Below are positions 1-57,901 of a DNA stretch of 57,901 bases, one piece after another. The notes beneath the pieces are model-generated. The model did not search any database and was not told the DNA's origin. It saw only the letters and a list, made by a program, of their open reading frames with translations. The stretch comes from a virus: positions 1 through 57,901 of IMG/VR virus record IMGVR_UViG_3300047550_004781; one strand, written 5' to 3'. The position numbers and the translations under genes were made by a program. Numbering within the stretch: position 1 is the stretch's first letter; each line of letters begins with the position of its first letter.

Positions 1-2
1 CA

Positions 3-179
3 CATGCGTGGAGAGACAATCAATTTTTAACCTGGGAACAAGTTGCCTACAACAAAAATGCCTTTGTGGAACCTGCACAAGTATTACAAGCTGTGGAACA
101 ACTGCTGCCCGGCAGCACCAAAAAAAAACACTGGATCAATCTAAATAGACAATCATGGCCAGTTACGTTCGTATTATAG
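3..179 (+). CDS. 3' end of an unknown phage protein (N terminus outside window)
   Basis: A reading frame enters from the left edge and stops at TAG 177-179, leaving 58 readable residues. The fragment is rich in Gln, Asn and Trp like the neighbouring genes and ends in RQSWPVTFVL. Its last 25 bases overlap the start of the RyR-domain gene in another frame, the tight packing seen throughout the window. No family is recognised from this fragment. Confidence 0.5.
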   Translation, partial: HAWRDNQFLTWEQVAYNKNAFVEPAQVLQAVEQLLPGSTKKKHWINLNRQSWPVTFVL

Positions 180-724
180 TTACTCAACAACTATCCAAAC
201 AGCAGTTGGTACTTTGGTACCACACTGTTGAAAAATCTTTGCCCAGTGGTTTGATTGGAGAAACTCAGCTGTCTCCGGACACCTATAGTAAATTCTACGC
301 CAAACGGTTGAGCAACAACAAACACACATATGTGGTACCATTGGTGCGTGATCTTGATGCATATGAAGTTCATCAACTGTTGGAACACTGGTGTAGGGCT
401 TACCCCCAAGGTGATTTCATATTTGATTATAGTCAGGCTGTGGAACATAGTGTACCAAAACTGGCTGACCTTTCAGAACAAAAAATTGCGCAAGCCATGG
501 AAGCTTGGAGCAAACAACAGCACCAGAAATGGATGCAAGATCGCATGGAACAAGGTTGGCGATATGGAACAGTGATCAGTGTTAAAGATCGCACCCATCC
601 ATGGCTTCAACCGTGGGAAAGTTTGCCCCTGGGGGCCAAACAACACAATCTGCAAGCATGTAAAGATTTGGTCAAATGTCTGCAGGATTTTGGTTATACC
701 ATAGTGCAAAAGGTTGACGCATAA
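155..724 (+). CDS. RyR-domain protein
   Basis: A 189-residue protein. The first ~110 residues are unrecognised. The last ~65 match the RyR domain pattern seen in ryanodine receptors and many large-phage proteins: KWMQDRMEQGWRYG, then a THPWLQPWESLP stretch, then a closing helix ending GYTI. Phage RyR proteins have no settled function; ligand binding is a guess from the family. No signal peptide or membrane segment is seen. The start at 155 overlaps the upstream gene and no strong ribosome-binding site precedes it, so the exact start is uncertain. Confidence 0.7.
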   Translation: MASYVRIIVTQQLSKQQLVLWYHTVEKSLPSGLIGETQLSPDTYSKFYAKRLSNNKHTYVVPLVRDLDAYEVHQLLEHWCRAYPQGDFIFDYSQAVEHSVPKLADLSEQKIAQAMEAWSKQQHQKWMQDRMEQGWRYGTVISVKDRTHPWLQPWESLPLGAKQHNLQACKDLVKCLQDFGYTIVQKVDA

Positions 725-783
725 TCATTTGACAATCAACGTGTGGTGTGAGCATAGTGTGAACAATTTTCAGGCCTCAGCAG

Positions 784-1032
784 TCAACCCCAGGTCAACA
801 AAAATTGTGTGAGTTGATCTTGTGTTTTGAACCAAAACACAACAGGATCGTCCAAACCCACACAATCACCACCACTGCTCATGAGCCAATCAACCAGTGG
901 CTCGCCCCAGTGCAGTTTGCACCATATACTCATTTGGGGGTTGTAACGGACTATGGGGCTTGGGAAAACAAAGCCCCACTCCTCATACGTGGGTGTGGTG
1001 GGCATATAGAATAATAGACAAAACTTGCTCAC
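784..1032 (-). CDS. small phage protein ending in an FWFK motif
   Basis: Reads leftward from a GTG at 1032 to give 82 residues. The C terminus (VVFWFKTQDQLTQFLLTWG) resembles a short tail common in small phage proteins, where an F-F/W-K/R motif is followed by an amphipathic helix. The opposite strand also holds a 69-residue frame lacking an ATG, so strand choice rests on the more protein-like composition of this frame. No ribosome-binding site is obvious. Function unknown. Confidence 0.45.
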   Translation of the reverse strand: MSKFCLLFYMPTTPTYEEWGFVFPSPIVRYNPQMSIWCKLHWGEPLVDWLMSSGGDCVGLDDPVVFWFKTQDQLTQFLLTWG

Positions 1033-1169
1033 AAATGCAATACCAACACTAACCCGTTAGATGGCAAGGTTGAGGTGCCAATAGTCCGATTGGCCGTCTG
1101 TGGATCAATCCCCAGCAAATTCAAACACTTGCTGCTCATGTATTTTGTGTGGGTGAGGCATAATTTTGG

Positions 1170-1197
1170 TTGACATTCCTGTCAATCATGCTATTAT
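1170..1197 (+). promoter_or_regulatory. early-type promoter
   Basis: TTGACA (1170-1175), 16-nt spacer ending ATGC, TATTAT (1192-1197). Transcription would start near 1204, leaving a leader with a GAGG box before the ATG at 1223. One of many promoters here with this arrangement; it opens the GC-rich gene block. Confidence 0.75.
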
Positions 1198-1222
1198 GCA
1201 CACATAGAGCGAGGATGCAGTG

Positions 1223-1648
1223 ATGTTTGTTCCCGGCACTCGAGTTATTGGTTATACCTACACTGACGACGGCCGTATCAGGATTGAAGGCACGGTGATT
1301 TGCCGCACTGACGATCCCGAAGAGATGTGGCAGGCCTACTATATCACGACCGATGCTGGTGAGACGTATTGCTGCGATGAGCAGGAAGTTTACCTGCTGC
1401 CGCGGCCTGACCCGCGTGACGTGCCCCTGGATCGCAACCTCACCGAGCTGCGGCTGCCCGCCTCGGCCCGCGATGCCAAGACCATCCGCGTGATCATCTG
1501 GGAGACCGATGCCGACACCGGTGCCCGTTCGATCCTAGACATCGTGGAGGGCGGTCGCAGGGAGATCATCCGCTGGTTCAACAGGCATCGCCAGCAGTGG
1601 GCCGAGCAGGGCCGGACCAACACAGCCCGCATCGAGGAGGTACCCTGA
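1223..1648 (+). CDS. unknown protein opening the GC-rich block
   Basis: 141 residues from ATG 1223, preferred to the in-frame GTG at 1220 because a GAGG box sits 8 nt upstream. The N half looks beta-rich (VIGYTYTDDGRIRIEGTVI); the C-terminal third is charged and helical (REIIRWFNRHRQQWAEQG). Codon use is strongly GC-rich with C/G third positions, unlike the ligase or polymerase genes. Its TGA overlaps the next ATG (TGATG), suggesting translational coupling. No family recognised. Confidence 0.65.
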   Translation: MFVPGTRVIGYTYTDDGRIRIEGTVICRTDDPEEMWQAYYITTDAGETYCCDEQEVYLLPRPDPRDVPLDRNLTELRLPASARDAKTIRVIIWETDADTGARSILDIVEGGRREIIRWFNRHRQQWAEQGRTNTARIEEVP

Positions 1649-1821
1649 TGTCCTGGATGGTGACACGCACGGACGACAACGGAGTCGAGCAGGTGATGGC
1701 CCGCAACCTCTCCGAGGACGAGGCCCGCACGCTGGTGGACCGCATGGCCCTCCGCGGCCACAAGCAAAGCTACCAGATGCTGCTGCAGATCCCGGTTGAC
1801 GGCACCCACCAAGAGTGCTAG
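1648..1821 (+). CDS. small unknown protein
   Basis: 57 residues, ATG 1648 overlapping the previous stop as TGATG with a GAGG box 10 nt upstream. Contains the helical stretch LSEDEARTLVDRMALRGH and is otherwise featureless. GC-rich codons match the neighbours. The 3' end carries the promoter for the next gene. Function unknown. Confidence 0.6.
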   Translation: MSWMVTRTDDNGVEQVMARNLSEDEARTLVDRMALRGHKQSYQMLLQIPVDGTHQEC

Positions 1822-1824
1822 AAT
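1796..1824 (+). promoter_or_regulatory. early-type promoter inside the preceding gene
   Basis: TTGACG (1796-1801), 17-nt spacer ending GTGC, TAGAAT (1819-1824), lying over the last codons of the gene ending at 1821. It would drive the gene at 1857. Confidence 0.6.
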
Positions 1825-1856
1825 TGCACCATAATCAGCCAGCAAGGAGCTGTCAC

Positions 1857-2210
1857 ATGCACACGGATCGCATTCTGGAAAACCTCAGGAACCTGATCAC
1901 CGCCCGGGAGAGGTTCCTCGACGAGTTCAAAAACACCGAGACATCCGCCGATCCGGTGTGGACGGCTGTGCGGACCACCGGATCGATCATGCTGGGGCAG
2001 GCATTGGCCGACCTGCGCATGATCGCCCAGCAGCTGGAGGAGTCCGGGACCACATCCAACATGCCAGCCGGGCATGATCGAACCGGGATCGATTTCACGC
2101 TGCCAGAGGTATCCGTCCATGGCAGCAACACCACCAGCGGTGGTTGGGACTGCGATCACCAGAACATGGGCAAGGGTAGTGGTGAAATCGACAGGATGTT
2201 CGGAATTTGA
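1857..2210 (+). CDS. unknown helical protein
   Basis: 117 residues from ATG 1857, fixed by an AAGGAG box 8-9 nt upstream. Residues 1-65 are strongly helical (DRILENLRNLITARERFLDEF and onward); the C-terminal ~50 residues are Gly/Ser/His-rich and probably disordered. No family recognised. A dedicated promoter lies at 1796-1824. Confidence 0.65.
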   Translation: MHTDRILENLRNLITARERFLDEFKNTETSADPVWTAVRTTGSIMLGQALADLRMIAQQLEESGTTSNMPAGHDRTGIDFTLPEVSVHGSNTTSGGWDCDHQNMGKGSGEIDRMFGI

Positions 2211-2211
2211 A

Positions 2212-2325
2212 ATGAAGGGATCATGCATGCCTCGGGTGGAGGGCAGCGTGCCCTGGGAACGGGTTCGGATCAACGGCCAGCCGGTTGCCCAATCAACGGT
2301 TGCGCCGCGGGAAGGATCATGCTAG
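2212..2325 (+). CDS. possible 37-residue protein
   Basis: Starts at ATG 2212 just after the preceding stop, with TTTGAAA rather than a clear ribosome-binding site before it. The product is basic and lacks recognisable motifs. Its only support is position in a tightly packed same-strand array and composition like its neighbours. Confidence 0.3.
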   Translation: MKGSCMPRVEGSVPWERVRINGQPVAQSTVAPREGSC

Positions 2326-2355
2326 CGTTCACGGGACGAAACGGCGAGCAGGTGC

Positions 2356-2544
2356 ATGGACTGGTTTGACATGGAACGTGGGATGTGTGATGCTGTGGCA
2401 TTGGCCTGCGACCAAGCCAGTGCCACGCAGGACCAAGGGCTGGGCACGGTGGCGGTGCTGCTGATCATGGTCATGGCCTTCGTGCTGGGCCTGGTGCTGG
2501 CGTTTTTCTCCAACCCCCGCAAGGATACCCAACATGTGTGTTGA
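2356..2544 (+). CDS. small single-pass membrane protein
   Basis: 62 residues with a short polar N terminus and one strongly hydrophobic segment at about residues 32-50 (GTVAVLLIMVMAFVLGLVLA), followed by a basic tail (NPRKD), which suggests N-out/C-in topology. Its end overlaps the next gene by 11 bases. Phages often encode such small membrane proteins early, but nothing identifies a target. Confidence 0.5.
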   Translation: MDWFDMERGMCDAVALACDQASATQDQGLGTVAVLLIMVMAFVLGLVLAFFSNPRKDTQHVC

Positions 2545-2707
2545 CACCTTTGTCATTGACCAGGTCAGCTGCGATTCGATCACCAAGGTGATCGAGCATG
2601 TGCCTCTCGGGCAGGATATCTCCATGGAAGCGATCTGGGTATTGGCCATCATGGTGGTGCTGGTTTTTGCCTACGCCTTTACCGCCTTTGGCGGTGGCGA
2701 GGCATAG
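2534..2707 (+). CDS. small single-pass membrane protein
   Basis: 57 residues from ATG 2534, overlapping the previous gene. The N half is acidic and soluble; residues ~34-53 (EAIWVLAIMVVLVFAYAFTA) form one membrane segment near the C terminus, like a tail anchor. Composition matches the flanking GC-rich genes. Function unknown. Confidence 0.5.
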   Translation: MCVDTFVIDQVSCDSITKVIEHVPLGQDISMEAIWVLAIMVVLVFAYAFTAFGGGEA

Positions 2708-2721
2708 CAGGGGCCAAACGG

Positions 2722-2750
2722 TTGACCTGCTGCCTAACCCATGCTATGTT
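2722..2750 (+). promoter_or_regulatory. early-type promoter
   Basis: TTGACC (2722-2727), 17-nt spacer ending CATGC, TATGTT (2745-2750). Transcription start near 2757, ahead of the small membrane protein at 2777. Confidence 0.6.
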
Positions 2751-2776
2751 CAAACCAAGGCAATGGAGACCGGAAC

Positions 2777-2926
2777 GTGGACTGGGATTGGTGGGGATTG
2801 GTGTTCGTTTGGATCTGGAAACCGTTGGTCCTGCTGGGTGCAGCGGCGCTGCTGGCCATCGCCGCGGCCTGCGCGTTCCGCATGCTGGAGATATCCATCA
2901 GGATCATCACGGTCCTGCTGTCATGA
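2777..2926 (+). CDS. small membrane protein
   Basis: 49 residues if GTG 2777 is used; a GGAG lies 9 nt upstream and downstream of the promoter start, whereas an in-frame ATG at 2741 lies upstream of the predicted transcript. Aromatic N terminus (VDWDWWGLVFVWIW) followed by an Ala/Leu-rich helix, so nearly the whole protein is membrane-embedded. Its stop overlaps the next ATG (ATGA-type). Confidence 0.45.
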   Translation: MDWDWWGLVFVWIWKPLVLLGAAALLAIAAACAFRMLEISIRIITVLLS

Positions 2927-3177
2927 TGATGAAGACGACCTTTTATGGCACGCTGGTGCCAGAGCGGGACGAGGCGGGCAGGCTGCGCAGGTTGGCCGAG
3001 CACGAGGCTCCCGTCAGCATCGAGGACGGCGGCCAGGCCATGATCGCCGAGCTGGGCACCGGCAGGGAAGAAGGCCTCTTCGTGCGGTTGCAGAGCTGGG
3101 ATCCGGGCCGGATACACGCGGAGATGAGATCGATGATGGGCCGGCGCATCAGCGTCACCATCGAAGTCATGGACTGA
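2923..3177 (+). CDS. unknown 84-residue protein
   Basis: ATG 2923 overlaps the preceding TGA. The product starts MMMKTTFYGTLVPERDE and alternates short strands and helices; it ends RRISVTIEVMD, suggesting a compact alpha/beta fold. GC-rich codons. No family recognised; coupling with the membrane protein upstream suggests they are made together. Confidence 0.55.
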   Translation: MMMKTTFYGTLVPERDEAGRLRRLAEHEAPVSIEDGGQAMIAELGTGREEGLFVRLQSWDPGRIHAEMRSMMGRRISVTIEVMD

Positions 3178-3184
3178 GGTGGCG

Positions 3185-3595
3185 ATGATCATCCCGGAGT
3201 TCGTGGAGATCGACCTGTCGGGCACCACCAAGCACGGCGGCAACGGCATCGAGGTGGGTCCTCTCTACATGGTTCTGCACGGCGGCCAGTTCTACCTGGG
3301 CAGGTTCTCCGATGTGTGGTTCTGGCTCGGACGCGCGCGGCACCTCCACCTGCAATACGATCCTCCCGGCACCAACAAAAGGCTCTGGCAGCGGGCCTGG
3401 AGGCTGGAGGACAATCACATCAACGAGGATGACGATGGCGAAGGATGGGAGGCCTGGGAAGCGGATTGGTGCCTCAGCAAGGTGCTAACCAATTCTGAAA
3501 AAAAATGGTTGACAACGCCTGAGATTGTGCTATCATCAGCTCATGAACAGCAAGGCAAACAACATGAAGATGCCCAAGATTGGCACCGTGGTTGA
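3185..3595 (+). CDS. unknown protein spanning the edge of the GC-rich block
   Basis: ATG 3185 has GAGG 5 nt upstream (an in-frame GTG lies at 3179). The first ~97 residues have GC-rich codons and aromatic-rich sequence (DVWFWLGRARHLHLQYD). From about 3480 composition abruptly becomes AT-rich, and the last ~38 residues run through the promoter and start region of the next gene. That tail is probably not original; the gene looks truncated or fused at the block boundary. Confidence 0.5.
   Translation: MIIPEFVEIDLSGTTKHGGNGIEVGPLYMVLHGGQFYLGRFSDVWFWLGRARHLHLQYDPPGTNKRLWQRAWRLEDNHINEDDDGEGWEAWEADWCLSKVLTNSEKKWLTTPEIVLSSAHEQQGKQHEDAQDWHRG
3509..3536 (+). promoter_or_regulatory. early-type promoter with -10 next to a start codon
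   Basis: TTGACA (3509-3514), 16-nt spacer ending TGTGC, TATCAT (3531-3536). The ATG at 3543 is exactly 7 nt past the -10, at the expected transcription start, so the message may be leaderless. Confidence 0.7.
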
Positions 3596-3968
3596 GATCC
3601 TGGTGGACACCAGCTTTGTTCACAATTATTTGGTGAGCGGGCTCAAGCATATTGTTCCGCCTCAAACGCTCATGCGCGGCACGCTGGTTGAGACTCCTCC
3701 GCACATGGCAGGTTGTGTGACCTTGGCCAACAGTGAAACTGGCCATATGAACTATATCAGCCAGCACACAATCATCAGCATCAACAATCAAAAAATTGTG
3801 CAGCCCCAGCCCACGGAAGATCGCATCATCCTGGTCAAAAGTAGCAAGGGCAATGAAACCTACACTGTCAAACAGAATGGTATCACCAAGAAATGGGGAT
3901 GCACCTGCCCGGGATTTACGTTCAAAAAAACTTGCCGTCACACGCTGGAGGCACAAAAGGTTAAGTGA
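3543..3968 (+). CDS. SWIM-type zinc-binding protein
   Basis: 141 residues from ATG 3543, or 134 from ATG 3564, which has AAGG 8 nt upstream. The C terminus has GCTCPGF, ten residues, then CRH, the CxC...CxH zinc pattern of SWIM domains, which bind DNA or protein partners. The N part looks beta-rich. Its TGA lies inside a 33-bp perfect palindrome (3965-3997). Position of the promoter favours a leaderless start at 3543, the ribosome-binding site favours 3564; both may be used. Confidence 0.6.
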   Translation: MNSKANNMKMPKIGTVVEILVDTSFVHNYLVSGLKHIVPPQTLMRGTLVETPPHMAGCVTLANSETGHMNYISQHTIISINNQKIVQPQPTEDRIILVKSSKGNETYTVKQNGITKKWGCTCPGFTFKKTCRHTLEAQKVK

Positions 3969-3997
3969 ACTGCCACAGCCAGGCTGTGGCAGTTCAC
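3965..3997. repeat. 33-bp perfect palindrome resembling an IS605 right end
   Basis: Sixteen-base arms (GTGAACTGCCACAGCC and its complement) around a single A. Each arm ends in the TTCAC that closes the IS605-type right ends here, and the stem core matches the hairpin at 25042-25074. It overlaps the stop codon of the SWIM gene and may act as terminator, transposase substrate, or both. Confidence 0.7.
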
Positions 3998-4040
3998 TGA
4001 AGGGAAACATTAAATTATGATCATGTGCAAAGTCAGTGAG

Positions 4041-4069
4041 TTGACTTTGGGCCAGAAGGTCATTATATT
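4041..4069 (+). promoter_or_regulatory. early-type promoter
   Basis: TTGACT (4041-4046), 17-nt spacer, TATATT (4064-4069); transcription start near 4076, 60 nt before the ATG at 4136. The rest of 3998-4135 holds nothing else recognisable. Confidence 0.55.
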
Positions 4070-4135
4070 TGCAGGTGCAGAAACGGGCCCTGCACCTGCG
4101 TGTTTGTTTGATTGTGGGAAAGTGACACTTGTGCT

Positions 4136-4597
4136 ATGAAAATTGTTTGTTTGATTGAGCCATCATGTGTGCAGGACAAGCAGTTGGTCAAACTTCTGGA
4201 GGATCAATTGGGCACACAAATTGATTGTGTGCACGTTACTCCTGAGCCAAGATCTGTCAAGCTACAACTGGCACAAATCATAGAAGGGGAGATAATCTGG
4301 CCTTTGATCTTAATAGCCCTGGGCACCAGGTGTGTGGATGCTGTGAGGGCCAGTGAATGGTTGGATTGTCCTGCTGTTTTGATCAATCCACAATTGTCAC
4401 AGTGTGAGCACACACCTGAAGGTGCACTCTTGCATGTGTTTGTGGAAATTGACCGAAAGCAGTCAGTCACACAAAAGCTTCCTTGGACCATGCATTTGGG
4501 CATAGGTGATCATGCGGAACAATGTTTGCATCAAGCTGTAGATTATGTGGCAAGCACTTGGGCCAAACGGGGAATACCATACACAGCTTTGACATGA
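4136..4597 (+). CDS. unknown alpha/beta protein
   Basis: 153 residues from ATG 4136. Alternating strands and helices, with a segment (PLILIALGTRCVDAVRASEW followed by CPAVLINPQL) faintly like the nucleophile-elbow region of small YqiA/RBBP9-type hydrolases. The usual GxSxG is absent, so enzymatic function is not claimed. Its 3' end overlaps the convergent gene by 55 bases. Confidence 0.55.
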   Translation: MKIVCLIEPSCVQDKQLVKLLEDQLGTQIDCVHVTPEPRSVKLQLAQIIEGEIIWPLILIALGTRCVDAVRASEWLDCPAVLINPQLSQCEHTPEGALLHVFVEIDRKQSVTQKLPWTMHLGIGDHAEQCLHQAVDYVASTWAKRGIPYTALT

Positions 4598-5076
4598 GGA
4601 TGTCCAGCAATCAACCTGGTGTAGTGGATTCCATCGCTGTCTAAATCCAGGATTTTTTTGTTCAACAGGGTCCCTGCCAGTTGATTATCCAAAGGCAAAA
4701 ACCCCAATTTTTTGTAGATTGATTCCATTTTGCCACTGACTTCTGCCCAACTTCTACTGAGTTTTTGATCTTCTCTGAGAATCATCAGTAGGTCCTGTTT
4801 GCCCTGAGACGTTTGATCGGTGGCCACAGCAATCAATTTCCTGCCGTGTGATTCTTTGTAAATCAAAATGGCAGTGATAGTGGCTCCTCTTCTCACAAGT
4901 TTCCACAACCCTGGTGTTTGTACAAGTTCTTGCACACTGCTGGCACTTTGGAAGCCTCCGATGTCAGCATAAGCATCAGCCAACATTTGCCACACCATGG
5001 GTGCATATTTCTGTCTTGCTGTTATATCATTATGATCGAAATTGAGAACCTTCTCTTGCAATTGTATGATTCTCAT
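4543..5076 (-). CDS. acetyltransferase-like phage protein
   Basis: 177 residues reading leftward from ATG 5076. Layout resembles GNAT-type proteins of large phages: helical N terminus (MVWQMLADAYADIGG), central beta strands (ATITAILIYKESHGRKLIAV), a late helix and a closing loop HVKAVYGIP. The acetyl-CoA loop is not clear, so activity is uncertain. A minus-strand ATAAATA box at 5115-5121 fits late expression, unlike the divergent ligase gene with its TTGACA promoter. Tail-to-tail overlap with 4136-4597. Confidence 0.55.
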   Translation of the reverse strand: MRIIQLQEKVLNFDHNDITARQKYAPMVWQMLADAYADIGGFQSASSVQELVQTPGLWKLVRRGATITAILIYKESHGRKLIAVATDQTSQGKQDLLMILREDQKLSRSWAEVSGKMESIYKKLGFLPLDNQLAGTLLNKKILDLDSDGIHYTRLIAGHPHVKAVYGIPRLAQVLAT

Positions 5077-5101
5077 CAGTGATAACCTTTCATAGTAGGG
5101 A

Positions 5102-5129
5102 TTGACATTTGTTGTATTTATGCTAGATT
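5102..5129 (+). promoter_or_regulatory. divergent promoter region: early for ligase, late-like on the other strand
   Basis: Plus strand: TTGACA (5102-5107), 16-nt spacer ending TATGC, TAGATT (5124-5129), 24 nt before the ligase ATG. Minus strand: ATAAATA (5115-5121) about 40 nt before the start of the gene at 5076. The two promoters overlap, so use of one may exclude the other. Confidence 0.65.
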
Positions 5130-5152
5130 AAGCATAGTTAGTGAGGTCGAAA

Positions 5153-6490
5153 ATGCTTACACCTGCTCATGTGATTGAGGCACTGCAAAACACCAGCAGC
5201 CGCTTGGACAAGGAAAAGATCATCCAGCAAGCATTTGATGCTGGCATCACAGAGTTTTTCCTGGGTGCAAAAATGGCCCTGGATGTGATGGTCACATATG
5301 GTGTCAAGAGTGTGCCTTTGATTGAAGAGGATGATGGCACAGCTGATTTTACCTGGCAGGAGTTTTGTGATCTATCCAATCAACTACAAACTCGCAAGCT
5401 GTCTGGCAATGCTGCTCGCGACGCGCTGAGGCAGGCTGCAATGCGCGCTAATGCACATGAGTGGAATTTCTGGTATCGTCGTATCCTGCTCAAGGATCTC
5501 AAGTGCGGTACCAGTGAGAAGACCATCAACAGTGTGCTGGACAAGAATGGAAAGCAGGGCAAGGCCTTGCAAGTTCCTGTGTTTAGTTGCCAGCTTGCCA
5601 AGCCTGCAGATGATCATCCCAAGAAGATGTCAGGTGCCAAGCTGTTGGACCGCAAATTTGATGGTGTGCGCCTGCTGACGGTTGTGCAGAAGACTGGCGA
5701 AGTAACCCAGTTTACTCGCAACGGTTTGCAGAACACCAACTTTGGCCACATTTGCCAAATGCTCAAGGGCCTGGCTCCCTACCTCACGGAGAGTGTGGTG
5801 CTGGATGGCGAAATCATCAGTGCCAGCTTCCAGAGTCTCATGAAGCAGGTCAATCGCAAGGAACATGTCAACACACAGGACAGCCGGTTGGTGTTGTTTG
5901 ATATTATTCCGCTCAAGGATTTCCAGGCTGGCGAGTACAAGGTAGGGCAGGCTGATCGCCATGCTGCCTTGTGTGAACTGATTCCTGTGCTGGATGAGAT
6001 TACAGATGGTGTGGTGGTTGTTGAGCCCAAGCTGAGCGTGAACCTGGACACCCCAGAAGGCAAGAACAAGCTGGCGGAATTCAACCGCCAAGTGCTGGAT
6101 GCCAACCTAGAAGGCATCATGATCAAGGATCCAAAGGCCGCTTACAAGACCAAGCGTAGTGATGCATGGTTGAAACTCAAGCCTTGGTTGACAGTTGACC
6201 TGGAAATTGTGGATGTGGAACAGGGAACTCCCGACAGCAAGTTTGCCCACACCATGGGTGCGTTGGTTTGTGAAGGTGAGGATCAGGGGCGCCACATCCG
6301 TGTGAATGTGGGCAGTGGATTCAGCGAAGAACTGCGTGACGAAATTTGGCAAAATCGTGCTAACATGCTGGGAAGAATTGTGGAGATCAAGGGTGATGCT
6401 CTCACACAAGATCAAAATCAGCACGAATGGAGCCTAAGGTTTCCAGTGTTCATACAATTCCGTGGTTTTGCAGTCCATGAGAAGATCTAA
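5153..6490 (+). CDS. lig: ATP-dependent DNA ligase
   Basis: 445 residues from ATG 5153, chosen over GTG 5141 because GAGG lies 8 nt upstream. Seals nicks by enzyme-AMP chemistry. The nucleotidyltransferase motif I is K168-F-D-G-V-R in KLLDRKFDGVRLL; later motifs include VVLDGEI (motif III-like), EGIMIKDP (IV) and WLKLKPW (V). An OB-fold region follows (DLEIVDVEQGT onward). Length is close to T4 gp30 (487). The N-terminal ~165 residues form the helical DNA-binding part. Own early promoter at 5102-5129, consistent with replication and repair. Confidence 0.92.
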   Translation: MLTPAHVIEALQNTSSRLDKEKIIQQAFDAGITEFFLGAKMALDVMVTYGVKSVPLIEEDDGTADFTWQEFCDLSNQLQTRKLSGNAARDALRQAAMRANAHEWNFWYRRILLKDLKCGTSEKTINSVLDKNGKQGKALQVPVFSCQLAKPADDHPKKMSGAKLLDRKFDGVRLLTVVQKTGEVTQFTRNGLQNTNFGHICQMLKGLAPYLTESVVLDGEIISASFQSLMKQVNRKEHVNTQDSRLVLFDIIPLKDFQAGEYKVGQADRHAALCELIPVLDEITDGVVVVEPKLSVNLDTPEGKNKLAEFNRQVLDANLEGIMIKDPKAAYKTKRSDAWLKLKPWLTVDLEIVDVEQGTPDSKFAHTMGALVCEGEDQGRHIRVNVGSGFSEELRDEIWQNRANMLGRIVEIKGDALTQDQNQHEWSLRFPVFIQFRGFAVHEKI

Positions 6491-6667
6491 ACATGGATGA
6501 ACTTTTTGAACAAGCCAGCAGGGCCAGCCTTGGATTGCATGACGCCTGACCGTTCACAGAACCCATTCAGTTGGTTAGTGCATGGTGATTGGGGTTTCAC
6601 ACATGCAAAATTAACCTTGCAGCCAGACTCCCTTAGACAACATTGTGGATGATAAGGGTACAAAAGG

Positions 6668-6913
6668 ATGCATGTGCATTGCACATCCACAATGTGGATT
6701 TTTGTGCCTATGGATAAGCATGAGCATGGCGAATTGGTGAGTTTTTGCAAATCAGCAGTAGGCAAGAGTCATGGTGTGGTCAGCGTGTGGTATACACAAC
6801 GTGTGCCTCTCAAGCTAGAGGATGGAACTTCTATCAAGCCAGGAATTGTGGTCAAAAACAAGGATTTGGCCCTACAAATCATTCTGGTGTTTGGTGCCAC
6901 CTACATAGTGTGA
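6668..6913 (+). CDS. small unknown protein
   Basis: 81 residues from ATG 6668; AAAAGG abuts that ATG, so starts at 6692 or 6710 are possible. The body reads as a small beta-rich protein (VVSVWYTQRVPLKLEDG, then ALQIILVFGATYIV). No family recognised. The 177-base gap before it (6491-6667) holds only a 16-codon frame at 6493-6543 and nothing else recognisable. An IS607 element begins about 100 bp downstream. Confidence 0.5.
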   Translation: MHVHCTSTMWIFVPMDKHEHGELVSFCKSAVGKSHGVVSVWYTQRVPLKLEDGTSIKPGIVVKNKDLALQIILVFGATYIV

Positions 6914-7024
6914 GGTTGGCAACTCATGAGAATGGTTATTCATTGTGCCTCCCGGAAAGTCAAAATTGGACTGACGGATAGAGAATGTCATAGTTATTGA
7001 GATCATATATTTCCATAACTGATC

Positions 7025-8143
7025 TTATATTTTTTTAACAGAGGGACTATATGCTCCTCTGTTGCGGATATTGATAGCGCCATTCAAGTCAGCATCTATC
7101 TCAAATCCACAACTCAAACACGAGAATCTTTCGCCTTGGCGTGATTGCTTGTGTTTGACCCCGCATGCACTGCAAGTTTGCGATGTGTATGCTGCATGTA
7201 CGCGAGTTAACCGGACGCCGTTCTCTTCGCATGCATGTTCTATCCTTTGCTGGGCATAACCCACGCGCCAGAATTGATTCTTCCTACCCCAACGATTGCC
7301 TTGCTTGATTTCACTCAAATCTTCCATGACCAAATGGCTGAGTTGATCCCAAGGTATATCGTTTTTGATAGAATAGTTGATTTGGTTTTTGAGTTCAGTT
7401 CTTGCCCTTGCATGAGATTTGCTGCGTTGCTTGCGACGGGCAATTCGTTCTAATATGTCTTTAATTGGTCTACCAGTTGTATGGGTGGTTTCCATGCGTC
7501 CAGTAGAACAAGTGACCAACTTGTTCCGGCCCATGTCTACACCCATGATGGCTTGGTTGGATCGCAAGGTCACAGCCTTGACAAAATAGATACCCAAGCT
7601 ACCATCGGAATTAACACGCAAACAATTGGTTTTCATGACAAAACCACGTCGCATTAGGTCTTGCATGTGACGTGTGGGTGTGAATGGAATATAAAATGAT
7701 TTACTAGGAAATGATGTGATCTTGATCCAATTGGTGGAAATCTTGCTTGTTTTGTTGGGTTGTATGTCAATAAATCTACTATCCAACTCAATGTTCACCG
7801 AGTTGATATCAATGGACAAGCTTTTGTTGTTCCATTTGTCTAATATTTCTTGTTGGTATTTTTGTAGGTTATTGGCTTTTTGAGCTAGTTTGACTTTCTC
7901 TTGAATTGATCTGACTATTGCACTGGCTTGTTTGGCACATACCTGGCTCAACCTAGATGGCAATTGAATCTGATCAGTAACGTCTTTGTTGGCAAATTTG
8001 GTTATTTTATCTTGATATAACTGGTGATCAACTAGTTTTTGTAGTTCTTGTCTATAGATATCAAATGGCCGCATCAACATCAAGTGTTTGATGTGATTGG
8101 CTAGTTTGGGTCTGTAGGTTGATATCCTAGTAATCTTGCTCAT
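7025..8143 (-). CDS. tnpB: TnpB RNA-guided nuclease, IS607-type
   Basis: 372 residues. RuvC-type catalytic residues are all visible: D in IMGVDMGRNKL, E in LVMEDLSEI, D in IDADLNGAINI, with the zinc finger CSAC...CLSC between the last two. TnpB proteins use an RNA made from the element's right end to cut DNA at sites beside a target-adjacent motif, favouring element retention. Overlaps the recombinase gene by 17 bases. Apparently functional. Confidence 0.9.
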   Translation of the reverse strand: MSKITRISTYRPKLANHIKHLMLMRPFDIYRQELQKLVDHQLYQDKITKFANKDVTDQIQLPSRLSQVCAKQASAIVRSIQEKVKLAQKANNLQKYQQEILDKWNNKSLSIDINSVNIELDSRFIDIQPNKTSKISTNWIKITSFPSKSFYIPFTPTRHMQDLMRRGFVMKTNCLRVNSDGSLGIYFVKAVTLRSNQAIMGVDMGRNKLVTCSTGRMETTHTTGRPIKDILERIARRKQRSKSHARARTELKNQINYSIKNDIPWDQLSHLVMEDLSEIKQGNRWGRKNQFWRVGYAQQRIEHACEENGVRLTRVHAAYTSQTCSACGVKHKQSRQGERFSCLSCGFEIDADLNGAINIRNRGAYSPSVKKI

Positions 8144-8723
8144 TTTTCAATTCAGATATAAGTTTTTCTGTTTTTCGTTTACTTCGTCTTTGCCCATATA
8201 ATCTAGCACAAAAACTAGTAATAATTGCTACTAGATCTTCCATCAATCCGTGGTCCTCGTTGTCTACTTCGTTAACAACATATATGTTATTTATATTATT
8301 TATGATCAAATTGAAACCAAATCTAGTCAATCTGTCTTTGTGTTCTACAATTATATAGTCGTATTTATGTGCATCCTTGAGCAAAGACAGCAATTTTGGT
8401 CGTTGATCATTGACACCACTTGCTATTTCTTTTTCTATTCTAACCACACGCCAACCCCGGGAATTGGCAAACATTACAAGTCTATCTACTTGTCTTTCTA
8501 AATCTTCTTTGTTTTCAACAGAACTTACCCGTGCATATATAGCAACTCCTTGATCTACAACAGATTTTGAGGCACCTAGGTATCTATTAATCTCAGCTTC
8601 ATCCACGTACCACCTATTATTTTTGGTTTTGATAGCACTAATTTCGCCAGATTTTATCTTGTTCCACATAGTTTGTTTGTGAATCCCTAATTGCATTGCA
8701 GCTTGTGATAATTTATACTTCAT
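8127..8723 (-). CDS. tnpA: IS607 TnpA serine recombinase
   Basis: 198 residues from ATG 8723. N-terminal MerR-like helix-turn-helix (residues 1-50, KLSQAAMQLGIHKQTMWNKI), then the serine recombinase domain beginning VAIYARVSSVENKEDLERQ, whose Ser after R-V is the catalytic position. Residues RPKLLSLL and DRLTRFGF are further family signatures. Moves the element by serine-recombinase strand exchange with little target specificity. An upstream TTG/ATG at 8759 would add an unneeded leader. Confidence 0.9.
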   Translation of the reverse strand: MKYKLSQAAMQLGIHKQTMWNKIKSGEISAIKTKNNRWYVDEAEINRYLGASKSVVDQGVAIYARVSSVENKEDLERQVDRLVMFANSRGWRVVRIEKEIASGVNDQRPKLLSLLKDAHKYDYIIVEHKDRLTRFGFNLIINNINNIYVVNEVDNEDHGLMEDLVAIITSFCARLYGQRRSKRKTEKLISELKNEQDY

Positions 8724-8950
8724 ATATCTATTTATACCAGAAGTGTAATTCAAACACAAAATTATACAATTTTTTACGAAATGAATGAAGTTTTAATAAT
8801 ACTTATGTGGCACCCAACATTGGTTTTTGTTGACAGATAGCAGATCCACTGTTGGATAGAAGACAATACCATGATTGATGGTTATTTGGAACTAGACATA
8901 ACCCTCACACTCTTATATGCTGAGCATGAATATCAAGGACAGCCCTAATC

Positions 8951-9982
8951 ATGGACACACGAATTGGCTTTTGCTGCAAGATGCTGCCTGATCCCAGCCA
9001 ATCCTTTGTAGGCAAAAAGGATCTGCAAGAGTGGCTGGACCTGCACAACTGCAAAAGCACAACTGTGGCCTACCTGGATAGGCTCAATCACAACCAGGTA
9101 GTTGACAAAATCATCAGCCTCATAGAACACAATCAGCGTGCCTTGCGCAATCAGATCAGTGTGCTCAGCACATGGGATCTACCTCTGCGTATGATGCGAA
9201 TTGGCAGTGAGATCCTGCCTGTGCGAACGTTTGAAAAGTACAAGCATGTCTACACTGAGCCTAGTGTTGTTCGTGCGTTGGAGGGGTTTGAGGCAGTGGG
9301 CAATCTGGCTCGCAAGTATGATATCAGGCTGAGCACTCATCCTGGACAATATACCATCCTCACCAGCAACACAGCAGAAGTTGTCAACCGAGCTATTCTA
9401 GACCTGGAGTATCATGCTGAAATTTTCCGGCTGATGGGCTACACCAGCACAGACCAACGGCAGGAAATCAACATCCATGGTGGTGCTAGATGTACTGACT
9501 TTGTGGACAGGTTTGTAGCTGGACGCAATAGGCTCAGCCGTGACACAAGGGAATGGCTGAGTGTGGAGAATGATGAGTTCAGCTATGGTGTGGATGACCT
9601 GCTGCCTTTGGCTGACCTGGTCAAAATCTGCGTAGACATCAACCATTATTGGATCAAGGAGGGACACTATCTGCAACCTGACGATGCACGTATGCAAAAA
9701 GTGGTTGCCAGTTGGCGTGGTGCCAGGCCCGAGATTCATGTGGCTTGGCCCCATGAACAGGTGTTGACTGATCATGCAGATCCGCATAGCCTGCCTGACA
9801 TGGCTGTTTTGGAAAGTGCGGGATACAAGCGTGCCAAACTACGAGCACACAGTGACGATGCCTGGATCCCAGCTATCGGCAAATATGCCTTGGAGTTTTG
9901 GCCCATGGCTGATCTTTGTGTGGAGGCCAAATACAAAAATCTGGCCAGCACAAAGTTGTATAATATGACCAAATCTACCTAA
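8951..9982 (+). CDS. uvsE: UV damage endonuclease UvsE/Uve1
   Basis: 343 residues. TIM-barrel nuclease that nicks 5' to UV photoproducts, starting an alternative excision repair. Visible motifs: RIGSEILPVR, STHPGQYTILTS, EINIHGG, LSVENDEFSYG (metal-binding Glu), CVDINHYWI and HVAWPHEQ, together the His/Glu/Asp metal cluster. Length is in the usual range. A possible weak promoter (TTGACA 8830-8835, 17 nt, TGGATA) lies upstream. Fits an aquatic phage exposed to light, but that is inference. Confidence 0.88.
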   Translation: MDTRIGFCCKMLPDPSQSFVGKKDLQEWLDLHNCKSTTVAYLDRLNHNQVVDKIISLIEHNQRALRNQISVLSTWDLPLRMMRIGSEILPVRTFEKYKHVYTEPSVVRALEGFEAVGNLARKYDIRLSTHPGQYTILTSNTAEVVNRAILDLEYHAEIFRLMGYTSTDQRQEINIHGGARCTDFVDRFVAGRNRLSRDTREWLSVENDEFSYGVDDLLPLADLVKICVDINHYWIKEGHYLQPDDARMQKVVASWRGARPEIHVAWPHEQVLTDHADPHSLPDMAVLESAGYKRAKLRAHSDDAWIPAIGKYALEFWPMADLCVEAKYKNLASTKLYNMTKST

Positions 9983-9985
9983 ATA
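9979..9985 (+). promoter_or_regulatory. late-like CTAAATA box
   Basis: CTAAATA in the short gap 44 nt before the SpeD-like gene. T4-type late promoters are (T)ATAAATA -10 boxes without a -35. This box type precedes several genes here. Confidence 0.4.
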
Positions 9986-10028
9986 AACCTACCATTCACA
10001 CTCTCATTACACAAGGAGACATCATGAG

Positions 10029-10388
10029 ATGAGCAATAACCATTTTTGGGGATTCCATACAACCATAGACGCACACGCATGCGATATCAATGCCGTTAGA
10101 GACGGCGAACTCATTGCTAAATTTTTAACTCATCTGGTTGATGAGATCGATATGATAGCCTATGGCACTCCTCAAGTTGTTCATTTCGGTGAAGATAACA
10201 AGGCAGGATGGACGGGGGTACAGTTGATCTCCACCTCAAATATTATTGGTCATTGGTGCGATGAAGGAGACTGTTATTTTGATGTGTTTTCTTGCCGCCC
10301 TTACGACGTGTCAAAAGTTGAGAACCTATTTCGGGAATATTTCAAGCCACAACGTATGCGTACCAATTACCTAACACGTCAAGCTTGA
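10029..10388 (+). CDS. S-adenosylmethionine decarboxylase-like protein (SpeD family)
   Basis: 119 residues, the size of class-1B prokaryotic SpeD. SpeD makes decarboxylated AdoMet for spermidine synthesis after self-cleavage that turns a Ser into pyruvoyl. Here the pattern is GFHTTIDAHACD, a helix, GVQLISTSNIIGHWCDEGD, then YFDVFSCRPYD. The last matches the family's D-x-F-S/T-C. The cleavage site is usually ESH; here it reads TSN, keeping the Ser but changing Glu and His, so processing or activity is doubtful. ATG 10029 has AAGGAG 10 nt upstream. Confidence 0.72.
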   Translation: MSNNHFWGFHTTIDAHACDINAVRDGELIAKFLTHLVDEIDMIAYGTPQVVHFGEDNKAGWTGVQLISTSNIIGHWCDEGDCYFDVFSCRPYDVSKVENLFREYFKPQRMRTNYLTRQA

Positions 10389-10423
10389 TGACTAATTGAT
10401 ACAGGCGGCAATGCCGCCTGTAT

Positions 10424-11029
10424 CTAATCCCTAACAACAATCCAACCCTTACTTGGCCTACTATTTTTGGTGAACATGTGTGCAAGACCTGATTCTGCCA
10501 TAGGATAAGCGGCCTGTAACTGATGTCTGGTGCAATATAGATCACCATGTGTGGGGTGCTGGAAATGATATATCTTATGATCTTGATGTCCCAGCTTCTT
10601 TTTCAACCTGGTTTCGTCGGAATCTTTTGTTCCTGACCTATTTTGTGACATAAGCTTCAAGCTTTCCTGAGTATGTCGCTTTTTATACATATTATTCAAT
10701 ACACCAGGTTTGGAATAATTTTTCCGCTGCTGGCGACTCAATTTCATTCCTGAAACTCCGTCTCCACCATCTGTCCTATTACGCAAGATGCCTGTTCCCA
10801 AATCTTTCCTACCATACCAACGTATTAGCCAACGTTCAAGGGCTAATGCTCCAATTTCTGTTAGATTTTGTTCTATGATTACAATCCTTGACATATTTGA
10901 CGGTAGAGGCATGCACTTATGGTGTTGCCATGCTCGACGCTTTTTGCCCTTGCCAATATAATAAGGTGTATGGTCATGCCTTAAATAGGCATAGACATAA
11001 AATCCAGAAGGATATTGTGATTTTTTCAT
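10424..11029 (-). CDS. GIY-YIG homing endonuclease
   Basis: 201 residues from ATG 11029, with GGAG 8 nt upstream. The GIY-YIG core is clear: [20 protein letters not shown], then [13 protein letters not shown] with the catalytic Glu, and RNRTDGGDG. The middle has a NUMOD-type segment ([24 protein letters not shown]). Free-standing enzymes like this spread by cutting intron- or gene-less alleles. Its upstream leader is nearly repeated at 39987-40019. A CTAAATA box lies on the minus strand upstream, at the IS605 edge. Confidence 0.88.
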
Positions 11030-11058
11030 GCTGAATGCTCCCAATTAGCGTTTAGAGT
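11026..11058 (-). repeat. homing-endonuclease leader repeat, copy 1
   Basis: On the minus strand: ACTCTAAACGCTA, four variable bases, GGAGCATTCAGCATG. It carries the ribosome-binding site and start codon of the GIY-YIG gene. Copy 2 lies at 39987-40019 without an endonuclease gene behind it. Confidence 0.7.
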
Positions 11059-11095
11059 CGGCGGATATTTCCAGTATCGCGGTCGACAAACCTAT

Positions 11096-11545
11096 TTAGT
11101 CCTTCGCCGCGCAAGCCTGTTGTGTCTTTAGACCAACAGATAAGCGCGGTGCCTTGTCCTGATTATTGATGTAGTTATTGATTACTTCCATGTTTACTTC
11201 TCCCACAGAGCAGATGAACGAGCTGCGATTCCAAAATATGTGCTTTTTCCAAAAATGCCTACGCAGGTCCAGTTCATGTGTGTGCCACAATTCATAACTG
11301 GTGTGCTGTTTGATAATTTTGGCTATATGACTGGCACTTATATCAGGTCTGGCTGAGATGAGCAGATGTAGGTGATCCTTGTCATGTTGCATGTTATCAA
11401 CAGAAAACTTGTGTGTTGCAGTTAAATTTTGAATCACACCTGTTATGAAATCGCCATATGTGTTCATGAGTCTTTTTCTATATTTCACAGTCAACACAAT
11501 ATGATATTTGATCATATAAACTGAATTGGTTGTTTTTTGATACAT
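11096..11545 (-). CDS. tnpA: IS200/IS605 Y1 transposase TnpA
   Basis: 149 residues from ATG 11545. HUH single-strand transposase: HLH in DKDHLHLLIS, catalytic Tyr in INNYINNQ. Acts as a dimer on hairpins at both ends, moving the element as single-stranded DNA, often through replication forks. The last ~18 residues are encoded by the left-end hairpin, and the TAA stop falls in the TTTAG that also precedes the minimal copy, so the stop appears supplied by the target. It is the only Y1 transposase in the window and could mobilise the tnpB-only elements and solo ends. Confidence 0.9.
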   Translation of the reverse strand: MYQKTTNSVYMIKYHIVLTVKYRKRLMNTYGDFITGVIQNLTATHKFSVDNMQHDKDHLHLLISARPDISASHIAKIIKQHTSYELWHTHELDLRRHFWKKHIFWNRSSFICSVGEVNMEVINNYINNQDKAPRLSVGLKTQQACAAKD

Positions 11546-12832
11546 TATAGTGCCTTTTTGACGCAAGCTACTAAATATATTTATGAAGATGATTGCATAC
11601 AAGTATCGCATTTATCCAACTGATGCACAAGAACAAACGCTTGTGGGTTGGTTGGGACAATTGCGATTTGTGTGGAACAAATTGTTGGCAGAAAACCAGT
11701 CACAATATGCTGTGGAGAAGAAGTTCACATTTGGGTTTGAAATGAAACGCAAGCTTCCACAAATGAAGAAGGATCATGACTGGATAGATGCACCAGCACA
11801 TGCGCTACAGAACAAGGTGTTTGATCTGGATACAGCCATGAAGAACTGCTTCAAACACAAGCGGGGATTTCCCAAATTCAAATCCAAACACACAGATAAC
11901 TCAGGGATTGAAATCAGTCAAACCACCAACAAACACATCAGGTGGGATTCAAAAACGATCACCATCCCCAAAATGGGATCAGTTAAGTGGGCCTATCACA
12001 GACGGATCAAAGGCAGATTGTTGTCTATCACTATCAAGCGTGATGTGGATTCATGGTATGTGTGTTGTTTGGCCAAGCAAGAAATTGTATCTCCTACCAC
12101 CAGGTCCATGGATTTCCATAAACAAGACTGCGTGGGACTTGATTTGGGCCTCAAGGACTTTTTTGTGTCCAGCGATGGTGAAGTAGCCGAAACTCCTCGT
12201 ATATACAGAAGTAAGCAGGAGAAATTAAAACAGCGCCAACGTAGATTGGCACGCAAACAAAAGGGTAGCGCAAATCGCAACAAAGCCAGAATCAAAGTTG
12301 CCAGGTTGCACAGAGCAATTCGGAATACAAGACTGAACTGGCACCACAATTTAAGTGATTCGATAGCCAAGAATTACCAAGTGGTGATAGTGGAAGACCT
12401 CAATATTGCAGGCATGATCAAAAACAGGAAACTAGCCAAAGCCATTCAAGACCAGGGCTGGGGCCAATTCGTCACTCAACTCACATACAAGTTGCAGTGG
12501 AGAAATGGCATGCTGCACACGATCAACAGATGGGCAGCCAGCACAAAGACCTGTAGCTGCTGCGGATCCAAAAAAACCATGACTTTATCGGAGAGAACAT
12601 ATGTGTGTTCCAATTGCGATAATGTGATGGACAGAGATCTTAATGCCGCAATCAACATACTCAATTGGGGAATTCAAGAAATCAATACCGCAGGAACTGC
12701 GGAAATGTACGCCTGTGGAGATGCCTCTGTTGGGGATGATTCGTACGTATCATCTAGACATGCATCGCTTGAAGCAGGAATCATTCCTTCGTCGGAAGGA
12801 AGCTGTTGGTCTTCAGACCAACAGTAGTTCAC
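11101..12832 (+). mobile_element. complete IS605-type element (divergent tnpA and tnpB)
   Basis: About 1.73 kb. The left end follows TTTAGT and carries the imperfect hairpin CTGTTGTGTC/AGACCAACAG (11114-11148). The right end has a perfect hairpin CTGTTGGTCT-TC-AGACCAACAG followed by TAGTTCAC (12828-12832 = TTCAC). tnpA reads left and tnpB right, the classic IS605 layout. Left-end bases are shared with the minimal element at 48629-48678. It lies between the GIY-YIG gene and a virion-type gene, interrupting neither. Confidence 0.88.
11583..12827 (+). CDS. tnpB: TnpB RNA-guided nuclease, IS605-type
   Basis: 414 residues. RuvC residues are intact: D in CVGLDLGLKDF, E in VVIVEDLNIAGM, D in VMDRDLNAAINI; zinc finger CSCC...CSNC. 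N terminus MKMIAYKYRIYPTDAQ is typical. The C-terminal ~50 residues after the finger run into the right end, whose transcript would form the guide RNA. The TTTAG at the left end should be the target-adjacent motif by analogy with ISDra2. Starts 38 bp from divergent tnpA. Confidence 0.92.
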   Translation: MKMIAYKYRIYPTDAQEQTLVGWLGQLRFVWNKLLAENQSQYAVEKKFTFGFEMKRKLPQMKKDHDWIDAPAHALQNKVFDLDTAMKNCFKHKRGFPKFKSKHTDNSGIEISQTTNKHIRWDSKTITIPKMGSVKWAYHRRIKGRLLSITIKRDVDSWYVCCLAKQEIVSPTTRSMDFHKQDCVGLDLGLKDFFVSSDGEVAETPRIYRSKQEKLKQRQRRLARKQKGSANRNKARIKVARLHRAIRNTRLNWHHNLSDSIAKNYQVVIVEDLNIAGMIKNRKLAKAIQDQGWGQFVTQLTYKLQWRNGMLHTINRWAASTKTCSCCGSKKTMTLSERTYVCSNCDNVMDRDLNAAINILNWGIQEINTAGTAEMYACGDASVGDDSYVSSRHASLEAGIIPSSEGSCWSSDQQ

Positions 12833-12852
12833 TAGATCCATATCCCGAGAAA

Positions 12853-12858
12853 TAAATA
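12853..12858 (+). promoter_or_regulatory. late-like ATAAATA box
   Basis: AATAAATA directly before the gene at 12864; only 5 nt separate the box from the ATG, so a transcript from it would be leaderless or nearly so. Confidence 0.45.
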
Positions 12859-12863
12859 ACCAC

Positions 12864-13193
12864 ATGAGAATACAGCAATTGCGCGAACAAGACACAAACT
12901 TGGATTTGGATCAGATCCAACAAACTGTCAACGATCTTCAACAAAGGTATAACCAACTGTTTGGCAGCCAACCTGAAATCACAGAAGACCAAGTGGATTG
13001 GAATCCAGTTATCTTGGAACTCAAGCGTAGGCTGCGCAGGGAAAAGAAAACCGATTATGTCACTATTGATGCTATCATGAAAGACGTGTGTGATCAATGG
13101 AGCTGTGATGTACATAACTTGCATGACCAATTTGTGGACAGGGAAGGCCAAACTCCTGATGATTGGATCAAAAGTCAAATATCTGGATCTTGA
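12864..13193 (+). CDS. unknown helical phage protein
   Basis: 109 residues. The first 40 form a heptad-like coiled coil (LDLDQIQQTVNDLQQRYNQL); the rest is charged and helical with a Trp/Cys/His patch (VCDQWSCDVHNLHDQF). No family recognised. TAAATA box at the start and position next to virion-type genes suggest late expression. Its 3' end overlaps the convergent cupin-like gene by 26 bases. Confidence 0.6.
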   Translation: MRIQQLREQDTNLDLDQIQQTVNDLQQRYNQLFGSQPEITEDQVDWNPVILELKRRLRREKKTDYVTIDAIMKDVCDQWSCDVHNLHDQFVDREGQTPDDWIKSQISGS

Positions 13194-13443
13194 GATTGCC
13201 TGCACCTTTGATTATTCGGTGCCAAGTGTTGGCTGGAACTTGAATGCAATCACCTATTTTCATGGGCACTGGCAAACAGTTGTCTTGTTGAAATTTCCAA
13301 TCCTGTGATTCCACAACCGTCAACCTTCGGGATTCGTGATCTCTGTGCCACACCAGTTGATCTTCATGCACACTGCTGTAAAAAGTGCGCACACGCAACT
13401 GTTGGTTGATCACCTGTTCACTATAAGGATGGGGGTCTACCAC
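13168..13443 (-). CDS. cupin-like phage protein
   Basis: About 91 residues from GTG 13443. Beta-barrel features: EDQLVWHRDHESRRLTVV, then KIGDCIQVPANTWHRIIKG, matching the two cupin boxes (HxH-like HRDH, and G...P...H). Small cupins of this type occur next to head/neck genes of myovirus-like phages; enzymatic activity is not established. The start overlaps the stop of the upstream gene, so both are probably cotranscribed from 14014-14028. Confidence 0.6.
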   Translation of the reverse strand: MVDPHPYSEQVINQQLRVRTFYSSVHEDQLVWHRDHESRRLTVVESQDWKFQQDNCLPVPMKIGDCIQVPANTWHRIIKGAGNLKIQIFDF

Positions 13444-14006
13444 CAAGTGCCACCGCCACTCAATCCCAATGCCTTTTTGTATCTGGGCAGTCTACACGCC
13501 CAATACCTGGCAGTCATCTTGTCGTTGGCTTGTTCGCATCTATGTCTGGCAGCAAAACTGGCCCTACGCTTGGGATCATTTATTTTCACACTCAAACCAG
13601 TTGTATCACCAAAACTGATTTTTTTCACATTGCCAGTTTTGGGATTTTTTACATACACATAGAATTTTTTGCTGCCCCCACGTTTGGGTTTGTTGAGCTC
13701 AACCTGTTTGCCCTGATATTCTGCCTCTGTTAGCACTGCCCAGTGTAGCTCTTGTGTGAGAGGAACATCCAAGGGCACACGGCTGCCCTTGTATTCTGCC
13801 CATGTGCCAATGTCTGTTTCCAACAACTGTTGATCCAGCAGTAGAAATTCATATCCTTGTGATTGCATCCTTCTGGCATGTTCAAAGATTTTGCACCAAC
13901 TGTTGCTGAGCATACGGAAACAATTGTCTTCCAGTGGAATTTGCAATTGTGTGTGGTTTTCAATCAATTGATTGAAATTTATGGGGGTAAGGTCTTTGAG
14001 TCTCAT
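13437..14006 (-). CDS. virion-type phage protein with basic C terminus
   Basis: 189 residues. The last 75 carry a motif repeatedly found in structural proteins of large phages: a KKFYVYVKNPKTGNVKKISFG segment, then DPKRRASFAARHRC and TARYWACRLPRY, strongly basic with paired Cys. The N part is helical and unrecognised. A minus-strand TAAATA box (14014-14019) lies 8 nt before the ATG. The function is probably structural or DNA-associated in the capsid, by context only. Confidence 0.65.
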   Translation of the reverse strand: MRLKDLTPINFNQLIENHTQLQIPLEDNCFRMLSNSWCKIFEHARRMQSQGYEFLLLDQQLLETDIGTWAEYKGSRVPLDVPLTQELHWAVLTEAEYQGKQVELNKPKRGGSKKFYVYVKNPKTGNVKKISFGDTTGLSVKINDPKRRASFAARHRCEQANDKMTARYWACRLPRYKKALGLSGGGTWW

Positions 14007-14013
14007 GATTTCA

Positions 14014-14028
14014 TATTTAAGTTAAATA
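14014..14028. promoter_or_regulatory. bidirectional late-like promoter pair
   Basis: TAAATA on the minus strand (14014-14019) and on the plus strand (14023-14028), facing the genes at 14006 and 14054. Both flanking genes are virion-type. Confidence 0.5.
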
Positions 14029-14053
14029 TTGTGAATTTTGGGTAAAAACTAAC

Positions 14054-15889
14054 ATGCGTGTACAAGAAATAGAAAACCACACACCACAAGATCATTTACG
14101 TGAAATACAACACAAATTTCCTCAGGTCAATTTGCATGTGAGCTGTCAGGATCATGGATGTGTGATTGATCAGCTGATGGTTGACCCCCAATCAAGAAAT
14201 CAAGGTTTGGGCAAACAAATCATGCAACATTTGGTAGATTGGGCAGATCAGCATAACAAAATACTTGCACTAACCCCCAGCAAACAATGGGCAAGTAGTA
14301 TCAAACGTCTGATGGCATTCTACAAACAGTGGAATTTTGTACCCAACCAAGGTGTGCACAAAGATTTCAGATTTAGAGAAACACTCATAAGGGAACCGCA
14401 AATCAATGGTGTGTACAAAATGTTGAAAGAAGCTTGGACTCCCGAAGATCAGCAGATGGTGCACAAAAATCCCAGCATTCAGGATTTGAAAAATTTAGCC
14501 AGGCATAACAAGTATCACAGTGCCAGATTTGTTATCTACAACGATGGTACTGTGGTAGCTGGTGACAGCGAGCACTATACTCATCACAGCATGGCACCAG
14601 CCATGGGCGCGTGGATGGTGAGAGGGTATGTGCAATGGATGGGGGGCAAGGACTATCTATATCGCAGCATGGAAGTCTACAGTCCCAAAAACATGGATCA
14701 TCCCTTGTTGAGGAAATGGGAACAGGGTGGCATAGGCAATGGCAATCCAGAGGTGGTAGAAGAAAAATGGAGCAAAAAGTATAAGAAGAGTATCGACTGC
14801 AACAACCCAAAAGGTTTCAGCCAACGTGCTCACTGTGCTGCCCGACGCAAGAGAAGGGCTGGAGGAACAACCAAGAGCAAGAGTGTGAGAGAGAACCAGT
14901 TGCCCAGTATCACAGAAGCGTCTGATATCCTATTAGATATTGATTATTATATGAATGAGGGTTGTGGTATCTTTGCAGTCGCGTTAGGTTTGAATTATTC
15001 CGGCTCAGAAGTTTATATAATTTCAAACAATAATGGAGAAAGCTGGGGTAGGTCATTCCCTTACGAAATAACTCACGTGTTTGTGAAACTGCCCAACCAG
15101 GGCACATGGGATGCAAAGGGTCAACGCACTATAGCACAAATGGCCAAAGACTTTTACCTTGATCAAGGACAATATTCAGTTAAAGGGCCGTTTGGCCCAA
15201 CGGAATTTGCTGGAAAGTTTATGAGCTCATCGGACAGCAAACCTCTCTATGGCACAAAAAAAGATATTCAAGCCCTTCAAACCCAACTGAAGAATTGGGC
15301 CGAACCCACTGTTGATACAGTTACTAGCCAAGGAGACCATAGTCAGATCCGTCAACAACGCATTGCCAATGAGAACAGGCTGGACACTTTGGTGGAGTCC
15401 ATGCTGAGCCATCTTCAAACTCAAGGTCTCACTGAAGCCCAAGCAGTGGCTCACATCCACGATAGGCTAGATGAGGACTTGCGGAAATGGTTCAAACAAA
15501 AATGGGTAAGATTTGGACCAGATGGAAAGATCCGTGGTGCGTGTGCTCGTGGTAGTGAAAGCGAGGGCAAGCCCAAGTGTCTGCCACAAAAGAAAGCTTG
15601 GGCACTGGGCAAGAAAAAGCGTGCCACTGCTGCCCAACGCAAGCGTAGATTGGATCCCAATCCCGAACGTGAGGGTAAAGCTAAAAACGTTGCCACAAAA
15701 GAAAGTATGAATTGCCCCAGTTGTGGCGGCCCTATAGTTAGAGAAGAAGAACTTAACGAAAAACAAGATGCCTGCTATTACAAAGTCAAGAGTCGCTACA
15801 AAGTTTGGCCCAGTGCATATGCTAGTGGTGCATTGGTGCAATGTAGGAAAAAGGGTGCCAAAAACTGGGGCAAAGGAAAGAACAAATGA
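14054..15889 (+). CDS. multidomain virion-type protein with N-terminal acetyltransferase domain
   Basis: 611 residues built from phage modules. 1-110: GNAT fold with the acetyl-CoA loop SRNQGLGKQIM. About 130-235: a beta-rich module (RFVIYNDGTVVAGDSEHYTH, ending DHPLLRKWE). About 250-275: the basic motif IDCNNPKGFSQRAHCAARR. About 290-420: a module starting EGCGIFAVALGLNYSG. C-terminal 130: KWVRFGPDGKIRGACAR, Cys pair CPSC, and DACYYKVKSRYKVWPSAYA near the end, typical of large-phage structural proteins. Probably packaged or head-associated. ATGA overlap with the next gene. Confidence 0.72.
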   Translation: MRVQEIENHTPQDHLREIQHKFPQVNLHVSCQDHGCVIDQLMVDPQSRNQGLGKQIMQHLVDWADQHNKILALTPSKQWASSIKRLMAFYKQWNFVPNQGVHKDFRFRETLIREPQINGVYKMLKEAWTPEDQQMVHKNPSIQDLKNLARHNKYHSARFVIYNDGTVVAGDSEHYTHHSMAPAMGAWMVRGYVQWMGGKDYLYRSMEVYSPKNMDHPLLRKWEQGGIGNGNPEVVEEKWSKKYKKSIDCNNPKGFSQRAHCAARRKRRAGGTTKSKSVRENQLPSITEASDILLDIDYYMNEGCGIFAVALGLNYSGSEVYIISNNNGESWGRSFPYEITHVFVKLPNQGTWDAKGQRTIAQMAKDFYLDQGQYSVKGPFGPTEFAGKFMSSSDSKPLYGTKKDIQALQTQLKNWAEPTVDTVTSQGDHSQIRQQRIANENRLDTLVESMLSHLQTQGLTEAQAVAHIHDRLDEDLRKWFKQKWVRFGPDGKIRGACARGSESEGKPKCLPQKKAWALGKKKRATAAQRKRRLDPNPEREGKAKNVATKESMNCPSCGGPIVREEELNEKQDACYYKVKSRYKVWPSAYASGALVQCRKKGAKNWGKGKNK

Positions 15890-16560
15890 AAATATCTGAA
15901 CTACAAACGCAACCAGCCTATCTGATGGTGGATGTCAAAGGACACACAGTCAAGGCCAACAAAGTGGCCCCTCAACCCAAAGCACCAGCTGGATGGTATT
16001 ACATGGACCCAGTTCACAAAACGTGGGTATATCCTGCTGTGGGCAGTCAAGACGCCAAAATATTTGATCCACTTTGGGCAGCCAAAACCATGAGAGAATC
16101 TCTGGATGAAAAACAAGATGTGCAAGGATACAATAACTGGGTCCGTTACAATCCTCAAAGTCTCAAGGATGATTTTGAAGAGTACAAGAAAAAAGAAACC
16201 AAAAAGTGGAGAGCTAGAGCTGAACAAATTGGCTCAAGATGGCCCATGTTCGACACCTTGGAAGATTTCCAACAGGCTTTGGACCAAGCACCTATTGTGA
16301 ATATTGATAAGTTGGGCCCTGTGAATAATCTTACCAAAAATCGCAGTCTTGACGATATCAAGGACATGGTAGGCAGTTATCAAATGCCCAGAGACGTGGA
16401 TAGAATCGTTCAGGGTTATGAGAACAATGTGCCGCTGCCATTGCCTATAATTCTCAAAGGCAACAAGGGCATGTGGATCATGACAGGCAACACTAGACAA
16501 AGCACAGCTAGAGTTCTGGGAGTTACACCCCGAGCACTATTGGTGGACATCAGCTCTTAA
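15886..16560 (+). CDS. phage protein with a ParB/Srx-like C-terminal domain
   Basis: 224 residues, ATG overlapping the previous stop (ATGA). The first ~90 residues are low-complexity and Pro/Lys-rich. The C terminus (RDVDRIVQGYENNVPLPLPI, MWIMTGNTRQSTARVLGV) matches the ParB/sulfiredoxin-like nuclease fold with its GNTR loop, widespread in large-phage polyproteins. Function unproven. Overlaps the convergent CysQ-like gene by 4 bases. Confidence 0.62.
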   Translation: MKISELQTQPAYLMVDVKGHTVKANKVAPQPKAPAGWYYMDPVHKTWVYPAVGSQDAKIFDPLWAAKTMRESLDEKQDVQGYNNWVRYNPQSLKDDFEEYKKKETKKWRARAEQIGSRWPMFDTLEDFQQALDQAPIVNIDKLGPVNNLTKNRSLDDIKDMVGSYQMPRDVDRIVQGYENNVPLPLPIILKGNKGMWIMTGNTRQSTARVLGVTPRALLVDISS

Positions 16561-17306
16561 ATTTTGCCAGTGGCTATAAAGGGCGGACTGATCAGTCCGG
16601 GATTATCATATACGATGGCCTGCCCCTTGATATCTGTCATTGAGCCGCCAGCAGCCAACACAAGAGCATGGCCAGCAGCAATATCCCATTCACTCAACCA
16701 ACTGTTTCGTATATAAACGTCAGCCCAACCCTGAGCTACCCATGCAAATTTGATGGCACTGTTGACCCGCACATAGGACACATTATCTGTGTCCATTTTG
16801 TAGGATACGCTGGAGGGACTTTCCACAGCCACAATATTGAAAGGATCTCTTTTGCGTACACTGATCAGCTGTTGATTGCCTTGTGTGTCCACACCATAGC
16901 TTGTGTAATCCTCAACAATGCCCACATAGGTTTGATGTTTGCCAGGTGCTCCCACAATACCCAACACAGGTTTACCTTGAGTGATCAATCCCACACAGAT
17001 GGCATATTCATCACTGCCACTGGCATATGCATTTGTACTGTCAATGGGATCAATCAACCAAAAACTTGATTGCTTGGCCACCAAGTTTCCTGCACTGTGC
17101 TCTTCCTCACTTATCACAGGAATATGGGCATACAACTTTCGTAATCCTTCCACAATGATCTTCTCGCAAGCAATATCCGCATTGGTTACAGTGCTGCCAT
17201 CTTGTTTTTTGCTTATCTGTAATCCATTTTGTTGTAGGTCACAGGCAATTTGGCTGGCTTGTTGTACTAGATTTGTGGCGTCTCTAGCCATTTGTTGGTA
17301 GTTCAT
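16557..17306 (-). CDS. cysQ: CysQ/inositol-monophosphatase family phosphatase
   Basis: 249 residues. Mg-dependent, Li-sensitive phosphatase family; CysQ hydrolyses 3'-phosphoadenosine 5'-phosphate. Motifs: DGSTVTNADIACE, ISEEEHS, WLIDPIDSTNAYASG (DPxDxT) and SEWDIAAGHALVLAAGG (WDxAA), all metal and phosphate ligands present. Start taken at ATG 17306, 6 nt after a -10 box (leaderless); ATG 17291 is the alternative. It sits alone on this strand among late genes with an early-type promoter, so it is probably an early metabolic gene. Confidence 0.88.
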   Translation of the reverse strand: MNYQQMARDATNLVQQASQIACDLQQNGLQISKKQDGSTVTNADIACEKIIVEGLRKLYAHIPVISEEEHSAGNLVAKQSSFWLIDPIDSTNAYASGSDEYAICVGLITQGKPVLGIVGAPGKHQTYVGIVEDYTSYGVDTQGNQQLISVRKRDPFNIVAVESPSSVSYKMDTDNVSYVRVNSAIKFAWVAQGWADVYIRNSWLSEWDIAAGHALVLAAGGSMTDIKGQAIVYDNPGLISPPFIATGKI

Positions 17307-17311
17307 AAGAT

Positions 17312-17356
17312 ACAATAATCGGTTGTATGAGATGTTGTCAACTGAGGACCTAAATA
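17312..17356. promoter_or_regulatory. divergent promoters: early (minus) and late-like (plus)
   Basis: Minus strand: TTGACA (17336-17341), 18-nt spacer, TATTGT (17312-17317), with ATG 17306 at the expected start point. Plus strand: CTAAATA (17350-17356), 30 nt before ATG 17387. Confidence 0.55.
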
Positions 17357-17386
17357 ATTCAACTGTGTATATGGGAACATCTGCAA

Positions 17387-19873
17387 GTGAAAATTCAGGA
17401 TATATTGAACAAACCCACAATGACTGTGCAAGAACTTGCATCCAAATATCATGTGAGTGTGGCAACAGTCAAAAAACAATTGGATCAAGGTATCCCAGTG
17501 GAGATGGAACACACCAATCGCAAAGGTGTTGCTAGGGAAATTGCATTGGATCATTTGGATGAAGATCTCTACTACTATGACAAGTTAAAAAAAATTGAAA
17601 AACAAGATTTGAATGAATCAAGAAGTCGCAGTGTGATTGTTGTGGATGTGCAGCCTGAATATAGTGGCATCATGGATGGTGACGAAAATCCTGTTTTTGA
17701 AGAGATTATTAAATTTGTGAACAACCAGCTGGAATCCACAACACGAACCAGCAAACAGGGTGCTCCAGGAACTCTCAAAGCCAAAATTGATGGCAAAGTC
17801 ACATGTGCCAAAGTCAATGCTCTCAAAAAGCGTGCAAATGCTACTCCGCATGACAAGGCACAGGCCAATTGGTTTATCAACATGCACGGCTGTGATGAAC
17901 AACAACTACAAGAGATTTTTGATCAACCAGCAGCCAAGGACATCAACTGGCGCAAATACCCTTATGGCATGTGGGAAACAAACTTCAACTATCAAGGCCT
18001 GAACGTAATAGTTGAAATGAATCACGACGTGAATCAGGATGGGGCTAGGTTTGTATTCCATCAAAACTATCTCGAGCTGCCCAGTGATTACCAAGGGTGG
18101 AATGTGATCTTCAGAGTTGACAAACAAACAGATGTGACAGGTAAGTTTGGGATCCAAAGTGTGGGATTGATAGCCCGGGTCCTACAAGTGATTCAATCAT
18201 TCCTCAAACAACACCCTTGGGATTACGTGGTGTTCAGCGGACAAGAAGGCAGTCGCAACAAACTCTATCAAGCCTTGAGCGAAAGATTTGCACAAAAATT
18301 CAACCTCAAACTGGCCACCAGCTTTGATGATTTTGTTGTTTACAAACCATTTGAGCAAAAAAATCACAACCTTGATGAAGTAACAATTGATAATGTCAAG
18401 GGATTGGGTAACGTTCCCGACAACGATAATGTAGATTATTTGGGCTTGAGAGTGCAAATGAAACCCAGTGGGTTTTTGAAATTGGCTGCTCATTTGCCTA
18501 GACATCAAGCAACAAGTGTTGACCATATCAAAGCACATATACAACAAGGTAATGCTATTGCTGCACCTTGGTTGAATATATCTATCCCAGGTCAGTGGGA
18601 ACAGGGTGATTTCAGCATGCCAGCAAAAGTTAGAGGGCATGAAGGCAGAAATCGCATGTATGCTGTCAAGGAATTGGAAGGTGATAATCCTATAGAAACA
18701 CATTTGTTTTTTAGCGGAGGGTTGCGCGCAAGGCATATCAAGCCTGAGTGGATTGAACAATTGAATCAACAATTGATTCCAGAAAGATCAAATTCTGCCA
18801 TACAAGGTCCATTTTTTAATATGAATGCTCAATTGGCTGAAGTTTGGAGCAAAGAAGAGATAGATCAAGGATGGGAGGAATCCTCTAGAGGATTATGGAA
18901 AAATTATTTTGAAATACAAAAGCCTGGAAAACCTCTTGCAGACATAGAGATTCAGATCCTAAAAGAAATAGGCCCGCATGTTTATACGATTGAATTTGAC
19001 GTGGGCGGTAGCATGGATATTACCAGACAATGGGGCAGTTTGGCTAGTTCAATATTTTCCGAAATATTCAGACGATTACGAGGATTTTTCTCTTCACATC
19101 CTTGGAATAAAATCAGATTTGAAGCAAGTGAGCAAGAACCATTAAGAGTCAAACTGTATCAAATGTTAGCTAATAAAATTGCGCGGGAAATCAATGGCAA
19201 TGTACAGGTTGATAAGATATTTTCCAAATATATACGATTTACTATAATCAAACCTTCCGTCAAAATACATGAAGCTTTTGACTGGAAGCTACCCAAGAAA
19301 GATTGGAAAATTGTGGAAAGACGGGACAATTGGTTGGAAATAGATTTCCAAGTGGAAGATCACCCCTACAATCTTCAATTGACATCATTTGGCAAAACAC
19401 GCGGAGTTTATGATGTTGTTTTTGGCAGCCTACGATCGGATGACCCCATAGGTATAACAGGAGAAGGTAATGCCTTCAAGGTATTCAGTGCTGTCAAACA
19501 ATTGTTGGACTATGCAAGGACTGTCCAAACCAAAGTCAAGATCAGCGGATTTTTCTTCACAGGCAAAGAACCCAGCAGGAAAAAATTGTATGCACAGTTG
19601 GCTCCCAGGTTGGCAAAATCATGGGGATGGGTCTATACAACTGACCCCAGCAAATTCTCCTATGAGGTTAATCCCGAATTTGAGCAGGGATATTTGATAT
19701 ACGATCCACAGGCTATCAAAGAGGCTGCTGGAGTGGGGTTGGTTGTTCCTGGTGTGAACATGCCTACAGGGATGCACAAGGACGAGATCCAGAGACAGGC
19801 CAAGAAGATGGGTTTCAAAGTCAGCAAAACTGGTGTACCACCTCTAATCTACCGCGCACAAAACAACAGGTGA
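17387..19873 (+). CDS. large virion-type polyvalent protein with a triplicated domain
   Basis: 828 residues. 1-70: helix-turn-helix-like start then a DUF5661-like segment (EHTNRKGVAREIALDHLDED). 80-110: a truncated isochorismatase-like strand (VIVVDVQPEYSG). A domain then recurs three times, each ending in a hydrophobic strand followed by R-x-K-L-Y: GSRNKLYQALSERFA, EPLRVKLYQMLANKIA and PSRKKLYAQLAPRLA. Between copies 1 and 2 is a module with FLKLAAHLPRHQ and ETHLFFSGGLRARH. The C terminus has the phage motif VPGVNMPTGMHKDEI. Late-like promoter; probably head-associated. Confidence 0.7.
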   Translation: MKIQDILNKPTMTVQELASKYHVSVATVKKQLDQGIPVEMEHTNRKGVAREIALDHLDEDLYYYDKLKKIEKQDLNESRSRSVIVVDVQPEYSGIMDGDENPVFEEIIKFVNNQLESTTRTSKQGAPGTLKAKIDGKVTCAKVNALKKRANATPHDKAQANWFINMHGCDEQQLQEIFDQPAAKDINWRKYPYGMWETNFNYQGLNVIVEMNHDVNQDGARFVFHQNYLELPSDYQGWNVIFRVDKQTDVTGKFGIQSVGLIARVLQVIQSFLKQHPWDYVVFSGQEGSRNKLYQALSERFAQKFNLKLATSFDDFVVYKPFEQKNHNLDEVTIDNVKGLGNVPDNDNVDYLGLRVQMKPSGFLKLAAHLPRHQATSVDHIKAHIQQGNAIAAPWLNISIPGQWEQGDFSMPAKVRGHEGRNRMYAVKELEGDNPIETHLFFSGGLRARHIKPEWIEQLNQQLIPERSNSAIQGPFFNMNAQLAEVWSKEEIDQGWEESSRGLWKNYFEIQKPGKPLADIEIQILKEIGPHVYTIEFDVGGSMDITRQWGSLASSIFSEIFRRLRGFFSSHPWNKIRFEASEQEPLRVKLYQMLANKIAREINGNVQVDKIFSKYIRFTIIKPSVKIHEAFDWKLPKKDWKIVERRDNWLEIDFQVEDHPYNLQLTSFGKTRGVYDVVFGSLRSDDPIGITGEGNAFKVFSAVKQLLDYARTVQTKVKISGFFFTGKEPSRKKLYAQLAPRLAKSWGWVYTTDPSKFSYEVNPEFEQGYLIYDPQAIKEAAGVGLVVPGVNMPTGMHKDEIQRQAKKMGFKVSKTGVPPLIYRAQNNR

Positions 19874-19934
19874 AGTTATAATAGTGGGGGAGGTGAACAG
19901 TGGTACACAATCAACAGGGTTGTGCGAGGGAAAA

Positions 19935-19959
19935 CTAAATAGAGCACCATACAAGGTGC
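19935..19959 (+). promoter_or_regulatory. late-like CTAAATA box with downstream hairpin
   Basis: CTAAATA (19935-19941) followed at once by GCACC-atacaa-GGTGC (19944-19959) in the leader of the gene at 19969. The hairpin would lie at the very 5' end of the message. Confidence 0.45.
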
Positions 19960-19968
19960 CCTAATAAA

Positions 19969-20952
19969 ATGTCTCAATTATATGCGTTTGGTAACAACCC
20001 CCTTTACTATTACAGCCAAAGCAGTGTGAGTATGACCAACACAGGGTCCACTTGGTCCAACACAGTAAGCCCTCCGTTTGCAACTCATGCCAGCTGCGTG
20101 ACTGCTGCGGTCAACACTGTTGCCAATCCTGATAGTTTTTTGGCTGTAGCAAACACAGGTCAGTTTGCTTACAGTACCAACCTGTCAGGATCTTGGTACA
20201 GATATTACATTGACAATGGATATGTGAGTATCAAAAGACTGATAAACGCTGGAGGAAATTATATAGCAGTGGGACACAGGAAAAATCCCACCACACTGGA
20301 AGAACACGCTGTAATTTATGTGAGCAACAGTGGTGCCACAAGTGGCAGTTGGTACAAAGCATATGAACAAACTGACATATACAGTGGTCTCATGGATGTT
20401 GTCAACATCCCCAACACCAATACATTGATAGCAGGCGGTTATACAAATGGATTGAGCAATCCATTTTACTTGATAAGTTTGGATTTGGGTACCACTTGGC
20501 AAGTGCAAGGGAACACAAGTTTTTTGCCCAGTGCAATCTACAGTTTGTTGTATGCTGGAAATAAATTGTGGTTTGGTCACGCAGGCAGTGTGACCCTGTT
20601 GGACTTCCAACAAGGCAAATTGGTTTACAATCGCAACTGGCGCTTTCAAGATCAGCTCAAGCCTATTGTGAGAATGGCAGCCAACAGTGTGACCACACCC
20701 ACCAATATTGTGGCATTGCAAAGCGGACAAATTCATTGGACCAGTACATTTTATGACTGGCAAATGATGAATTGGCCAGGATATGTTTTCACAGCAGTCA
20801 CATTTTTCAATCAGCAGTGGCTTGTGGGTATCAGCAGCATGCTCAGCCAATATACTGGAGCACAATTGATTTTGCCTTCCACATTGGATTCCAGCGCACA
20901 ATTGGTGGGATTCAACAACCAAACACAAACACATGAATTTGTGGTTGTGTGA
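19969..20952 (+). CDS. beta-propeller-like phage structural protein
   Basis: 327 residues of repeated short beta units with Ser/Thr/Asn/Gly richness and recurring G-S/T-x-W turns: GSTWSN, GSWYRYY, GSWYKAY, GTTWQVQ, HWTSTFYDWQ. This resembles BNR/sialidase-type Asp-box blades without the full SxDxGxTW. No signal peptide or catalytic set. Such proteins are often tail or fibre parts. TAAATA promoter and hairpin leader. The long antisense frame at 20185-20988 is a shadow of this repetitive gene. Confidence 0.6.
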   Translation: MSQLYAFGNNPLYYYSQSSVSMTNTGSTWSNTVSPPFATHASCVTAAVNTVANPDSFLAVANTGQFAYSTNLSGSWYRYYIDNGYVSIKRLINAGGNYIAVGHRKNPTTLEEHAVIYVSNSGATSGSWYKAYEQTDIYSGLMDVVNIPNTNTLIAGGYTNGLSNPFYLISLDLGTTWQVQGNTSFLPSAIYSLLYAGNKLWFGHAGSVTLLDFQQGKLVYNRNWRFQDQLKPIVRMAANSVTTPTNIVALQSGQIHWTSTFYDWQMMNWPGYVFTAVTFFNQQWLVGISSMLSQYTGAQLILPSTLDSSAQLVGFNNQTQTHEFVVV

Positions 20953-21019
20953 GTCTTGCTCGTTGACAAGAGGTTGTGGCTGCCACAAACTTGCTTACAA
21001 CAACATGGAGCTATAAAAA

Positions 21020-21301
21020 ATGACTGGCGCAACAACTGCAAATTTTGGACCTGCAGACAAAGCCCGTATTACCAATCTCATCAATAGCGGTATTGATGTG
21101 ATGCGTGAAATTGCCACCCTCAAGGAAGGGCTCAAAGACACAGTGGATGCGGTGGCACAAGAATTGGATGTGGAAAAAAAGGTTCTAAATCGCGCTATTA
21201 GATTGGCGTATAAGAAGAGCCAGCAAAATCAAAATCCCATTGAAGATGCACAGGAAGAGCTGGATACAGTAGAACAACTGTTGGCAGCCGCTGGAGTTTG
21301 A
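21020..21301 (+). CDS. dsbA: DsbA-like double-stranded DNA-binding protein
   Basis: 93 residues, entirely helical and acidic at the end. Resembles T4 DsbA in size and pattern: NLINSGIDVMREIATLKEGL, DELGV-like QELDVEKKVLNRAIRLAYKK, then the terminal TVEQLL. T4 DsbA binds DNA near late promoters and aids late transcription, which fits the TAAATA boxes upstream. Its TGA overlaps the next ATG (TGATG). Confidence 0.7.
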   Translation: MTGATTANFGPADKARITNLINSGIDVMREIATLKEGLKDTVDAVAQELDVEKKVLNRAIRLAYKKSQQNQNPIEDAQEELDTVEQLLAAAGV

Positions 21302-21570
21302 TGGAAACATCCCTAATCCAATCTCTGTGCAAGGAATGCCGTGTTCGTCCTTGGCTTGTTTTCATGGAAATTTTGGGAACTGGGGCAAGCGTAATTGCTG
21401 CCCTAGTTCTCAGCCTGAATTTGATGCATATTTGGGCAGTGTATTGGTTATGGTTGATGGGTAGTTTGAGCCTTAGTTTGAGCAGTTGGTGGCGCAAAAA
21501 TCTATTGCTTTTGGCATTGATGGTCTACTACACTGTTCTCAATATTTTGGGATTGTGGAATTTTTCATGA
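21301..21570 (+). CDS. small three-helix membrane protein
   Basis: 89 residues with three hydrophobic segments (about 21-42, 46-62, 68-86) and an N-terminal Cys pair. The pattern (EILGTGASVIAALVLSLNL and YYTVLNILGLWNF) resembles small PnuC/YgjV-like membrane proteins of phages; transport activity is not claimed. It is translationally coupled to genes on both sides (TGATG at its start, ATGA at its end, where polB begins). Confidence 0.6.
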   Translation: METSLIQSLCKECRVRPWLVFMEILGTGASVIAALVLSLNLMHIWAVYWLWLMGSLSLSLSSWWRKNLLLLALMVYYTVLNILGLWNFS

Positions 21571-23816
21571 CATATGTGGATGCTTTTTTAAATAGGGACA
21601 AAAATACTGTGGACGTTGTGGAACGTGTGAATGGACGCAGGGTCTACAACAGTTATCCCAGCAGATATGTAACTTACTTCCCCAGTGTCAAAGGCAAATA
21701 CACCAGCATCTTTGGTGACAAACTGGACAAATATGAAACCACCAAACATGAAGATTTCCAACGTGAATTGCGTATGTTGCCCAAAGATCGTCAATTTGAA
21801 AGTGACATCAATCCCATCTTCCGTTGTTTTTATGACAATTACAAGGACTCACCAATTCCCAAATTACATGTGGCATTCTTCGATTTAGAGGTAGACTGGC
21901 ACAAAGATCGAGGATTCAGCAGCACAGAAGAGGCATTCAATCCAATCACCGCAGTTAGTGTGTTTTGTGATTGGTTGGACACCAATTTCACTCTTGTAAT
22001 CAAACCCAAGACCTACACTTGGGAACAAGCTACTGAAATATGTGACAAATTCGACAACACTGTGCTGTGTGAAGATGAAGCACAATTGATTGATGTGTTC
22101 CTCACATTGATTGAAGACGCAGACATACTCACAGGTTGGAATTCAGAGGGGTACGATATTCCCTATTTGCACAACCGTATTGTTCAGGTGCTCAGCAAAG
22201 AACACACCAAGAGGTTGTGTTTGTGGAACCGGTTTCCACGCAAAAGAGAATATGAAAGCTATGGCAAGCCCACTGTCACGTATGATTTGGTGGGCAGGGT
22301 GCATTTGGATTACTTGCAACTGTATCGCAAACATACCTATCATGAAATGCACAGTTATCGACTGGATTTTGTGGGCGAGTATGAGGTTGGAGAGAAGAAG
22401 GTGGCCTATGAAGGCAGCCTGGACAAACTTTACAATGAGGACTTTGAAAAGTTTATTGCCTATAACAGACAGGACGTCATGCTGTTGGTGAAAATTGATC
22501 GCAAGCTTCAATTTATCGAGTTGTGTAATGCGCTGGCACATGAAAATGGTGTGCTGTTGGCTACTACCATGGGCAGTGTGTTGTTGATTGACAATGCCAT
22601 CACAAATGAAGCTCACAACTTGGGTTTGATTGTGCCTATTCGAACTAGGGATCATCAACCTGACACAACTGATGATCATGAGGATGAGGACAGCGAGCCC
22701 AGAGGCATTGTGGGTGCATATGTGGCCGATCCAGTTCAGGGCATGCATGAATGGATTGGTGGTGTGGACATCAACAGTCTGTATCCCAGCACCATCCGTA
22801 GTTTGAACATGAGCAAAGAAACTGTTGTGGGTCAGATCAGGTCCACCAGCACTGATCGTTTGATCAATCATCGTATTCACAAAGAAAAGCGCAGTTTTGC
22901 TGACAGCTGGAACGAAATGTTTGGCACCTTGGAATACAACCAGGTGCTCAACAGAGAACTTGTGATGCTTACTGTGGATTTTGAAGATGGCACGACTGCT
23001 GAATTGAGTGGTGATGAACTCTATCAGTGGGTGTTTGAGAATCCCAAACGACAATTGACCATCAGTGCCAATGGTACTATTTTTGATGTGAGCAAGGATG
23101 GTGTTGTGCCAGGATTGCTGGCACGTTGGTACAAAGAGCGTAAAGAGATTCAAGCTGAAGCCAAAAAATACGCCAAGATGGCTGATGAGGAGACTGATGA
23201 CGCCAAGAAAGCAGAATACAAAGAATTGGCAGAATTCTACGACAGAAGGCAGTTGATCAAGAAAATTCTGCTAAATTCGCTGTATGGCGCAGTAGGCAAT
23301 TCTGCAAGTCTGTATTTTGATAATCGCATAGCTCAGAGCACTACACTCACAGGTAGATGTATTGTGAAACACATGGGCAGCAAAATAAATGAGGTCATCT
23401 CTGGGAATTATCACCACAAAGGGGATGCTGTTGTGTACGGCGATACAGATTCGGTTGCAGCAGATAGTATCGTTCGAACTAGCATAGGCGATAAGGCAAT
23501 CGAAGACCTGTTTATGGCCGGAGATGTATTTTGGCAGGAGGGTGATAAAGAGTATTCTCAAAATAAACACATAAAGGTGGTTAGCTATGACCATCAAAAG
23601 GAAACGGTCACACAATCGCCCTATCTTTATGTTTATAGACATAAGGTCAAAAAAAAGAAATATCGAATCACAACAGCTAATGGAAAAAGTGTTGTAGTAA
23701 CTGAAGATCACAGTATAATGGTTCTTCAAGATGGTATGCTTGTAGAGAAAAAACCAGCAGAGCTCACAAAGCATGATGTAATTGTTACCTCCCGCCGCGG
23801 AAAGCCAGGGTGCTAG
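21567..23816 (+). CDS. polB: DNA polymerase B, N-terminal part, fused to a split-intein N domain
   Basis: ATG 21567 overlaps the previous TGA. Residues 1-628 are the polymerase N part: exonuclease motifs AFFDLEVDW, DILTGWNSEGYDIPYL and YNRQDVMLL; polymerase motifs GGVDINSLYPSTIRS (A), KKILLNSLYGAVGN (B) and VVYGDTD (C). At D-S of YGDTDS the intein begins with Ser (codon 23451). About 113 intein residues follow, with block B as TEDHS. Eight residues encoded by the inserted TnpB element then lead to a stop. The rest of the polymerase is at 25581-26597. Joined exteins give 922 residues, near T4 gp43 (898). Confidence 0.93.
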   Translation: MTYVDAFLNRDKNTVDVVERVNGRRVYNSYPSRYVTYFPSVKGKYTSIFGDKLDKYETTKHEDFQRELRMLPKDRQFESDINPIFRCFYDNYKDSPIPKLHVAFFDLEVDWHKDRGFSSTEEAFNPITAVSVFCDWLDTNFTLVIKPKTYTWEQATEICDKFDNTVLCEDEAQLIDVFLTLIEDADILTGWNSEGYDIPYLHNRIVQVLSKEHTKRLCLWNRFPRKREYESYGKPTVTYDLVGRVHLDYLQLYRKHTYHEMHSYRLDFVGEYEVGEKKVAYEGSLDKLYNEDFEKFIAYNRQDVMLLVKIDRKLQFIELCNALAHENGVLLATTMGSVLLIDNAITNEAHNLGLIVPIRTRDHQPDTTDDHEDEDSEPRGIVGAYVADPVQGMHEWIGGVDINSLYPSTIRSLNMSKETVVGQIRSTSTDRLINHRIHKEKRSFADSWNEMFGTLEYNQVLNRELVMLTVDFEDGTTAELSGDELYQWVFENPKRQLTISANGTIFDVSKDGVVPGLLARWYKERKEIQAEAKKYAKMADEETDDAKKAEYKELAEFYDRRQLIKKILLNSLYGAVGNSASLYFDNRIAQSTTLTGRCIVKHMGSKINEVISGNYHHKGDAVVYGDTDSVAADSIVRTSIGDKAIEDLFMAGDVFWQEGDKEYSQNKHIKVVSYDHQKETVTQSPYLYVYRHKVKKKKYRITTANGKSVVVTEDHSIMVLQDGMLVEKKPAELTKHDVIVTSRRGKPGC
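23451..23789 (+). other. split-intein N-terminal splicing domain (pol-c site)
   Basis: Begins Ser1 (SVAADSIVRTSIGDKAIEDL, block A). Block B is VVVTEDHSIMVL with the conserved T-x-x-H; ends near ELTKHDVIVT. The site, between D and S of YGDTDS, is the pol-c position also used in mimivirus and other B-family polymerases. No LAGLIDADG motif. The frame is broken by the mobile element right after the splicing domain. Confidence 0.85.
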
Positions 23817-25074
23817 AGCCCCTGGATGGATAGCGGCTTTTTGAATAGATTATATAAATAGATTTATGAAACAGCGATATCGCTATAGGATTTATCCAAC
23901 ACCTGCTCAAGAACAACAGATGCGTTCTGTGGGCGGAGCAGTGCGATATCTATACAATCATTTCCTCAAGATCAACATTGATGAATATCAGTTGACCAAA
24001 AAGTTTGTTTGGCAGTTTGACATGTGCAAACAACTGACTGAATTGAAGAAACACAACAAATGGTTATCAGATACCTACAGTCAAGTACTACAACAGAGCA
24101 TAAGCGATTTGGATACAGCACTGAAAAATATCAAGAAAACAGGTGCTGGATTCCCACGGTTCAAAAGCAAATACACAACTCCTATAAGTTTTAGATATCA
24201 ACAAAACGTGAGAGTTGACAACAACAAGCTATATCTACCCAAGATTGGTGATATCAAGATTGTACTCCATCGAGATCTTCCCAAGTTCAAAGGCGTGACT
24301 GTCACCCAAACACCACGTGGTTGGTATGCCTCATTTGTGGTTGATGTCTTGGAACTGCCATGGGTTCAAAACATAACCAATCCAGTGGGGGTGGATGTCA
24401 ACAGCAAATTCACAGCACTATCAACGGGTGAGCTAGTTGCAAATCCCAAGCCATTGGTGAAAAAACAAGCACGTATCCGACTGCTACAACGCAAACTATC
24501 CAGAAAACAAAAAGCAAGTAGAAATAGAACCAAAGCAAAAACAAGACTGGCCCGAACCCATGATCTGGTTCGCTGCCAAAGACTGGACCATATACATCAG
24601 ACAAGTGCGAGAATAGCCAAATCGCATGACCTGGTGTCAGTTGAAACACTGAAAATTGATGAGATGAGACGCAAGAGCAAGCCCACAGCCAAGTGCATCG
24701 CAGATGCTGGTTGGGCTATGCTGGCTGGTGCGTTGGCCTACAAGTGCCAAAGGCAAGGCCATCATCTTGTCAAGATCAATCAGTGGCTACCCAGTAGCAA
24801 GACCTGTAGTGCATGTGGCACCCGCAAAAGTCACATGGATCTCAAGCAAAGAGAATATCCTTGTGATCATTGCGGAATAACTCAGCACAGGGACACTAAT
24901 GCAGCCATCAATATTCGCAACTGGGGACATCAACAATGGACACTAGATCATGCAGGGCAGGAACTGCCCCAAGCGCCTGTGGATGTGATCACAGATATTC
25001 TCGCCAATTGGGGTGAGATATCAGCCAGCACGATGAAGCAGGAAGCCACAGCCCTTTAGGGCGTGGTAGTTCAC
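23789..25074 (+). mobile_element. tnpB-only IS605-type element nested in the intein region
   Basis: About 1285 bp inserted just after TTAC (23785-23788). Left end: CCGCCGCGGAAAGCC, then hairpin CCAGGG...CCCCTGG. Right end: hairpin AGCCACAGCCC-TTTA-GGGCGTGG, then TAGTTCAC. A near-identical copy also follows TTAC at 56812-56815. No transposase is encoded; shared end features suggest mobilisation by the TnpA at 11096. Removing 1285 bp rejoins the intein N domain in frame with the nuclease (..VT|DESGYAK). Confidence 0.88.
23866..25059 (+). CDS. tnpB: TnpB RNA-guided nuclease
   Basis: 397 residues, intact: D in VGVDVNSKFTAL, E in VSVETLKIDEM, D in QHRDTNAAINI, zinc finger CSAC...CDHC. N terminus MKQRYRYRIYPTPAQEQQ. 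Nearly identical to the copy at 56893, so spread was recent. Its guide RNA should come from the right end and read into the flank at 25075, within the nuclease coding sequence, with TTAC as the probable adjacent motif; the target would then be the uninterrupted intein allele. Confidence 0.92.
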   Translation: MKQRYRYRIYPTPAQEQQMRSVGGAVRYLYNHFLKINIDEYQLTKKFVWQFDMCKQLTELKKHNKWLSDTYSQVLQQSISDLDTALKNIKKTGAGFPRFKSKYTTPISFRYQQNVRVDNNKLYLPKIGDIKIVLHRDLPKFKGVTVTQTPRGWYASFVVDVLELPWVQNITNPVGVDVNSKFTALSTGELVANPKPLVKKQARIRLLQRKLSRKQKASRNRTKAKTRLARTHDLVRCQRLDHIHQTSARIAKSHDLVSVETLKIDEMRRKSKPTAKCIADAGWAMLAGALAYKCQRQGHHLVKINQWLPSSKTCSACGTRKSHMDLKQREYPCDHCGITQHRDTNAAINIRNWGHQQWTLDHAGQELPQAPVDVITDILANWGEISASTMKQEATAL

Positions 25075-25599
25075 GACGAATCCGGTTATGCCAAATGGCT
25101 TGAATACAATAAGGAAAAATCCAAATCATCTAAAGTTGATTGGGTTATGGAGAAATTTGGCGTGGATCATGATCAAGCTTTAGAAATCATTGCAGCAAGA
25201 TATAAATCAAGATATACTTCACAGGCGGAACAGACATTTATCGACATGTTCGAGCATGCACTTGGTGAGTCGATACAATACAGTGTCAAGAATAAACAAT
25301 TTTGCATCTGGAACCCTTACCTCAATACCCCGTGTTTTTATGATATTGCTGACTCTAAACGGAAAAAAATTATTGAGTTCAATGGGGATTACTGGCATTG
25401 CAACCCAAGTAAGTATGCTGCCGATCATGTTTTGCGTCACACCGGAGCAACAGCCAAGCAAATTTGGGAAAGAGATTATCTCAAAAAGAAAGCGGCTTTG
25501 AATAAAGGCTTCAAAATTAAAATTGTTTGGGAAGGCGACTTTCAAAACAATCATGAAAAAATCCTAAAGGAGTGTGTAGAATGGTGGAACGAGAGCTAA
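25063..25599 (+). CDS. Vsr-like (EDxHD-type) homing endonuclease between intein halves
   Basis: Readable from GTG 25063 at the edge of the TnpB element; sequence outside the element starts at DESGYAKWLEYNK, and ATG 25147 is the first internal start. Catalytic core KKIIEFNGDYWHCNP matches the Vsr/EDxHD pattern (E-D-WH) of the nuclease family described with fractured genes and split inteins. A TSQAEQTF helix precedes it and KIKIVWEGDF follows. Stop TAA 25597-25599 overlaps the next gene in another frame. The insertion may have removed its original start or its fusion to the N domain. Confidence 0.82.
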   Translation: MVVHDESGYAKWLEYNKEKSKSSKVDWVMEKFGVDHDQALEIIAARYKSRYTSQAEQTFIDMFEHALGESIQYSVKNKQFCIWNPYLNTPCFYDIADSKRKKIIEFNGDYWHCNPSKYAADHVLRHTGATAKQIWERDYLKKKAALNKGFKIKIVWEGDFQNNHEKILKECVEWWNES

Positions 25600-25712
25600 C
25601 AACCATAGATCAAATAGAATGCCTTGGCGAATTTGAGGATGAATATGTATATGATATTGGAATTGATGCGCATCATCCATACTTCTTTGCCAATGACATT
25701 TTAGTCCATAAT
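25581..25712 (+). other. split-intein C-terminal splicing domain
   Basis: 44 residues from a genuine ATG with ribosome-binding site, ending HN before Ser+1. The size matches natural C-inteins of about 35-45 residues. Confidence 0.85.
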
Positions 25713-26597
25713 TCAGTCTACTTCTCAGCATATCCTGTGATGAGCAAACTGGAAGAATTCAAGGATTTTGAATGGAGCAAGGAAGCCATTGTGCAACTGT
25801 ATGACCAGATTGCAGACATTACCAACGATAGCTTTCCTGAATTTATGAAACAGGCATTCAATGTGCCCGAACATAAATGTGTTATCAAAGCTGGTAGAGA
25901 ATTGGTGGCCAGCAAGGGTTTGTTTATTACCAAAAAACGGTATGCAGTTTTGATATACGACAAAGAAGGCAAACGCAAGGACTTGGATGGCAAGCTTGGT
26001 GAAATCAAGGCCATGGGTCTGGATCTCAAGCGCAGTGATACTCCCAAACCTGTGCAGGATTTTTTGAGTGATGTGTTGGTGTCAGTGTTGACTGATGCAA
26101 CCAAACAACAAGTGTTTGACAAGATCAAGCAGTTCCGTGCTGAATTTGCCAGCTGGCCCAGTTGGTCCAAAGGCACTCCCAAACGTGTGAACAATCTTAC
26201 CATGTATGGAGACATCAAACGCAATCAGGACGGCCTCAAGGATGTGTTCAGTAACAGGGGCGATGCCAAAAAGAAAACTATTCCAGGTCACGTGTTGGCC
26301 AGCCTAAACTACAACAATCTACGTGAAATCTACAACGACAACACCAGCATGCCCATCCAGGATGGATTCAAGGTAATTGTATGCAAATTGCGCAGCAATC
26401 CATTGGGCTTGACCAGTATTGCCTATCCGGTGGACCAACTTATCCTACCACAATGGTTCAAGGATTTGCCTTTTGACGATGAACTCATGAGTGAGACTTT
26501 GATTACCAAAAAGGTGGAGAATTTGTTGGGTGTGCTCAATTGGGATCTAAATGAAGCTCGAAACAATGAAAGTTTCGATCAACTGTTCACTTTTTGA
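25581..26597 (+). CDS. polB: split-intein C domain fused to DNA polymerase B C-terminal part
   Basis: Has its own AAGGAG 8 nt before ATG 25581, in a different frame from the overlapping nuclease gene, so it is separately translated. Residues 1-44 are the intein C domain (block F EYVYDIGIDAHHPYFFAND, block G ILVHN). Splicing would occur at N|S, with Ser codon 25713. Residues 45-338 are the polymerase thumb and C-terminal region, starting SVYFSAYP and including KKRYAVLIYDKEGKRK. Together with 21567-23450 this rebuilds a full T4-type polymerase by trans-splicing. Confidence 0.9.
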   Translation: MVERELTTIDQIECLGEFEDEYVYDIGIDAHHPYFFANDILVHNSVYFSAYPVMSKLEEFKDFEWSKEAIVQLYDQIADITNDSFPEFMKQAFNVPEHKCVIKAGRELVASKGLFITKKRYAVLIYDKEGKRKDLDGKLGEIKAMGLDLKRSDTPKPVQDFLSDVLVSVLTDATKQQVFDKIKQFRAEFASWPSWSKGTPKRVNNLTMYGDIKRNQDGLKDVFSNRGDAKKKTIPGHVLASLNYNNLREIYNDNTSMPIQDGFKVIVCKLRSNPLGLTSIAYPVDQLILPQWFKDLPFDDELMSETLITKKVENLLGVLNWDLNEARNNESFDQLFTF

Positions 26598-26657
26598 CAA
26601 ATTGCAATGATTCATGGGCTATATAGTTGACCCCTATGAAAAAAAGGAAACAAAATT

Positions 26658-26954
26658 ATGATCTCCCGTCTTAAGAATTGGGTTCGCACACTCATTTATG
26701 GCCATCAACCTACAAGTGTTGTTGTTGAACCATCAGGAGTGTATGTACCTCCTCATCCTATGAACCCTATTGTTGTTCAACCTTCCCCATCCAACACATC
26801 TGTTGCACCCATGGAAACTCCCCCAACAACTCCAACAGTCAAGACAAAGCGCCTCAAGACTTCCAGGAAGTCGCAGCCTGCTGATCAAGACAGTGGGAGC
26901 AAACCCAAGGCTACAAGAAAGCCCAAAAAAGTTGACACTGCCTCAATTCCCTAA
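26658..26954 (+). CDS. low-complexity Pro/Lys/Thr-rich protein
   Basis: 98 residues from ATG 26658; AAAGGAAA lies 9 nt upstream. After a short basic helix (MISRLKNWVRTLIYG) the chain is Pro/Val/Thr-rich and then Lys-rich (KTKRLKTSRKSQ, KPKATRKPKK). Probably disordered and nucleic-acid binding by charge. No family. Its end holds a possible promoter (TTGACA 26932, 17 nt, TATATA). Confidence 0.5.
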   Translation: MISRLKNWVRTLIYGHQPTSVVVEPSGVYVPPHPMNPIVVQPSPSNTSVAPMETPPTTPTVKTKRLKTSRKSQPADQDSGSKPKATRKPKKVDTASIP

Positions 26955-26957
26955 TAT

Positions 26958-26988
26958 ATAGGACCTATACTATTAGCAAAGGTCCTAT
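26958..26988 (+). promoter_or_regulatory. hairpin directly before the Thg1 start codon
   Basis: ATAGGACC (26958-26965) pairs with GGTCCTAT (26981-26988); loop of 15 nt. The ATG at 26992 follows 4 nt later and there is no recognisable ribosome-binding site, so the stem may control initiation. Confidence 0.45.
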
Positions 26989-26991
26989 GTT

Positions 26992-27798
26992 ATGGATGAT
27001 CTAGGTGATAGGCTCAAAGCCTATGAAACCCAAGAAACTTCCCGGAAGCTACTTCCGGGGGTTCCTGTTTATGCCAGGATAGATGGTAGATCATTCTCAA
27101 AGTTTACAAGAGATATGATCCGTCCATTTGACTCAAGACTGCATGACGCTATGGTTAGTGCTACACAACACTTGGTTGATCAATCTGGTGCAACTATCGG
27201 TTACACTGCCTCCGATGAAATCAGCCTGGGTTGGGCCTTGACTGATCACATGAGTCAAATGCTGTTTGATGGCAAGCTGCACAAACTTCACAGCGTGTTG
27301 GCCAGCATGGCAACTGTGGCATTTGTTAGAGCTGTTGCAGAAAACTTTGAGGATGCGGACAAATGGTTGGACAAAATGCCGCATTTTGATGCACGGGTGA
27401 TGAGTGTGCCCAACTTGGATGAGCTGGCCAACTGCTTTCTATGGAGAAATTGGGACTGCACGAAAAATTCCATCAGCATGGCAGCCAGCCACTTTTATAG
27501 TCACAAAGAACTGGATGGCAAAAATTCAGCACAAAAGCAGGAAATGATGTGGCAAAAGGGCCAGAATTTCAACGATTACCCCTCAGAATTCAAGCGCGGA
27601 ACATTTGTTCGACGCAGGAAGATCCAGCAAGAATTCAATCCAGCTGCGTGGGCCTTGATCCCGCTGGCACATCGTCCTCCATTGGATGAATTACTGCTGA
27701 GAACCCAAACCGTCAGCTATGATCTCCCTCCTTTGAGCAAGATCAACAACCGCGTAGAAGTTTTGTTTGACGACGCTGAGCCTAACAGTCTAAGCTAG
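26992..27798 (+). CDS. thg1: tRNA-His guanylyltransferase family protein (Thg1-like)
   Basis: 268 residues. Thg1 family enzymes add nucleotides 3'-to-5', to tRNA-His or to repair 5' ends of tRNAs. Palm motifs: VYARIDGRSFSKFT (first metal Asp) and IGYTASDEISLGW (Asp-Glu pair), plus CFLWRNWDCTKNS. Length is close to the family's. No tRNA gene is in the window, so the substrate may be host tRNAs damaged by defence nucleases; that is inference. A hairpin precedes the ATG. Confidence 0.9.
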   Translation: MDDLGDRLKAYETQETSRKLLPGVPVYARIDGRSFSKFTRDMIRPFDSRLHDAMVSATQHLVDQSGATIGYTASDEISLGWALTDHMSQMLFDGKLHKLHSVLASMATVAFVRAVAENFEDADKWLDKMPHFDARVMSVPNLDELANCFLWRNWDCTKNSISMAASHFYSHKELDGKNSAQKQEMMWQKGQNFNDYPSEFKRGTFVRRRKIQQEFNPAAWALIPLAHRPPLDELLLRTQTVSYDLPPLSKINNRVEVLFDDAEPNSLS

Positions 27799-27831
27799 CC
27801 AACTCCGCTCAGGATTAATTGGCAACAGCAC

Positions 27832-28026
27832 ATGCTCTATCAAAAGAGAATGAGACTGATAGAGCATGGCAAAACCACAAGAACTGTAGAGATTGGAAGT
27901 TTTGGCACAACAATGAATGGAAATCTCTAAACTATGGCAGTTGTCCCGATGCTCACTACACAAGTTGTTTTTGTTGTTCCACAAGACTATACTTGCGATA
28001 GTTTTCAACCCAAGGATCAACAGTGA
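27832..28026 (+). CDS. two tiny in-frame ORFs, possibly one broken small gene
   Basis: 27832-27930 (32 codons) and 27934-28026 (30 codons, ending QPKDQQ) lie in one frame separated by TAA. The second stop overlaps the next gene's GTG (GTGA), which hints that the downstream part is translated. Nothing else is recognised in the 224-base gap between Thg1 and the gene at 28023. Confidence 0.25.
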
Positions 28027-28232
28027 GCACAACCAAGAAAGCAACCTCCAAGTATCATACTGCCCAAGAACTCAAAACTCTCTTTGAAGCTTTGAACTCA
28101 GCCCCCAGCTATCTCAGCAAGAGATTCATTTTGCTGCACATGCTGGGCTGGGATGAAGACAAACTGCGACTCAACATGCAACTGGTAGAGCAAGAAAAAG
28201 ATCTTGCACGCATGGGCAAAACTGGCATTTGA
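28023..28232 (+). CDS. small helical protein
   Basis: 69 residues from GTG 28023 with AAGGA 7 nt upstream. Charged and helical throughout (YHTAQELKTLFEALNSAPSY, DEDKLRLNMQLVEQEKD). Sits just before the sliding clamp gene on the same strand. No family recognised. Confidence 0.5.
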   Translation: MSTTKKATSKYHTAQELKTLFEALNSAPSYLSKRFILLHMLGWDEDKLRLNMQLVEQEKDLARMGKTGI

Positions 28233-28289
28233 CATAGTGTCTACAGCCTATCACACTAACAAACAAGAATTTCAACAAGGGAACCATTT

Positions 28290-29042
28290 ATGGCCACAAT
28301 CAATATCAAGGATATCACACAGGATATCGTCAAAAATGCAGTCAGCACTGGCTTTTTTGATAAGATCAAAATCACAGCTGGCAAAAAATCCACCACAATC
28401 GAAGCCCTGGAAGGCAACAAGCAGGTTATTCTCAAGGGCGCAACACTCAATGCAGTGGACGGTTGGGATGGTGAATTTGGCTTGGCCAATCTCAGCTTGC
28501 TGAGCTCAATTGTCAATGACAGTGAATATGCACACAAAGACAGTGTGCTGGAAATGCAGTATCAGCAAAAGGGTGGTATTGATGTTCCCAGCGAGCTGCA
28601 CTATACAAACAAAAGCAAGAGCTTTCTAGCCTATCGTTTTGTCAGCAAGGATCTGGTTCCTGATCAGCCCAAATACAATGAACCACCTTGGGATGTGGTG
28701 ATCAAGCCCACCAAGAGTGGTATTCAGCAGTTCAATTGGGCAGCCAACAGTCTCAGCACTTATGAAAATTGCTTTATCCCCAAGACTGTGGATGGCAACC
28801 TCAAGTTCTTTATTGGTGAGGAAAACGGTGCCAACCAACGTGGTGGTGTGGTTTTTGCACACAATGTCACAGGTGATTTTGACAGCACATTCAAGTGGCC
28901 TATCGCACTTGTGAGCACCATCCTCAAGCTAGCAGACAGTGCAGACACTGAAATGAAGTTCAGCGTCAAGGGTGCAATTCAAATCGAGATCAACACTGGT
29001 CTTGCATCCTACAAATTTGTATTTCCTGCCCGAAGCAAATAA
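28290..29042 (+). CDS. sliding clamp, gp45/PCNA-like
   Basis: 250 residues, close to T4 gp45 (228). Two-domain clamp pattern: N-terminal NIKDITQDIVKNAVSTGFFD, a central LANLSLLSSIVN helix, strand-rich middle, and the closing KFSVKGAIQIEINTGLASYKF, which corresponds to the last strands of gp45. It would tether the polymerase and, in T4-type phages, activate late transcription. AAGGGAA precedes the ATG. A strong hairpin terminator follows. Confidence 0.75.
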   Translation: MATINIKDITQDIVKNAVSTGFFDKIKITAGKKSTTIEALEGNKQVILKGATLNAVDGWDGEFGLANLSLLSSIVNDSEYAHKDSVLEMQYQQKGGIDVPSELHYTNKSKSFLAYRFVSKDLVPDQPKYNEPPWDVVIKPTKSGIQQFNWAANSLSTYENCFIPKTVDGNLKFFIGEENGANQRGGVVFAHNVTGDFDSTFKWPIALVSTILKLADSADTEMKFSVKGAIQIEINTGLASYKFVFPARSK

Positions 29043-29046
29043 CACA

Positions 29047-29071
29047 TTTGGGGCGCTAGATGCGCCCCAAA
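29047..29071 (+). terminator. hairpin terminator after the clamp gene
   Basis: TTTGGGGCGC, loop TAGAT, GCGCCCCAAA, then CTTTCTC. Ten-base perfect stem; the following T tract is interrupted, so termination may be partial. Confidence 0.75.
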
Positions 29072-29090
29072 CTTTCTCGAGGATAATAGT

Positions 29091-29630
29091 ATGAGTGTGG
29101 AAAATGAACGCAAATTATTGTTGGATGTCAATCGTGCCAACGAACTGTTGATTCAATTGCGCAAATGCACTGACGTGAAACTGTTTGATGTGACCCAAGG
29201 CTATTTGAATGGTGCAGGCAGAATCCGCCATATTGTTCCTCACAAACAATCACAAACAAATGCTGAAACCTATCTGTTCACCTACAAGGCGAGAGTGCAG
29301 GGCAGTGTGGTAGAAATTGAAACAGAGATCAGAACTCATGACTACCAAAAATTGTTTTTGATTGCCCATCCTTGGTTGGTGAAAACTCGTGCCAAATTCC
29401 AAGATGGCAATTATACTTGGGATATTGATTTCTTCCGCACTCCCAAACAGGGCACTATCTATCTTGCCATGGCTGAAGTGGAAATGCCAGAATTTGAAGT
29501 AGATTGCCCTGATATTCTGCCTATTCTGCAGGCATATGCTGTGAAATGGATTGACAATGGCGACAAGAGATTCAACAACAAAAATCTCTGCAATGCCAAA
29601 AAGGTTGCCAAAATCCTAGCCACATTTTGA
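29091..29630 (+). CDS. CYTH-domain protein (triphosphate tunnel metalloenzyme-like)
   Basis: 179 residues. Starts with the defining ExExK (VENERKLLL), followed by alternating basic and acidic strands: AGRIRHIV, LFTYKARV, EIETEI, YTWDIDFF and LAMAEVEMPEF. CYTH enzymes bind triphosphates in a beta tunnel and hydrolyse inorganic triphosphate or make cAMP. Small phage versions are uncharacterised. GAGGA box before ATG 29091. Confidence 0.8.
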   Translation: MSVENERKLLLDVNRANELLIQLRKCTDVKLFDVTQGYLNGAGRIRHIVPHKQSQTNAETYLFTYKARVQGSVVEIETEIRTHDYQKLFLIAHPWLVKTRAKFQDGNYTWDIDFFRTPKQGTIYLAMAEVEMPEFEVDCPDILPILQAYAVKWIDNGDKRFNNKNLCNAKKVAKILATF

Positions 29631-29641
29631 AAGATTGTTCA

Positions 29642-29869
29642 ATGAAAAAAATCCGGCCACCACTCAACAGTCCCAGATTGATTTGTGAGGAATGCAAAAA
29701 TATTGCTCCCGCCCATGAGAAATGGGCTAACGACAATCAAGGGCAAGTGTTTTTGGTGGAAATGGACATGTGGCCCACCTACTACCAAGATGTGGCTGGT
29801 ATTAGAGTGGAATTTTGCAGTTGTCTATGCGGTACAAAATGGCTGCAAAAAAAGAGGACTGAGCCTTGA
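29642..29869 (+). CDS. small Cys-rich protein
   Basis: 75 residues from ATG 29642 (TTG 29627 is an alternative, overlapping the CYTH stop). Two Cys groups, ICEECKN and FCSCLCG, about 40 residues apart, could bind one zinc. No family recognised. Confidence 0.5.
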   Translation: MKKIRPPLNSPRLICEECKNIAPAHEKWANDNQGQVFLVEMDMWPTYYQDVAGIRVEFCSCLCGTKWLQKKRTEP

Positions 29870-29923
29870 TTTATATACTACAATTGACTATGTTTAAACA
29901 TGACAAACAAGGAGTTTTCTATT

Positions 29924-30295
29924 ATGGTTGATCCTATTCGGATGATCTATGTGACCTTTCAACGTGAAGGTATCCATCGTTATCCAGCAGCTGGTACAGA
30001 TCCAGCACTGGAACAAGTAAATTTTCTTCAATTTCCGCACCGCCACCTGTTCGTGTTCAAAGTAGGAATTGGTGTAAAACATTTGGACCGTGAAATCGAG
30101 TTCATCCTGTTCAAGCGTTGGCTGGAAGGTCTGTATGGTGACGGTACTCTACAACTGGATTTCAAGAGCTGTGAAATGATAGCTGAGGATCTATATGCAG
30201 CCATCAACGCCAAATATCCAGGTCGCACTGTGAGCATTGATGTGAGCGAAGATGGCGAGAATGGCGCTTGGTTGATGTGGAAGGCAGAATCCTGA
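29924..30295 (+). CDS. queD: QueD-like (6-carboxytetrahydropterin synthase fold) protein
   Basis: 123 residues from ATG 29924, set by AAGGAG 9 nt upstream. T-fold pattern of QueD/PTPS: a first His in REGIHRYP, the zinc pair in PHRHLFVFKV, DREIEFILFKRWL in place of the DF-helix, then KSCEMIAEDLY (the T-x-E helix) and VSIDVSEDGENGAW (strand with Glu). QueD turns dihydroneopterin triphosphate into CPH4, the QueE substrate. folE, dpdA and queE follow within 9 kb, which supports the call; divergence from bacterial QueD keeps it tentative. Confidence 0.65.
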   Translation: MVDPIRMIYVTFQREGIHRYPAAGTDPALEQVNFLQFPHRHLFVFKVGIGVKHLDREIEFILFKRWLEGLYGDGTLQLDFKSCEMIAEDLYAAINAKYPGRTVSIDVSEDGENGAWLMWKAES

Positions 30296-30297
30296 TC

Positions 30298-31392
30298 ATG
30301 AATATCCTACCAAATATTTGGGTATTTGGATTGGAGCCACTGGACAACCGTTATACGGCCCAGTGGCACACCAATATTCCGCAAGAATTAGCCAACAAGG
30401 CCAGCAATCAGGCAAATATTTGCTCAATTAATGGTGTTCAAACATCCAGCAATACCACATCTGGTGCATTTTTGAATTTCAGTGATACCAATCGTTGGAA
30501 GAGCACACAGTTGGTGGAATTTCTCAACAAAATGGATGCTGGATTGACCACTCCAAATGATGTGTTTCTGTTTACAGATGCTTGGAACCCCGTGATCCTA
30601 CAAATCAAATATATAAATGATCTGTTAGGATACAATTGGAAGATCCATGGGCTATGGCATTCTGGAGCCTACGACCCCACTGACATCCTAGGCTACAAAA
30701 TGGCCAAGCCTTGGCCCTGGGAGTTTGAGCGCAGTGTATTCCATGCTTGTGATACAAACTGGTATGCCACAGATTTCCACAGACAAATGTTTTTGCGTAA
30801 CTTGGGAATTGCTCAAGAGTTTCATCACAAGTCACAACTGAGTGGGCAACCACATGGCAGCATTGTAGAGCACATGAAGAAGGCAGCTGCCAACACCGCA
30901 TCCAAACAGGGAGTTGTGTGGCCACATCGCTACAATGATGACAAACAACCTCAGATTGCTGAAGATCTGAGTGCTGCCATGCAATTGCCCTGGTGCATTA
31001 CTCAAAAGCTTGATCTCAACAAGCATGACTATTATCAACAGTTGGCGAACAGCCAAGTGATTTTCAGTTGCAGTTTGCATGAAAACTTGGGCATCAGTAT
31101 CATGGAAGCTGTTTTGGCAGATGTGATTCCTGTGCTGCCCAACAGGTGCTCCTATAGTGAGATGTATGCTGATGATTTCCTTTATCCCAGTGAGTGGACT
31201 GCCAACTATGAAAATTTTCAAGAGCACAAACAAAAGTTGGTGGATTTTATCCAATATCGTTTGGATCATCCCAAGAAATTCAACCGCCAACTGGCCAAAC
31301 AGAAGAAAGTGCTGCTGCAACGATATCTTTCAGCTGATGTCATGTTTGACTCTATCGTGCAAGATATTGCAAACTCAACTCAAACCATATAA
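30298..31392 (+). CDS. GT-B glycosyltransferase, QTMAN/DUF3524-like
   Basis: 364 residues from ATG 30298. The C-terminal Rossmann half has the retaining-GT nucleotide-sugar motif SLHENLGISIMEAV followed by IPVLPNRCSYSEMY; the middle has VVWPHRYNDDKQP. That WPHR-x-x-x-DK plus HE-x-x-G combination is characteristic of the family containing QTMAN, which mannosylates queuosine in tRNA. Between the QueD-like gene and dpdA, it is a good candidate to glycosylate a 7-deazaguanine base. Family resemblance is by eye; substrate is inference. Confidence 0.72.
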   Translation: MNILPNIWVFGLEPLDNRYTAQWHTNIPQELANKASNQANICSINGVQTSSNTTSGAFLNFSDTNRWKSTQLVEFLNKMDAGLTTPNDVFLFTDAWNPVILQIKYINDLLGYNWKIHGLWHSGAYDPTDILGYKMAKPWPWEFERSVFHACDTNWYATDFHRQMFLRNLGIAQEFHHKSQLSGQPHGSIVEHMKKAAANTASKQGVVWPHRYNDDKQPQIAEDLSAAMQLPWCITQKLDLNKHDYYQQLANSQVIFSCSLHENLGISIMEAVLADVIPVLPNRCSYSEMYADDFLYPSEWTANYENFQEHKQKLVDFIQYRLDHPKKFNRQLAKQKKVLLQRYLSADVMFDSIVQDIANSTQTI

Positions 31393-31401
31393 GATTTGTA
31401 T

Positions 31402-33060
31402 ATGAAAAAAATCACCAGTCCCAATCCACATTTGAAAAACTCCTATGAAAACATGAAACCTGTTGCTGGGAGAGACATGTGGACTACCAATCGTGATTTT
31501 GCCTGTTTTTTACCGAGTATCAGTGCGATCTATGCTAGGTTGGTCAGTCAACCCAACGAACGGACCATTTCTGGCTTGCCCAATGGACTGGATGATCTGA
31601 ATTTCCTTCAGCCCAACACCAATTTGTTCTATTATCCTATTGCCCTCTACAGCAGTGGGCATAGTGTGTGGGATCTTGATCAAAGTGACATTCAAGAAGC
31701 CATGGTGCAAAAGCGTGATAAATCCAGCACAGTGATTGTGGGCGACAGTGGCGGTTATCAGATTGCCACTGGTGTGCTCAAATGGCCCTGGCAGAAGAAA
31801 AAAGATCAATCCGATCAAGATTGGACTAGGGACAAAGATACTATCAGGATGCAAATCCTGCGTTGGTTGGAACACACATGTGAATACAGCATGGTGCTAG
31901 ACGTGCCCACAGGCAGCTTGCTCAAGTTTGGTAACCATCCCATCACGGGTGAAAATTTGCATCCTGGCGTGAAAAATTTCCGTGACTGTTTGAACAGCAG
32001 CATGGAAAATCATGATTTTTTCATCCGCAATCGCAAGGAAGGCAGAACAAAGTTTCTCAACGTCTTGCAGGGCCGTAATCAGGAAGAAGGTGACGTCTGG
32101 TGGGATGTGGTCAAGGATTTGCCGTTTGAAAGCTGGGCATATTCCAATGTGCAAGCCAGCAACTTTGCCATCAATCTTCGCAGGATCATCATCATGCGTG
32201 ATGGCAAATATTTGGATGGCAGAGACTGGGTCCACTATCTGGGCAATGGCAAAATCAAGGCTGGTTGTGCGTTGACAACCTTACAACGGGCCTGGAGAAA
32301 ATTTATAAATCCCAACGTGACTCTCAGTTATGACGCAGCCAGTCCGTTTGTGAATGTGGCCAAGGGTAACATATACTACAGTTGGGAAGTATCTCCACAA
32401 AGCATTGCCTACAAGGGTGGTGCTGTACCTGACCAAAAAGAGCTCAAAGGCAGCCAGGAACTGTTTCAGGACTGGATTGACAGATATAACACCAAATGGA
32501 CTCGTCGCACCAGCGAGGTAGCCAAAAAAGTCACAATTGGTGATATTTGTGTCAAGGGGTATGAGGATCTTAACTTCAAGAAAGTTGCTTTTACTCAACG
32601 AGAATTGGAAAGCGAAAGCTACAAGCAGAGCTTGGAAGCCATTCATGGTGAAAAATTCCGATTCAGTGATGAATATCGTCAATATCTCATGCATGAACAC
32701 CAAGAACATGGTAATCAATTGTTTGGTTGGGGCAAGCAAGAATTTGCAGAACATGAGAAATATCAGGTCAAATGGCCCAGCAGCATGGATGGATTGAGCT
32801 ATGTGTTGGGCATGAGCCACAATGTGGAATTGCATATTGACGCCATTCAACATGCTTGCGCCATGCAAGATCTACCCATCAACAAACGCAAGCAACATGT
32901 GAGTTCAGATCTTATAGAATTTGCTGGTGGTCTTTGTGAACAAATACTAACTTCAGAAAAACCCATGGATTTAATTGACAAACATGCTCGCATGCTAACA
33001 AAAATTACAGGCATGGACGCTGACAATAATATCAGCATGGATTTTAATCTATTTGCTTGA
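31402..33060 (+). CDS. dpdA: DpdA-like tRNA-guanine transglycosylase family protein
   Basis: 552 residues from ATG 31402. TGT-fold signatures: IVGDSGGYQIATG (general Asp at ~115), FLNVLQGRNQEEGD, WAYSNVQASN and LSYDAASPFVNVAKG (nucleophile Asp at ~311). The Cys/His zinc site of tRNA TGTs is not apparent, and the ~200-residue C-terminal extension is unlike bacterial Tgt. Phage DpdA proteins swap guanine in DNA for 7-deazaguanines, blocking restriction. Neighbours folE, queE and the QueD-like gene supply the precursor. Confidence 0.8.
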   Translation: MKKITSPNPHLKNSYENMKPVAGRDMWTTNRDFACFLPSISAIYARLVSQPNERTISGLPNGLDDLNFLQPNTNLFYYPIALYSSGHSVWDLDQSDIQEAMVQKRDKSSTVIVGDSGGYQIATGVLKWPWQKKKDQSDQDWTRDKDTIRMQILRWLEHTCEYSMVLDVPTGSLLKFGNHPITGENLHPGVKNFRDCLNSSMENHDFFIRNRKEGRTKFLNVLQGRNQEEGDVWWDVVKDLPFESWAYSNVQASNFAINLRRIIIMRDGKYLDGRDWVHYLGNGKIKAGCALTTLQRAWRKFINPNVTLSYDAASPFVNVAKGNIYYSWEVSPQSIAYKGGAVPDQKELKGSQELFQDWIDRYNTKWTRRTSEVAKKVTIGDICVKGYEDLNFKKVAFTQRELESESYKQSLEAIHGEKFRFSDEYRQYLMHEHQEHGNQLFGWGKQEFAEHEKYQVKWPSSMDGLSYVLGMSHNVELHIDAIQHACAMQDLPINKRKQHVSSDLIEFAGGLCEQILTSEKPMDLIDKHARMLTKITGMDADNNISMDFNLFA

Positions 33061-33096
33061 CAATTCTCAACTACACATATTATCTTTTGGAATCAT

Positions 33097-33519
33097 ATGA
33101 AAACATTACATCAACTCAGTCGTCAATATCGTCAACAGTTGGCACATAAGAAGAAATTGCGTGATCAAGTTCAGGATCTCAAAAGTAAGGTTGACGACAT
33201 CAATCGAGCTATTGAACAATTGAACAGACAACTTGCCAGTACCAAAGTATTAATTGATTACTGTGTGGTCACTGGGGAATCACCAGCTGAAGCCATTCTC
33301 AGAAATACTCACGAGCAAATACAACAAACAGTGATCGATATTAGGGGTTATGATTATTCCACTAATGAGTATTTGCAAGCAGGCAACGTAAAAGTCAACA
33401 ACGGTCTATCACACCAAAGCATAACTGTGACTCCAATTTCCACATTGAATACTGGTGTTTATCTTGGTTCATCAGGTGTGGGCGGTAGTATGATGGGGTC
33501 AAGTTTGCCGGGAGTTTGA
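33097..33519 (+). CDS. coiled-coil protein
   Basis: 140 residues. Residues 1-55 form a charged coiled coil (KKKLRDQVQDLKSKVDDINR and onward). The rest is Gly/Ser-rich and ends SMMGSSLPGV. No family. On the dpdA strand, 36 bp after it. Confidence 0.5.
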   Translation: MKTLHQLSRQYRQQLAHKKKLRDQVQDLKSKVDDINRAIEQLNRQLASTKVLIDYCVVTGESPAEAILRNTHEQIQQTVIDIRGYDYSTNEYLQAGNVKVNNGLSHQSITVTPISTLNTGVYLGSSGVGGSMMGSSLPGV

Positions 33520-33525
33520 GATCTG

Positions 33526-33625
33526 TTGAAAATTTTGCTATAAATAGTATGCTACACAAAGGTAGCAAACCGGTCACAATGACCCGTTGAGCATGAACGA
33601 TAGATGCTAACCTAGGAGAAACATC
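33526..33625 (+). promoter_or_regulatory. folE leader with TATAAATA box and palindrome
   Basis: TATAAATA (33539-33546), the full T4 late consensus, sits between TTGAAA (33526) and a possible TATGCT -10 (33548), so two promoter types may overlap. GGTCA-caa-TGACC at about 33574-33586 is a short palindrome. AGGAGAAACATC then ATG. Confidence 0.5.
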
Positions 33626-34306
33626 ATGAGTTACAATCGAACAAAATGTGATGCCCAATTGGGGAAACAAGTGCATGAATATTTGGTAAAAATGGGTGTG
33701 GAAACGCCCAGCATTGCCAGAGAACTCAGTCGCACTGACAAAATTGACATCATCCAGCAAAAATTCCAGGACATTATGATAGCTCTTGGACTGGACATTG
33801 GGGATGACAGCCTGGCAGAAACACCCTTGCGCTATGCAAAAATGCTTGTTAACGAAACAATGTGGGGATTGGATTGGGACGCTTTTCCCAAATGCACTAC
33901 TGTGGAAAACAAAATGGGCTACGATGAAATGGTAGTTGAGAAAAATATTACCATAAAGAGCAATTGTGAGCATCATTTTGTACCTATTGTGGGGCTGGCC
34001 CATGTGGCTTACATTCCCGACAACAAAGTTCTGGGATTGAGTAAAATTCCCCGCATTTGTGAATATTTTGCCCGCAGACCACAAATACAAGAAAGACTCA
34101 CTGAACAAATTTTTCACACGCTGGCTTTTGTTCTTGAAACGCACAACATTGCTGTGGTAGTAGATGCCAGACATTTGTGTGTGAGTCACAGAGGTGTGGA
34201 AGACACCAATGCTCACACAATTACCAGCAAGTTGGGTGGATGTTTCAAATCTGATCCTGCTGCTAGAGCAGAATTCATGCAGGCTATCACAAGATTATCT
34301 CCATGA
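33626..34306 (+). CDS. folE: GTP cyclohydrolase I
   Basis: 226 residues, standard length. Converts GTP to dihydroneopterin triphosphate. Zinc ligands in SNCEHHFVPIVG and LCVSHRGVED; core GLSKIPRICEYFARRPQIQE. In phages with dpdA it is the first step of 7-deazaguanine synthesis. AGGAG before the ATG. Ends ATGA with the next gene. Confidence 0.95.
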   Translation: MSYNRTKCDAQLGKQVHEYLVKMGVETPSIARELSRTDKIDIIQQKFQDIMIALGLDIGDDSLAETPLRYAKMLVNETMWGLDWDAFPKCTTVENKMGYDEMVVEKNITIKSNCEHHFVPIVGLAHVAYIPDNKVLGLSKIPRICEYFARRPQIQERLTEQIFHTLAFVLETHNIAVVVDARHLCVSHRGVEDTNAHTITSKLGGCFKSDPAARAEFMQAITRLSP

Positions 34307-34638
34307 TCAGTTGGCAACACAACAAATTTGTAAACTATACACCTGATTTGCCTGACAGCATCAGGTGTAAATTTCTATATAACAGTGTTAAAGTGGAGTT
34401 TGAACATACACTTGTTAACGGATATTGGAACAAAAATGAAAATTATGACCAATTATGGGTGTGGTGTAACACACATTGCAGCAGTTTGTTCACTTGTATC
34501 AAACAAGACAACATGACATCCTTGTTTATGTTTGATTCTACAGATGACATGAAAAAATTCACCAATCACTTGCAAACAATCGGAGGCAACCAACATGGTA
34601 CAAGAAACCAGCAAGGCCATCATACGACGCATGCATGA
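34303..34638 (+). CDS. unknown small protein
   Basis: 111 residues, ATG overlapping the folE stop. Aromatic and His/Asn-rich with a C-terminal segment TSLFMFDSTDDMKKFTNHL like the F-F/D-x-x-F tails of other small phage proteins. Overlaps the methyltransferase gene by 44 bases. Function unknown. Confidence 0.5.
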   Translation: MISWQHNKFVNYTPDLPDSIRCKFLYNSVKVEFEHTLVNGYWNKNENYDQLWVWCNTHCSSLFTCIKQDNMTSLFMFDSTDDMKKFTNHLQTIGGNQHGTRNQQGHHTTHA

Positions 34639-35185
34639 CTGGCGTTTCGCTTCTAGATACCTTGTGGGCACAGGTATTGACATTGGCAGCGGTCAGGACG
34701 GATTGAGCCGTTACTCAAGATTTTTTCCTGGGTTGCAAACTGTGTATGATTGGGATCTGCCACAAGGTGACGCACATATTATGCAAGGCGTAGCTGACAG
34801 TAGCATGGATTTTGTACACAGCAGCCATTGTTTGGAACACATGCACGATCCTAGACTGGCCATGGAAAATTGGTGCAGAATTCTAAGATGCGGAGGTTAT
34901 ATGATATTGTTGGTGCCGGATGAAGACTTGTATGAACAAGGCCACTGGCCCAGCATCTACAACTCTGACCATAAAACCACATGGACGATTCACAAATCCC
35001 ATTCGTGGTGTCCAGCAAGCATCAATTGCACTCAATTCTTTGGCGAATTTCCGCAGTTGCGTATAATCAAAATGGAATTATTGGATGCCACTTTTGATTA
35101 TAGTTTGACCAACCAGGATCAAACGCTCTCCCCCATTGGTGAATGTGCTATTGAAATTATTTTGCAAAAACAAGGAATTATCTAG
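34595..35185 (+). CDS. class I SAM-dependent methyltransferase
   Basis: 196 residues. AdoMet motif I VGTGIDIGSGQDGL, acidic end of strand 2 TVYDWDLP, motif IV-like SMDFVHSSHCLEHM, then ILRCGGYMILLVPD: a Methyltransf_11-type small-molecule or sugar enzyme. Placed between folE and two glycosyltransferases, it may act on the modified base or on a glycan. Confidence 0.82.
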   Translation: MVQETSKAIIRRMHDWRFASRYLVGTGIDIGSGQDGLSRYSRFFPGLQTVYDWDLPQGDAHIMQGVADSSMDFVHSSHCLEHMHDPRLAMENWCRILRCGGYMILLVPDEDLYEQGHWPSIYNSDHKTTWTIHKSHSWCPASINCTQFFGEFPQLRIIKMELLDATFDYSLTNQDQTLSPIGECAIEIILQKQGII

Positions 35186-35994
35186 TGGTGAACAATACGT
35201 CCAAGAAAAATTTTGTAATATATGGTACGCCTGGAGATATAATTTATAGCTTGTCAGTTGTGAAGATGTTGGGGGGTGGCAACATGTATATGCGAATGAA
35301 TTATCTTGATGAGTTTTGCAAGAAGGTATTAAATTGGAATGTGAATCCGCCCACAAACCGACCTACTGTAAATGATTACAACAACATCGAACCATTATTA
35401 CGATATCAATCTTATATAGACACTGTTGATATTTGGCAGCCAAACATACATATTGATTACGATCTTTTAGAAAGCAATTTTCCCTATGTAGTCCCTAATG
35501 GCTGGCAAGGCAATCAAACTCAAATTTATGGACTAGCGGTGGGATATGATATAACTTACCCACAAATAAGTGTGTCATTGTTACATGAACCATGGTTAAC
35601 ACCTGTCGATCCTATAAAAATATCCAACAAGTATATCCTAATCAATAGAACTCCCCGTCATCGTCATCTAGGTCCGCACCAATACTACAAGGACTTGTAC
35701 AAACAAGGTTTGATGAAATATGCGTTGTTTGTGGGATCGCCCATTGAACATCAAGAGTTTGAAGCAGATCATGATATAAAAATAGATTATTATCCAACTA
35801 CCAATCTTTTGGAACTAGCACGGCTCATACAGGGTGCGGAATATTTCGTAGGCAATCAAAGTTGCCCCCTGTCAATTGCCATTGGGTTGGGCAAATCGTA
35901 CCAATGTGAGCCCAATCAAGCTACTTTGACTCCCACTCCTCATGGATTAGGCGGTGATTGTTGGTTTCCCAGAATCAATGGCAAATATTTTTAA
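35185..35994 (+). CDS. glycosyltransferase family 9-like protein
   Basis: 269 residues from GTG 35185, overlapping the previous stop. Opens NFVIYGTPGDIIYSLSVVKM, as in heptosyltransferase-like GT-B enzymes, and ends with LARLIQGAEYFVGNQSCP and SIAIGLGKSY, the family's donor-site signature. More AT-rich than neighbours. Target unknown. Confidence 0.7.
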   Translation: MVNNTSKKNFVIYGTPGDIIYSLSVVKMLGGGNMYMRMNYLDEFCKKVLNWNVNPPTNRPTVNDYNNIEPLLRYQSYIDTVDIWQPNIHIDYDLLESNFPYVVPNGWQGNQTQIYGLAVGYDITYPQISVSLLHEPWLTPVDPIKISNKYILINRTPRHRHLGPHQYYKDLYKQGLMKYALFVGSPIEHQEFEADHDIKIDYYPTTNLLELARLIQGAEYFVGNQSCPLSIAIGLGKSYQCEPNQATLTPTPHGLGGDCWFPRINGKYF

Positions 35995-36007
35995 AGGAGA
36001 GATCTAA

Positions 36008-36697
36008 ATGTACGCCCTCTTTACCATTTACAATGAAAGTTTTGCCCAACTAAATTCCCATACATGGAACAAAAACAAGCTACTATATGCAAAACAACAT
36101 GATTATGAAACATTTGTAAGAGATGACTGGACAAGCAATTATGATCGAATATATCAAATCAAAAATATTTTTGAAACCAGGCCTGATATATCCTGGATTT
36201 GGTATACTGATTCTGATGTAATTGTTACTAATTTTCAAACAACAATTGAAAGTAAAATTGTTTCCACACACCATGTGGTGGTATCAACTGATGTCAACGG
36301 GATAAATTGCGGAAGTATGCTTTTGCGAAATAGTCCTCAAACCATATCATTTCTAACAGATATAATTGGTATTGAAGACATGGCCCAAGAACATTGGGAT
36401 AAAGAACAATGGGCGTTTAGCAATCTTTGTGGATTTCCAGAAACTTGTGACCCTGCATGGCCATCAGGCAAAAACCTAGTAGTTGCAGATAAATATAAAG
36501 ATATTGTGTATATTGTACCGCAAAGATACCTCAACAGTTACGATTATTCTTTGTACCCTTGGCACAAAGATACCCGTGATAAATTATTAGAAGATGGTAA
36601 TTGGCTTCTTGGTGATTGGGCATTACATTGGCCAGGGGTTACTATTGATACTAGACTATCATTATTTGATAAAATTCAAACAAATATACATAGATAG
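36008..36697 (+). CDS. GT34-like galactosyl/mannosyltransferase
   Basis: 229 residues; AAAGGAG before ATG 36008. GT-A fold with the DxD metal site in WIWYTDSDVIVTNF; also NCGSMLLRNS and DKEQWAFSNL, as in the MNN10/GMA12 family. A defective IS605-type element abuts its stop codon, so the original C terminus could be longer. Confidence 0.75.
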   Translation: MYALFTIYNESFAQLNSHTWNKNKLLYAKQHDYETFVRDDWTSNYDRIYQIKNIFETRPDISWIWYTDSDVIVTNFQTTIESKIVSTHHVVVSTDVNGINCGSMLLRNSPQTISFLTDIIGIEDMAQEHWDKEQWAFSNLCGFPETCDPAWPSGKNLVVADKYKDIVYIVPQRYLNSYDYSLYPWHKDTRDKLLEDGNWLLGDWALHWPGVTIDTRLSLFDKIQTNIHR

Positions 36698-36985
36698 GTG
36701 AACTACCACAACGCCCCCTGGAGACTGTGACTAGACCGTGGTGGTTGACATATCATATCCTGCCCCTTCTAAGCAGATGCCCGCTTGCCACACAAACTTT
36801 TTGGTCAATTGGAACTGGTTGTAGAGATATTGCCTTGCTCTGTACACAGACTGGACCTCTTGTTCTTGTTGCGGGTTGGATAAATTCGATATCTGTATCG
36901 CAATTTCATATATCTATTTATATAATTCAGTCAATCGCCGCTATCCATCCAGGGGCTAAAGCGCCCTGGCTTTCCGCGGCGGGAC
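36698..36985 (-). mobile_element. internally deleted tnpB element
   Basis: Both ends are present in reverse: right end GTGAACTACCACAACGCCCC at 36698, left end with CCATCCAGGGGC...CGCCGCGG ending near 36985, flanked by GTCAA. Between them only ~70 codons of a frameshifted tnpB start remain (MKLRYRYRIYPT on the minus strand), joined straight to the right end. A non-autonomous derivative of the family at 23789 and 56816. Confidence 0.8.
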
Positions 36986-36991
36986 GTCAAA

Positions 36992-37096
36992 GTTGATGAA
37001 TATTTCCCTCAAGCAATAGTCAACAATATTGACAAATATTCACATTTGATAATACCAGGCGCACACATTTCAGTGCCTGAATTATTAGATACTTGA
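36992..37096 (+). pseudogene. orphan C-terminal gene fragment beside the element
   Basis: An open frame of 34 codons (..NIDKYSHLIIPGAHISVPEL, stop 37094-37096) runs out of the element edge without a start. It could be the tail of a gene cut by the insertion; no matching N part is seen on the other side, where the GT34 gene already has a stop. Confidence 0.35.
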
Positions 37097-37121
37097 AACC
37101 TCATTTATTTAAGAGACACAA

Positions 37122-37721
37122 ATGCTAAATTGGACTATAGACGATATGCTCATTCAAACCAATCAGAGAAAAGATAGTTTTGAACTGATGCTGAATCATC
37201 TCAAAAATCAATCCAATCCCCTTATTATTGAAACTGGATGTGCTAGATCAATACATGGTAGTTTGGAAATGGGTTTTTATGGTGATGGAAATAGCACCTT
37301 GATTTTTGACAAATTCATAAGCGAACATGGAGGTGAATTGTTTACAGTTGACAAGGATCCTATCCATCTATTGCATACTAAGAGGATGACAGGTCCCCAA
37401 TCAACTCTTGTTTGTCAAGACAGTGTCAAATTTTTATGGGATATGCAGGCAAAATTGGCTGCCCAAGACCAATTTGTTGATCTATTGTATTTAGATAGCT
37501 ATGATTTAGATCCCAAAAATCATCATCCTAGTGCATTGCATCATTTGAAAGAACTACTAGCCATTAGGACTAGGTTAAAATCAGGCAGTATGATTGCAGT
37601 TGATGATAATTTGGGAACTCCCCATAACCGGCAGGGTAAAGGCGCATACATAGAAGAATTCATGCAAAATATTGGAATCCCTCTCAAGTATGACGGTTAT
37701 CAATTAATTTGGGTGCTCTAA
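37122..37721 (+). CDS. class I methyltransferase-like protein
   Basis: 199 residues. Motif I PLIIETGCARSIHGS, strand 2 ELFTVDKDP, DLLYLDSYDLDPKNHHPSAL, and KSGSMIAVDDN, as in Methyltransf_24-type enzymes and TylF-like sugar O-methyltransferases. Last gene of the glycosyltransferase group; a perfect hairpin follows. Confidence 0.72.
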   Translation: MLNWTIDDMLIQTNQRKDSFELMLNHLKNQSNPLIIETGCARSIHGSLEMGFYGDGNSTLIFDKFISEHGGELFTVDKDPIHLLHTKRMTGPQSTLVCQDSVKFLWDMQAKLAAQDQFVDLLYLDSYDLDPKNHHPSALHHLKELLAIRTRLKSGSMIAVDDNLGTPHNRQGKGAYIEEFMQNIGIPLKYDGYQLIWVL

Positions 37722-37730
37722 CGATTTGGG

Positions 37731-37759
37731 CAATCAATCGCCGCTGCGGCGATTGATTG
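37731..37759. terminator. 14-bp perfect hairpin after the methyltransferase gene
   Basis: CAATCAATCGCCGC, one T, then its exact complement. No T tract follows on the plus strand, so termination or RNA protection are both possible. Confidence 0.55.
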
Positions 37760-37789
37760 AAATATTTGATATATATATATTGCATTTTT

Positions 37790-38007
37790 GTCAAAGGTCC
37801 TGTACTAATAATATTAGTGATGTAGCAAAAGCCCTCACGGCTTGGGATATCCCGGTAGCAATACCGCAGGGACTAGGGCAGGAAGTGCCACGAGTCCGTA
37901 AAAAATATCGCCTGTGGATCGGAACACACCAATGCCTAAACTTATTGGAAAAATAGTGAACTGGAATCTAGCAGGAAGCCACAGCCCTTTAGGGCGTGGT
38001 AGTTCAC
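37790..38007 (+). mobile_element. decayed 3' end of an IS605-type element
   Basis: The right end is complete (AGCCACAGCCC-TTTA-GGGCGTGG then TAGTTCAC, 37977-38007). Upstream, scattered matches to tnpB 3' sequences remain (AATACCGCAGG, GGGCAGGAA, CGCCTGTGGAT), with no open frame and no left end. It is a 5'-truncated remnant that could still specify a guide RNA. Together with the hairpin it accounts for most of the 418-base gap before queE; 38008-38139 shows nothing else. Confidence 0.65.
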
Positions 38008-38139
38008 AAGGTTTAAAATTTGATGTAATAATCATATATTTGAATGGAAACATATTGATCAAAGTATATGGAAAATCCAAGATCTTGACTTATTCAAGTT
38101 GCTACAACAAACTTATTTGAAAAATACTGGAGATAATTA

Positions 38140-39045
38140 ATGTTTGGACATAATTCAATCGTCGGTCAAAAATATTTTGAGCAAGCTGGTGACAAGCTGT
38201 TTGTGACTTCCATTTTTTTCACACTGCAAGGAGAAGGCCCCTATCGTGGGGAGCCAGCAGTGTTTGTGCGACTGGCCAAATGCCAACTTGCGTGTAGTTT
38301 CTGCGACACTTTTTTCGATGATGGTGATTGGCTGACTATTCCAGAGATTGAACAGATAATTGATGACGAAATCAACAAATATTTTGATGGAAAAGTGCCA
38401 GCATGGGCTGAAGATTATTGGGGTGGGGTTGATTTTGAAGGTGAACCATCTCTAGCGCAATCAGCTTTGAAAAAAAAGGACATGGTGCTAGTGCTAACTG
38501 GTGGCGAACCCATGTTGCAGAAAAATATTGTCCCATTTCTGGAGCGTATGAACAAACGGTTTGCTAAAACTCAGATTGAAAGTAATGGATTAATTGTTCA
38601 AGATATTCCTCCTGAAACAACATTGGTTGTAAGCCCCAAGTGCAGTGAAAAGCAGGGCAAGGCTGTCAAATACTTGGAACCCAAGTCTGAAATGTTGGCT
38701 AGGGCTGATTGTTTGAAGTTTGTGATGAGCGCTGATCCAGATAGCCCTTATACCAGTATACCACAATGGGCACATGATTGGCACGAGAAAACTGGCAAGC
38801 CTGTGTTTGTAAGTCCCATGAACATATACAATCAAGAGCCGCAAAAGAGCAAACAACTGCGAGCTCAAAAAAATCAAATCACGCTAGAAGAGCGCAGCAC
38901 AGTTGACGAAAAAATTAGTTTTTGGACTCCTGGTCTTTTGAATATGCAAGTCAATCAACAAAATCACGAATATGCAGCTGGTTATGCACTCAAACATGGG
39001 CTTATTTTTCAAGTGCAAATCCATTTGCTGGCAAGCATGGCTTGA
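38140..39045 (+). CDS. queE: 7-carboxy-7-deazaguanine synthase
   Basis: 301 residues. Radical SAM enzyme converting CPH4 to CDG. The cluster motif is CQLACSFC (C-x3-C-x2-C) after TLQGEGPYRGEPAVFVRLAK; LVLTGGEPMLQ and QIESNGL follow, and HEKTGKPVFVSPMN is near the end. Longer than bacterial QueE (about 220) because of an insert at ~75-110. With folE and the QueD-like protein it completes the route to CDG; queC was not seen in the window. Confidence 0.92.
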   Translation: MFGHNSIVGQKYFEQAGDKLFVTSIFFTLQGEGPYRGEPAVFVRLAKCQLACSFCDTFFDDGDWLTIPEIEQIIDDEINKYFDGKVPAWAEDYWGGVDFEGEPSLAQSALKKKDMVLVLTGGEPMLQKNIVPFLERMNKRFAKTQIESNGLIVQDIPPETTLVVSPKCSEKQGKAVKYLEPKSEMLARADCLKFVMSADPDSPYTSIPQWAHDWHEKTGKPVFVSPMNIYNQEPQKSKQLRAQKNQITLEERSTVDEKISFWTPGLLNMQVNQQNHEYAAGYALKHGLIFQVQIHLLASMA

Positions 39046-39049
39046 TCAG

Positions 39050-39343
39050 ATGAGCATCCCCATATATTTTGATTTGTATGACGTACAAGGTCGTATCCTA
39101 GCCAGAAACAGGAGTTTTTTCACCATCAGCTACACTGACCGCCCAGGAGATTTGACCATGCTCAGCAAGCGGATACAGGAATGTTGTTTGAGTGATCATG
39201 CAAAATATGTGCATGCTGACGTGAGATATATTGTAGCTCACAGCGCAGCCGATTATATGTTTGACGTTCAAGAGCCATGGGCCATCTTGCCCAATCGATA
39301 CAAAGAGAGACCAAACATTGAAAATACCCAAAATACCATTTGA
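39050..39343 (+). CDS. unknown 97-residue protein
   Basis: Starts ATG 39050 just after queE. Sequence MSIPIYFDLYDVQGRILARN is beta-rich; a helix (LTMLSKRIQECCLSDHAKYV) follows. No family recognised. Overlaps the next gene by 26 bases. Confidence 0.5.
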   Translation: MSIPIYFDLYDVQGRILARNRSFFTISYTDRPGDLTMLSKRIQECCLSDHAKYVHADVRYIVAHSAADYMFDVQEPWAILPNRYKERPNIENTQNTI

Positions 39344-39923
39344 TTTATTACCCACTAGCTGGGGACTCAAGGGCAAAAGTCGCCAACGTGCAAGGGCCGA
39401 ATATGAACTTGTGGGCTATGAACTAGCGTGCAAATTGGCTGAAATTGACAGTGTGGATGAACTTGATCTTCAACTGCGATTGTTGGATATCAAACTGCAA
39501 TACAAAATACTAACGGAATATGACCACGCACATCAAAAAGCAGAACTGTGTTTATCGGACGTGGCGTTGTCTGAACAGAAATTATTGGTTGATTTAAAAT
39601 ACAATCGTATCAGCAAACAGCAATATGACAAGCAATTGGCGGACATCAAAAACGAACCATGGGTGTGTATCACAGACGTCAAATGGAACCCTAATGACCC
39701 CAGCCGCAGTTATTTTGAATTGGACTATAACGAACACTTTATACATTTATTACGCGCACATGATTATCATGGAACAACTCCTGAGGAATTGGTGGAAAAA
39801 TGGTTGAATCAGGTTTGCAAAAGTGTTGCTTGGGATATGGAATTGGAAGATCCTGGGTTTGTGAGTGAAGCTCTTAATATCCGTAAGAACAAAAATCCCA
39901 ACAATCTAACTGAATATAGTTAG
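39318..39923 (+). CDS. conserved-type phage protein
   Basis: About 201 residues if TTG 39318 starts it (LKIPKIPFDLLPTSWGLKGK), which places the typical phage-like IPFDLLP motif at the N terminus; a longer frame begins at 39261. Highly helical centre with repeated Leu/Lys/Glu, then WVCITDVKWNPNDPSRSYF. Function unknown. Confidence 0.55.
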   Translation: MKIPKIPFDLLPTSWGLKGKSRQRARAEYELVGYELACKLAEIDSVDELDLQLRLLDIKLQYKILTEYDHAHQKAELCLSDVALSEQKLLVDLKYNRISKQQYDKQLADIKNEPWVCITDVKWNPNDPSRSYFELDYNEHFIHLLRAHDYHGTTPEELVEKWLNQVCKSVAWDMELEDPGFVSEALNIRKNKNPNNLTEYS

Positions 39924-39986
39924 AACGAACATGATCCTGTTTGACATAATCAGAATGTGCTTTTAAGATGGCTTGGTGATGCAATA

Positions 39987-40019
39987 TCATGCTGAATGCT
40001 CCTGAATAGCGTTTAGAGT
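39987..40019 (-). repeat. homing-endonuclease leader repeat, copy 2, without the gene
   Basis: Minus strand: ACTCTAAACGCTATTC then AGGAGCATTCAGCATG, matching copy 1 at 11026-11058 at 28 of about 33 positions. After the ATG no GIY-YIG sequence follows; the frame (MILHHQAILKAHS...) is unrelated. Likely the scar of a lost endonuclease gene, or a leader used by several genes. Confidence 0.6.
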
Positions 40020-40060
40020 GGTCAGCTTGGTTGTAGACTCGTGGACCACACTTATTAATG

Positions 40061-40089
40061 TTGACACACGGGCATCAATAACTTATTGT
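40061..40089 (+). promoter_or_regulatory. early-type promoter
   Basis: TTGACA (40061-40066), 17-nt spacer, TATTGT (40084-40089), followed by GAAGGAGGAAC before ATG 40112. The ribosome-binding site is among the strongest in the window. Confidence 0.65.
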
Positions 40090-40111
40090 TATACTCGAAG
40101 GAGGAACTTTG

Positions 40112-41095
40112 ATGGCCACCTACGTCATTGTCGATTTGAGTAATTTGGCACTTCGCGTCAGATATGGCATGCGCGCTCCAGATATGAATGCCACCATAGG
40201 TCTGGCCATGCACGTTATATTCAATAGTATACGCCAGGTATGGAAACAGTTTGATGCCAATCATACAGTTTTTGCACTGGAAGGTAGAAGCTGGCGCAAA
40301 GATGTGTATCAACCTTACAAAGCCAATAGAAAAATACAAGCAGCTGCTCGTTCCGTTCAAGAAGTAGAGGACGATCAGTTGTTTTTTGATGCTCTCAATG
40401 ACCTTATAGTATTTTTGCGAGATCGTACAAATACCAGTGTGCTAAGGCACAGCCAGGCTGAAGCTGATGATATGATAGCCAGATGGATTGATCTACATCC
40501 CCTTGATCAACATGTGATTGTGAGCACTGACAGTGATTTTTTGCAGTTGATCCAAGAAAATGTACGAGTCTACAACGGGATTGCAGGCATACTTTACACA
40601 CACATGGGAGTTTTTGACAAGGATGGTCACATAGCTCAACACAAAGGACAGCCCATGCAAGTGCCTGATCCTGAATGGCTGTTGTTTGAAAAATGCATGC
40701 GCGGAGATGCCAGTGACAACATCATGAGTGCCTATCCAGGAGTAAGAAAGAAAAAACTGCTGGAAGCTTTTGATAACCGGCATCAACAAGGATTTGCATG
40801 GAACAATCTCATGCTCAGTAAATGGATCGATCACGATGGGCATGAAGTTTGTGTGAGAGATGCTTACCAACGAAATCAAATGCTGATTGATCTGCATGCC
40901 CAACCTGTTCACCTACAACAGCAGTTTGATCAAACTATCAGGGAAACTGTGAGTATTCCAGCACAGTCTCAAGTGGGCTTCAATCTGATCAAATTTGCAC
41001 ACAGTTGGGGACTGGTGCGTGTGGCCGACCATGCAAGTGACTACAGCGCTTGTTTGAGTCAACCCTATACTGGAAGTTGTGCCAACACTTTTTGA
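40112..41095 (+). CDS. 5'-3' exonuclease / T4 RNase H-like flap nuclease
   Basis: 327 residues. Removes RNA primers and flaps. Metal-binding Asp motifs: YVIVDLSNLALRVRYG, QAEADDMIARW, VIVSTDSDFLQLI and RGDASDNIMSAYPGV (the GDxSDN helix-3-turn motif). Length close to T4 Rnh (305). Fits the polymerase/ligase/clamp set. Confidence 0.92.
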   Translation: MATYVIVDLSNLALRVRYGMRAPDMNATIGLAMHVIFNSIRQVWKQFDANHTVFALEGRSWRKDVYQPYKANRKIQAAARSVQEVEDDQLFFDALNDLIVFLRDRTNTSVLRHSQAEADDMIARWIDLHPLDQHVIVSTDSDFLQLIQENVRVYNGIAGILYTHMGVFDKDGHIAQHKGQPMQVPDPEWLLFEKCMRGDASDNIMSAYPGVRKKKLLEAFDNRHQQGFAWNNLMLSKWIDHDGHEVCVRDAYQRNQMLIDLHAQPVHLQQQFDQTIRETVSIPAQSQVGFNLIKFAHSWGLVRVADHASDYSACLSQPYTGSCANTF

Positions 41096-41153
41096 CACAA
41101 TAGTTGGGTTGGATTAAAATGGTGGGTGAACACACATACAAATAGAGTGGACT

Positions 41154-41636
41154 ATGTCACAGCCAATTTTGATAAAAGCACACCCAATGGGTGATAATAC
41201 ATGGATTTTACATGACCCAGTGGGTCGTGTGGGCTTGCTGAGCGTTAGCGATCAAAAATACAAATTTCTGGGCAAGGGCACTCAAACAACATCCATGGAT
41301 GTGGCATCCTTGGAAAGCATGATGAATTGGCACATATGTTTTATCAAGCCACCAGCCCAAATCCTGAGCAAACTGGATCAATTTATGATTGATCATATGC
41401 CCATCAAACATGCTGATCCACAAAATATTCAACTGGAGCCTTGGATATCATATACCAAAACCAGCAGCAGTTCCATACGATTTGCTGCTGGATGGTGGGC
41501 AATTTTGTTCAACCATTGGCAAGGGGCTTTTTGTCCCAAGATTTCCACTCTGGACAGCCATGAACATGTGGGACCCTTTTCCAACAAATTGGAATTGAAT
41601 ACAATACTATCGGCCAAAAATCAAAAATTGGATTGA
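41154..41636 (+). CDS. unknown phage protein
   Basis: 160 residues. Mixed alpha/beta, Trp- and Ser-rich (SSSSIRFAAGWWAILFNHWQ). No family recognised. Followed immediately by the next gene on the same strand. Confidence 0.5.
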   Translation: MSQPILIKAHPMGDNTWILHDPVGRVGLLSVSDQKYKFLGKGTQTTSMDVASLESMMNWHICFIKPPAQILSKLDQFMIDHMPIKHADPQNIQLEPWISYTKTSSSSIRFAAGWWAILFNHWQGAFCPKISTLDSHEHVGPFSNKLELNTILSAKNQKLD

Positions 41637-41641
41637 ATGTC

Positions 41642-41881
41642 ATGAGCACATGGAATACCACAGCAGTGGACACATTTCTCCGCACTGTCAAAACAGCACG
41701 TGACTACAATAGCCGTGAAATCAGATTGAGCATACAAGATGCAGAATCGTTGAGCATCAGCCTGGCCCTCATGCTCAACCAAGAAAGAGAATTGGTCATG
41801 CGCATTATGAAATTACAAGACCAGTTGTTGAGCGTGCAAACACCAGGCACAAACGTAAATTTTTCTGGAGGCAGTTTTTAA
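41642..41881 (+). CDS. small helical protein
   Basis: 79 residues from ATG 41642. Two helices with heptads (DAESLSISLALMLNQERELV, RIMKLQDQLLSVQ), probably a dimerising coiled coil. The stop TAA abuts the next ATG (TAATG). Confidence 0.5.
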   Translation: MSTWNTTAVDTFLRTVKTARDYNSREIRLSIQDAESLSISLALMLNQERELVMRIMKLQDQLLSVQTPGTNVNFSGGSF

Positions 41882-42576
41882 TGCAACAGAAACCCATTGT
41901 TGATAGTAAATTCCTTAACTTGTTGGAATTATTGCCTCCATTGGATTTACACCAAGGACCTTGGATATCAGGTGGATGTGCACGAAAACTCTGGTGCAAC
42001 CAACCATGGACAACCGGCGACATAGATGTATGGTTTAGGGACGAGCAGCAGCGACTCAATTGGAGCTGTCAATTGCATGGGAATTGCAGGGGTTGGCAAC
42101 ATAATAGTGCCGAACTAATACAAGTTTGCGATAGTGATAATGCCACAACCTACCAGATCTTACTGCCTCCCAAGGATAACAAATGGCAAACACATTGTCT
42201 CCTCCAGGAGGAACAGCCAGTCAAGATCCTGCTGGAATCAATCGGTCGCCAGGCCAAACCCTTGGTCACACATGATGAATTCTGCTTGCAATTAATTCGT
42301 GCTAGATATGTTGCCAATTTACACCAACTTTGGCAGGATTTTGATTTCACAGTGTGTTGTGTGGCCTTGGATGGCACAACATTGTATGCAGATGATGCAG
42401 CTGTAACACACATGCACAACAATCAATTGCATGTGAGGGATGGTATGGAACACATCAATCTACCCTTGCGTATTTTGAAGTATTACGCTTATGGGTTGGA
42501 TGCAGAGGATGAGTTATTGTTGTATGCGGCGCAAAAAATAAGCCAAGGAGATTGGACGTGGCCAGTTCAATACTAG
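41881..42576 (+). CDS. nucleotidyltransferase-fold protein
   Basis: 231 residues. Pol-beta-type core: PWISGGCARKLW then TTGDIDVWFRDE, the GG...DxD pattern of CCA-adding and related enzymes. A following strand and a C-terminal helical part (LRILKYYAYGLDAEDELLL) complete the usual layout. Substrate unknown. Overlaps the next gene by 19 bases. Confidence 0.7.
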   Translation: MQQKPIVDSKFLNLLELLPPLDLHQGPWISGGCARKLWCNQPWTTGDIDVWFRDEQQRLNWSCQLHGNCRGWQHNSAELIQVCDSDNATTYQILLPPKDNKWQTHCLLQEEQPVKILLESIGRQAKPLVTHDEFCLQLIRARYVANLHQLWQDFDFTVCCVALDGTTLYADDAAVTHMHNNQLHVRDGMEHINLPLRILKYYAYGLDAEDELLLYAAQKISQGDWTWPVQY

Positions 42577-42944
42577 AGATTGACAATATCATATGTGCCA
42601 GCCAACTGAGTGGTCAGCCTGTGACTGATCATGTGCTATGGACAGATAACAAATTATATCCGCTGGCTGCGGTGGACCATTGGATCATGCCCAAAAGGAT
42701 TTTTGTGATTCAATGGTATTGGCTCATGTTGCAGGGCAGACTGGGTATTGCATGTATGGATTTGGAAAATTGGAATGCCCAGTTGCAGATGTTCAATAGA
42801 CATATTGCGCACACACAGGATGTGCACCATTTGAATCTCATGGACACAATCCATGTGTATGTGAAAAAAAGATACAAATCTACCAACTGGGAAGAACAAT
42901 ATCGCATGTTCCATCTCGCGTTGGAGGGATGGAACCCTTGTTGA
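42558..42944 (+). CDS. unknown protein
   Basis: 128 residues from GTG 42558, with AAGGAG 8 nt upstream inside the preceding gene. Trp/His-rich and helical (FVIQWYWLMLQGRLGIACMD). No family recognised. Confidence 0.5.
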   Translation: MASSILEIDNIICASQLSGQPVTDHVLWTDNKLYPLAAVDHWIMPKRIFVIQWYWLMLQGRLGIACMDLENWNAQLQMFNRHIAHTQDVHHLNLMDTIHVYVKKRYKSTNWEEQYRMFHLALEGWNPC

Positions 42945-43070
42945 ACATGTAGAATGTGCGCACACTAACACAATATCTAATTTTTTCATATGTGGTATCC
43001 CGTTGCATAGCATGTAGCAGGAGAGGCGCATTGCTTGGCCTGTCAGGCAGCTGTTCATTTTCTCGAAAAA

Positions 43071-43077
43071 ATAAATA
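43071..43077 (+). promoter_or_regulatory. late-like ATAAATA box
   Basis: ATAAATA 23 nt before ATG 43101, with AGAGAGA as ribosome-binding region. The rest of 42945-43070 shows nothing recognisable. Confidence 0.5.
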
Positions 43078-43100
43078 CACAACACCCAAGAGAGACAGCC

Positions 43101-43412
43101 ATGAGCAGACCCAAGCCTCGAATTTTGATGACCAGCACCAACAACAAAACCTATGTGAGCGAACAGGTGATAGTTGTCAAATGTTTTTATACAGTTTGCT
43201 ATGACGGACAGCCCATTAGTTTAAAATCTATCCACAGTTTGTTGAGCGACCAAGCACCCAAATATCGCAAAACATGTTTTCCTGAATCACCAGGACACGC
43301 GCTCAATTTGGCTGCCAAACTAAATCAAATGTTCCGCACGGACAAATTTCAGGTTTTTGAGATGCAGCCCCTGGTTTGTGTGGACCCTGTCAAAAGCAAA
43401 AACAAAAATTGA
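43101..43412 (+). CDS. unknown conserved-type phage protein
   Basis: 103 residues from ATG 43101. Contains KYRKTCFPESPGHALNLAAK followed by a helix and strand, a motif seen in small proteins of large phages. Function unknown. The end overlaps the next frame by 37 bases. Confidence 0.5.
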   Translation: MSRPKPRILMTSTNNKTYVSEQVIVVKCFYTVCYDGQPISLKSIHSLLSDQAPKYRKTCFPESPGHALNLAAKLNQMFRTDKFQVFEMQPLVCVDPVKSKNKN

Positions 43413-43771
43413 TCCAACACCTACAAGATCAGATCATTCAACAGCTTGTTTGCCTTTGCTCGCATCAAGATCCTCACTGTGAATGGTGGGACAGCCACCC
43501 TCCTGCGATCCAACAAATATTTTTCAACAACCACTCACTCAAGCTAACATATGTGGGATTCCAAGTTCTCAGCAAATTGTATCAATATTGGGCATGTGAT
43601 CTGCCACCAAACTGGCCAGTTATGTGCAATCAGGGACAAACTTTGCTGCGCCTCCACCACGATATACACATGCCCTACTATTGGAATCACAAAAAGTTCT
43701 ATGTTTTTTGTCAAACCACTGCTTTTGAAATGCAAATCATGGGCATGGAACAGTGGATCAAAAACCACTGA
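43376..43771 (+). CDS. unknown conserved-type phage protein
   Basis: 131 residues; the first possible start is TTG 43376. Cys-rich N terminus (CGPCQKQ, CLCSHQDPHCEWW) and a C-terminal KFYVFCQTTAFEMQIMG of the F-Y/W-F-tail type. LRLHHDIHMPYYW in the middle is distinctive. No family assigned. Confidence 0.5.
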   Translation: MCGPCQKQKQKLIQHLQDQIIQQLVCLCSHQDPHCEWWDSHPPAIQQIFFNNHSLKLTYVGFQVLSKLYQYWACDLPPNWPVMCNQGQTLLRLHHDIHMPYYWNHKKFYVFCQTTAFEMQIMGMEQWIKNH

Positions 43772-43781
43772 AAATCCATGA

Positions 43782-43809
43782 TTGACACATTCTTGTTTGC
43801 GTGTATATT
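43782..43809 (+). promoter_or_regulatory. early-type promoter for the MoxR/VWA pair
   Basis: TTGACA (43782-43787), 16-nt spacer, TATATT (43804-43809); AAGGA then ATG 43840. Confidence 0.65.
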
Positions 43810-43839
43810 GGGTATATTAGTGGAACAAGGAATGGCCCA

Positions 43840-45039
43840 ATGAGCACCAAGATCAACACAATTACGTCAGTGAGCCCCAGCCGGCTCAAGAGTATGATTA
43901 TTCATTCGATTGAAAGGCGTAGGCCTTTGTTCATCAGTGGTCCTCCAGGCATTGGCAAGAGTGATGTGGTTGCAGAAGTAGCACGCATGCAGAACCGTCC
44001 ATTGATTGACATTCGGCTTCCACTGCTGGAAGCCACTGATATTCGTGGTCTGCCACACTTGGCAGAAGTGACTATTCGTGATGCAGAAGGCAATCTGGTC
44101 ATGAACGAGAGCAACGTGCCTCTTACTGAAAAGGTGTTCAAGTGGAGCACGCCCAGCGATCTGCCCACTGATCCCAACAGCAGGGCATTGGTGTTTTTTG
44201 ATGAGATGAGTTCTGCCCCGCCCTCAGTGCAGGCTGCAACCTATCAGATCATTCTCAATCGAAAGATTGGCACATATGAGCTGCCTGATGATGTGGTGAT
44301 TGTGGCAGCCGGCAACCGTGTCAAGGACAAGGGGGTTGCCTACAACATGCCCACACCCCTGGCCAATCGTTTCATTCATACTACTCTGCATGTGGATTTT
44401 GACGATTGGCAGGAATGGGCCATTCTCAATCGCATCCATCAGGATGTTGTGGGTTACCTTACCTTTCAGCCCAATGACCTGTTTGATTTTGATCCACGTC
44501 GAGAAAGCTATGCTTTTGCTACGCCACGTAGTTGGAGTTTTGTGAGTGATCTCATCTACGAACGCAAGGCAGATGGAACCCTGGGTGACACAAGCCTACC
44601 TGCTGACATCCTGGGCGACATGATCAAGGGCACAGTGGGTGAAGGACCTGCCATCAAATTCCTTACCTATCGCAAGCAGGCAAACAACTTGCCTCGTGCC
44701 CGGGATATCCTGGATGGTACTGTTACCCAGCTCAAGGTCAAGCAAATTGACATCATGTATTCGTTGAGCACCAGCCTTGTTTATGCACTCATGGATGACA
44801 ACAACAAGGCTGTGGCAGCAGCCAAGAATGGGGACAAAAATAGTCATGTCACAGTGTTTGAGCACACCAACAATTTTTTCCAGTTTATCATGGATAACTT
44901 TGAAGATGAGCTGGTAGTGATGGCTGCGCGATCGTTTATGCTGAGCACACGCACCAACCCAATTCGTGTAAACATGATCAAGAATTGGCCAACGTTTGTG
45001 AAAAAATACAGTCAACTGCTACCCAGCTTTAATTACTGA
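43840..45039 (+). CDS. MoxR-type AAA+ ATPase
   Basis: 399 residues from ATG 43840. Walker A ISGPPGIGKSDVV, Walker B ALVFFDEMSSAP, sensor 1 VVIVAAGNR, then ANRFIH arginine-finger region. MoxR ATPases act as chaperones with VWA partners, and the partner gene is next. Typical length. A right-end-like hairpin separates the two genes. Confidence 0.88.
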   Translation: MSTKINTITSVSPSRLKSMIIHSIERRRPLFISGPPGIGKSDVVAEVARMQNRPLIDIRLPLLEATDIRGLPHLAEVTIRDAEGNLVMNESNVPLTEKVFKWSTPSDLPTDPNSRALVFFDEMSSAPPSVQAATYQIILNRKIGTYELPDDVVIVAAGNRVKDKGVAYNMPTPLANRFIHTTLHVDFDDWQEWAILNRIHQDVVGYLTFQPNDLFDFDPRRESYAFATPRSWSFVSDLIYERKADGTLGDTSLPADILGDMIKGTVGEGPAIKFLTYRKQANNLPRARDILDGTVTQLKVKQIDIMYSLSTSLVYALMDDNNKAVAAAKNGDKNSHVTVFEHTNNFFQFIMDNFEDELVVMAARSFMLSTRTNPIRVNMIKNWPTFVKKYSQLLPSFNY

Positions 45040-45052
45040 AACACTGACAAGG

Positions 45053-45084
45053 GAGCCACAGCCCTAGAGGGCTGTGGTAGTTCA
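45053..45084 (+). repeat. solo IS605 right-end hairpin between moxR and vwa genes
   Basis: CCACAGCCC-TAGA-GGGCTGTGG then TAGTTCAC, matching the right ends at 25042-25074 and 37977-38007. No element around it. It may terminate or moderate transcription between partners. Confidence 0.65.
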
Positions 45085-45112
45085 CACTGGATAGCATAAT
45101 GGGAGATATTTT

Positions 45113-46369
45113 ATGAGCACCAACACTGACATTCTGATCAATATCAAGAAGGCCCGACTGGACCTATTGTTGAACCATCCGTTTTTTGGATCTCTGATCA
45201 TGCAGATGCCTTTGCAAGAAGTCACCTGGTGCCCTACTGCGGCTGTGGATGGTAGATACATCTATTGGAATCGTGAGTTTTTCAAGGGGTTGACAGTACC
45301 GGAAATCATTTTTGTTCTGGCCCATGAAATAATGCACATTGCTTATGACCACCTGGGGCGTCGCAGCCATCGAGATCCAGAATACTGGAATATGGCCAAT
45401 GACTATGTGATCAATAGCATGCTCCACAACGAAAAGATCGGCGTTATGCCCACCAAGACCGTGCCAGACAAGGATGGTAACGGTACAGTCAGTCAGCGAG
45501 TGGGTCTATATGACAAACGTTATCAAGGCTGGACAAGTGAAGCAGTGTATGACGATCTGCAAAAGCGTAAAGTCTCCAAACAACTTACTTTGGATGTGCA
45601 TCTGGAGCTGGGTAATGATCAGCTGGGAGAAAAAGGCAGGAGCACCCAGGATTCACAAGGTACACCTGTTGTTATGTCTGAAAATGAGCTCAAGGACATC
45701 AGAGATGAACTCAAAACCAAGATTTTACAGGCTGCTCAGGCTGCTCAAGCGGCAGGCAGTTTGCCTGCCGGTATTGCACGTTTGGTGGATCACCTGGTGG
45801 AAGCCAAGATCAACTGGCGTGATTATATTCAACAGAGCATCCAAAGCCAGCTCACAGCAGATTATGCCTGGCACAAACCCAGCCGTAGGCACATGGGCAG
45901 CGATATTATCTTCCCCAGTTTGATCAAGGAGGATACAATAGACGTGGAAATCAGCATTGACCAAAGTGGTAGTATTACCCGAGAAATGGCGCGTGACTTC
46001 CTAAGTGAGGTTATGGGAATTACGCAACAATATTCATCATATCAGATTGCAGTAAGCACGTTCGATACAAAACTGTATAATCGGCAGGTGTTTACTGAGG
46101 ACAACATTGATGACATGCTCACTTATGAACCCAAGGGCGGGGGTGGCACTCGAATTTCAGTGGTGTTTGACTATTTGAAGAAAAACGACATTGAACCCAA
46201 ACTGCTGATAATCTTCACTGACCTGGAAGACAACGACCATGGAGATCCCAACTACTGCGATACACTTTGGTTAATCAATAACCCCTGGGACAAGAAAATC
46301 CTACCTCAACATGGATCTTGGGTGCGATATGAACAGGCTCAGGGGGTTACCGAAACAGGCTCGGTTTAA
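45113..46369 (+). CDS. VWA-like protein with metallopeptidase motif
   Basis: 418 residues. N half is a putative metallopeptidase domain with VLAHEIMHIAYDH (HExxH). C half is a VWA domain with MIDAS EISIDQSGSITREMA, then STFDTKLY, GGGGTRISVVFDYL and IIFTDLEDND. The MoxR ATPase gene just upstream is the standard partner. Likely a remodelling module; target unknown. Confidence 0.88.
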   Translation: MSTNTDILINIKKARLDLLLNHPFFGSLIMQMPLQEVTWCPTAAVDGRYIYWNREFFKGLTVPEIIFVLAHEIMHIAYDHLGRRSHRDPEYWNMANDYVINSMLHNEKIGVMPTKTVPDKDGNGTVSQRVGLYDKRYQGWTSEAVYDDLQKRKVSKQLTLDVHLELGNDQLGEKGRSTQDSQGTPVVMSENELKDIRDELKTKILQAAQAAQAAGSLPAGIARLVDHLVEAKINWRDYIQQSIQSQLTADYAWHKPSRRHMGSDIIFPSLIKEDTIDVEISIDQSGSITREMARDFLSEVMGITQQYSSYQIAVSTFDTKLYNRQVFTEDNIDDMLTYEPKGGGGTRISVVFDYLKKNDIEPKLLIIFTDLEDNDHGDPNYCDTLWLINNPWDKKILPQHGSWVRYEQAQGVTETGSV

Positions 46370-46539
46370 AACCTAGCCCGGCCCTATATTGGTTCACATG
46401 TGAAACTCATGTGCTATCATGATTGTGTGTTGCTTGGTTGTGTACACCCTATTTGTCCACCCTCATGTGCCCAACAAGTGACCACCTCTATATATCATAT
46501 GGTATCGAAACATAACTGGTGCTAGGATATATGACCACA

Positions 46540-46600
46540 GTTGGCAAAAAAGAGCCTACAGATTCAAGGGCTCTAGCCCTCTGGCTTTCCGCGGCGAGCA
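46540..46600 (-). mobile_element. solo IS605-type left end
   Basis: In reverse: TCGCCGCGGAAAGCC followed by hairpin AGAGGGCTAGAGCCCT, matching the left ends at 23789 and 56816. No tnpB or right end is attached. The remainder of 46370-46540 has no gene or clear structure. Confidence 0.6.
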
Positions 46601-46605
46601 ATAAT

Positions 46606-46635
46606 TTGACATAACCACACTCTGCTAGATATAAT
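46606..46635 (+). promoter_or_regulatory. early-type promoter with -10 next to a start codon
   Basis: TTGACA (46606-46611), 18-nt spacer, TATAAT (46630-46635); ATG 46641 lies 6 nt past the -10, so the message is probably leaderless. Confidence 0.65.
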
Positions 46636-46640
46636 CAATC

Positions 46641-46919
46641 ATGACTGATTCAACTGACCTGCAAACTCAACTCACAGAACTTGCTGTGCTACTCACAGGC
46701 AAGGTTGCAGAAATGCTGGCATATGCTGCCAAGGACATGGAACCCAGCAAGCGTGAAAAAATCTATCAGATGCTGGAAGACAGTCTAGCCACAGTGGTCA
46801 CCAACACTTTGTTCAAGACACCTATACTTCATAATACAAGAGGTATAGATCATTTGCGAGCCAACATGGATAGTTATGCTCACCAATTTGCACAGAGTTT
46901 TATCAAAAATGACATGTGA
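46641..46919 (+). CDS. small helical protein, leaderless start
   Basis: 92 residues, almost wholly helical (DLQTQLTELAVLLTGKVAEM and KREKIYQMLEDSLATVV). No family. The ATG coincides with the predicted transcription start. Its end overlaps the next GTG (ATGTGA). Confidence 0.55.
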   Translation: MTDSTDLQTQLTELAVLLTGKVAEMLAYAAKDMEPSKREKIYQMLEDSLATVVTNTLFKTPILHNTRGIDHLRANMDSYAHQFAQSFIKNDM

Positions 46920-47158
46920 CAACTCTTAAATATGTTGTGAACTATCTTGTAACAATAGAATTCCCCAGCAACGATAGATTAGTGGACCTCAAGTTAGCCT
47001 TTTTGGAGAGCAAACTTGAGGACCTCTATGACGGTATCATCTTTGAGGTGCAGCACAACAGTGATCACAAACCCATCAAGGTCAACATTCAATTCCGCAA
47101 CCAGGAGGATCATCTGCATTGGTTGTTGAGTCAACCCATGTCCATGTTCCCATCCTAA
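46916..47158 (+). CDS. small unknown protein
   Basis: 80 residues from GTG 46916, coupled to the preceding gene. Alpha/beta pattern with long first strand (LKYVVNYLVTIEFPS) and a terminal FRNQEDHLHWLLSQP. No family recognised. Confidence 0.5.
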   Translation: MTTLKYVVNYLVTIEFPSNDRLVDLKLAFLESKLEDLYDGIIFEVQHNSDHKPIKVNIQFRNQEDHLHWLLSQPMSMFPS

Positions 47159-47179
47159 TTGATCCTCACGATAGATGGT

Positions 47180-47207
47180 TTGACATTGTAGACCAGGGTG
47201 TTATAAT
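47180..47207 (+). promoter_or_regulatory. consensus promoter with -10 next to a start codon
   Basis: TTGACA (47180-47185), 16-nt spacer, TATAAT (47202-47207). ATG 47214 is 7 nt past the -10, at the expected +1. Confidence 0.75.
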
Positions 47208-47213
47208 CTTCAC

Positions 47214-47771
47214 ATGAAAGATGAAATTTTTGTTTGCTTTGACGTAGAAAGCGATGGTCCCATACCAGGCGAATATAGCATGCTAAGCATGGGGGCAGTA
47301 GCCTTGAACAACCAAGGTGTTGAACTAGGCACATTTGATGTGAATTTGCATCTCTTGCCAGGAGCTCAACAAGATCCCAACACCATGGCATGGTGGGCCC
47401 GCAACCAGGACGCATATGATGATACCAGGATCAACCTTCTAGATCCCCAAGAGGCCATAAGTAATTTTGTCAAATGGGTCAAGGAGTTGCCAGGTATTCC
47501 AGTGGCTGTGGCATATCCTGCCGGATATGATTGGACGTTCCTCTATTGGTATATGATCAAATTTGCAGGAACAAGTCCTTTCAGTTTCAGCTGTTTGGAC
47601 ATGAAAACCCTGGCCATGAGTTTGCTCAACACCACATATAAGCAAAGCACCAAACGCAAATGGCCCAAGCAATGGAATAGCCCATTTCCACACACTCATC
47701 GTGGATTAGATGATGCACGCGAACAAGGATATAGTTTCATTCAAATGCTCAAGCACATGCAGTCACGGTAG
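47214..47771 (+). CDS. DnaQ-like 3'-5' exonuclease
   Basis: 185 residues. DEDDh-type motifs: CFDVESDGPIPG (D-x-E), VAYPAGYDWTFLYWYM (Exo II Asp) and HTHRGLDDAREQG (Exo III H...D). RNase T/oligoribonuclease-like size. The start codon lies at the predicted transcription start of a consensus promoter, so no ribosome-binding site is present. A strong terminator follows. Confidence 0.85.
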   Translation: MKDEIFVCFDVESDGPIPGEYSMLSMGAVALNNQGVELGTFDVNLHLLPGAQQDPNTMAWWARNQDAYDDTRINLLDPQEAISNFVKWVKELPGIPVAVAYPAGYDWTFLYWYMIKFAGTSPFSFSCLDMKTLAMSLLNTTYKQSTKRKWPKQWNSPFPHTHRGLDDAREQGYSFIQMLKHMQSR

Positions 47772-47800
47772 GTGTTGGACAGGGTTGGAAGTATAGACAC

Positions 47801-47835
47801 ACTCTCCCCGGCAAAATTGGGGAGAGTTTTGTTGT
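47801..47835 (+). terminator. intrinsic terminator
   Basis: ACTCTCCCC, loop GGCAAAATT, GGGGAGAGT, then TTTGTTGT. Nine-base perfect stem with a following T-rich run, 30 nt after the exonuclease gene. Confidence 0.88.
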
Positions 47836-48020
47836 GCTTGGCATAGGGCTTTCACACAGACTGGGGTTGCATGCGGTGTGCTACAGCACACGGAGTCGGT
47901 TGCTCTGATACCTCTCACACATGACCTCTCAAACATCACTTTGGTCATTCAGTGTGGGTGGCTGCGCAACAATTATCAATTGTTTCTACCAAATAATGTG
48001 ATTACTGAATATTTTTTTTT

Positions 48021-48047
48021 GGTGAACTACCACAGTGATAGTTCACC
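48021..48047. repeat. inverted pair of IS605-type right-end tips
   Basis: GGTGAACTA, loop CCACAGTGA, TAGTTCACC after a run of nine T. The arms equal the terminal TAGTTCAC of the elements in both orientations. Apart from this, the terminator and a short GTGTGC/GCACAC inverted repeat near 47876, the 377-base gap 47772-48148 holds no gene I can support. Confidence 0.55.
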
Positions 48048-48078
48048 TAAGAGCCTGTTTTCCAACCATCTTCCTATA

Positions 48079-48106
48079 TTGACATACATGTTTCCCGCAA
48101 TATTAT
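48079..48106 (+). promoter_or_regulatory. early-type promoter for small membrane genes
   Basis: TTGACA (48079-48084), 16-nt spacer, TATTAT (48101-48106); transcription start near 48113. Confidence 0.65.
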
Positions 48107-48148
48107 ATTGAATATAACCACTATAGATTATCAACTAGGCTAGCCAAA

Positions 48149-48325
48149 TTGACCAGTTTTTTATTTATGTTTGGACTACTGAATTTGGTCACTCCTGTTA
48201 TATGGGTTTGGAAAAATCTAGATAATTTGACAAATATCAATCTGCAACAAAGACTGACCATGCACAAATTATGGATAAGTGGGTTTGTTTTTTTGCTTGC
48301 TAGTGCAATCATGTGGATGATGTAG
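48149..48325 (+). CDS. small two-helix membrane protein
   Basis: 58 residues from TTG 48149 or 52 from ATG 48167. Two hydrophobic segments (FLFMFGLLNLVTPVIWVW and ISGFVFLLASAIMWMM) separated by a polar loop. Supported by the promoter just upstream and by the next membrane gene starting 2 nt after its stop. Function unknown. Confidence 0.5.
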   Translation: MTSFLFMFGLLNLVTPVIWVWKNLDNLTNINLQQRLTMHKLWISGFVFLLASAIMWMM

Positions 48326-48326
48326 A

Positions 48327-48446
48327 ATGTTCTGGGCATTGTTGGCTGTAGGTGTTTGGCTAATGGTGGGATTATTGTGTATTACATATTATGGCCACTG
48401 CCATATTTGTGGACTGGACGCGAGGACTAGACTTCACGTTGGGTGA
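48327..48446 (+). CDS. 39-residue membrane peptide
   Basis: ATG 48327, one hydrophobic segment (ALLAVGVWLMVGLLCITY) followed by HCHICGLDARTR, which could bind a metal. It overlaps the next gene by 56 bases in another frame. Supported only by position between two membrane genes. Confidence 0.4.
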   Translation: MFWALLAVGVWLMVGLLCITYYGHCHICGLDARTRLHVG

Positions 48447-48624
48447 CTTTTGCCTAATGTTGATACTGATTCCATTTGGGTTGTTATTTGTGTTTTGGTT
48501 TTTGGTGGAAGTTTGGGAAGACAAGATGGGAAAAATTTATAAAAACAAAAACAAAATCATATTAAGTGCCAGAAAAAGTGCCAAGATGCACAAGGCACTG
48601 ATTGCTGACAACTGGCCCAGCTAA
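48391..48624 (+). CDS. small membrane protein with basic C terminus
   Basis: 77 residues. One hydrophobic segment (LMLILIPFGLLFVFWFLVEV) and a Lys-rich cytoplasmic tail (KNKNKIILSARKSAKMHK). Fits an inner-membrane topology with C-in. A minimal IS605-type sequence begins 5 bp after its stop. Confidence 0.5.
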   Translation: MATAIFVDWTRGLDFTLGDFCLMLILIPFGLLFVFWFLVEVWEDKMGKIYKNKNKIILSARKSAKMHKALIADNWPS

Positions 48625-48628
48625 TCCA

Positions 48629-48678
48629 GTGAACTACTGTTGGTCTAAAGACACAACAGGCTTGCGCGGCGAAGGACT
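48629..48678 (-). mobile_element. about 50-bp minimal IS605 derivative (left end joined to right-end tip)
   Basis: In reverse: TTTAGT, CCTTCGCCGCGCAAGCC, hairpin CTGTTGTGTC/AGACCAACAG, then TAGTTCAC. It matches the left end of the IS605 at 11101 over about 45 bases, with only the last 8 bases of a right end. It lies between a membrane gene and guaB, 26 bp before the guaB start codon. Confidence 0.75.
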
Positions 48679-48703
48679 AAATTATACAAAGAGGATATGG
48701 TCA

Positions 48704-50596
48704 ATGGCACAAGTTATACGTGAAGCACTGACATTTGATGATGTGTTGCTGGAGCCTGGTTATAGTAATGTACTACCAGCAGATGTTGATATACAAAGCA
48801 AGTTTAGCCGTAATATCAAGCTGAATATCCCCATCGTAAGTGCTGCCATGGACACTGTTACTGAGCATGAGATGGCCATTGCCATGGCAGAAGCTGGTGG
48901 CATTGGAGTGATTCACAAAAATCTAACTCATGATCAACAAGCTGCCGAAGTCAGCAAAGTCAAGCGTTATGTGAGTGGTATGGTGGTCAATCCTGTGACC
49001 ATCCAACCACAAGAGAAACTGGTGACAGTGCGGGAACTCATGCAACAGCATGATGTGAGTGGTATTCCTGTTGTATCAGGAGAGACAAACCGTTTGATTG
49101 GAATAGTAACCTATCGTGATGTTAGATTTGCCAAAGATCCCAATACTCTTGTAGAACAACTGATGACCAGTGAAAATTTGGTTACAGTCACAGGTAATGT
49201 AAGCCAGGATGAGGCTAGGGATCTCCTGCACAAGCATAGAATTGAAAAGTTAATTGTGGTAGATGAGAACTACAGTTGTGTGGGATTGATCACATTTAGA
49301 GATATTGATCGCGCTCAAGCCACGCCCTTGGCACTCAAAGACCCACATGGTAGACTGATGGTGGCTGCTGCTGTGGGGGTGAGTTTGCAAGAATTTATTC
49401 GAGCTCAGTGTTTGGTAAATGCTGGAGCGGATGCACTGGTGGTAGATACTGCCCATGGTCACACACAAGGAGTGGGAGATCAAGTCAAGCGCCTCAAAGC
49501 TGCTTATCCCAATTTGGATGTGGTGGCAGGCAATGTTGCCACACCCCAAGCAGCACAATACCTTTATGATAGTCAAGCAGATGGTATAAAGGTGGGAATA
49601 GGACCTGGTTGTTTTGTGCCCGGCATGCCTGTTGTAACCCACCAAGGAAGCAAACCAATAGAAAAAGTGCAAATTGGTGATAGAGTTTTGACTCACAAGG
49701 GTCAATGGAAACCTGTTACAAATCTGTTTACTTTTGATGATAAGAAACAGATTATTCATATAAATGATATCATTTGTACGCCCAATCATGAATTTTTTGT
49801 ATTGCATAAGAAATACCAGACTCTCGTAACAGACGACAAAATCCATGAGTATGCTGAATGGATAGAGGCCAAAAATCTAACAAAAGACTATTTGCTTATT
49901 CAGCATAACAGCTTTCCAAAATATAAATTGGTTGAGATTGACACCCTAACAGAAGAATCTTATGATGGTGTAACACATGATTTGGAAGTTGCCGATGATC
50001 ACTCCTACAATATAAATGGGGTGATAGTTCACAACAGTATTTGCACCACTCGTGTGGTGGCAGGAATTGGAATTCCACAGTTTAGTGCAATATTGGAAAC
50101 TGCAGAAATGTGTGAGAACATCAAACTGCCTCTGATTGCTGACGGCGGTATTCGCAGCAGCGGAGACATAGTCAAGGCTCTAGCAGCAGGTGCTCACAGT
50201 GTGATGTTGGGCAGCATGTTGGCTGGCACAGATGAAAGCCCAGGTGAGACGTTCATCTATCAGGGCAGAACCTACAAGAGCTATAGGGGTATGGGCAGTC
50301 TCAGTGCAATGAATCAAGGCAGTGCAGATAGATACAGTCAAGCAGGTATCAAACTCAACAAGATGGTTCCTGAAGGAGTGGAAGCTAGGGTGCCAGCCAG
50401 AGGTCCCCTGGGATTGGTGTTGCATCAGCTTGTGGGTGGATTGCGAAGTGGTATGGGATATGTGGGGGCTAAAGATTTGTTGAATTTACAAGCCCGGGCC
50501 CTGTTCCGAAGGATCACCAATGCGGGATTAAAAGAGAGCATTGTTCATGACGTGGCTATCACCAAGGAAGCACCCAACTACAATCACAACAGCTAG
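48704..50596 (+). CDS. guaB: IMP dehydrogenase with an in-frame mini-intein
   Basis: ATG 48704 with GAGG 8 nt upstream. Mature enzyme 488 residues (302 + 186), the usual GuaB length: TFDDVLLEPGYSNVLP, two CBS domains (~95-205), VVDTAHGH, DVVAGNVAT, then KVGIGPG. The 142-residue intein sits between that Gly and the Ser of SICTTR, the loop with the catalytic Cys, so the enzyme is inactive until splicing. After it come ADGGIRSSGDIVKALAAGA and YRGMGSLSAM. Makes XMP for GTP, the FolE substrate. Confidence 0.95.
   Translation: MAQVIREALTFDDVLLEPGYSNVLPADVDIQSKFSRNIKLNIPIVSAAMDTVTEHEMAIAMAEAGGIGVIHKNLTHDQQAAEVSKVKRYVSGMVVNPVTIQPQEKLVTVRELMQQHDVSGIPVVSGETNRLIGIVTYRDVRFAKDPNTLVEQLMTSENLVTVTGNVSQDEARDLLHKHRIEKLIVVDENYSCVGLITFRDIDRAQATPLALKDPHGRLMVAAAVGVSLQEFIRAQCLVNAGADALVVDTAHGHTQGVGDQVKRLKAAYPNLDVVAGNVATPQAAQYLYDSQADGIKVGIGPGCFVPGMPVVTHQGSKPIEKVQIGDRVLTHKGQWKPVTNLFTFDDKKQIIHINDIICTPNHEFFVLHKKYQTLVTDDKIHEYAEWIEAKNLTKDYLLIQHNSFPKYKLVEIDTLTEESYDGVTHDLEVADDHSYNINGVIVHNSICTTRVVAGIGIPQFSAILETAEMCENIKLPLIADGGIRSSGDIVKALAAGAHSVMLGSMLAGTDESPGETFIYQGRTYKSYRGMGSLSAMNQGSADRYSQAGIKLNKMVPEGVEARVPARGPLGLVLHQLVGGLRSGMGYVGAKDLLNLQARALFRRITNAGLKESIVHDVAITKEAPNYNHNS
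49610..50035 (+). other. contiguous mini-intein (IMPDH-1 type site)
   Basis: 142 residues, Cys1 (CFVPGMPVVTHQG) to His-Asn (VIVHN) with Ser+1. Block B is IICTPNHEFFVL; block F THDLEVADDHSYN. No endonuclease domain. Site and start sequence resemble the split intein IMPDH-1 known from ocean metagenomes, but here both halves are one open frame with no stop or start between them. Confidence 0.92.
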
Positions 50597-50610
50597 GGCA
50601 GAAAAAAATA

Positions 50611-50638
50611 TTGACAAGACTTGTGTAGAGTATATTAT
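50611..50638 (+). promoter_or_regulatory. early-type promoter
   Basis: TTGACA (50611-50616), 16-nt spacer, TATTAT (50633-50638), directly after guaB. Confidence 0.7.
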
Positions 50639-50674
50639 AGTGGGCAAGTTAAACAACACACAAGGTTATACACA

Positions 50675-51142
50675 ATGAATATGATGAACAAGCCTACGGT
50701 TGGTCTTTTTGGCACCTGTGGTAACAGCAAATGGCGCGAGCCATTTATTGCTCTCTATGAGAGTATGAACGTGCCCTACTTTAATCCTCAGGTTCCCAAT
50801 TGGAACTCAGAACTGGCAGCCAAGGAGGCTGAACATCTGGCCACAGATCCCATTGTGCTGATTCCCATCACCAATGAAACCAGTGGTATTGGCAGTTTGG
50901 CTGAGGTGGGCTTTACAGTGGCACAGGCAGCCATCAACAAGTGCTCCCGCAATTTTGTGATCTACATTGCTCCAACCGTGGATGAAACTCTGGTCACAGA
51001 TCCTGGAGTGGCCAAGGAAAGCAATCGCGCTCGTAAACTGGTGCTGGCACATCTCCACAAGCTACAACTCAACAACGTGATGGTTGTGAACAGCCTGGAG
51101 CACATGCTGGACGTGAGTGTGGGTCTCATTGACCGCATGTGA
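50675..51142 (+). CDS. nucleoside 2-deoxyribosyltransferase-like protein
   Basis: 155 residues from ATG 50675 (AAGG 9 nt upstream; ATG 50681 possible). Motifs: VGLFGTCGNSKWREPF, YFNPQVPNW, ADPI-like TDPIVLIPI, and SGIGSLAEVGF with the catalytic-type Glu. Family members exchange bases on deoxyribose or hydrolyse nucleotides. Beside guaB it may act in purine handling for modified DNA; that is inference. Confidence 0.75.
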   Translation: MNMMNKPTVGLFGTCGNSKWREPFIALYESMNVPYFNPQVPNWNSELAAKEAEHLATDPIVLIPITNETSGIGSLAEVGFTVAQAAINKCSRNFVIYIAPTVDETLVTDPGVAKESNRARKLVLAHLHKLQLNNVMVVNSLEHMLDVSVGLIDRM

Positions 51143-51207
51143 TCACAGAGACTATGTGAATTTGTACAATATTTGATGCTGTGCAATCAAGAACCAGGAA
51201 AAACACC

Positions 51208-51381
51208 ATGAGTCAACCCAATTGGGAAATTGTTGCAAGGGCTGTGTGCAACATGGAGGGCATAATCCAGGGCCTCAAGAACAAGACTTTGGAAAAATAT
51301 ATTGAGGCAAATCATGCAGCAAGGATTCCTTCATTGCAGGCATCCTATGCACAATGGCTAGCTCGTCAGACCCAATCTTGA
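51208..51381 (+). CDS. small unknown protein
   Basis: 57 residues from ATG 51208 with AGGA 8 nt upstream. Helical (WEIVARAVCNMEGIIQGLKN); no motif. Same strand between two promoter-led genes. Confidence 0.5.
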   Translation: MSQPNWEIVARAVCNMEGIIQGLKNKTLEKYIEANHAARIPSLQASYAQWLARQTQS

Positions 51382-51410
51382 ATTTCTGTGTGGGATGAGC
51401 TAATTTGTTG

Positions 51411-51438
51411 TTGACAGAACAGGCATCTGTAGTTGAAT
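51411..51438 (+). promoter_or_regulatory. early-type promoter (weak -10)
   Basis: TTGACA (51411-51416), 16-nt spacer, TTGAAT (51433-51438). Confidence 0.5.
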
Positions 51439-51464
51439 CTTCATGTGAAGAGTGAGAAACCACC

Positions 51465-52358
51465 ATGCTGCTGCAAGACCTAGCCAAAAAGAACCTTATC
51501 CATCCACCCAAGTGGCTGCCACATAACACATGTTATTTGGCAATTGTGGGTAGTGAAAGCTATGGCGCCAACCTACCAGGCACCAGCGACCAGGACATTC
51601 AGGGGTTTTGTATTCCGCCCAAGGACAATGTGTTTCCACATCTACAAGGTGAAATTCCTGGTTTTGGTAGTCAGATACAGAGGTTCAACGATTGGCAAGA
51701 GCATCACGTCAAGGACCCTGATAGGGTGATTGAATTTGATTTCGCTGTTTATAGCATTGTTAGGTTCTTTCATCTGGCCATGGAGAACAATCCCAATATT
51801 CTGGATATCATTGCCGTTCCAGCCAACTGCATCAAACACATCACCCCGGTTGGACAGCTGGTTCGAGATAACCGCCGCATGTTCTACCATGCTGGATGTT
51901 TTCACAAATTCAGGGGATATGCGGCAGCTCAGATGGCCAAGCTAGATGGAGGGTCCAATCGCAGCAACACCAAAAGGGCTGAATCCATTGCCAAATTTGG
52001 GTTGGATACCAAATTTCTCATGCACGTGGTGCGCCTGGCTCTCGAGTGTGAACAGATCCTTCTCACCGGAGATCTAGATCTCAAGCGAGATAGCCAATTT
52101 TTGCTGAGCGTTAGACAAGGAGAAATGTCTCTGGAAGATGGCAAGAAATGGTGGGCTAGCAAAGAAAGGGACCTAGAAACCGCATATTCGAATTGCAAGG
52201 TGGTACCCATGGTCCCCGACGAGGCGCGCATCAAGGAACTGCTGCTAGATTGCCTATCCGCACATTATGGCGATTTGTCGTCGGCTATCAAGGTGCAGGT
52301 TCCGATTGAGAGGATGATCGATGATCTGCAATCCCTGATTGATCGCTACAAGGTGTGA
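51465..52358 (+). CDS. phage nucleotidyltransferase (RlaP/PF10127-type)
   Basis: 297 residues. Pol-beta-type motif IVGSESYGANLPGTSDQDIQGF (G-S, then D-x-D) within residues 25-50, followed by VIEFDFAVYS with the third carboxylate. This predicted nucleotidyltransferase family is common in large phages; its substrate is unknown. The C terminus (IERMIDDLQSLIDRYKV) recurs as a tail in two broken genes downstream. Confidence 0.82.
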   Translation: MLLQDLAKKNLIHPPKWLPHNTCYLAIVGSESYGANLPGTSDQDIQGFCIPPKDNVFPHLQGEIPGFGSQIQRFNDWQEHHVKDPDRVIEFDFAVYSIVRFFHLAMENNPNILDIIAVPANCIKHITPVGQLVRDNRRMFYHAGCFHKFRGYAAAQMAKLDGGSNRSNTKRAESIAKFGLDTKFLMHVVRLALECEQILLTGDLDLKRDSQFLLSVRQGEMSLEDGKKWWASKERDLETAYSNCKVVPMVPDEARIKELLLDCLSAHYGDLSSAIKVQVPIERMIDDLQSLIDRYKV

Positions 52359-52359
52359 T

Positions 52360-52536
52360 CCTTCCTAGTTTCCACCCAGGTCCAGGGTCATCCAGGAATG
52401 CTTTTTGTATCAAGCCGTTGTTGTAATAACGCATTCCTTGGTTGCCCCTGGTGCCATTTAGTCGTCCTCGTGTCCAGCCATGACCGGGGCAACTATTAGA
52501 TCGTCTAACATTGATTCCATCGTTCCACCAGCTCAT
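52360..52536 (-). pseudogene. remnant of a homing-endonuclease modular domain
   Basis: Minus strand from ATG 52536: two copies of a W/YYN-D/N-G ... PG-x-GW-x-x-GR unit (MSWWNDGINVRR, PGHGWTRGRL; MRYYNNGLIQKAF, PGPGWKLGR), a DNA-binding module of phage homing endonucleases. The nuclease part is missing and the frame continues into the neighbouring gene antisense, so this is a scar. Confidence 0.6.
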
Positions 52537-52539
52537 AGA

Positions 52540-52607
52540 ACCAGGTAGGCGGCCACGCCCTGCTGACCGACCTGCAATGGCTGGTGGACAGGTATCGGGG
52601 GAGCTGA
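52540..52607 (+). pseudogene. orphan C-terminal tail of a lost gene
   Basis: An open frame ending ALLTDLQWLVDRYRGS (stop 52605-52607) with GC-rich codons, cut on its left by the endonuclease scar. The tail resembles those at 52340 and 53120. Confidence 0.45.
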
Positions 52608-52626
52608 TGCCGCCATAACCACCCGC

Positions 52627-53135
52627 ATGCGGGCCAGGGACATCATCACCGAGGACTATCGCACGGCCGCCGCCAGGTTCGTGCAGCAGGGCGCCCAGCG
52701 CGAGGAGGTGGACGCGCTGATCGCCCGCTGGTGGACAGGAACCAGATACGCCACGCCGAGCAGCGGCAGATAGACCGGTGGGCCCGGCAGGGCTGGCAGC
52801 GCTTCCGCGCCTTCGTGCTGGGCTGGGAGGGGCACGTCACGCCCACGCAGAGCAAGAGCAAGCGGCTGGTGGGCGATGCCGTGGTGCTCAGGGAGGATGA
52901 TCGCTGGCTGGTGGTCATACCCCTGGACAAGGAGGCCAGCTGCTTCCACGGCAGGAACACCGACTGGTGCACCGCCAAGCCACGCAGGACGCACTGGGAG
53001 GAACACTTCATAGATGCCCGGACCGTGCTGGAACAGCACTATGGCAGCCTGGCTGCCGCGGTGGTGCGGGTGCCGCAGATGGATACAATGATTAACGATC
53101 TTGAAGCCCTGGTGGCCAAATACAAGCAAAGTTGA
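52627..53135 (+). pseudogene. frameshifted WCTA-motif phage protein
   Basis: Frame 1 from ATG 52627 (MRARDIITEDYRTAAARFVQ) runs to TAG 52771-52773. Near 52730, homology-like sequence continues in another frame (VDRNQIRHAEQRQIDRWARQ, then SCFHGRNTDWCTAKP), ending with the tail TMINDLEALVAKYKQS. The short shift suggests a small deletion, and sequence after HWEEHF is also missing compared with typical WCTA proteins. GC-rich. Function of the family unknown. Confidence 0.6.
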
Positions 53136-53230
53136 TCTAGTGTGGACAGTGGTAGGGTCTTCGAATGGATGACAATTCAAATGACCCTATCTATATCCGC
53201 AACAGAGGAATATTTTTGTAGTGTTTCTAG

Positions 53231-53259
53231 TTGACAATTGGCTCTGTCAAGATTATTCT
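53231..53259 (+). promoter_or_regulatory. early-type promoter with -10 next to a start codon
   Basis: TTGACA (53231-53236), 17-nt spacer, TATTCT (53254-53259); ATG 53266 is 7 nt past the -10. Confidence 0.6.
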
Positions 53260-53265
53260 GGACTG

Positions 53266-53598
53266 ATGGAGCCAAACATACACAACAATGGGCTGTGTAC
53301 CCATTTTAGAGTGGGGCAGATTCGCAAGGACAGCCGCCTAAATCCAGAAGAAGTTTTTGTGATCACGCACATTTATGAATTAGTGTACAAGACCAGTGCA
53401 CGATCTATAAGAGTTGTAGGATATCCAATCAACCGCCAAACACATCCAAAAGAATATTTGCCAGCTAGACCATTGGGTATGGGAAAACCTGGAATAACAG
53501 AAGACCAATTACGAGATTTGGATTCTCAAAGCATGCTCAGTATGTATCCTTTTGTGATGTTTGATCCAGTTCATTCAGATTCCCAGCAAATAATGTGA
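53266..53598 (+). CDS. unknown protein, leaderless start
   Basis: 110 residues if ATG 53266 is used; an upstream GTG at 53221 would begin before the promoter. Beta-rich N half (THFRVGQIRKDSRLNPEEVF). No family. The 222 bases after it contain only a promoter for the next gene. Confidence 0.5.
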   Translation: MEPNIHNNGLCTHFRVGQIRKDSRLNPEEVFVITHIYELVYKTSARSIRVVGYPINRQTHPKEYLPARPLGMGKPGITEDQLRDLDSQSMLSMYPFVMFDPVHSDSQQIM

Positions 53599-53763
53599 AT
53601 CCAAGGTCAACATCTCTCAGTTTGATCAGAATGCTGTGAGCAGACTCCAAGGAATGAGAATACCTGTTACCACATCCACATGCGCTGGGGCAGACGGTAC
53701 CTGGTGACACAAGCAACATGATCTGTCATCTAGTGGTTGGGGCAAAACAAGCGATTTTTTTAG

Positions 53764-53791
53764 TTGACAAAATTTCACACCGTGTTATTGT
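53764..53791 (+). promoter_or_regulatory. early-type promoter
   Basis: TTGACA (53764-53769), 16-nt spacer, TATTGT (53786-53791), preceded by a run of T; AAGGAG then ATG 53822. Confidence 0.6.
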
Positions 53792-53821
53792 GGCAACACC
53801 ATCAAGGAGAGACAAAAACCC

Positions 53822-53944
53822 ATGTTTGCATTCACTTTCAAGGCCCCCAGCTATGTGGCTGCTCGTGAGTATGTTGCTCGCAGGGGATTTCGTGCCCGGA
53901 TCACCTATCTTATCAATGGATTTTGGTTGGCTGAACGGGCTTGA
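53822..53944 (+). CDS. 40-residue basic protein
   Basis: MFAFTFKAPSYVAAREYVAR then an Arg-rich middle and hydrophobic end (YLINGFWLAERA). Promoter and AAGGAG (12 nt upstream) support translation. TTGACA boxes at 53941 and 53952 overlap its stop but lack a good -10. Confidence 0.5.
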   Translation: MFAFTFKAPSYVAAREYVARRGFRARITYLINGFWLAERA

Positions 53945-53986
53945 CAATTGGTTGACATATTGCCCACCGCCAAAGGAGGATACGCC

Positions 53987-54331
53987 ATGATCTCTCGTCC
54001 ATCCCTTGAAACTGCTGGATATCGCCAGTGTCGCAACCCCATGCAGCGTGATGACTGGAATGCATGGCTGTTTCAGAAGCGGTTCAATGATGAACAGGGC
54101 ACTCGCTATTTTATTGATGTCATGGAATATGATTGGCAGCAATTTGCCCATAAGCTCTCTGGTACCAGATTCAGCTATGAACCTCATGTCACGATCTACA
54201 CAGGCAATGGAGATGCATCGTTCAGCATGATTGTTCAGGACGATGCTGCTTGTGCTAGCATAGAAGGCCTTGAAATCTTTGTAGAAAATATCTGGACCAA
54301 GCTGGGTGCGGGCTACTACGAGATCTACTGA
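53987..54331 (+). CDS. unknown protein
   Basis: 114 residues, ATG 53987 with AAAGGAGG 7 nt upstream, one of the best ribosome-binding sites here. Alpha/beta with RYFIDVMEYDWQQFAHKLSG and PHVTIYTGNGDASFSMIVQD. No family recognised. Confidence 0.6.
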   Translation: MISRPSLETAGYRQCRNPMQRDDWNAWLFQKRFNDEQGTRYFIDVMEYDWQQFAHKLSGTRFSYEPHVTIYTGNGDASFSMIVQDDAACASIEGLEIFVENIWTKLGAGYYEIY

Positions 54332-54433
54332 ATAGCAATAGGTTAGCTGATTTGACCCTATTCTCGTGCGGTAGATTAAAATCAACTGTGTGTGAACTAC
54401 ACTCAGGTGCACGAGAACAGGAGATTTTTGTGG

Positions 54434-54461
54434 TTGACATATGGGACAATCATGCTATGTT
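54434..54461 (+). promoter_or_regulatory. early-type promoter
   Basis: TTGACA (54434-54439), 16-nt spacer ending CATGC, TATGTT (54456-54461). An ATG sits 7 nt past the -10 and opens a 7-codon leader ORF. Confidence 0.7.
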
Positions 54462-54467
54462 GGCCAC

Positions 54468-54491
54468 ATGAAACAAGGAGAGAGCCCTTGA
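54468..54491 (+). CDS. 7-residue leaderless upstream ORF
   Basis: MKQGESP, starting at the predicted transcription start. The codons AAACAAGGAGAG double as the ribosome-binding site of the next gene, and its TGA overlaps the next ATG (TGATG). Translation of the mini-ORF may couple to or gate the downstream gene. Confidence 0.45.
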   Translation: MKQGESP

Positions 54492-54706
54492 TGCAAGATT
54501 CTCAACTGCGCAGTGAATACAAAGATAGTGACTATGTAGTGGAAATGGAAGGCATTGGTACAGTACCTATAACTCTACTGTCTCGTGAACACCTGATTCA
54601 GGAGTTGCGTAGGGCCATGGACAAGTTGGAAGATCTGGATGAGATCTTGCACAATGCTATCAGCAAGATCCACGATTGGCGCTATAGCATTGATGCGCGA
54701 GATTAG
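54491..54706 (+). CDS. small helical protein
   Basis: 71 residues from ATG 54491, AGGAGAG upstream inside the mini-ORF. A short beta part (YVVEMEGIGTVPITLLS) and a long acidic helix (LIQELRRAMDKLEDLDEIL). No family. Confidence 0.6.
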   Translation: MQDSQLRSEYKDSDYVVEMEGIGTVPITLLSREHLIQELRRAMDKLEDLDEILHNAISKIHDWRYSIDARD

Positions 54707-54732
54707 AGAACAAGAAACACCTTTTTTTTTGG

Positions 54733-54760
54733 TTGACAATTGGATCAACCATGCTATACT
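54733..54760 (+). promoter_or_regulatory. early-type promoter
   Basis: TTGACA (54733-54738), 16-nt spacer ending CATGC, TATACT (54755-54760), after a run of T. An ATG 9 nt past the -10 opens an 8-codon ORF. Confidence 0.72.
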
Positions 54761-54768
54761 GACCACAC

Positions 54769-54795
54769 ATGAGCAAAAGGACTTGTATATCATGA
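54769..54795 (+). CDS. 8-residue near-leaderless upstream ORF
   Basis: MSKRTCIS; the stop TGA overlaps the start of the next gene (ATGA), and the internal AAAAGGA can serve as its ribosome-binding site. Same arrangement as at 54468. Confidence 0.45.
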   Translation: MSKRTCIS

Positions 54796-55214
54796 CCAAC
54801 ATCGAAGCTTTCGTCAAGCTGGGTCGTTTCATGATCTCGCATGCCAGCCAGTTTGTGGATGATACCCAGTGCAATCGTTGGGCCCGTTCGGGCCAGCTGC
54901 TCACAGAGATGGGTATGCCGTTTGCACCCAAGCTCAGTGAGTTTGGGAAGGAACAGATTGACACTGTGCGTGAAGCGGCCAGTGTGATGTCTGGCAAGAC
55001 GGAAATGCCTGCCAAGTTACAGCCACATGCCATAGAGCAGCCACGCCGCACACGACGGGCTCGTATGACCAAGGCCATGACCAGGGACCAGGCATCCAAG
55101 GTTGCCAAGACTGCCAAGGTTGCCAAGCCTGTCAAGGCCACCAAGACCAGCAACGCTGTTGCTCCGGTGGTCAAGCGGGGCCGTGGTCGTCCGCGCAAGA
55201 ATCCTGTGGCCTAA
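54792..55214 (+). CDS. AT-hook-like DNA-binding protein
   Basis: 140 residues. N half helical and soluble (FVKLGRFMISHASQFVDDTQ). C half Lys/Ala/Thr-rich with repeated K-V-A-K units, ending KRGRGRPRKNP, a canonical AT-hook. Likely a small DNA-binding or DNA-compacting protein made early. Confidence 0.68.
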   Translation: MTNIEAFVKLGRFMISHASQFVDDTQCNRWARSGQLLTEMGMPFAPKLSEFGKEQIDTVREAASVMSGKTEMPAKLQPHAIEQPRRTRRARMTKAMTRDQASKVAKTAKVAKPVKATKTSNAVAPVVKRGRGRPRKNPVA

Positions 55215-55220
55215 CCTGTT

Positions 55221-55313
55221 ATGTCCAACCGTACCAAAAAAATGGTGCACGGTGCAATTTGGACCAGAAAATCCCCAGGTGTAGACCACTCTAGAACCAG
55301 GATGATACCATGA
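55221..55313 (+). CDS. possible 30-residue basic peptide
   Basis: MSNRTKKMVHGAIWTRKSPG..., stop overlapping the next ATG (ATGA). Support is limited to that overlap. Confidence 0.28.
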   Translation: MSNRTKKMVHGAIWTRKSPGVDHSRTRMIP

Positions 55314-56161
55314 GGACACTTTCCAGCAACATCGACTCCAGCGTGAATTTCATCGAGCAACAGCTGACGGGATTCATCGAAAGCCGATACGTTCGCCGGA
55401 CCGTCGATTATTTCATAGCATATCTAAGCAGCCAAACCGGATGCAATCGTGGATGCAGGATGTGCCATCTAACGGCAACGAAGCAAACACAGTTCACCAA
55501 CTGCGATCTGCAGGATTTTGCCAATCAGCTTGATACGGTTTTCGCCCATTAAGACAGGGATCTACCAGCACGATACATGCACGTTAACTGGATGGCACGT
55601 GGTGAACCTCTGGCGAATCCCACCATCACCGAGACCAGCACGGATCTCCTGCTCAGGTTGGGACGCATGGCCAACGACAGGAACCTGCCGGTCAAGTTTA
55701 ACATCTCGACGATCATGCCATTGACCATGAGAAAATCACTGGTAGAAATGTTCCCCATGATACATCCGACGATCTACTACAGCGTCTATTCGACGGACAA
55801 GAGTTTCCGGGACAAATGGTTGCCAGGTGCGTTGCCGGTTGGCCGGGCATTGGAAATGCTGGCGGAATATCAGAACTTCAGCAGGAAGATCATCAAGTTC
55901 CATGGTGCGTTCATCAGGGGTCAGAATGACCACGATAAGGACATCAACGCGCTGATGTCCGCGATTTCCAGCCACGGTATCCGAGGTGAATTCAACGTGG
56001 TCAGATATAATCCATTCAGCGTTCTTCAGGGGGAAGAAAGTCCCCATGTCGACATGATAGCCCAGATGATATCCCAGTACATGCCCTGCAAGGTCATACC
56101 AAGGGTGGGGATAGATGTTTATTCATCATGTGGTCAATTTGTTCCAAAGAAAGAGGAATGA
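55310..56161 (+). pseudogene. RlmN/Cfr-like radical SAM protein interrupted by an in-frame stop
   Basis: One frame of 283 codons broken only by TAA at 55550-55552 (codon 81). Before it: GCNRGCRMCHLTATKQT with the C-x3-C-x2-C cluster. After it: HVNWMARGEPLAN, HPTIYYSVYSTD and, near the end, VYSSCGQF, matching the second catalytic Cys of RlmN. RlmN methylates A2503 of 23S rRNA and A37 of some tRNAs. The N-terminal accessory domain of bacterial RlmN is absent. The stop falls where Tyr would fit, a one-base change. The second half could restart at ATG 55577 but would lack the cluster. Confidence 0.75.
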
Positions 56162-56230
56162 ATCCTACGGTGGCTATAATGGTAGCTACCTTAGGATGCG
56201 TTTTTCCTAAGATTAGATCTTTCTTTACCA
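56162..56230 (+). terminator. two hairpins after the RlmN-like gene
   Basis: GGTGGCTA/TAGCTACC (one wobble pair) and CTTAGGA-tgcgttttt-TCCTAAG follow one another; either could terminate transcription. Confidence 0.45.
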
Positions 56231-56246
56231 AACACGGAATACACGC

Positions 56247-56423
56247 ATGCGTATGTGCCCAGACCTGTATGACGTTTTGGCTCAGCGCATGGGTGCTTTG
56301 AACGGGGATATTGCTGCATATAGGCAGCGGCTGATTGAGCAGGGGCGTAGCCACGATGTGGAAAAACGCCTGCGATGGGACATGATGTGGGCTGCTGTGG
56401 GCAGCACCTGGAAGGTTGATTGA
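56247..56423 (+). CDS. 58-residue helical protein
   Basis: From ATG 56247: MRMCPDLYDVLAQRMGALNG then RQRLIEQGRSHDVEKRLRWD. Helical and charged, with aromatic end. No family recognised. Confidence 0.5.
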   Translation: MRMCPDLYDVLAQRMGALNGDIAAYRQRLIEQGRSHDVEKRLRWDMMWAAVGSTWKVD

Positions 56424-56441
56424 GGATCAATTAGAAATCCA

Positions 56442-56469
56442 TTGACTTTTCCTCGTGTTGAGCTAGAAT
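56442..56469 (+). promoter_or_regulatory. early-type promoter for the sbtA-like gene
   Basis: TTGACT (56442-56447), 16-nt spacer ending GAGC, TAGAAT (56464-56469). Confidence 0.6.
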
Positions 56470-56506
56470 AAACCTAGAAACAATCGAGGCATGGCCGATT
56501 GGAATC

Positions 56507-56815
56507 ATGGATCTAGCAGCAACAAACCTATTATCGCCACTCGTGCTTTGTTTTGCCTTAGGGGCAATGGCAGTTGTCCTCAGGGGTAGCCTTAGGTTGC
56601 CGGAACAGGCATTTGATGTCCTCGGCATATATCTCATGCTGGCCATCGGTCTCCACGGTGGCAGGGCCATGGCTTCCGCAGACATATCTGCATTTTTTCC
56701 CGTGGCGATGATGGCGGTGGCCGTTGGAGTGGTGATACCGATCATATGCTCAACCGTCATCGGGATATCAACCAATGTATCCGTTGCCGATAGGCTGGCG
56801 ATAGGAGCACATTAC
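56507..56815 (+). pseudogene. sbtA: N-terminal part of an SbtA-type bicarbonate transporter, cut by an insertion
   Basis: 103 residues before the insertion. Repeated membrane helices: LLSPLVLCFALGAMAVVLRG, QAFDVLGIYLMLAIGLHGG, FFPVAMMAVAVGVVIPIICS, then DRLAIGAHY where SbtA proteins continue with a Gly/Ser-rich loop. This is the first ~third of the sodium-dependent bicarbonate transporter family (PF05982). A TnpB element entered right after TTAC (56812-56815); the continuation, if any, is outside the window. Confidence 0.75.
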
Positions 56816-57901
56816 CTCCCGCCGCGGAAAGCCAGGCGCCTTTAGGCCCTGGATGGATAGCGGCTTTTTGAACAGATTATATAAATAGATTTATGAAACA
56901 GCGATATCGCTATAGGATTTATCCAACCCCTGCTCAAGAACAACAGATGCGTTCTGTGGGCGGAGCAGTGCGATATCTATACAACCATTTCCTACGTGTA
57001 AACATTGATGAATATCAATTGACCAAAAAATTTGTTTGGCAGTTTGACATGTGCAAACAACTGACTGAATTGAAGAAACACACCCCGTGGTTATCAGATA
57101 CCTACAGTCAAGTGCTACAACAAAGCATAAGTGACTTGGATACAGCACTGAAAAATATGAAAAAGACAGGTGCTGGCTTTCCCAAGTTCAAAAGCAAATA
57201 CACAACTCCTGTTAGCTTTAGATATCAACAAAACGTGAGAGTTGACAACAACAAGCTATATCTACCCAAGATTGGTGATATCAAGATTGTATTGCATAGG
57301 GATTTGCCCACATTCAAGGGTGTGACTGTGATTCAAACACCACGTGGTTGGTATGCCTCATTTGTGGTTGATGTGACTGAATTGCCATTGGTTCAAAAAA
57401 TAACCAACCCGGTAGGGGTGGATGTCAACAGCAAATTCACGGCATTGAGCACTGGTGAATTGATTGCCAATCCCAAGCCATTGGTGAAGAAACAAGCACG
57501 TATCAAACAGTTACAACGCAAGCTATGCAGAAAACAAAAAGCAAGTAGGAATAGAACAAAAGCAAAACAAAAACTGGCACGAACCCATGATCTGGTTCGC
57601 TGCCAAAGACTCGACCATATACATCAGACAAGTGCGAGAATAGCCAAATCACATGACCTGGTGTGTGTTGAAACACTGAAAATTGAAGAGATGAGACGCA
57701 AGAGCAAGCCCATAGCCAAGTGTATAGCTGATGCTGGTTGGGCTATGTTGATTGGTGCATTGGCCTACAAGTGCCAAAGGCAAGGCCATCATCTTGTCAA
57801 GATCAATCAGTGGCTACCCAGTAGCAAGACCTGCTCCTCATGTGGTGCACGCAAAAGTCACATGGATCTCAAGCAAAGAGAATATCATTGTGATCATTGC
57901 G
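56816..57901 (+). mobile_element. second copy of the tnpB-only IS605-type element (right end outside window)
   Basis: Follows TTAC like the copy at 23789. Left-end sequence matches base for base over CTCCCGCCGCGGAAAGCCAG, and the hairpin and tnpB leader (TTATATAAATAGATTTATG) are nearly identical. Interrupts the sbtA-like gene. Confidence 0.88.
56893..57901 (+). CDS. tnpB: TnpB RNA-guided nuclease, partial at window edge
   Basis: 336 codons are visible. Nearly identical to the protein at 23866-25059: MKQRYRYRIYPTPAQEQQ, GVDVNSKFTALSTGELIANP, VCVETLKIEEMRRKS and the start of the zinc finger CSSCGARKSH. The third RuvC Asp lies past the edge. Confidence 0.9.
   Translation, partial: MKQRYRYRIYPTPAQEQQMRSVGGAVRYLYNHFLRVNIDEYQLTKKFVWQFDMCKQLTELKKHTPWLSDTYSQVLQQSISDLDTALKNMKKTGAGFPKFKSKYTTPVSFRYQQNVRVDNNKLYLPKIGDIKIVLHRDLPTFKGVTVIQTPRGWYASFVVDVTELPLVQKITNPVGVDVNSKFTALSTGELIANPKPLVKKQARIKQLQRKLCRKQKASRNRTKAKQKLARTHDLVRCQRLDHIHQTSARIAKSHDLVCVETLKIEEMRRKSKPIAKCIADAGWAMLIGALAYKCQRQGHHLVKINQWLPSSKTCSSCGARKSHMDLKQREYHCDHC

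What the first reader, a model, noticed from the sequence alone, without database searches (positions are those of the whole stretch)
21567..26597. Fractured DNA polymerase gene with split intein, free-standing Vsr-like nuclease and a nested TnpB element
Seen: polymerase motif C is cut at YGDTD|S. An intein N domain follows and stops. A Vsr-like nuclease gene comes next. A separate ATG with AAGGAG, in another frame, then starts an intein C domain ending HN|S and the rest of the polymerase. This matches the fractured-gene arrangement described from ocean metagenomes, where a homing endonuclease lies between genes encoding split-intein halves. Here it affects the replicative polymerase, and a third selfish layer, a tnpB transposon, has entered between the N domain and the nuclease. 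Active polymerase would need trans-splicing.
Basis: partly seen in the sequence, partly recalled or inferred. Interest (0 to 1): 0.9.

Follow-up and report, generated by a model that had tools for sequence, protein, structure and literature searches.

The report
Split-intein phage polymerase with nested TnpB
A phage DNA polymerase gene is cut in two by a split intein, a layout already known from other phages, and in this one contig an insertion sequence carrying the RNA-guided nuclease TnpB stands in place of the first half of the homing nuclease that normally sits between the two pieces.

Summary
A T4-type family B DNA polymerase is broken at motif C (YGDTD|S). An intein N domain ends the first half; an intein C domain starts the second half, which has its own AAGGAG and ATG. 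This arrangement is not new: Aeromonas phage Aes123 is annotated with the same order and a VSR endonuclease, and its PolB split intein trans-splices in vitro. In IMG/VR I found 56 distinct intein-N DNA sequences with a split intein and an intact Vsr-like nuclease gene at this site.

What differs here is the insert. A 1,286-bp TnpB-only IS200/IS605 element (23789-25074) did not simply enter between intein and nuclease: it stands in place of about 575 bp, including codons 1-170 of a 344-codon nuclease. The remaining ORF keeps the whole nuclease domain. No other fetched intein-N locus has TnpB in this slot. Best explanation: a phage-resident IS disabled a dispensable homing nuclease while the essential split intein stayed intact. 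In relatives the same nuclease decays by other routes, and a few have contiguous mini-inteins. Misassembly across repeated IS copies is not excluded, and neither splicing nor cleavage was tested.

The parts
21567..23450 (+). Polymerase N-extein (exonuclease, motifs A and B, YGDTD of motif C)
23451..23816 (+). Intein N domain (Ser1, block B VTEDHS); native homology to 23788, last codons and stop 23814-23816 supplied by the left end of the IS
   Evidence: Intein_splicing 3.7e-9; 9hth Aes123 PolB1 intein match; homology to L002 ends at 23788
23785..23788 (+). TTAC target-like sequence at the left edge of the IS
   Evidence: TTAC at this place in five copies; conserved in L002 without IS
23789..25074 (+). 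TnpB-only IS200/IS605-type element
   Evidence: ends fixed by comparison with other copies
23866..25059 (+). tnpB (397 aa; GVDVN, VSVETL, HRDTNAA motifs and zinc ribbon)
25037..25074 (+). Conserved right-end hairpin, presumed 3' end of the omega RNA; the guide would begin at 25075 (inference)
25063..25599 (+). Vsr-like homing endonuclease remnant (homology from 25075; equals residues 171-344 of the L002 homologue)
   Evidence: phrog_22677 positions 182-346 of 353
25567..25572 (+). AAGGAG ribosome-binding site of the C half, inside the nuclease ORF
25581..25712 (+). Intein C domain (44 aa, ends ILVHN)
25713..26597 (+). Polymerase C-extein, starting SVYFSAYP

Best explanation
This is a fractured phage polymerase gene. 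The two halves are translated separately and the split intein should join them after YGDTD, so that the catalytic aspartates and the following SVYFS strand end up in one chain (inferred for this phage; shown in vitro for related PolB split inteins). The nuclease gene between the halves was a Vsr-like homing endonuclease that cut intein-free polB and so spread the cassette (inferred from the family and from the lateral history seen here). In this phage a phage-resident TnpB-only IS stands in place of the IntN tail, the spacer and codons 1-170 of the nuclease. The likely route is insertion after TTAC at the end of IntN plus a 575-bp loss with TAC at both ends, or recombination between two IS copies. 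The damage is tolerated because only the intein halves are essential, and because the retained 3' end of the nuclease gene still carries the ribosome site and start of the C half. If TnpB is active, its guide would point at the nuclease sequence and favour keeping the IS; it would not spread the intein into empty polB.
For: Shown: the same order in L002 and in all 78 other loci that could be assessed, each with an IntN stop, a separate nuclease ORF and a separate C start, none fused. Splice-site residues intact. Intein-free alleles are common: 597 polymerase relatives, L102-L104 aligning over the whole joined query at 63-64%. Lateral movement: the L056 polymerase is as close to the window as that of L002 (72% in PolC) but its IntN is 43.6% and its nuclease 37.7% identical, against 79% and 80% in L002; synonymous distance to L002 is 0.6-1.4 in the intein and 2.8-4.0 in the exteins (extein values are saturated). 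IS: TTAC left flank in five copies and a common right end; relative with TnpA in L082. Nuclease domain 217-344 of the homologue is retained. Nuclease decay in relatives: remnants of 114, 67-68 and 50 aa, splits with none, contiguous mini-inteins. Trans-splicing of relatives: PMC11923092, PMC12707363.
Against: The remnant is an intact 174-codon ORF with all invariant nuclease residues and is not evolving faster than the intact L002 gene, so it may still work or the loss may be very recent. The replacement is seen in one contig only, and an assembler could produce it by collapsing two IS copies. Neither splicing nor cleavage was tested.
Confidence: 0.7

Rival explanations
1. The missing 575 bp is an assembly artefact. 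The phage population holds IS insertions both at the end of IntN and in the nuclease gene, in one genome or in two variants, and the assembler joined them through the repeated IS.
For: The IS family is repeated in this contig (90% identical second copy at 56812, end fragments elsewhere) and the contig stops inside that copy. Both edges are precise IS ends, and L002 has TAC just before the resumption point.
Against: The second copy in the contig is 10% different, so collapse with it is unlikely; a near-identical third copy is not seen. Graded 5' losses of the same nuclease exist in relatives without any IS.
Confidence: 0.17
2. The truncated nuclease is still a working enzyme, made by reinitiation at GTG 25063 after the TnpB stop, with altered or relaxed specificity.
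For: GTG lies 3 nt after the tnpB stop and in the same frame. The ORF is open, the nuclease domain is complete and its residues are kept. No faster evolution than the intact homologue.
Against: The helical N-terminal region, presumably the DNA-binding part, is gone and the break falls inside a helix. Part of the sequence is constrained by the overlapping C-half start. Relatives with remnants suggest decay.
Confidence: 0.1
3. TnpB has taken over as the selfish nuclease of the cassette: guided to the nuclease gene of IS-free relatives, it converts them to the TnpB form during co-infection.
For: TnpB is intact by sequence and its right end is conserved. TnpB drives IS elements through plasmid populations (PMC11870625).
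Against: Its guide targets the nuclease gene, not empty polB. The L002 sequence lacks TTAC at that point and mismatches the guide. No exact target was found in IMG/VR. The IS sits in many other places of the same genome. Single case.
Confidence: 0.07
4. The locus is a dead polymerase: the insertion abolished function and the phage uses another polymerase.
For: A 1.3-kb IS lies between the halves; no splicing was tested.
Against: Both halves are open, with low dN/dS and intact motifs; the C half keeps its ribosome site; the split preceded the IS in all relatives.
Confidence: 0.03

Closest known systems
Aeromonas phage Aes123 fractured polB (GenBank JN377899) and its PolB1 split intein
   Same: Polymerase subunit with N-intein, putative VSR endonuclease, polymerase subunit with C-intein, with overlapping nuclease and C-half genes. 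The window IntN matches the crystal structure of this intein, 9hth. Trans-splicing shown in vitro (PMC11923092).
   Different: Its nuclease is complete and there is no TnpB; its polB has a further break (gp43A / gp43B1).
Fractured genes of Dassa et al. 2009 (doi 10.1093/nar/gkp095; text not held, known from citations and my own knowledge)
   Same: Essential enzyme gene interrupted by a split intein, with a free-standing Vsr-type homing endonuclease gene between the halves.
   Different: Here the nuclease gene is reduced to its C-terminal half by an IS.
Pseudomonas phage MIJ3 split polB intein (PMC6892783; LR588166)
   Same: Split PolB intein with a nuclease gene between the halves.
   Different: A longer, different nuclease of about 560 aa; no TnpB.
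IS200/IS605 elements with TnpB only (IS1341-type)
   Same: tnpB alone, structured right end, TTAC at the left edge, no target duplication, a relative with TnpA.
   Different: This copy lies inside a nuclease gene that lies inside a split-intein cassette.
IStrons (group I intron plus TnpB-type IS, PMC4227781)
   Same: A TnpB element whose presence in a gene is harmless because a self-splicing element removes the interruption.
   Different: Protein trans-splicing instead of RNA splicing; the intein is not part of the IS; no Rfam family in the window.

Membership tests
Fractured gene with split intein (Dassa type) | Conserved enzyme gene interrupted at a conserved site | tested here: met
   YGDTD|S of a family B polymerase; uninterrupted relatives exist
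Fractured gene with split intein (Dassa type) | N and C intein domains on separately translated genes | tested here: met
   IntN stop 23814, C-half ATG 25581 with AAGGAG; Intein_splicing on both halves (the C hit is below the family cut-off)
Fractured gene with split intein (Dassa type) | Free-standing homing endonuclease gene between the halves | tested here: inconclusive
   A nuclease ORF is present but lacks codons 1-170 and its normal start; intact in 56 distinct relatives
Fractured gene with split intein (Dassa type) | Trans-splicing of the two halves | not testable with these tools
   Shown only for relatives (PMC11923092, PMC12707363)
Vsr-like homing endonuclease (I-Bth0305I type) | Vsr-type nuclease fold | tested here: met
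   L002 homologue, model residues 217-344: 1cw0 Z 12.1, rmsd 2.5 over 114; 3r3p Z 10.8, rmsd 3.3 over 95; this part is retained in the window
Vsr-like homing endonuclease (I-Bth0305I type) | Conserved nuclease-domain residues | tested here: met
   D260, E271, D275, H278, K307, W322 (L002 numbering) invariant in the alignment that includes the window
Vsr-like homing endonuclease (I-Bth0305I type) | N-terminal helical region, presumably DNA-binding | tested here: not met
   Residues 1-170 absent in the window, present in relatives
Vsr-like homing endonuclease (I-Bth0305I type) | Cleavage of the intein-free site | not testable with these tools
   Needs an enzyme assay
IS200/IS605 TnpB-only element | TnpB with RuvC motifs and zinc ribbon | tested here: met
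IS200/IS605 TnpB-only element | Conserved ends and a short 5' target without duplication | tested here: met
   TTAC left flank in five copies, common GTTCAC right end, differing right flanks
IS200/IS605 TnpB-only element | Structured right end (omega RNA) | tested here: met
   12-pair consensus in 11 copies; 3 pairs kept by changes on both sides, all in one divergent copy, L085
IS200/IS605 TnpB-only element | RNA-guided cleavage | not testable with these tools
   Needs an enzyme assay
IStron | Group I intron associated with the IS | tested here: not met
   No Rfam family at gathering threshold in the window

The most novel reading that the evidence does not exclude
An RNA-guided nuclease element (TnpB) has replaced the DNA-targeting half of a homing endonuclease in a split-intein cassette and now protects or drives that cassette in the phage population: a protein-splicing counterpart of the IStron.
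Probability: 0.07. Interest if true: 0.8.

Novelty: new variant of a known kind. Interest (0 to 1): 0.42.

Why it matters
The fractured polymerase is known, but this site offers a natural series: empty allele, split with intact nuclease, truncated nuclease, nuclease lost, contiguous mini-intein, and one case where an RNA-guided nuclease element has entered. It makes two questions testable: whether a split intein can outlive its homing nuclease and then rejoin into one gene, and whether TnpB can take over from a homing endonuclease. The many cassettes with Ser nucleophiles are also a pool of candidate split inteins for protein engineering.

Tried and rejected
Direct repeats around the nuclease gene as a general route for its precise loss: 2 of 47 loci shared a word of 8 or more, against 3.4 expected with swapped partners; rejected. 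Contigs with the IS-free right flank: one exact 18-mer in IMG/VR, in an unrelated contig without intein or nuclease; none for the left flank. TnpB in the intein slot of other loci: none among the fetched intein-N loci. Close TnpB relatives in 84,980 bacterial and archaeal genomes: none confirmed, so the IS gives no clue to the host. Group I intron or other known RNA in the window: no Rfam hit. One continuous frame broken by a sequencing error: rejected, since IntN, nuclease and C half are separate in all 78 other assessable loci. Foldseek E-values for the nuclease were weak (0.25-0.6) and were backed by the structural aligner's Z. Substitution rates could not decide whether the nuclease remnant still works. 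Dassa et al. 2009 is not held and could not be read.

Full report
1. What is there. The polymerase N half starts at ATG 21567 and reaches YGDTD at 23450. It has the family B exonuclease and polymerase domains and matches T4-type polymerase structures such as 1clq. Motif A (DINSLYPS) and motif B (NSLYGAVGN) are present. An intein N domain begins with Ser at 23451 and carries block B (VTEDHS). The C half starts at ATG 25581, 8 nt after AAGGAG, has the intein C domain ending ILVHN at 25712 and continues with SVYFSAYP.

2. The insert. Comparison with other copies in this contig and in IMG/VR contigs fixes the element at 23789-25074: five copies have TTAC at the left edge, and the right end GTTCAC is shared while the right flanks differ. 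TnpB is intact by sequence. The element has no TnpA; the related element in L082 has one directly before tnpB, and the window has a TnpA beside another tnpB at 11.1-12.8 kb. The right end folds into a hairpin in eleven copies, with three pairs changed on both sides in one divergent copy.

3. The nuclease is cut in half. In the nearest relative, L002 (76% PolN, 79% IntN, 80% nuclease, 91% IntC, 73% PolC), TTAC at the end of IntN is followed by a few codons, a stop, a spacer with AGGAGG, and a nuclease gene of 344 codons. DNA homology to the window stops at TTAC and resumes after codon 170 of that gene. About 575 bp is therefore missing, and the IS stands in its place. Residues 171-344 remain. 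The predicted structure of the L002 protein (mean pLDDT 91.8) has an all-helical N part and a nuclease domain at about 217-344 that matches Vsr (Z 12.1) and the homing endonuclease I-Bth0305I (Z 10.8). The break falls inside a helix (163-189). The invariant nuclease residues are kept in the window.

4. Conservation. The nuclease scan found 263 relatives in IMG/VR, of which 80 were kept. In all 78 loci other than the window and its own fragment that could be assessed, IntN stops shortly after its end, the nuclease is a separate ORF and the C half has its own start; none is fused. In most, the C half starts within or close to the last codons of the nuclease. Counted by distinct IntN DNA over all fetched loci, 56 are splits with an intact Vsr-like nuclease. 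Ten entries were scored as remnants: two of them are the window and its own fragment, and two more (L189, L244) are long partial matches. Five are splits with another long ORF, six are splits with no nuclease, and four are contiguous mini-inteins. In L209 the contiguous intein reads KGKKMDIERTT across the junction, where M begins the C half in split relatives. This suggests that it was once split; it is an inference.

5. Mobility. Polymerases without any intein are common. L056 has a polymerase as close to the window as L002 has, but a very different intein and nuclease. Over 57 loci, PolC identity and nuclease identity to the window are not significantly correlated (Spearman 0.19, p 0.17; the loci are not independent). 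Synonymous distance to L002 is lower in the intein than in the exteins (extein values are saturated). This fits a cassette that moves between phages, as a homing element does. Cleavage was not tested.

6. Function now. Both intein halves show low dN/dS and keep their splice residues, so trans-splicing is expected; it has been shown in vitro for the Aes123 and LCGC14 PolB split inteins (PMC11923092, PMC12707363). The nuclease probably no longer homes. Its open frame has a GTG at 25063, 3 nt after the tnpB stop and in the same frame, so translation by reinitiation is possible (inference). The retained part holds the ribosome site of the C half, which would explain why the 3' end of the nuclease also survives in the remnants of L106, L195, L211 and L224.

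7. What TnpB adds. By established TnpB biology (PMC8612924; own knowledge) the guide would begin at 25075, in the nuclease gene. It would cut copies with TTAC followed by that sequence and so favour keeping the IS. It would not cut empty polB, so it cannot replace the homing function in the simple sense. A gene drive by TnpB elements has been shown in plasmids (PMC11870625). No suitable target was found in relatives.

8. Comparison with the known. Aeromonas phage Aes123 has the same order with a complete VSR endonuclease. MIJ3 has a split polB intein with another nuclease. What is new here is the TnpB element in place of the first half of the nuclease, in one contig.

9. Limits. This contig is the only one with TnpB in the slot. 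The IS is repeated and the contig ends inside another copy, so a collapse of two insertions is possible. Dassa et al. 2009 could not be read here; what is said of it rests on citations and my own knowledge.

Noticed in passing
48602-50596: IMP dehydrogenase with a contiguous 142-residue mini-intein (49610-50035, CFVPGMP...VIVHN|SICTTR) and no nuclease: a second intein in the same phage.
   Followed up: partly
7025-8143 (-), 11583-12827 (+), 23866-25059 (+), 56893-57901 (+, cut by the contig end): Four TnpB genes in 58 kb, one beside a TnpA (11096-11611, -), plus IS end fragments near 36.7-37.0, 38.0, 45.1 and 46.6 kb. Close relatives of the 23.9-kb TnpB were found in viral contigs but not in cellular genomes.
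   Followed up: partly
L209 5326-5496; L106, L195, L211, L224, L217, L221: Graded loss of the homing nuclease at the same polB site, down to split inteins without nuclease and a contiguous mini-intein with a vestigial C-half start.
   Followed up: partly
L056 483-5529; L003 1714-5419; L029 2146-5536: Polymerase genes broken at further places (near residue 112 and between about 524 and 572), with HNH-like ORFs in the gaps of L056 and a nuclease-like ORF in the gap of L029.
   Followed up: no
L183 2748-4496; L188 2798-4522; L100 4256-5953: A different nuclease-like protein of about 565-582 aa with cysteine-rich repeats and an IEYNG/IEYDG-IYWHS motif between the intein halves at the same site, as in phage MIJ3.
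   Followed up: no
L019 4614-6491: Two extra small ORFs (99 and 213 aa) on either side of the nuclease inside the fractured polymerase.
   Followed up: no
26992-27798: Thg1-like tRNA-His guanylyltransferase downstream of the polymerase; GTP cyclohydrolase I (33626-34306) and UvdE (8951-9982) are also present.
   Followed up: no
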